Positions 1 through 12,146 of a stretch of 12,146 bases of DNA are shown here, piece by piece. The position numbers and the translations under genes were made by a program. The stretch is from the NCBI GenBank assembly GCA_023487965.1, contig JAMDBV010000030.1, positions 1 through 12,146 of the forward strand, read 5' to 3'. Positions within the stretch are counted from its first letter, which is position 1. Each line of letters opens with the position of its first letter. The notes below the pieces were generated by a model. It was not told the origin of the DNA. It did not search any database and worked only from the letters and a program-made list of their open reading frames with translations. Source of the stretch: Patescibacteria group bacterium. Its GTDB lineage: Bacteria > Patescibacteriota > Minisyncoccia > Phycocordibacterales > PALSA-1337.

Positions 1-35
1 AATCCCCATGGGGCTATGCGCGTACTCTATACCAT

Positions 36-69
36 ACGAAAACACGGCCACAATAGGCCGTATTTTCGT
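36..69 (-). terminator. Terminator-like hairpin downstream of rpsG
   Basis: Arms at 36-49 and 56-69 are complementary at 13 of 14 positions (one C-A mismatch) around a 6-nt loop. Read on the minus strand, a GC core (CGGCC/GGCCG) is followed by a T-rich tail (GTGTTTTCGT) 24 nt after the rpsG stop. The A/T-rich outer stem means it could also work in the plus direction. The rest of the first 92 bases shows no gene; only a short ccccatgggg palindrome (4-13) stands out. Confidence 0.6.
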
Positions 70-92
70 GGACACTAATATAGTTATCCCTA

Positions 93-563
93 TTACCACG
101 CAAAGTGCGCAAATGCCTTGTTCGCCTCGGCCATCTTGTGGACATTTTCGCGTTTCTTGACCGCTTCGCCTTCATTTTTCGATGCCGCAATGATTTCATC
201 GGCCAATTTCATATGCATCGGCTTGCCCTTCTTGCCACGCGCGGCCTCAATGATCCATTTCATAGACATCGCTTGTCGGCGTTCAGGCCTGACTTCGCGA
301 GGCACCTGGTAGTTTGCACCTCCGACGCGTCTCGATCGGACTTCTACAGCCGGAGCCGTATTGCGCAGAGCCGTTTCCAATACTTCTATCGGATTCTCCA
401 CCTTCGCCTGCTCTTTGATCGTATTCAGGCAATCATAGACGACATTCCTCGCTATATTCTTCTTGCCTTCCTGCATAACATAGTTTACGAACTTCGAAAC
501 TTTGACGGAATTGTATACCGCATCCGGCTTCAATTCCCTTTTGATGTTTATTTTGCGTCTCAT
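93..563 (-). CDS. rpsG: Small ribosomal subunit protein uS7
   Basis: uS7 is a primary 16S rRNA-binding protein that starts assembly of the 30S head and lies near the E site. The 156-residue product has the usual bacterial length and family pattern: basic N-terminus (MRRKINIKRE), the KFVNYVMQEGKK helix, the RNTAPAVEVRSRRVGGANYQVP segment and a C-terminal KMAEANKAFAHFAW. It begins with ATG 5 nt after the rpsL stop, so it is in the conserved rpsL-rpsG (str) operon order. No Shine-Dalgarno sequence precedes it (GGCATAAATACC before ATG), so translation is probably coupled to rpsL. fusA or tuf, usual next genes, are not seen in the remaining 92 bases, and a hairpin suggests that transcription ends here. 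Identification is certain at family level. Confidence 0.97.
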   Translation of the reverse strand: MRRKINIKRELKPDAVYNSVKVSKFVNYVMQEGKKNIARNVVYDCLNTIKEQAKVENPIEVLETALRNTAPAVEVRSRRVGGANYQVPREVRPERRQAMSMKWIIEAARGKKGKPMHMKLADEIIAASKNEGEAVKKRENVHKMAEANKAFAHFAW

Positions 564-568
564 GGTAT

Positions 569-988
569 TTATGCCTTAGCGGCTTTCGGCTTCTTATTGC
601 CATATTGGCTGCGACCTTTCCTCCTCGCTTCGACACCTGCACAGTCGAGCACGCCTCGCACCACCGAATAACGCAAACCAACATCCTTGACGCGACCGCC
701 ACGCAAGACCACGACCGAGTGCTCCTGCAGATTGTGTCCCATTCCAGGAACATAGGCGGTAACTTCCATACCGTTGGTCAGGCGCACGCGGGCGATCTTG
801 CGGATAGCCGAGTTCGGCTTCTTCGGCGTCTTGGTTGTGACTTTGGTGCAAACACCGCGCTTAAATGGCGCCGGGAAAAATACCGGACGATTCTGAATCG
901 AATTGAAAGTACGCGTCAATGCGATTGACTTCGACTTTCGCTTGAAGGTCTTGCGACCTCGCTTTGTAAGTTGATTGATTGTTGGCAT
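569..988 (-). CDS. rpsL: Small ribosomal subunit protein uS12
   Basis: uS12 sits at the decoding centre of the 30S subunit and controls accuracy; it is the classical streptomycin-resistance locus. The 139-residue product starts [12 protein letters not shown] and has the family motifs [29 protein letters not shown] and [19 protein letters not shown]. The segment before KRGVC is about 13 residues longer than in E. coli, as in Bacillus-type S12 proteins. One feature is odd: where the family has KDLPGVRYH this protein has KDVGLRYS, one residue shorter, so the proline equivalent to E. coli Pro90 is missing. I re-read the bases at 661-720 and the deletion is in frame. The gene starts with ATG and has only a weak, distant GGTGAAG upstream. 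It leads a two-gene operon with rpsG. Confidence 0.97.
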
Positions 989-1025
989 AGTCTGAATTCT
1001 TCACCGCTACGGTTTTGAGATTTTT

Positions 1026-1047
1026 GGCCTTGAATGCAATTCAGGCC
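1026..1047 (-). other. Leader hairpin upstream of rpsL
   Basis: Within the 148-nt gap between the AbiEii-type gene and rpsL, GGCC-TGAAT pairs with ATTCA-GGCC around a 3-nt loop with one bulged T (1030). It lies about 38 nt before the rpsL ATG on the minus strand and is followed there by AAAAATCTC, not by T residues, so it is unlikely to be an intrinsic terminator. It may be a leader structure of the S12-S7 mRNA. A weaker 6-bp hairpin lies at 1090-1108. No convincing promoter was recognised in the gap. Confidence 0.3.
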
Positions 1048-1136
1048 CTAGAAACCGCGCGATTACTCATTCTTGCCTTAATTATTAATTGTTCCTTTCG
1101 ATGGAACAGTCATGCAACATTAACACGGGTATCGGT

Positions 1137-1793
1137 TTATTGCAAACCGACGACTTTCTTTGCTACAGCCGGGACTTTGCTCTCAAAATATTTCTTAACA
1201 TCTTCCCATTTTACCCGAAAGCGTAATTCCGGCATCGGATCACCTTCCGCATCGTTAAAATAGACGAGACTTTTCAATATATGATGATAATCGTGCGCAA
1301 CTGATGGATATTGTTTACCCAATCTACGGATTACAGATTCCAGATCTTGACCATTGTTCATGAGCCAGTAAAGGTCAATAAAATCGCGTTTTCTTCCTCG
1401 TTGGGAGATAGCAACAACTTTCATAACCGCAATGTCATTTGGTATGAGAATTCTAATGAATCCGAATAGAACCCTCTCCTCTGACGGCAGGAAGAACGGG
1501 TACGCGATAAAGCTGACTTTTGCATTCATAAGTTCTCCATAGACCGTACCTTTGGAATTGATATCGGTTTTCCAATCTTTATTGTCAAAGAAATTCTGCA
1601 AGAGCTGGTCATTGTTGAAATCTCGATCTATGGTAAAAAAATCCAGATCAACGGATTGACGGTGTCCGACCTGAAGAGCAAGGGCTGTGCCGCCAGCTAG
1701 ATACCAATTTGAATCTTTCAGCCATTCTTGCAACGATAAATACTCCAAAGCTGATCTAGTACTTTTTGGTAATATGTCAAAATGTAAATCCAT
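1137..1793 (-). CDS. AbiEii/AbiGii-type nucleotidyltransferase, probable toxin
   Basis: This 218-residue protein fits the AbiEii/AbiGii toxin family (polymerase-beta-like nucleotidyltransferases; characterised AbiEii/MenT-type members transfer nucleotides to RNA). The N-terminal motif YLAGGTALALQVGHRQSVDLDFF (residues 31-53) supplies the GGT turn (34-36) and the metal-binding Asp49/Asp51 pair. A later conserved block, PNDIAVMKVVAIS followed by RGRKRDFIDLYWL (118-144), matches the Lys125 and Asp137/Asp140 region typical of the family. The third acidic position on the KVSFIAY strand is Ser, which I believe is tolerated in this subgroup. The ATG lies 1 nt after the stop of the DUF6922-like gene (TAA-A-ATG), with no Shine-Dalgarno sequence, so translation is coupled. 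Toxin function is inferred from family and gene pairing. Confidence 0.85.
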   Translation of the reverse strand: MDLHFDILPKSTRSALEYLSLQEWLKDSNWYLAGGTALALQVGHRQSVDLDFFTIDRDFNNDQLLQNFFDNKDWKTDINSKGTVYGELMNAKVSFIAYPFFLPSEERVLFGFIRILIPNDIAVMKVVAISQRGRKRDFIDLYWLMNNGQDLESVIRRLGKQYPSVAHDYHHILKSLVYFNDAEGDPMPELRFRVKWEDVKKYFESKVPAVAKKVVGLQ

Positions 1794-1794
1794 T

Positions 1795-2019
1795 TTATTG
1801 TTGTAGAATCAATTTCCACAGTATCTTTGTCTCTGGACGCAATGTGCGCGAATTCCGTACCACATTCATCAATTGTTCCTTATTGTAATTATTCCAGAGC
1901 CAGCGGACCTCATCGTCACGCCCAAAATCCATAACTCTTTCCATGACATATACGGCATTTGCCTTCAAATCGATCTTACTCGGGTCCGTATCCCAAAATA
2001 ATGATTGCCTGAATTTCAT
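1795..2019 (-). CDS. DUF6922-like small protein, probable antitoxin partner
   Basis: This is a 74-residue acidic/basic mixed protein with the pattern FRQSLFWDTDPSKIDLKANA, then YVMERVMDFGRDDEVRWLWNNY and VVRNSRTLRPETKILWKLIL. That order (FWD.DP..ID, then VIERV...G...W.W, then SR.L...T..FW) is what I know as the DUF6922 family, which is commonly found directly before AbiEii-like nucleotidyltransferases. There is no enzyme motif, membrane segment or classical DNA-binding motif that I can identify. It is the first gene of the cassette, and an extended -10 promoter ends only 6 nt before its ATG, so the mRNA should be leaderless. Role as antitoxin is inference from position and from the repeated 13-mers around its promoter. 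Confidence 0.8.
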   Translation of the reverse strand: MKFRQSLFWDTDPSKIDLKANAVYVMERVMDFGRDDEVRWLWNNYNKEQLMNVVRNSRTLRPETKILWKLILQQ

Positions 2020-2083
2020 GAAGCAATTATAGCATATTCTGGACTATGCGTCAGCATAAATTGCCTGAATTTGCAGGCAATTT
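2004..2083 (-). repeat. Repeated 13-mer flanking the toxin-antitoxin promoter
   Basis: The minus-strand 13-mer AAATTCAGGCAAT occurs twice exactly, at 2004-2016 (codons 2-6 of the DUF6922-like gene) and at 2060-2072. Its inverted partner CAGGCAATTT lies on the plus strand at 2074-2083. The two direct copies are 56 nt apart and bracket the -35/-10 elements (2026-2054). Such placement suits operator sites for autoregulation, but the upstream copy is also one arm of the terminator-like hairpin. Confidence 0.5.
2026..2054 (-). promoter_or_regulatory. Promoter of the DUF6922/AbiEii operon
   Basis: On the minus strand TATAAT (2031-2026) matches the -10 consensus exactly and is preceded by TGC, an extended -10. 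CTGACG (2054-2049), 17 nt further upstream, matches the -35 consensus at four positions (TGAC). Only TGCTTC (6 nt) lies between the -10 and the ATG at 2019, so transcription should start at or within a base of the start codon. Confidence 0.7.
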
Positions 2084-2084
2084 A
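2057..2084 (-). terminator. Hairpin after the M50 protease gene
   Basis: A perfect 11-bp inverted repeat (TAAATTGCCTG at 2057-2067, CAGGCAATTTA at 2074-2084) with a 6-nt loop lies 17 nt after the stop of the M50 gene and just before the next promoter. The GCCTG core with a T-rich descending arm suits a weak terminator in either direction. It has no separate T-run, and its sequence overlaps the repeated 13-mer, so it may be an operator instead. Confidence 0.45.
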
Positions 2085-2101
2085 GGCCATCTATTACCGC
2101 A

Positions 2102-2704
2102 TCAAATACCCGTAAATACCTTGAAAATATATGGTATGATCGGCGCGACGATCTGCCAAAGGAAGAACACAACGATGATAACGAATATAGGTCCATTGGC
2201 TTCGAGTATCATTCTGGTACGGCCGTATTGCTGTGGCAATAGAGCAAAGAGCAGTTTTGAACCGTCGAGAGGCGGCAACGGGATCAGATTGAATATTGCC
2301 AAGACGATATTGATGATAACGATATACATACATATAGTCACGAATGGCGTTACGCCCGTTGCACCAATATTTGCGAAACGTATGATTGTGCCGAATACAA
2401 GAGCGATAACAAGATTCGAAGCCGGACCCGCCGCCGCGATCAGGAATTCGCCCAATCTTTTATTCTCAATATTGTACGGATTGTACGGTACCGGTTTGGC
2501 CCAGCCGAATGTGAAGCCAAAAATAGATGTGATTAGTGGTACGACGATAGAGCCGATAGGGTCGATATGCGCCAGAGGGTTGAGCGTAAGCCTGCCCGCA
2601 TGTCTCGCCGTCGGGTCGCCCAAGGCGTCGGCCATTAGTCCATGAGAAAGCTCGTGGATTATGACTGACATTATTAATATTGCTATTGATAGTATTGTGA
2701 TCAT
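2102..2704 (-). CDS. Site-2-protease-like M50 family membrane metalloprotease
   Basis: This 200-residue protein is almost wholly hydrophobic and carries the M50/site-2 protease zinc motif HELSH in the first transmembrane segment (His17, Glu18, His21, in VIIHELSHGLMADALGD). GPASN (93-97) and the third-ligand motif NLIPLPPLDG (Asp147) follow, with about five or six membrane segments in all. This is the compact Bacillus YwhC/YdiL-type form without PDZ or CBS domains. Family members cut substrates within the membrane; the substrate here is unknown. The ATG at 2704 is directly preceded by an in-frame TAG, so it cannot extend upstream. An AAAGGAG lies upstream but 17 nt away, longer than normal for a ribosome-binding site. 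Gene neighbours do not suggest a substrate. Confidence 0.92.
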   Translation of the reverse strand: MITILSIAILIMSVIIHELSHGLMADALGDPTARHAGRLTLNPLAHIDPIGSIVVPLITSIFGFTFGWAKPVPYNPYNIENKRLGEFLIAAAGPASNLVIALVFGTIIRFANIGATGVTPFVTICMYIVIINIVLAIFNLIPLPPLDGSKLLFALLPQQYGRTRMILEANGPIFVIIVVFFLWQIVAPIIPYIFKVFTGI

Positions 2705-2725
2705 CTACTTATGAAGTTTGACTCC

Positions 2726-2887
2726 TTTCCCGCGCAATTATGATTTCTATGCTCGAGGACTGTTTGAGCGAGTATAAATTTCTTGGCAAATGGACACAGT
2801 ACGAAGAATACCCGATCTTGTAGCAATTTGCCTAGAAATTTACCGAGCGAGTTCCGCAGAGCATAGAAATCATAATTGCGCGGGAAA
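2726..2887. repeat. 162-bp hairpin-forming inverted repeat, MITE-like
   Basis: Arms at 2726-2754 and 2859-2887 are perfect 29-bp inverted repeats. After an internal loop of 20 against 16 nt, a second stem pairs 2775-2791 with 2826-2842 at 16 of 17 positions, leaving a 34-nt apical loop. GAGCGAGT recurs as a direct octamer at 2766-2773 and 2845-2852 inside the internal loop. The element nearly fills the gap between the divergent M50 and rpmB genes. It is too long for an ordinary terminator and looks like a small non-autonomous mobile element or a structured regulatory region. No flanking target-site duplication was evident. Confidence 0.7.
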
Positions 2888-2970
2888 TAACTAATTGGCA
2901 TTTCAACAGCGAATCCAAGTCGCCCTTGCACAAAACTAAATCTATGATAGCATAATCCCTACACAAACAA

Positions 2971-3213
2971 ATGGCCAAAATCTGCGAAATAACAAAGAAG
3001 GGGTCGATAACCGGCGGCAGGTACTCGAACAGAACCCGCGCCACGCAGTTCAATCCTTGCGGCAAAATACGCCGTTACCCCAACCTTCAGAAGAAGCGCA
3101 TCTTTGTGCCGGAACTCAACAAAACCGTCATCGTCACCACATCTGCTCGCGGTTTGCGCACCATTGAGAAGAAGGGTGCCTTTCGCGCGCTAAAAGACGC
3201 CGGTATTATATAG
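2971..3213 (+). CDS. rpmB: Large ribosomal subunit protein bL28
   Basis: bL28 is a bacteria-specific 50S protein. The 80-residue product shows the family layout: AKICEITKKGSITGGRYSN at the N-terminus, then RRYPNLQKKRIFVPELNKTV and TTSARGLRTIEKKGAF. Length is normal. No Shine-Dalgarno sequence precedes the ATG; the upstream bases are CCTACACAAACAA. Possible -10 elements are TATGAT (2943-2948) and CATAAT (2951-2956), but no good -35 is spaced for either, so the promoter is unresolved. It is monocistronic on the plus strand and overlaps the convergent MBL-like gene by 8 nt at their 3' ends. Confidence 0.95.
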   Translation: MAKICEITKKGSITGGRYSNRTRATQFNPCGKIRRYPNLQKKRIFVPELNKTVIVTTSARGLRTIEKKGAFRALKDAGII

Positions 3214-4105
3214 TATCTATTCTCAATTGTTTCCCATCCGAAATCGCGCGTACGGCGCTTTTTTCTTTTGTATTGAAGCGATTATTCATAGGCAAATAAT
3301 AAAACGGGTCTTCGGCGCGACTTTTCGTACTCACATTCAGGCCGGTCAATGACTTTGAATAAATGAGAAAATCCGCGTAATATCGCCCCGTCAAATCATC
3401 GGCGATATTGCCCGATGTGGCGCTATTGGCGGTAATAATCACTCTCTTTGCTTTATAACATCTATTTCCATCAAATGTTTTGCCTTTCGCGATATATTTT
3501 TGGATCTTCGTCGTTGCATTACCCAATAATAGGAAATGTGTTTGATCGTAATTTATTTCCGGAATAATCTGTGGGGCGCTCGACTTCGAATACGCGAATT
3601 CTCCTGCGTTTGCAGGAAAAATAATGTTCGCGGAAACATTCTCGTCAAAACTGATCACATCTCCACCTTCCACATATGTGACTTTCGCGCCACTGCCACG
3701 CACGGCGCTTTGGAATGTCTCATATATTTTGTCCGTTGTAGTTGAAATACCGAGAGAATATATCGTGTTCTGTGGCAAAATGATTTCACCGACACGATAA
3801 CGCGATATGATGTCGATGAGACCCGTAATGTTGCGCGGATCAGTATCGGTTGCCATCACCTTGTCTATTCGCCTGGAATAGAATGGCAGAATTCCGGTAA
3901 TATTGCGCAATACGGCACCGTTGGCGCCGGCATTTATAACAATTCGCATATCATTCGGGGTTCTAATAAAGTAAGAGGAGCCGTTTACGTTGAAAGCGTA
4001 GACTTCCAGAACCTTTTCTCGGTATTGCTCGAAATACACATATCCGCCCAATGCGGAAATACCAAACATAGCCAATGCGACAATAATGAAACGTTTTGAT
4101 ATCAT
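3206..4105 (-). CDS. Membrane-anchored ComEC-type MBL-fold protein lacking metal ligands
   Basis: The 299-residue product has an N-terminal transmembrane anchor (about residues 6-24) and then the scaffold of the MBL domain normally fused to ComEC: a VYAFNVNGSSYFIRTPNDM strand pair, INAGANGAVLRNITGILPFYSRRIDKVMATD, and LIDIISRYRVGEIILP. The metal-binding residues are gone. The THPDADH motif of the family is TDTDPRN (86-92), the NVNGSS segment replaces DVGQGD, LLLGNA replaces LLTGDI, and TANSATSG stands where a PHHGS motif is expected. It should therefore not bind zinc or cut nucleic acid in the usual way. comEC lies 700 bp away on the same strand without an MBL domain, so this could be a structural partner for DNA uptake. 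That partnership is inference. It is divergent from sod with only 32 nt between start codons. Confidence 0.8.
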   Translation of the reverse strand: MISKRFIIVALAMFGISALGGYVYFEQYREKVLEVYAFNVNGSSYFIRTPNDMRIVINAGANGAVLRNITGILPFYSRRIDKVMATDTDPRNITGLIDIISRYRVGEIILPQNTIYSLGISTTTDKIYETFQSAVRGSGAKVTYVEGGDVISFDENVSANIIFPANAGEFAYSKSSAPQIIPEINYDQTHFLLLGNATTKIQKYIAKGKTFDGNRCYKAKRVIITANSATSGNIADDLTGRYYADFLIYSKSLTGLNVSTKSRAEDPFYYLPMNNRFNTKEKSAVRAISDGKQLRIDTI

Positions 4106-4137
4106 CTCAATATAGTGGATTAAATTAAATCAATAAT

Positions 4138-4722
4138 ATGAAAACATTCGAAACAAAAACATTCGACATACCGGAATTGAAAGGTATTTCCAAAAAAAGC
4201 ATTGAGGAACATCTCAAACTTTATTCAGGTTATGTGAAAAACGCCAATAACGTTCTCGCCAAAATCGCAGAATTGAGCAAAGACGCGGAGAATAACGCAT
4301 ACGTTATAGGAGAATTACATCGCCGCTTCGCATTCGAATACAATGGCATGCGCAATCACGAATCATATTTTGCCTCATTCCAAGGTGGCGCCAAAGCGAT
4401 CGATGAGAAGAGTGCGCTCATGGAAGCGATCAAAAAAGAATACGGCTCATTCGATGCATGGCTTTCCTCATTCAAGGGACTGGCCATGACTCGCGGTATT
4501 GGTTGGGCCATGCTCTATTATGACAGGAATGATTCTCGGCTTATTATGTCTTGGGTCGACGAACAGCACCTCGGTCAATTGAACGCCTGCGATATCATTC
4601 TCGGCCTGGATATGTGGGAACATTCTTATGTCGCGGACTACCAACCTTCCGGCAAAAAGCAATATGTCGAGGATTTCTTCGCTAATCTCAATTGGGAAAT
4701 TGTCGAAAAGCGATTTCATTGA
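4138..4722 (+). CDS. Superoxide dismutase, Fe/Mn family
   Basis: The enzyme converts superoxide to oxygen and hydrogen peroxide. All four metal ligands are visible: His25 in SIEEHLKLYSGYV, His74 in MRNHESYF, Asp158 and His162 in LGLDMWEHSY. The stretch after His25 is one residue shorter than in E. coli SodB and resembles the 'HyklYqgYV' subfamily. Gly70, four residues before His74, is Mn-type (Fe enzymes usually have Gln there), and Gln143/His144 sit near the second specificity position, so the metal cannot be fixed; Mn-using or cambialistic is most likely. Length (194) is normal and there is no signal peptide, so it is cytosolic. No Shine-Dalgarno sequence precedes the ATG; TATAGT at 4111-4116 is a possible -10. 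It stands alone on the plus strand. Confidence 0.95.
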   Translation: MKTFETKTFDIPELKGISKKSIEEHLKLYSGYVKNANNVLAKIAELSKDAENNAYVIGELHRRFAFEYNGMRNHESYFASFQGGAKAIDEKSALMEAIKKEYGSFDAWLSSFKGLAMTRGIGWAMLYYDRNDSRLIMSWVDEQHLGQLNACDIILGLDMWEHSYVADYQPSGKKQYVEDFFANLNWEIVEKRFH

Positions 4723-4746
4723 CAAGCCTTGAGACAGCGGTATAAT
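4719..4746 (+). promoter_or_regulatory. Consensus sigma-70-type promoter after sod
   Basis: TTGACA (4719-4724) and TATAAT (4741-4746) are both exact consensus hexamers, 16 nt apart. The -35 overlaps the sod stop codon. No plus-strand protein gene follows for over 4 kb, but an intrinsic terminator lies at 4888-4914, so the predicted product is a short RNA starting near 4753. Confidence 0.75.
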
Positions 4747-4752
4747 CAGCAC

Positions 4753-4914
4753 AGTAGTAACTATATCCGACATCAGAAAGGATCAGCTGAGAGTTCTTCT
4801 CACGAAGTTCAAATGGAGGAAATTCCGCCCTCCCGGATATGTTTGGTGTATTTCTTATAAGTCCTATGACTTATAAGAAAAGCAGAGACGACCTGGTTCA
4901 TGCCGGTCGTTTTT
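4753..4914 (+). ncRNA. Candidate structured RNA, antisense to the comEC 3' end
   Basis: The span from the predicted start (7 nt after the consensus -10) to the terminator T-run is about 162 nt. Visible pairings are: ATATCCG (4763-4769) with CGGATAT (4834-4840), closing a domain; inside it TGAGA/TCTCA (4788-4792, 4798-4802) and GGAGG/CCTCC (4815-4819, 4829-4833); then a perfect 12-bp hairpin (4851-4862 with 4869-4880, 6-nt loop); then the terminator. A 15-codon ORF (ATG at 4813) could be read from it but shows nothing recognisable. From 4809 onward the RNA is complementary to the last 106 nt of the comEC reading frame, so it could act on comEC mRNA or be an independent RNA sharing the DNA. I do not recognise the family. 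Confidence 0.55.
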
Positions 4915-6686
4915 GCTTTCTCAACAACGCATCCCACAGCAGATCTTCCTACCATTTTTATAAATAACAAACTCCCTTCACGTTTTGCAGAATTATCTTC
5001 AACTTTATCAGGCGACATAATGCACTTGTCCAGAGCACAAACTGCCACTTCGAACACATCTCCTCTCCTCTCTATAACATGCTTTAATGCTCGACGGGAT
5101 ATATATACTTTATTGTTCTGCAGGTGGTATCTAATAACAGCATAACGATCGATACGCCCGACAAAGATCATTTTATGGGCATTTTCAATATAATCACCTG
5201 CTGGAACTTCTTTCAATTCGTTCACATTTTTCGAAATAACATACCTAGAGACGATATTATAATGACTGAATATCTTCTTCGCGAGCAAGATGGCAACAAG
5301 CACACCGTAAAAACCGACAACCCACCACATAGAGAACGCTTTTACATTCAAGGCCGCGAATGGTAAACCGGCGAAGAATCTGACAATCGCAAGTTCGTAT
5401 GCGAGCAAAATATGCGATGTCCAACCAAACAATACCGACAATGGCATGAATACGAAACCGAACATTCCGGCCAAAAATACTGAGAGCATCGTTAGTGGGA
5501 TGAAAGGCAGAACGATAATATTGACGATCACCCCCACGATCGACAATTGCCCCATCATATAGAGTATGTATGGCGCCACGAATACCTGTGTCGCAAACGT
5601 CGCCGCCACCGTACTCCTTATGCCGACCTTCTCCGGAAGAAAAGACAATCTTCGCTCTATTGGCGACGCCAATGCCACCAAACCCACGGTCGCCAAGAAT
5701 GAAAGCTGGAACGAGGGATCATGGAAAAGTATTATAGGATCGGCGATTATCATGAGAAGTCCGGCAAATGCCAGCGCCCGCGCCACATTGTAATCTCGAC
5801 GGATCAATGTCGCGAAAAGCGCAACACATGCCATGACACAAGAGCGCACAACCGTTGCACCGCCACCGACCATAACTCCAAACAAGACAATGCCGATCGC
5901 GCCACAGAATATACCCCAAACGCGCGGCAATCTAGACAATAATTTCATCAGCGCTTCCCCGACAACGGTAATATTAAACCCCGATAGTACGACTATATGT
6001 ATGAGCCCGACAACCCTAAATTGATCCAACAATTGAGCGCCTAGCGCGCTCTTCTCACCCACTACGAGCCCGGCCGCCAAGGCCGCATGAGGCTCACCTA
6101 GTACGGCATTGAGATTGGCGACAAAACGATTCTTCACCTTGTATAGATACAATGTCATCGAGTCGACGAATCCTGTTTCGCCGCCGGCATCGGCCACCTT
6201 TGCCTCATCAATAATCGCACTGCGTATCTCGTAGAATATATCGTCTTTGGCCAGATAACCGGAATAATCGAATTTCCTGCCATCGTCACTCGAAAAATCA
6301 TATGGTTTCAATAATTTTCCATAGAATGTTACCGCCGATCCGAAAGCGTATTTGGGATATAACTTGGTTTTGACGCGAATATTGATATTATCCGCGCAGT
6401 TCGCATGATTACCGACGATACCGCCAGACTCACGACCGGCAACCACATTGTCTCCGAGCGTTCCAAGATCGGCCGTTATAACATTCTCGGCATGAATAAC
6501 CAATACTTGACCATTATCTTTGCTTTCCGGCTCCGAAATCACCGTGCCATATCCTTGGATATCTCGGTTAAGACAAGTACCGATATCCGGCGCGCGAATG
6601 TATATGGTATGCCAAAGACGCAAGATGGCAAAAGCCACCAAAACCGTCCAAAATATGGCCGTCTTCGATGAGTACTTGATTCTCAC
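4809..6686 (-). CDS. comEC: ComEC/Rec2-type DNA uptake channel with PBECR-like C-terminal domain
   Basis: ComEC is the inner-membrane channel that takes single-stranded DNA into the cytoplasm. The 625-residue product has an N-terminal membrane segment (11-28), a soluble DUF4131/OB-like region to about 160 ending in KFDYSGYLAKDDIFYEI, and the competence domain with GLVVGEKSAL (206-215), IVVLSGFNITVV (231-242) and FQLSFLATVGLV (326-337). Multiple membrane segments run to about residue 471. The usual MBL domain is absent. Instead, residues 505-615 form a soluble domain with VYISRRALKHVIERR (His536, Arg540), IMSPDKV (Pro559, Asp560), SLLFIKMVG and NQVVSAFLIS. This order resembles PBECR-type (barnase-EndoU-colicin-RelE-like) nuclease domains, an inference from pattern only. 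The start is GTG with a -10-like TAAAAT 6 nt upstream. An out-of-frame ATG lies 2 nt before it. Confidence 0.9.
   Translation of the reverse strand: MRIKYSSKTAIFWTVLVAFAILRLWHTIYIRAPDIGTCLNRDIQGYGTVISEPESKDNGQVLVIHAENVITADLGTLGDNVVAGRESGGIVGNHANCADNINIRVKTKLYPKYAFGSAVTFYGKLLKPYDFSSDDGRKFDYSGYLAKDDIFYEIRSAIIDEAKVADAGGETGFVDSMTLYLYKVKNRFVANLNAVLGEPHAALAAGLVVGEKSALGAQLLDQFRVVGLIHIVVLSGFNITVVGEALMKLLSRLPRVWGIFCGAIGIVLFGVMVGGGATVVRSCVMACVALFATLIRRDYNVARALAFAGLLMIIADPIILFHDPSFQLSFLATVGLVALASPIERRLSFLPEKVGIRSTVAATFATQVFVAPYILYMMGQLSIVGVIVNIIVLPFIPLTMLSVFLAGMFGFVFMPLSVLFGWTSHILLAYELAIVRFFAGLPFAALNVKAFSMWWVVGFYGVLVAILLAKKIFSHYNIVSRYVISKNVNELKEVPAGDYIENAHKMIFVGRIDRYAVIRYHLQNNKVYISRRALKHVIERRGDVFEVAVCALDKCIMSPDKVEDNSAKREGSLLFIKMVGRSAVGCVVEKAKTTGMNQVVSAFLISHRTYKKYTKHIREGGISSI
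4888..4914 (+). terminator. Intrinsic terminator of the candidate RNA
   Basis: ACGACC (4888-4893) and GG (4895-4896) pair with CC (4903-4904) and GGTCGT (4905-4910) around a 6-nt loop, with one bulged T. The descending arm runs straight into five T residues (4910-4914). It is well formed in the plus direction, the opposite of comEC, and no plus-strand protein gene ends here. Confidence 0.65.
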
Positions 6687-6692
6687 GCATCT

Positions 6693-6698
6693 ATTTTA
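6693..6698 (-). promoter_or_regulatory. -10 element of comEC
   Basis: TAAAAT on the minus strand matches the -10 consensus at five positions and ends 6 nt before the GTG start of comEC, which predicts a leaderless transcript. No clear -35 is present at 16-18 nt. Upstream at 6723-6742 there is a pair of near-identical 10-mers (aaattccgat, aaattccgga) in tandem, of unknown meaning. Confidence 0.45.
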
Positions 6699-6766
6699 CT
6701 GATGCGCGATAAAATCCGATTTAAATTCCGATAAATTCCGGATAAAAAGAGTGTGAAATCGCGATA

Positions 6767-6779
6767 CCGAGGTCCTCGG
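6767..6779 (-). terminator. Short GC hairpin after rnhA
   Basis: CCGAG and CTCGG pair around GTC, 4 nt after the rnhA stop. On the minus strand a TTTTT run follows only about 17 nt later, so it is a weak terminator candidate separating recJ-rnhA from comEC. An ATCGCGAT palindrome (6758-6765) lies between the two. Confidence 0.35.
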
Positions 6780-6783
6780 CAGT

Positions 6784-7278
6784 CTAAAAATCAGTGGCGA
6801 GGTCGGACATCGACATCAAACCATCGGCGAACTTCGTGGCGATTTCATCACAACGTTCATTTTCACTGTGACCGGAATGACCCGCAACGTATTGCCATGA
6901 TATTTTCGTACCAAATCCGGATGACAATGAATCTAGACTTTCCCATAAATCCCTATTCAACACACTTTTTTTATTGCTGCCGATCCAATTCTTGCGTTTC
7001 CAATTGGCCAACCACTCATTCATGCCCTTCACCACGTATTGCGAATCAGACAATACCGTTATGCCGCCCGCCATATCGCTCGCATAACGTTCACGCAAAA
7101 CGTCATGTGCAAATTCCAAGGCCTTGATGCATGCATTCAATTCCATGCGATTGTTGGTGGTCATCTCCTCTCGGCCGCCAAGCTCTTTTACCAGTCGGTC
7201 GCCGATAAATATCATCGCCGCCCAGCCACCAGGACCAGGATTGCCCCGTGACGAACCGTCAGTAAATATTTTTATCAT
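6784..7278 (-). CDS. rnhA: Ribonuclease HI
   Basis: RNase HI cleaves the RNA strand of RNA-DNA hybrids. The 164-residue protein has all catalytic residues of the type 1 family: Asp7 in FTDGSSRGNPGPGGW, Glu46 in TTNNRMELNA, Asp78 in VLSDSQYV, and His134 and Asp144 in VAGHSGHSENERCDEIA. The basic-protrusion region (KGMNEWLANWKRKNW) is present, so it should bind hybrids normally. Length is close to E. coli RNase HI. Its ATG overlaps the recJ stop by 4 nt (ATGA), so the two are one transcript and translationally coupled. The pairing suits joint use in repair or in removal of RNA primers. No signal peptide is present. Confidence 0.96.
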   Translation of the reverse strand: MIKIFTDGSSRGNPGPGGWAAMIFIGDRLVKELGGREEMTTNNRMELNACIKALEFAHDVLRERYASDMAGGITVLSDSQYVVKGMNEWLANWKRKNWIGSNKKSVLNRDLWESLDSLSSGFGTKISWQYVAGHSGHSENERCDEIATKFADGLMSMSDLATDF

Positions 7279-9032
7279 GACGGAATAATATCATATACGC
7301 GAAGCCTTAGCTCTTTCACGTTGCGAAATGTCGACTTTTCCAATGAAGCGAACAGATCGAGCGGTTTACCGACTTTTAACTCTTCCGCCCATTTATTTTC
7401 AGCTCCAAAGAATGATATGGCTGACAGCTTCTTCCCGTTTTGACCTGCAAAATCGATGCCGACATGTTCATTGCCTTTGCCGAATCTTCTAATGGCAATC
7501 GGCTTAACATTTTTGAATGCGAATATCGGTTTGGCATTCCCGGTCCCGAATGGCGCCAATTGCGCGACGTCGTCATAGAGTTTCCAATCGACGTCATCGA
7601 GACCAAGTTCCATATCTATCCAGTCGATGTCCGCGGCGGTCGATGGCACGTCCCCTTTATCGTTACCGATGACCATGCGAGAGAACGCATCATTCAGGTG
7701 TCTGTCCAGAAAATGCACATGATCGGCGTTCACGGTAAATCCTCCTGAATATTTGTGGCCGCCGAATTGGGTAAATACTCCCGCATCGACATCACGCATG
7801 AGATTGACGACATGAGTCGCGCCCTCCGACCTGCAAGAACCTTTGACCGTATTTGATCCGTCCCTACCCCATAGGAAAACAGGTCGATTGTACTCTTCCG
7901 CGCATGTATTTGCCACAAGACCGAGCAATGACGGTCGCCAGTCGGGATTGCCCAGGACAATAACGCTTGGCAAAGTATTTGTCCCTTCCTCGTCTGAGAC
8001 CGATAGCTCATAGCGATGCTTCAGAGTCTTTTTTACTTCTTTAACCAACACGGCGACAGCCGCTTTGCGCTCATTGTTTATCGAATCGAGATGAAGAGCG
8101 GCTCTTTCGGCATCGGCGTCATTGTCGGCGGAAAGCAGATTGAATGCATCCATCGGTACACCCATACGGGATGCCGCATTTATGCGCGGTGTTATCATAA
8201 ACGCAATATCGTCCTCCGATATTCCACTCTGAGAAACGCGAAGCATTTCCAGCAATCTACGAAGACCCTTGCGCGGAGTCTTGCGCAGTACTTGCAGACC
8301 GTAATAAGCAAACACGCGATTCTCGCCGACAAGCGGCACCATATCGGAAAGCGTGGCTATGGCAACCAGATCAAGAAGCCATTTCTCCCAGCCGGTAACC
8401 AGACCAAAATCCTTTTTGCGCAAAATTGCCTGGATCAGTTTGTATATGACACCGGATCCGCAGAGATTCTTGTCTGGATATTTGCAGTCTTTGCGTTTCG
8501 GATCGACAATCGCAAAAGCCGGCGGCAATATTTCCGGCGGTTCATGATGATCGGTAACGATAACATCAATACCGCATTCGTTTGCGGTCTTGACCGCTTC
8601 AATATCCGTAATACCGCAATCGATGGTGATAATGAGAGCGGTATTCTTGTTGGCAAATTCATTGACAGCTTCGACATTGAGACCGAATCCTTCATCGTGG
8701 CGATGCGGTATGTATATCTCATAATTATCAAAACCGATTTTTTTCAGGAATTGAGCGAATATCGTAGCGCCGGGGATCCCATCCGCATCGTAGTCGGCGT
8801 ATACTACCATCCTCTCTTTGTTCTCGATCGCCTGAATGATTCTCACCGCCGCTTTATCCGCATCGGCAAGGAAGTATGGATCATGCAAATCACGATCGTA
8901 TTCCGGAGACAAAAATTGTCGATACGCCGATGGTGTAATGTTGCGATAATATAAAAGACGCGCCAACAATGGCGACGTATCATATTCTGCTATTTTTTCA
9001 CCGGGAATGTCTTCGCGGATTTTATACGCCAT
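7275..9032 (-). CDS. recJ: Single-stranded-DNA-specific exonuclease RecJ
   Basis: RecJ is a 5'-3' exonuclease for single-stranded DNA in recombination and mismatch or base-excision repair. The 585-residue protein has the DHH-family motifs: VVYADYDADGIPGATI (Asp80, Asp82, Asp84), TIDCGI (Asp138), VTDHHEPP (161-166) and DLVAIATLSDMVPLVGENR (221-239). Next come the DHHA1 domain with FGGHKYSGGF (423-432) and the C-terminal OB-fold segment beginning LAPFGTGNAKPIF (492-504). Length is typical. The motif usually ending DGITS or DGITG reads DGIPG, which should be tolerated. It is the first gene of the recJ-rnhA operon and diverges from the HIT gene. There is no Shine-Dalgarno sequence; an extended -10 ends 7 nt before the ATG, so the mRNA is predicted leaderless. 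Confidence 0.96.
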   Translation of the reverse strand: MAYKIREDIPGEKIAEYDTSPLLARLLYYRNITPSAYRQFLSPEYDRDLHDPYFLADADKAAVRIIQAIENKERMVVYADYDADGIPGATIFAQFLKKIGFDNYEIYIPHRHDEGFGLNVEAVNEFANKNTALIITIDCGITDIEAVKTANECGIDVIVTDHHEPPEILPPAFAIVDPKRKDCKYPDKNLCGSGVIYKLIQAILRKKDFGLVTGWEKWLLDLVAIATLSDMVPLVGENRVFAYYGLQVLRKTPRKGLRRLLEMLRVSQSGISEDDIAFMITPRINAASRMGVPMDAFNLLSADNDADAERAALHLDSINNERKAAVAVLVKEVKKTLKHRYELSVSDEEGTNTLPSVIVLGNPDWRPSLLGLVANTCAEEYNRPVFLWGRDGSNTVKGSCRSEGATHVVNLMRDVDAGVFTQFGGHKYSGGFTVNADHVHFLDRHLNDAFSRMVIGNDKGDVPSTAADIDWIDMELGLDDVDWKLYDDVAQLAPFGTGNAKPIFAFKNVKPIAIRRFGKGNEHVGIDFAGQNGKKLSAISFFGAENKWAEELKVGKPLDLFASLEKSTFRNVKELRLRVYDIIPS

Positions 9033-9039
9033 AAAAGTG

Positions 9040-9048
9040 AGTATAACA
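9040..9048 (-). promoter_or_regulatory. Extended -10 promoter of recJ
   Basis: On the minus strand TGT-TATACT is an extended -10 (TGn plus five of six consensus bases). It ends 7 nt before the recJ ATG. There is no recognisable -35, which an extended -10 does not need. It is back to back with the HIT promoter. Confidence 0.5.
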
Positions 9049-9076
9049 TGACATTTTATGGGCGCCGAGATAAAAT
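9048..9076 (+). promoter_or_regulatory. Promoter of the HIT-family gene
   Basis: ATGACA (9048-9053, five of six consensus bases) and TAAAAT (9071-9076, five of six) are separated by 17 nt. The -10 ends 6 nt before the ATG at 9083, predicting a leaderless transcript. Confidence 0.65.
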
Positions 9077-9078
9077 GT
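9051..9078. promoter_or_regulatory. 9-bp dyad across the recJ/HIT divergent promoters
   Basis: ACATTTTAT (9051-9059) and ATAAAATGT (9070-9078) are perfect inverted repeats around a 10-nt centre that includes GGCGCC. The arms cover most of the HIT -35 and all of its -10, and lie just upstream of the recJ -10, which would suit an operator. It may equally be chance symmetry of two AT-rich promoter parts. Confidence 0.4.
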
Positions 9079-9082
9079 ATTT

Positions 9083-9463
9083 ATGCCCGATTGTATATTC
9101 TGCAAAATTGCAAACAAAGAAATACCGTCACATACAGTATACGAAGACGACCATTTCATCGCATTCCTCGACATACACCCGGAATCCCCCGGACATGTCC
9201 AGGTCATACCAAAAAAGCACTATCGCTGGGTTTGGGATTTGCCGGAAAACGGCCCCGGTGGTATCGGAAATTATTTTGAGATCGCCCAGAAGATTGCCAA
9301 AGCTCAGAGAAAGGCGTTCGATACGGAATGGATCTTGAGTCGCATAGTGGGCGACGAAGTGCCACATGCGCATATATGGGTTTTTCCTTCCCGAGAAGTA
9401 AATGGCGACAAAAGTGATTTTACCGGTAATGCCAAACTCATAAAAAATGTGTTACCGGGGTAA
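9083..9463 (+). CDS. HIT family (histidine triad) protein
   Basis: HIT proteins are nucleotide-binding hydrolases or transferases, typically acting on AMP-linked substrates. The 126-residue product has the HINT-like N-terminus CIFCKIANKEIPSHTVYED with a Cys4/Cys7 pair, SPGHVQVIPKKHY (35-47), and the active-site region VGDEVPHAHIWVFP. The triad reads His95-Ala-His97-Ile-Trp99: the first and the nucleophilic middle His are present, but the third is Trp. The fold and nucleotide binding should persist; activity may differ from canonical Hint enzymes. The N-terminus is well placed, with a promoter ending 6 nt before the ATG and no room for a leader. It converges with pgk, 7 nt between stops, with no obvious terminator. 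Substrate is unknown. Confidence 0.92.
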   Translation: MPDCIFCKIANKEIPSHTVYEDDHFIAFLDIHPESPGHVQVIPKKHYRWVWDLPENGPGGIGNYFEIAQKIAKAQRKAFDTEWILSRIVGDEVPHAHIWVFPSREVNGDKSDFTGNAKLIKNVLPG

Positions 9464-9470
9464 TCGTCAA

Positions 9471-10592
9471 TCAGCCCAAAACAGCGATACCCGGCAGACT
9501 TCCCTTCGCCAGAAAATCGAGCATTGCTCCGCCGCCAGTCGATACAAATGTGAAGTGTTTGGTGATACCCAATGTTTCGATCGCCGCCACAGTGTCGCCA
9601 CCGCCAACGACCGATGTTGCGCCACCGCGCGTTCTTTCGGCGATTATTTTCGCCAATTCCAGTGTCGCGCCGCGGTAGCCGTCTTCATACAATCCCAAAG
9701 GTCCATTCCAGAGAATAAATTGCGCGGATGATATGACATTTCCAAGCTCCTCAATCGTTCGCACGCCCGCATCCATTATTTTATCTTCACTTCCTACACC
9801 ATCCGCGGCCTTCGTCTGATTATTCTCATTTACAATATCCGAGGGTATCAATATCTTGGCATTATTCATGTACTTGGCGAAATCAAAATCACCTTTCGAC
9901 ACAGTGGATTTGCCGATCTCATATCCTTTGGTTCGGAAGAAATCGTTCGACAACGCCCCACCGACAAATACCTTGTCTGCAATGTGCAGGAATTTCTCCA
10001 ACAGGGGCAACTTCGTCTCAAATTTTGCTCCGCCCAATATGAATACGAACGGATGTTCAGGATTGAACGCTTTGGACAGATTGCTGACTTCTCTTTCCAA
10101 TTGCAAACCAGCATAACCCTCTATTATCTTTGGTACACCGACAACCGAAGCGTGCTCGCGGTGGCAGACTGGAAATGCTTCATTGACATATATGTCAGCG
10201 AGCGAGGCCAATTCTGCGGCAAATTGCGGATCATTTTTCTTCTCACCCTCGAAGTTCCTGATATTCTCGAGAAGAATGCATTCACCGTTGCCGAGTCTGT
10301 TCTCTACATATTCATTGACCTCACGCACGTTTGTCATGAATGTAACCGGGCAACCCAATTCGGTCAATTTATTGGCGACCGGTTTCAGGCTAGGGTTGGT
10401 ACCGTCCACCGCTTCCATATGACTCACCAATATTATCTTTGCTTTCTTTTCTCGGAGAAAATCGATAGTCTCCAATGCCATACGTATGCGAAAATCGTCG
10501 ACAACGACTTCGTTCCTGACCGGCACATTAAAATCGGCGCGTATGAGTATCCTGACTCCTTCGTAATATTTTATATCGCGTATCGAGCGCAT
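9471..10592 (-). CDS. pgk: Phosphoglycerate kinase
   Basis: PGK makes ATP from 1,3-bisphosphoglycerate in glycolysis. Motifs present are ILIRADFNVPV (Asp20, Asn22), DDFRIRMALETI (Arg35), LLENIRNFEGEKKNDPQFA (Arg112), VNEAFPVCHREHASVVG (Arg145), LWNGPLGLYE, VVGGGDT (GGGDT 330-334) and STGGGAMLDFL (351-361). The substrate-binding SHLGRP loop is SHMEAV (57-62): His58 is kept but the usual Arg is Ala61. I chose the start at 10592 (MRSIRDIKYYEG) because homology begins there; it gives 373 residues, a little short for the family. A longer frame from 10655 would add 21 basic residues overlapping tpiA by 38 nt. The gene follows tpiA by 25 nt with no Shine-Dalgarno sequence, so they are probably one operon. 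Confidence 0.95.
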   Translation of the reverse strand: MRSIRDIKYYEGVRILIRADFNVPVRNEVVVDDFRIRMALETIDFLREKKAKIILVSHMEAVDGTNPSLKPVANKLTELGCPVTFMTNVREVNEYVENRLGNGECILLENIRNFEGEKKNDPQFAAELASLADIYVNEAFPVCHREHASVVGVPKIIEGYAGLQLEREVSNLSKAFNPEHPFVFILGGAKFETKLPLLEKFLHIADKVFVGGALSNDFFRTKGYEIGKSTVSKGDFDFAKYMNNAKILIPSDIVNENNQTKAADGVGSEDKIMDAGVRTIEELGNVISSAQFILWNGPLGLYEDGYRGATLELAKIIAERTRGGATSVVGGGDTVAAIETLGITKHFTFVSTGGGAMLDFLAKGSLPGIAVLG

Positions 10593-10617
10593 GATTTTGC
10601 GTTTGTGGATTATTTTT

Positions 10618-11382
10618 TTACGAAATCTTGTCGACTGCCTTGAGTAATTCAACAAATCCCGGCGAGTTGACGCTTTCCCTTCCGACCAGAAGACCGTCTA
10701 CTTTGCCGACTGTCATGATCTCAAAAGCGTTTCGGAAATTGACCGAGCCACCGTAGAGCACCCGGACCCTGTGTCCGTATTCCGGGCCAAACACGTCGGC
10801 GAATATCTTTTTCACAAATAACGATGTCTCGTATATCTGTTCCGGCAACATCGCCTCCTTGGCACCGATCGCCCAGACCGGTTCGTAAGCGATGATTATA
10901 TTGCCAGCCATTTTGGCCGGAATATTATTCAGGCTCTGTTCAATCTGCCTTTTCAATTCATTCATATATTCTCCCGCTTCATCGCGGGCTTTTTCGCCGA
11001 CACAAAGTATAGCGATCAATCCCTGCGTTAAGACATTGGACAGGCGTTTTGAGACAATTTCATCGGTATCGCCATTTTGTCTTTGCTCGGAATGACCCAC
11101 GATGACATATTTGACTCCGATATCGCGTAGCATATTGGCGGATACTTCACCTGTATGCGCTCCCGTATCTGCGAATATTGACGCCGATTGAGCGCCGATA
11201 TCAAAATTCTTGACCGGAATCTTCGGTTTTGTCTGACCGATGAATGGAAAAGGCGGGCAAACGACCGTCTCGGTTCTTTGCAATTTTGACGCGACTGATT
11301 TTATCCGTCTCGATAAGCGTTTGGCCTCATCGAGAGAGGCCGGATTCATCTTCCAATTGCCTACAATCAGTTTTTTGGACAT
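10618..11382 (-). CDS. tpiA: Triosephosphate isomerase
   Basis: TPI interconverts dihydroxyacetone phosphate and glyceraldehyde 3-phosphate. The 254-residue protein shows the catalytic set: Asn9 and Lys11 in VGNWKMN, His97 in VIVGHSEQR, Glu167 in IAYEPVWAIG, with HTGEVSANMLRD (76-87) and VLYGGSVN (208-215) also as in the family. Two phosphate-contact areas are changed. Flexible loop 6, normally AIGTGKTA, reads AIGAKEAM, and the final LVGGASL reads LVGRESV (Gly234, Arg235). The catalytic trio is intact, so I expect an active enzyme. It precedes pgk by 25 nt, a typical glycolytic pair. An extended -10 6 nt before the ATG suggests its own leaderless promoter, although the PilX-like gene is only 26 nt upstream. 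Confidence 0.96.
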   Translation of the reverse strand: MSKKLIVGNWKMNPASLDEAKRLSRRIKSVASKLQRTETVVCPPFPFIGQTKPKIPVKNFDIGAQSASIFADTGAHTGEVSANMLRDIGVKYVIVGHSEQRQNGDTDEIVSKRLSNVLTQGLIAILCVGEKARDEAGEYMNELKRQIEQSLNNIPAKMAGNIIIAYEPVWAIGAKEAMLPEQIYETSLFVKKIFADVFGPEYGHRVRVLYGGSVNFRNAFEIMTVGKVDGLLVGRESVNSPGFVELLKAVDKIS

Positions 11383-11388
11383 GCTGTA

Positions 11389-11397
11389 AGTTTATCA
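11389..11397 (-). promoter_or_regulatory. Putative extended -10 of tpiA
   Basis: TGA-TAAACT on the minus strand is a TGn extended -10 with four of six consensus bases, ending 6 nt (TACAGC) before the tpiA ATG. No -35 is recognisable. Taken alone it is weak; the spacing equals that of the other leaderless candidates here. Confidence 0.35.
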
Positions 11398-11408
11398 GAG
11401 AATCATCA

Positions 11409-12146
11409 TTACCGCACCTCCTGCCAAGAAATTGTCTGGTATTGATCAGATGTTAGCGGAAAGGACGGTGACGGACTATATAGCAGATTGCTGTCATAAA
11501 TAATATTCCTCTCCCCATACCCTGTCCCATCAGTATATGCGAAGCCGTATCGTAGATTTGTGGCGATCATACCGTCGAGCGTAATACTGCTGCGTTTATA
11601 TGTCGGACCGCAATTGCTGGAATAATAATAGCGGCCGACCCTGCCATTCTGGGCCACCAGCGCTCCATCGATGCGCAGATTGTCGTCGCTATACAGACCA
11701 ACATTGATATCGCCTTGCGCGACCAATGACATAACATCCGTCCCGTCATAATTCGTATAGAGCAGATCACTGTTCACTGTTATACTCTTTCTGGTAGTAG
11801 GATTGTCCGGAAATTGACCCGCCGCTATTGTTACCCTGGCATTTGCGATCTGGCCGTCAACCCAGACATTATCTTCGACAAAAATTACACCATTGGTTGG
11901 TAATGGATAATTACCCACAAATTGCTGTTGGCTTATGCTCCATGTACCCCAATTGCTCTGACCGTTATCATAATACGAACACCAACTCGAAGCTGATTGT
12001 AATGATCGGACCTTGTAAATATCGAAAGTTCCGTCTGTTTTCAAAGTAATGTGATATCCCTGTTTGCCAGATGAACTAAAATATTTGCCACCACTTTGCG
12101 CGTCAGCCTTCATTTTGGACAGATCGACTGTAAGACCGGCAATTGC
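11409..12146 (-). CDS. PilX-like pilus-assembly/envelope protein, 5' end beyond the window
   Basis: The frame is open to the right edge of the window, so the N-terminus is missing; 245 residues are visible and any signal or prepilin peptide would lie outside. The visible part is Ser-, Asn-, Gly- and Tyr-rich and has the arrangement GVIFVEDNVWVDGQIANARVTI, SDLLYTNYDGTDVMSLVAQGDINVG, NLRIDGALVAQNG, LDGMIATN and ERNIIYDSNLLYSPSPSFPL with a final W-EV. I know this order from PilX-like or pilus-assembly proteins of Candidate Phyla Radiation genomes, where they have an N-terminal prepilin-type helix and a beta-rich exported part. An internal ATG at 12113 is not the true start because the frame continues upstream. 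Function as a minor pilin or surface protein is inference. Confidence 0.65.
   Translation of the reverse strand, partial: AIAGLTVDLSKMKADAQSGGKYFSSSGKQGYHITLKTDGTFDIYKVRSLQSASSWCSYYDNGQSNWGTWSISQQQFVGNYPLPTNGVIFVEDNVWVDGQIANARVTIAAGQFPDNPTTRKSITVNSDLLYTNYDGTDVMSLVAQGDINVGLYSDDNLRIDGALVAQNGRVGRYYYSSNCGPTYKRSSITLDGMIATNLRYGFAYTDGTGYGERNIIYDSNLLYSPSPSFPLTSDQYQTISWQEVR

Follow-up and report, generated by a model that had tools for sequence, protein, structure and literature searches.

A small structured RNA lying tail-to-tail with a PBECR3-like predicted ribonuclease gene in Patescibacteria: a possible antidote that phages may copy

Our analysis of a window of 12,146 nucleotides (the whole of the DNA stretch analysed, contig JAMDBV010000030.1 of the Patescibacteria group bacterium assembly GCA_023487965.1, forward strand) revealed a small structured RNA which, in scattered genomes of very small bacteria, is found by sequence to lie tail-to-tail with a gene predicted to encode an RNA-cutting protein of the PBECR type. 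The RNA of the window is almost certainly a real gene that had previously not been listed, and its pairing with PBECR is very probably functional. From the sequences, the RNA could serve as an antidote, and viruses may carry copies of it for that purpose. In our preferred reading, to which we give a probability of about 0.52, the RNA would be an antitoxin-like partner of a BECR-type RNase, and its phage copies possible mimics.

A sequence-only reading of the window had proposed an RNA gene complete with promoter, stems and terminator, and this was borne out by a 12/12 promoter, a TTTTT terminator and a fold z score of −4.6 (Table 1). Both promoter hexamers are indeed exact with 16-nt spacing, and the site is the sole 12/12 promoter-like site listed in a scan of the window, the runners-up being 10/12. 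The 5′ end of the RNA would lie about 7 nt past the −10 hexamer and the 3′ end within the T run of the terminator; the RNA is about 160 nt long in the window. On the plus strand, 4754–4914 folds with −53 kcal/mol versus −35.5 ± 3.8 for shuffled sequences, none of 200 being as good. Promoter-like sites of at least 10/12 were found within 90 nt upstream of 14 of the 27 host RNA copies, the rate in control stretches of these loci being 2.3%. Rfam matches to MIR171_2, CRISPR-DR19, HSR-omega_1, snoR64a, rli42 and folP in 4650–5000 (E ≤ 10) were rejected, all being far under their cut-offs.

Table 1. Features of the RNA gene and its neighbours, in positions of the window.
Feature	Positions	Strand	Support or remark
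Fe/Mn superoxide dismutase gene sod, upstream of the RNA	4138..4722	+	PF02777, E = 6.4e-23
Promoter TTGACA (4719-4724), 16 nt, TATAAT (4741-4746)	4719..4746	+	12/12; overlaps the sod stop codon
RNA gene	4753..4914	+	promoter, terminator, fold z −4.6, covariance model
Conserved core of the RNA family	4762..4842	+	R2 (window left out of the model): E = 2.9e-6 in 46.7 kb, 3.1e-5 in own genome
P1, 5′ strand (partner 4834-4841)	4762..4769	+	8 bp including one U-G; covaries across 33 copies
P2 hairpin, 4 bp (4773-4776/4787-4790), loop forms one pseudoknot side	4773..4790	+	family helix 2
Pseudoknot GGA (partner TCC 4824-4826 in the P4 loop)	4780..4782	+	pair counts
P3, predicted short hairpin CTTC/GAAG	4796..4807	+	fold prediction; length varies within the family
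P4 hairpin GGAGG/CCTCC (4815-4819/4829-4833)	4815..4833	+	family helix 6, 97.5% of cells paired
P5, 13-bp hairpin (4851-4863/4868-4880), opposite PBECR codons FLIS..TYKK	4851..4880	+	double changes in G254
Intrinsic terminator	4885..4914	+	stem, then TTTTT 4910-4914
PBECR3-like predicted endoribonuclease domain	4809..5246	−	in frame with comEC; PF18812, E = 6.7e-5, domain alone
ComEC, PBECR-like domain at C-terminus, no intervening stop	4809..6686	−	Competence PF03772, E = 1.6e-50

In the window, sod and the single long frame on the minus strand are convergent. The Pfam Competence match within the ComEC frame ends at residue 469 of 625, and GTG and TTG codons at the ComEC/PBECR junction are possible separate starts for the PBECR-like domain. 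The RNA had been described as antisense to comEC, which is true of the open frame, but the overlapped part is the PBECR3-like C-terminal domain. Most relatives have comEC and sod side by side in convergent orientation, frequently less than 150 bases apart as judged from the alignment ends, so that the RNA-PBECR unit is an optional insert at that junction; the comEC fusion in the window genome would probably be a local accident of the position of the unit. The named records of the sod search included Taylorbacteria, Nomurabacteria, Zambryskibacteria and other Paceibacterota/Patescibacteria. Beyond sod, 3206–4105 on the minus strand is a gene without a Pfam match that, on inspection by eye, looks like the metallo-beta-lactamase portion of ComEC; a homologue of it lies on the far side of sod in many related loci. 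A toxin-antitoxin-like pair was also seen at 1137–2019 on the minus strand, with an AbiEii nucleotidyltransferase (PF08843, E = 1.1e-18) behind a DUF6922 gene (PF21956, E = 8.2e-17).

Our data set comprised 34 genomes of the genus of the window, while the class search covered 383 genomes and the phylum search 379. Upon blastn of the region over 60 relatives, only G015 (72% over 104 nt) was found besides the genome itself. There, the RNA follows an L28 gene (PF00830) and lies opposite the 3′ end of a frame matching the C-terminus of the window "comEC" frame, and sod sits on a different contig. A covariance model (R1) of six loci, L119–L124 (genomes G154, G207, G229, G309, G329, and G377), matched G031 (E = 1.1e-5), G028 (1.4e-4), G015 (1.5e-3) and later G023, and gave no match in the window at E ≤ 1. 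Over the 379 phylum genomes R1 gave nine matches, one of which (G207) was already in the model, and over 97 loci of the sod search, many of them doubles, it matched only at the G023 and G028 loci, plus one chance hit (E = 0.76). The second model (R2) consists of 21 copies with the window left out, including those of G154, G207, G229, G329, G015, G031, and G023; the alignment of R1 matches used for it omits loci L119, L120, and L126, which R1 had matched in antisense. R2 found the RNA in 6 of the 34 genus genomes and in 15 of the 383 class genomes, where the window was missed under stricter filters. A search of Rfam and of a model built from relatives had been proposed as a check on the gene; no Rfam family reached its gathering score on the window RNA, and R2 recovered the core. 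Two class matches, at L217 and L218, are weak (E = 2.5e-4 and 9.1e-4), and the latter is inside an AlwI-like frame and probably false. Sphingobium plasmid matches to L122 (E = 0.1) were rejected; L142 has neither an R1 nor an R2 match.

Every helix of the RNA covaries across 33 copies, the loop-loop pseudoknot included. With the pseudoknot, 92.5% of the cells are paired; both-side changes occur in 33 of the 39 pairs (24.6 in shuffles) and in 279 cells (81 shuffled, at most 73 in slid controls), counts that lean towards the model because the alignment was fitted to it. When the first six copies were aligned with MAFFT, both-side changes were seen in 18 of the 39 pairs, versus 7.5 in shuffles. 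For these six, RNAalifold and pair counts supported P1, P3, and P4, and the pseudoknot was paired in 100% of the cells, with no double change in P2 or the pseudoknot. G-U cells outnumber A-C cells in the alignment by 94 to 28, which marks the strand of the RNA. By these alignments, the RNA structure is under selection on that strand. The letters of the pseudoknot are GGC with GCC or GUC in most copies, AGC/GCU in L134, and GGA/UCC in the window and L216. It is incompletely aligned in L041, L031, L037, L032, and L213, and by eye it can be read as CGGG/CCCG in L041, CGCC/GGCG in L213, and CGCG/CGCG in L032.

Comparison of the window with G015 and G254 showed that promoter-like sites (10/12 and 9/12, respectively), P1, the pseudoknot, the 3′ hairpin and the terminator recur in both, and compensatory changes of the kind that the sequence-only reading had said to look for are present among them. 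The loss of these elements in relatives, which that reading had named as counting against the RNA gene, is not seen in these two genomes. In P1, pair 4768/4835 is C-G in the window and T-A in both G015 and G254, only the inner four pairs being alignable in all three. P5 has double changes in G254 at 4855/4876 and 4860/4871, and one mismatch in each genome (4856/4875 in G015, 4863/4868 in G254). The terminator stem has double changes at 4893/4905 (G254) and 4896/4903 (G015 and G254), and mismatches at 4890/4908 (G254) and 4891/4907 (G015 and G254). Pair 4773/4790 of P2 is T-A in the window and C-G in G015, and the pseudoknot pair 4782/4824 is A-T in the window and G254 but C-G in 27 of the 33 copies. 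P4 is invariant within this branch, and the stretch 4847–4849 is fully paired in the window only. Common to the three is the further hairpin with its terminator at near-equal distance from P1 (T runs 67–68 nt on), and the fold of this 3′ part against shuffles gave z scores of −7.6 (window, 4843–4914 alone), −6.3 (G015) and −5.1 (G254). The stems as first read needed some revision: the perfect 12-bp hairpin is there with a length of 13 bp, and the 7-bp closing stem is 8 bp long with one U-G. As for the two 5-bp stems, GGAGG/CCTCC is a family-wide helix. The P2 hairpin and the pseudoknot had been missed.

A structured sequence convergent to the 3′ end of PBECR was found at L119–L124 and, in the genus, in G015 (L117) and G031 (L118). 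The PBECR profile matched 5 of the 34 genus genomes, all among the six that bear the RNA, and 12 of the 383 class genomes; nine of these matches are strong (E < 1e-12), all with the RNA, and three are weak, without it. G156, G375, and G284, with weak PBECR matches only (E from 2.3e-6 to 9.6e-4), gave no RNA match with R2, and G207 has a second, weak PBECR match elsewhere in its genome. Strong PBECR matches are thus present in 13 genomes (nine of the class including that of the window, and four more of the genus), and the RNA is convergent in all 13. This count is partly circular, as six of the 13 supplied R1 and seven went into R2; Neither model drew on G267, G252, G027, or the window. R1 brought up eight new genomes; seven of them have a PBECR frame overlapped convergently by the RNA, and the other (G455) has a DUF3800 gene in place of PBECR.

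The RNA was also found beside a deleted, frameshifted or truncated PBECR in three cases. The G028 genome gave no PBECR match, and its comEC frame stops within the RNA; judged by eye, the tail of this frame looks like the N-terminal part of PBECR. In G252, also counted among the 13 paired genomes, PBECR is frameshifted, possibly through a sequencing error. PBECR of G254 is recognisable by a C-terminal piece only (E = 7.9e-5). In the class search, 6 of the 15 RNA matches, two of them weak (E = 2.5e-4 and 9e-4), lack PBECR and have other neighbours. The neighbours of PBECR-less copies are DUF3800 (L134, L214), NYN (L212, L217), DUF5615 (L212), HipA-like (L213), and Fic (L215) genes. L213 has a weaker second RNA copy. 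At L217 (1501–1968, minus strand), three same-strand RNA copies, one of them weak (E = 0.0022), stand behind the NYN-domain gene. At L134 (1501–2463), one DUF3800 gene is flanked by two DUF3800-IX RNAs (RF02968, 58.6 and 56.3 bits) together with a copy of the window-family RNA.

PBECR domains are predicted to be metal-independent RNases with His and Thr/Ser in the active site, as described in the part of PMC5512222 available, where no RNA partner is named for them. The domain of the window reaches 23.2 bits with PF18812, under the Pfam gathering score of 30, but it aligns with the proteins of L120 (37.3 bits) and L128 (34.2), which pass it. An alignment of 18 PBECR-like proteins showed an LKH motif with invariant K and H, and a Thr/Ser further on. 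H56 is invariant, and the window domain keeps this K and H and has a Ser at the VVSAF position. Given its sub-threshold Pfam score and its place in the ComEC frame, the window domain may not work as a free toxin in this genome. The PBECR relatives numbered 145 at E ≤ 1e-3, and the names among the 120 listed were "bacterium" or Patescibacteria groups. Search of the 383 class genomes with the window domain gave eight matches, the window itself included; a match in G434 (L125), which the PBECR profile does not recover, was judged spurious and excluded from the counts. A sequence search of PDB found no credible relative (best E = 0.1), PADLOC, PHROGs and NCBIfam yielded matches at chance level and no named function otherwise, and the single-sequence protein search gave nothing at E ≤ 0.001. 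None of 8 and 64 pattern stretches for PBECR in viral contigs was confirmed, and tblastn found no match for L122 in phages or for L120 in plasmids. In L120, L121, and L126–L130, the PBECR protein has an LLWSW...PSS-like tail, which corresponds to P4 and P1 of the RNA read in antisense. The L124 protein is without the LLWSW tail common in other PBECRs and its coding region has 0 nt of overlap with the RNA core, so that the tail elsewhere is probably imposed by the RNA. This protein "motif" thus probably reflects an RNA constraint.

An exact pattern search of viral sequences found the RNA in seven viral contigs. Six of these were compared with R1 and all matched (E from 2.8e-13 to 4.6e-6); the seventh, L138, looks like L135. 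No PBECR match was found within 1.5 kb of the RNA in the seven contigs, and none of six phage copies has a promoter-like site of at least 10/12 within 90 nt upstream. In L141, the RNA is located between two tRNA-Leu genes of a 20-tRNA array, the match overlapping their ends by a few bases; in L135 its last base directly precedes a tRNA-Gly, in L139 it starts 100 nt past a tRNA-Gly, and in L137 it is about 410 nt from one. No tRNA gene was detected in L136 or L140. A looser pattern gave 70 viral stretches, seven of them known; the 63 new ones had no R1 match at E ≤ 0.01 (the best being L178 with 0.017 and L147 with 0.049) and were treated as chance. The membership of L147, which R2 matched at E = 5.9e-4, is doubtful.

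RF02924, the skipping-rope RNA, is an sRNA family of Rfam, and we know of no function for it. Skipping-rope and DUF3800 RNAs were reportedly described by Weinberg et al. in 2017. Both RF02924 and the window RNA have P1, P2 with a GAAA-containing loop, P3, a GAUG stretch, P4, and a pseudoknot, with the same helix order and similar loop letters in the consensus, whereas the loop letters of RF02924 and of the PBECR-linked RNA differ (CGGCUCUA, ACGAUG). The pseudoknot of the skipping-rope RNA is named pk_1 in a figure legend on Rfam 14 (PMC7779021, seen as an excerpt); the likeness is one of architecture, drawn from the RF02924 consensus and the pair counts. RF02924 gave no match at E ≤ 10 on 4650–5000 of the window, nor at eight PBECR loci or on six phage RNA copies. 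The third copy of L217 (1886–1968) passes it with 36.9 bits against a cut-off of 36.7 and is matched by R2 too. The description of the RNA as previously undescribed therefore holds in that no Rfam family matches at gathering score, but it must be qualified by this architecture and by the one passing copy. Two true RF02924 copies were found in phages with the consensus (L226 and L227, 68 bits each). R2 recognised that of the satellite phage Javan99 (L226) at the same place (E = 0.0041) and gave no match in L227, and the window RNA is therefore treated as a divergent branch of the skipping-rope architecture, outside RF02924. None of seven proteins tested near these two canonical copies is PBECR. 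The RF02924 search over 112 class genomes gave 0 matches and also 0 in 14 controls, which makes it uninformative. A pattern hit at L225 was rejected as a skipping-rope RNA, as neither RF02924 nor R2 matched it. The literature passages retrieved named no function for skipping-rope RNA and contained no link between this RNA and PBECR, and our literature search found nothing joining Patescibacteria or CPR with an antitoxin. Skipping-rope motifs are given as 1% of the ncRNAs in phage fragments in an excerpt of PMC8501573.

The type III toxin-antitoxin systems ToxIN, CptIN, and TenpIN likewise combine a small structured RNA with an endoribonuclease, which is predicted here, and a pseudoknot is shared with ToxIN. 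They differ in that their RNA is repeated in tandem ahead of the toxin gene and shares its transcript, whereas the window and the PBECR loci have one convergent copy, and in their toxins, the protein here being PBECR3-like. Pfam search of the PBECR-type proteins gave no ToxN or Abi_2 match, only PBECR3/PBECR2 and weak unrelated ones. In the excerpt seen of PMC12373285, RCd22, which carries the Rfam motif RF03085, binds its toxin as an RNA antitoxin in the RCd22/AbiF system. Unlike the PBECR RNases of polyvalent proteins, those found here are mostly separate genes, ComEC-fused in the window, and have an RNA partner. The DUF3800-associated RNAs RF02968 and RF02969 are likewise structured RNAs beside a gene, but the window RNA family matches neither.

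In our reading, the small structured RNA has its own promoter, folds into P1-P2-P3-P4 with a pseudoknot between the P2 and P4 loops, and makes up a two-gene unit together with the convergent gene of a PBECR3-like, predicted metal-independent ribonuclease. PBECR would be a toxin-like RNase, and the folded RNA would restrain it by direct binding in trans, like the type III RNA antitoxins; we regard the antitoxin mechanism as an even bet. The phage copies, without a clear promoter or a nearby PBECR, could be mimics neutralising the host nuclease, as expanded pseudo-ToxI repeats carried by a phage neutralise ToxN (PMC3475682, as excerpted). In the same excerpt, one pseudo-ToxI repeat by itself had no antitoxic effect in an over-expression assay, so a copy in a phage is not necessarily an active mimic. 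That PBECR is a toxic RNase, that the RNA inhibits it by binding and that phages mimic the RNA are what we infer from sequence here. The convergent, mostly single-copy layout, the RNA matches without PBECR and the weak-PBECR genomes without RNA stand against the antitoxin reading.

The same pairing evidence would also fit if the RNA were a cofactor or substrate, which PBECR binds as a guide, scaffold or activator or matures by cutting, and the copies near DUF3800, NYN, and DUF5615 genes look as if the RNA partners several nuclease kinds. The presence of the RNA in G028, G252, and G254, whose PBECR is missing, frameshifted or reduced to a remnant, and the phage copies that have no PBECR nearby, speak against this, and we consider it unlikely. 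The position of some phage copies next to tRNA genes and the other neighbours of the two RF02924 phage copies examined could point instead to a phage-derived, trans-acting sRNA of the skipping-rope type, for example with a role in translation or with tRNA, PBECR being a recurrent neighbour of no functional meaning. This is difficult to reconcile with the single convergent geometry in 13 of the 13 strong PBECR cases, and we hold it to be quite unlikely.

Silencing of the overlapping comEC or PBECR mRNA by base pairing, in the manner of a type I system, might be expected because, in 18 of the 19 loci measured, the RNA core overlaps the PBECR frame at its 3′ end by 34 to 90 nt, and the sequence-only reading had put forward a cis-antisense regulator of DNA uptake as one possibility. 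But a comEC match is present in only 4 of the 27 fetched RNA loci (each 1.9 to 8.6 kb), it is the PBECR-like 3′ end that lies opposite, L124 has no overlap at all, the seven phage contigs offer no PBECR match to silence within 1.5 kb, and both the fold and the loop letters are conserved across loci. From these data, the window RNA is not mainly a comEC regulator, and cis-antisense action in general is improbable. A DNA-level element at the 3′ ends of cassette genes (a recombination or transposition site, attC-like) that merely folds well would agree with the presence or absence at the comEC-sod junction and with the varied small neighbours. The G-U excess over A-C cells, the promoter-like sites upstream of host copies, the terminator in the branch of the window and the covariation of the pseudoknot all speak against it, making this reading very improbable.

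Extended to the whole group, the antitoxin-like reading would describe a new RNA-protein toxin-antitoxin system, in which a pseudoknotted, skipping-rope-type RNA neutralises a BECR-fold ribonuclease whose gene lies tail-to-tail with it, other members partner DUF3800, NYN, or PIN proteins, and phages use the RNA alone, in some cases near tRNA genes, as counter-defence. We put this forward tentatively, at somewhat less than even odds; if true, it would give skipping-rope RNAs a function. Should the RNA be an antitoxin, a further toxin fold would join those countered by RNA, RNA antitoxins would reach the candidate phyla radiation, and the copies in phages would be candidate anti-defence RNAs. 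With a predicted ribonuclease as its constant genomic partner, this RNA branch lends itself to a direct test of function in E. coli.

Other structured RNAs were seen near some of the copies. In the Streptococcus satellite phage Javan99 (L226, 2854–3877), an sRNA, SpF41, which is tRNA-like by eye, is followed by the skipping-rope RNA and then by a Gp49-like and HTH gene pair. At L216 (2584–2704, minus strand), a LOOT RNA (RF03000, 86 bits) is found near the window-type RNA copy of G254.
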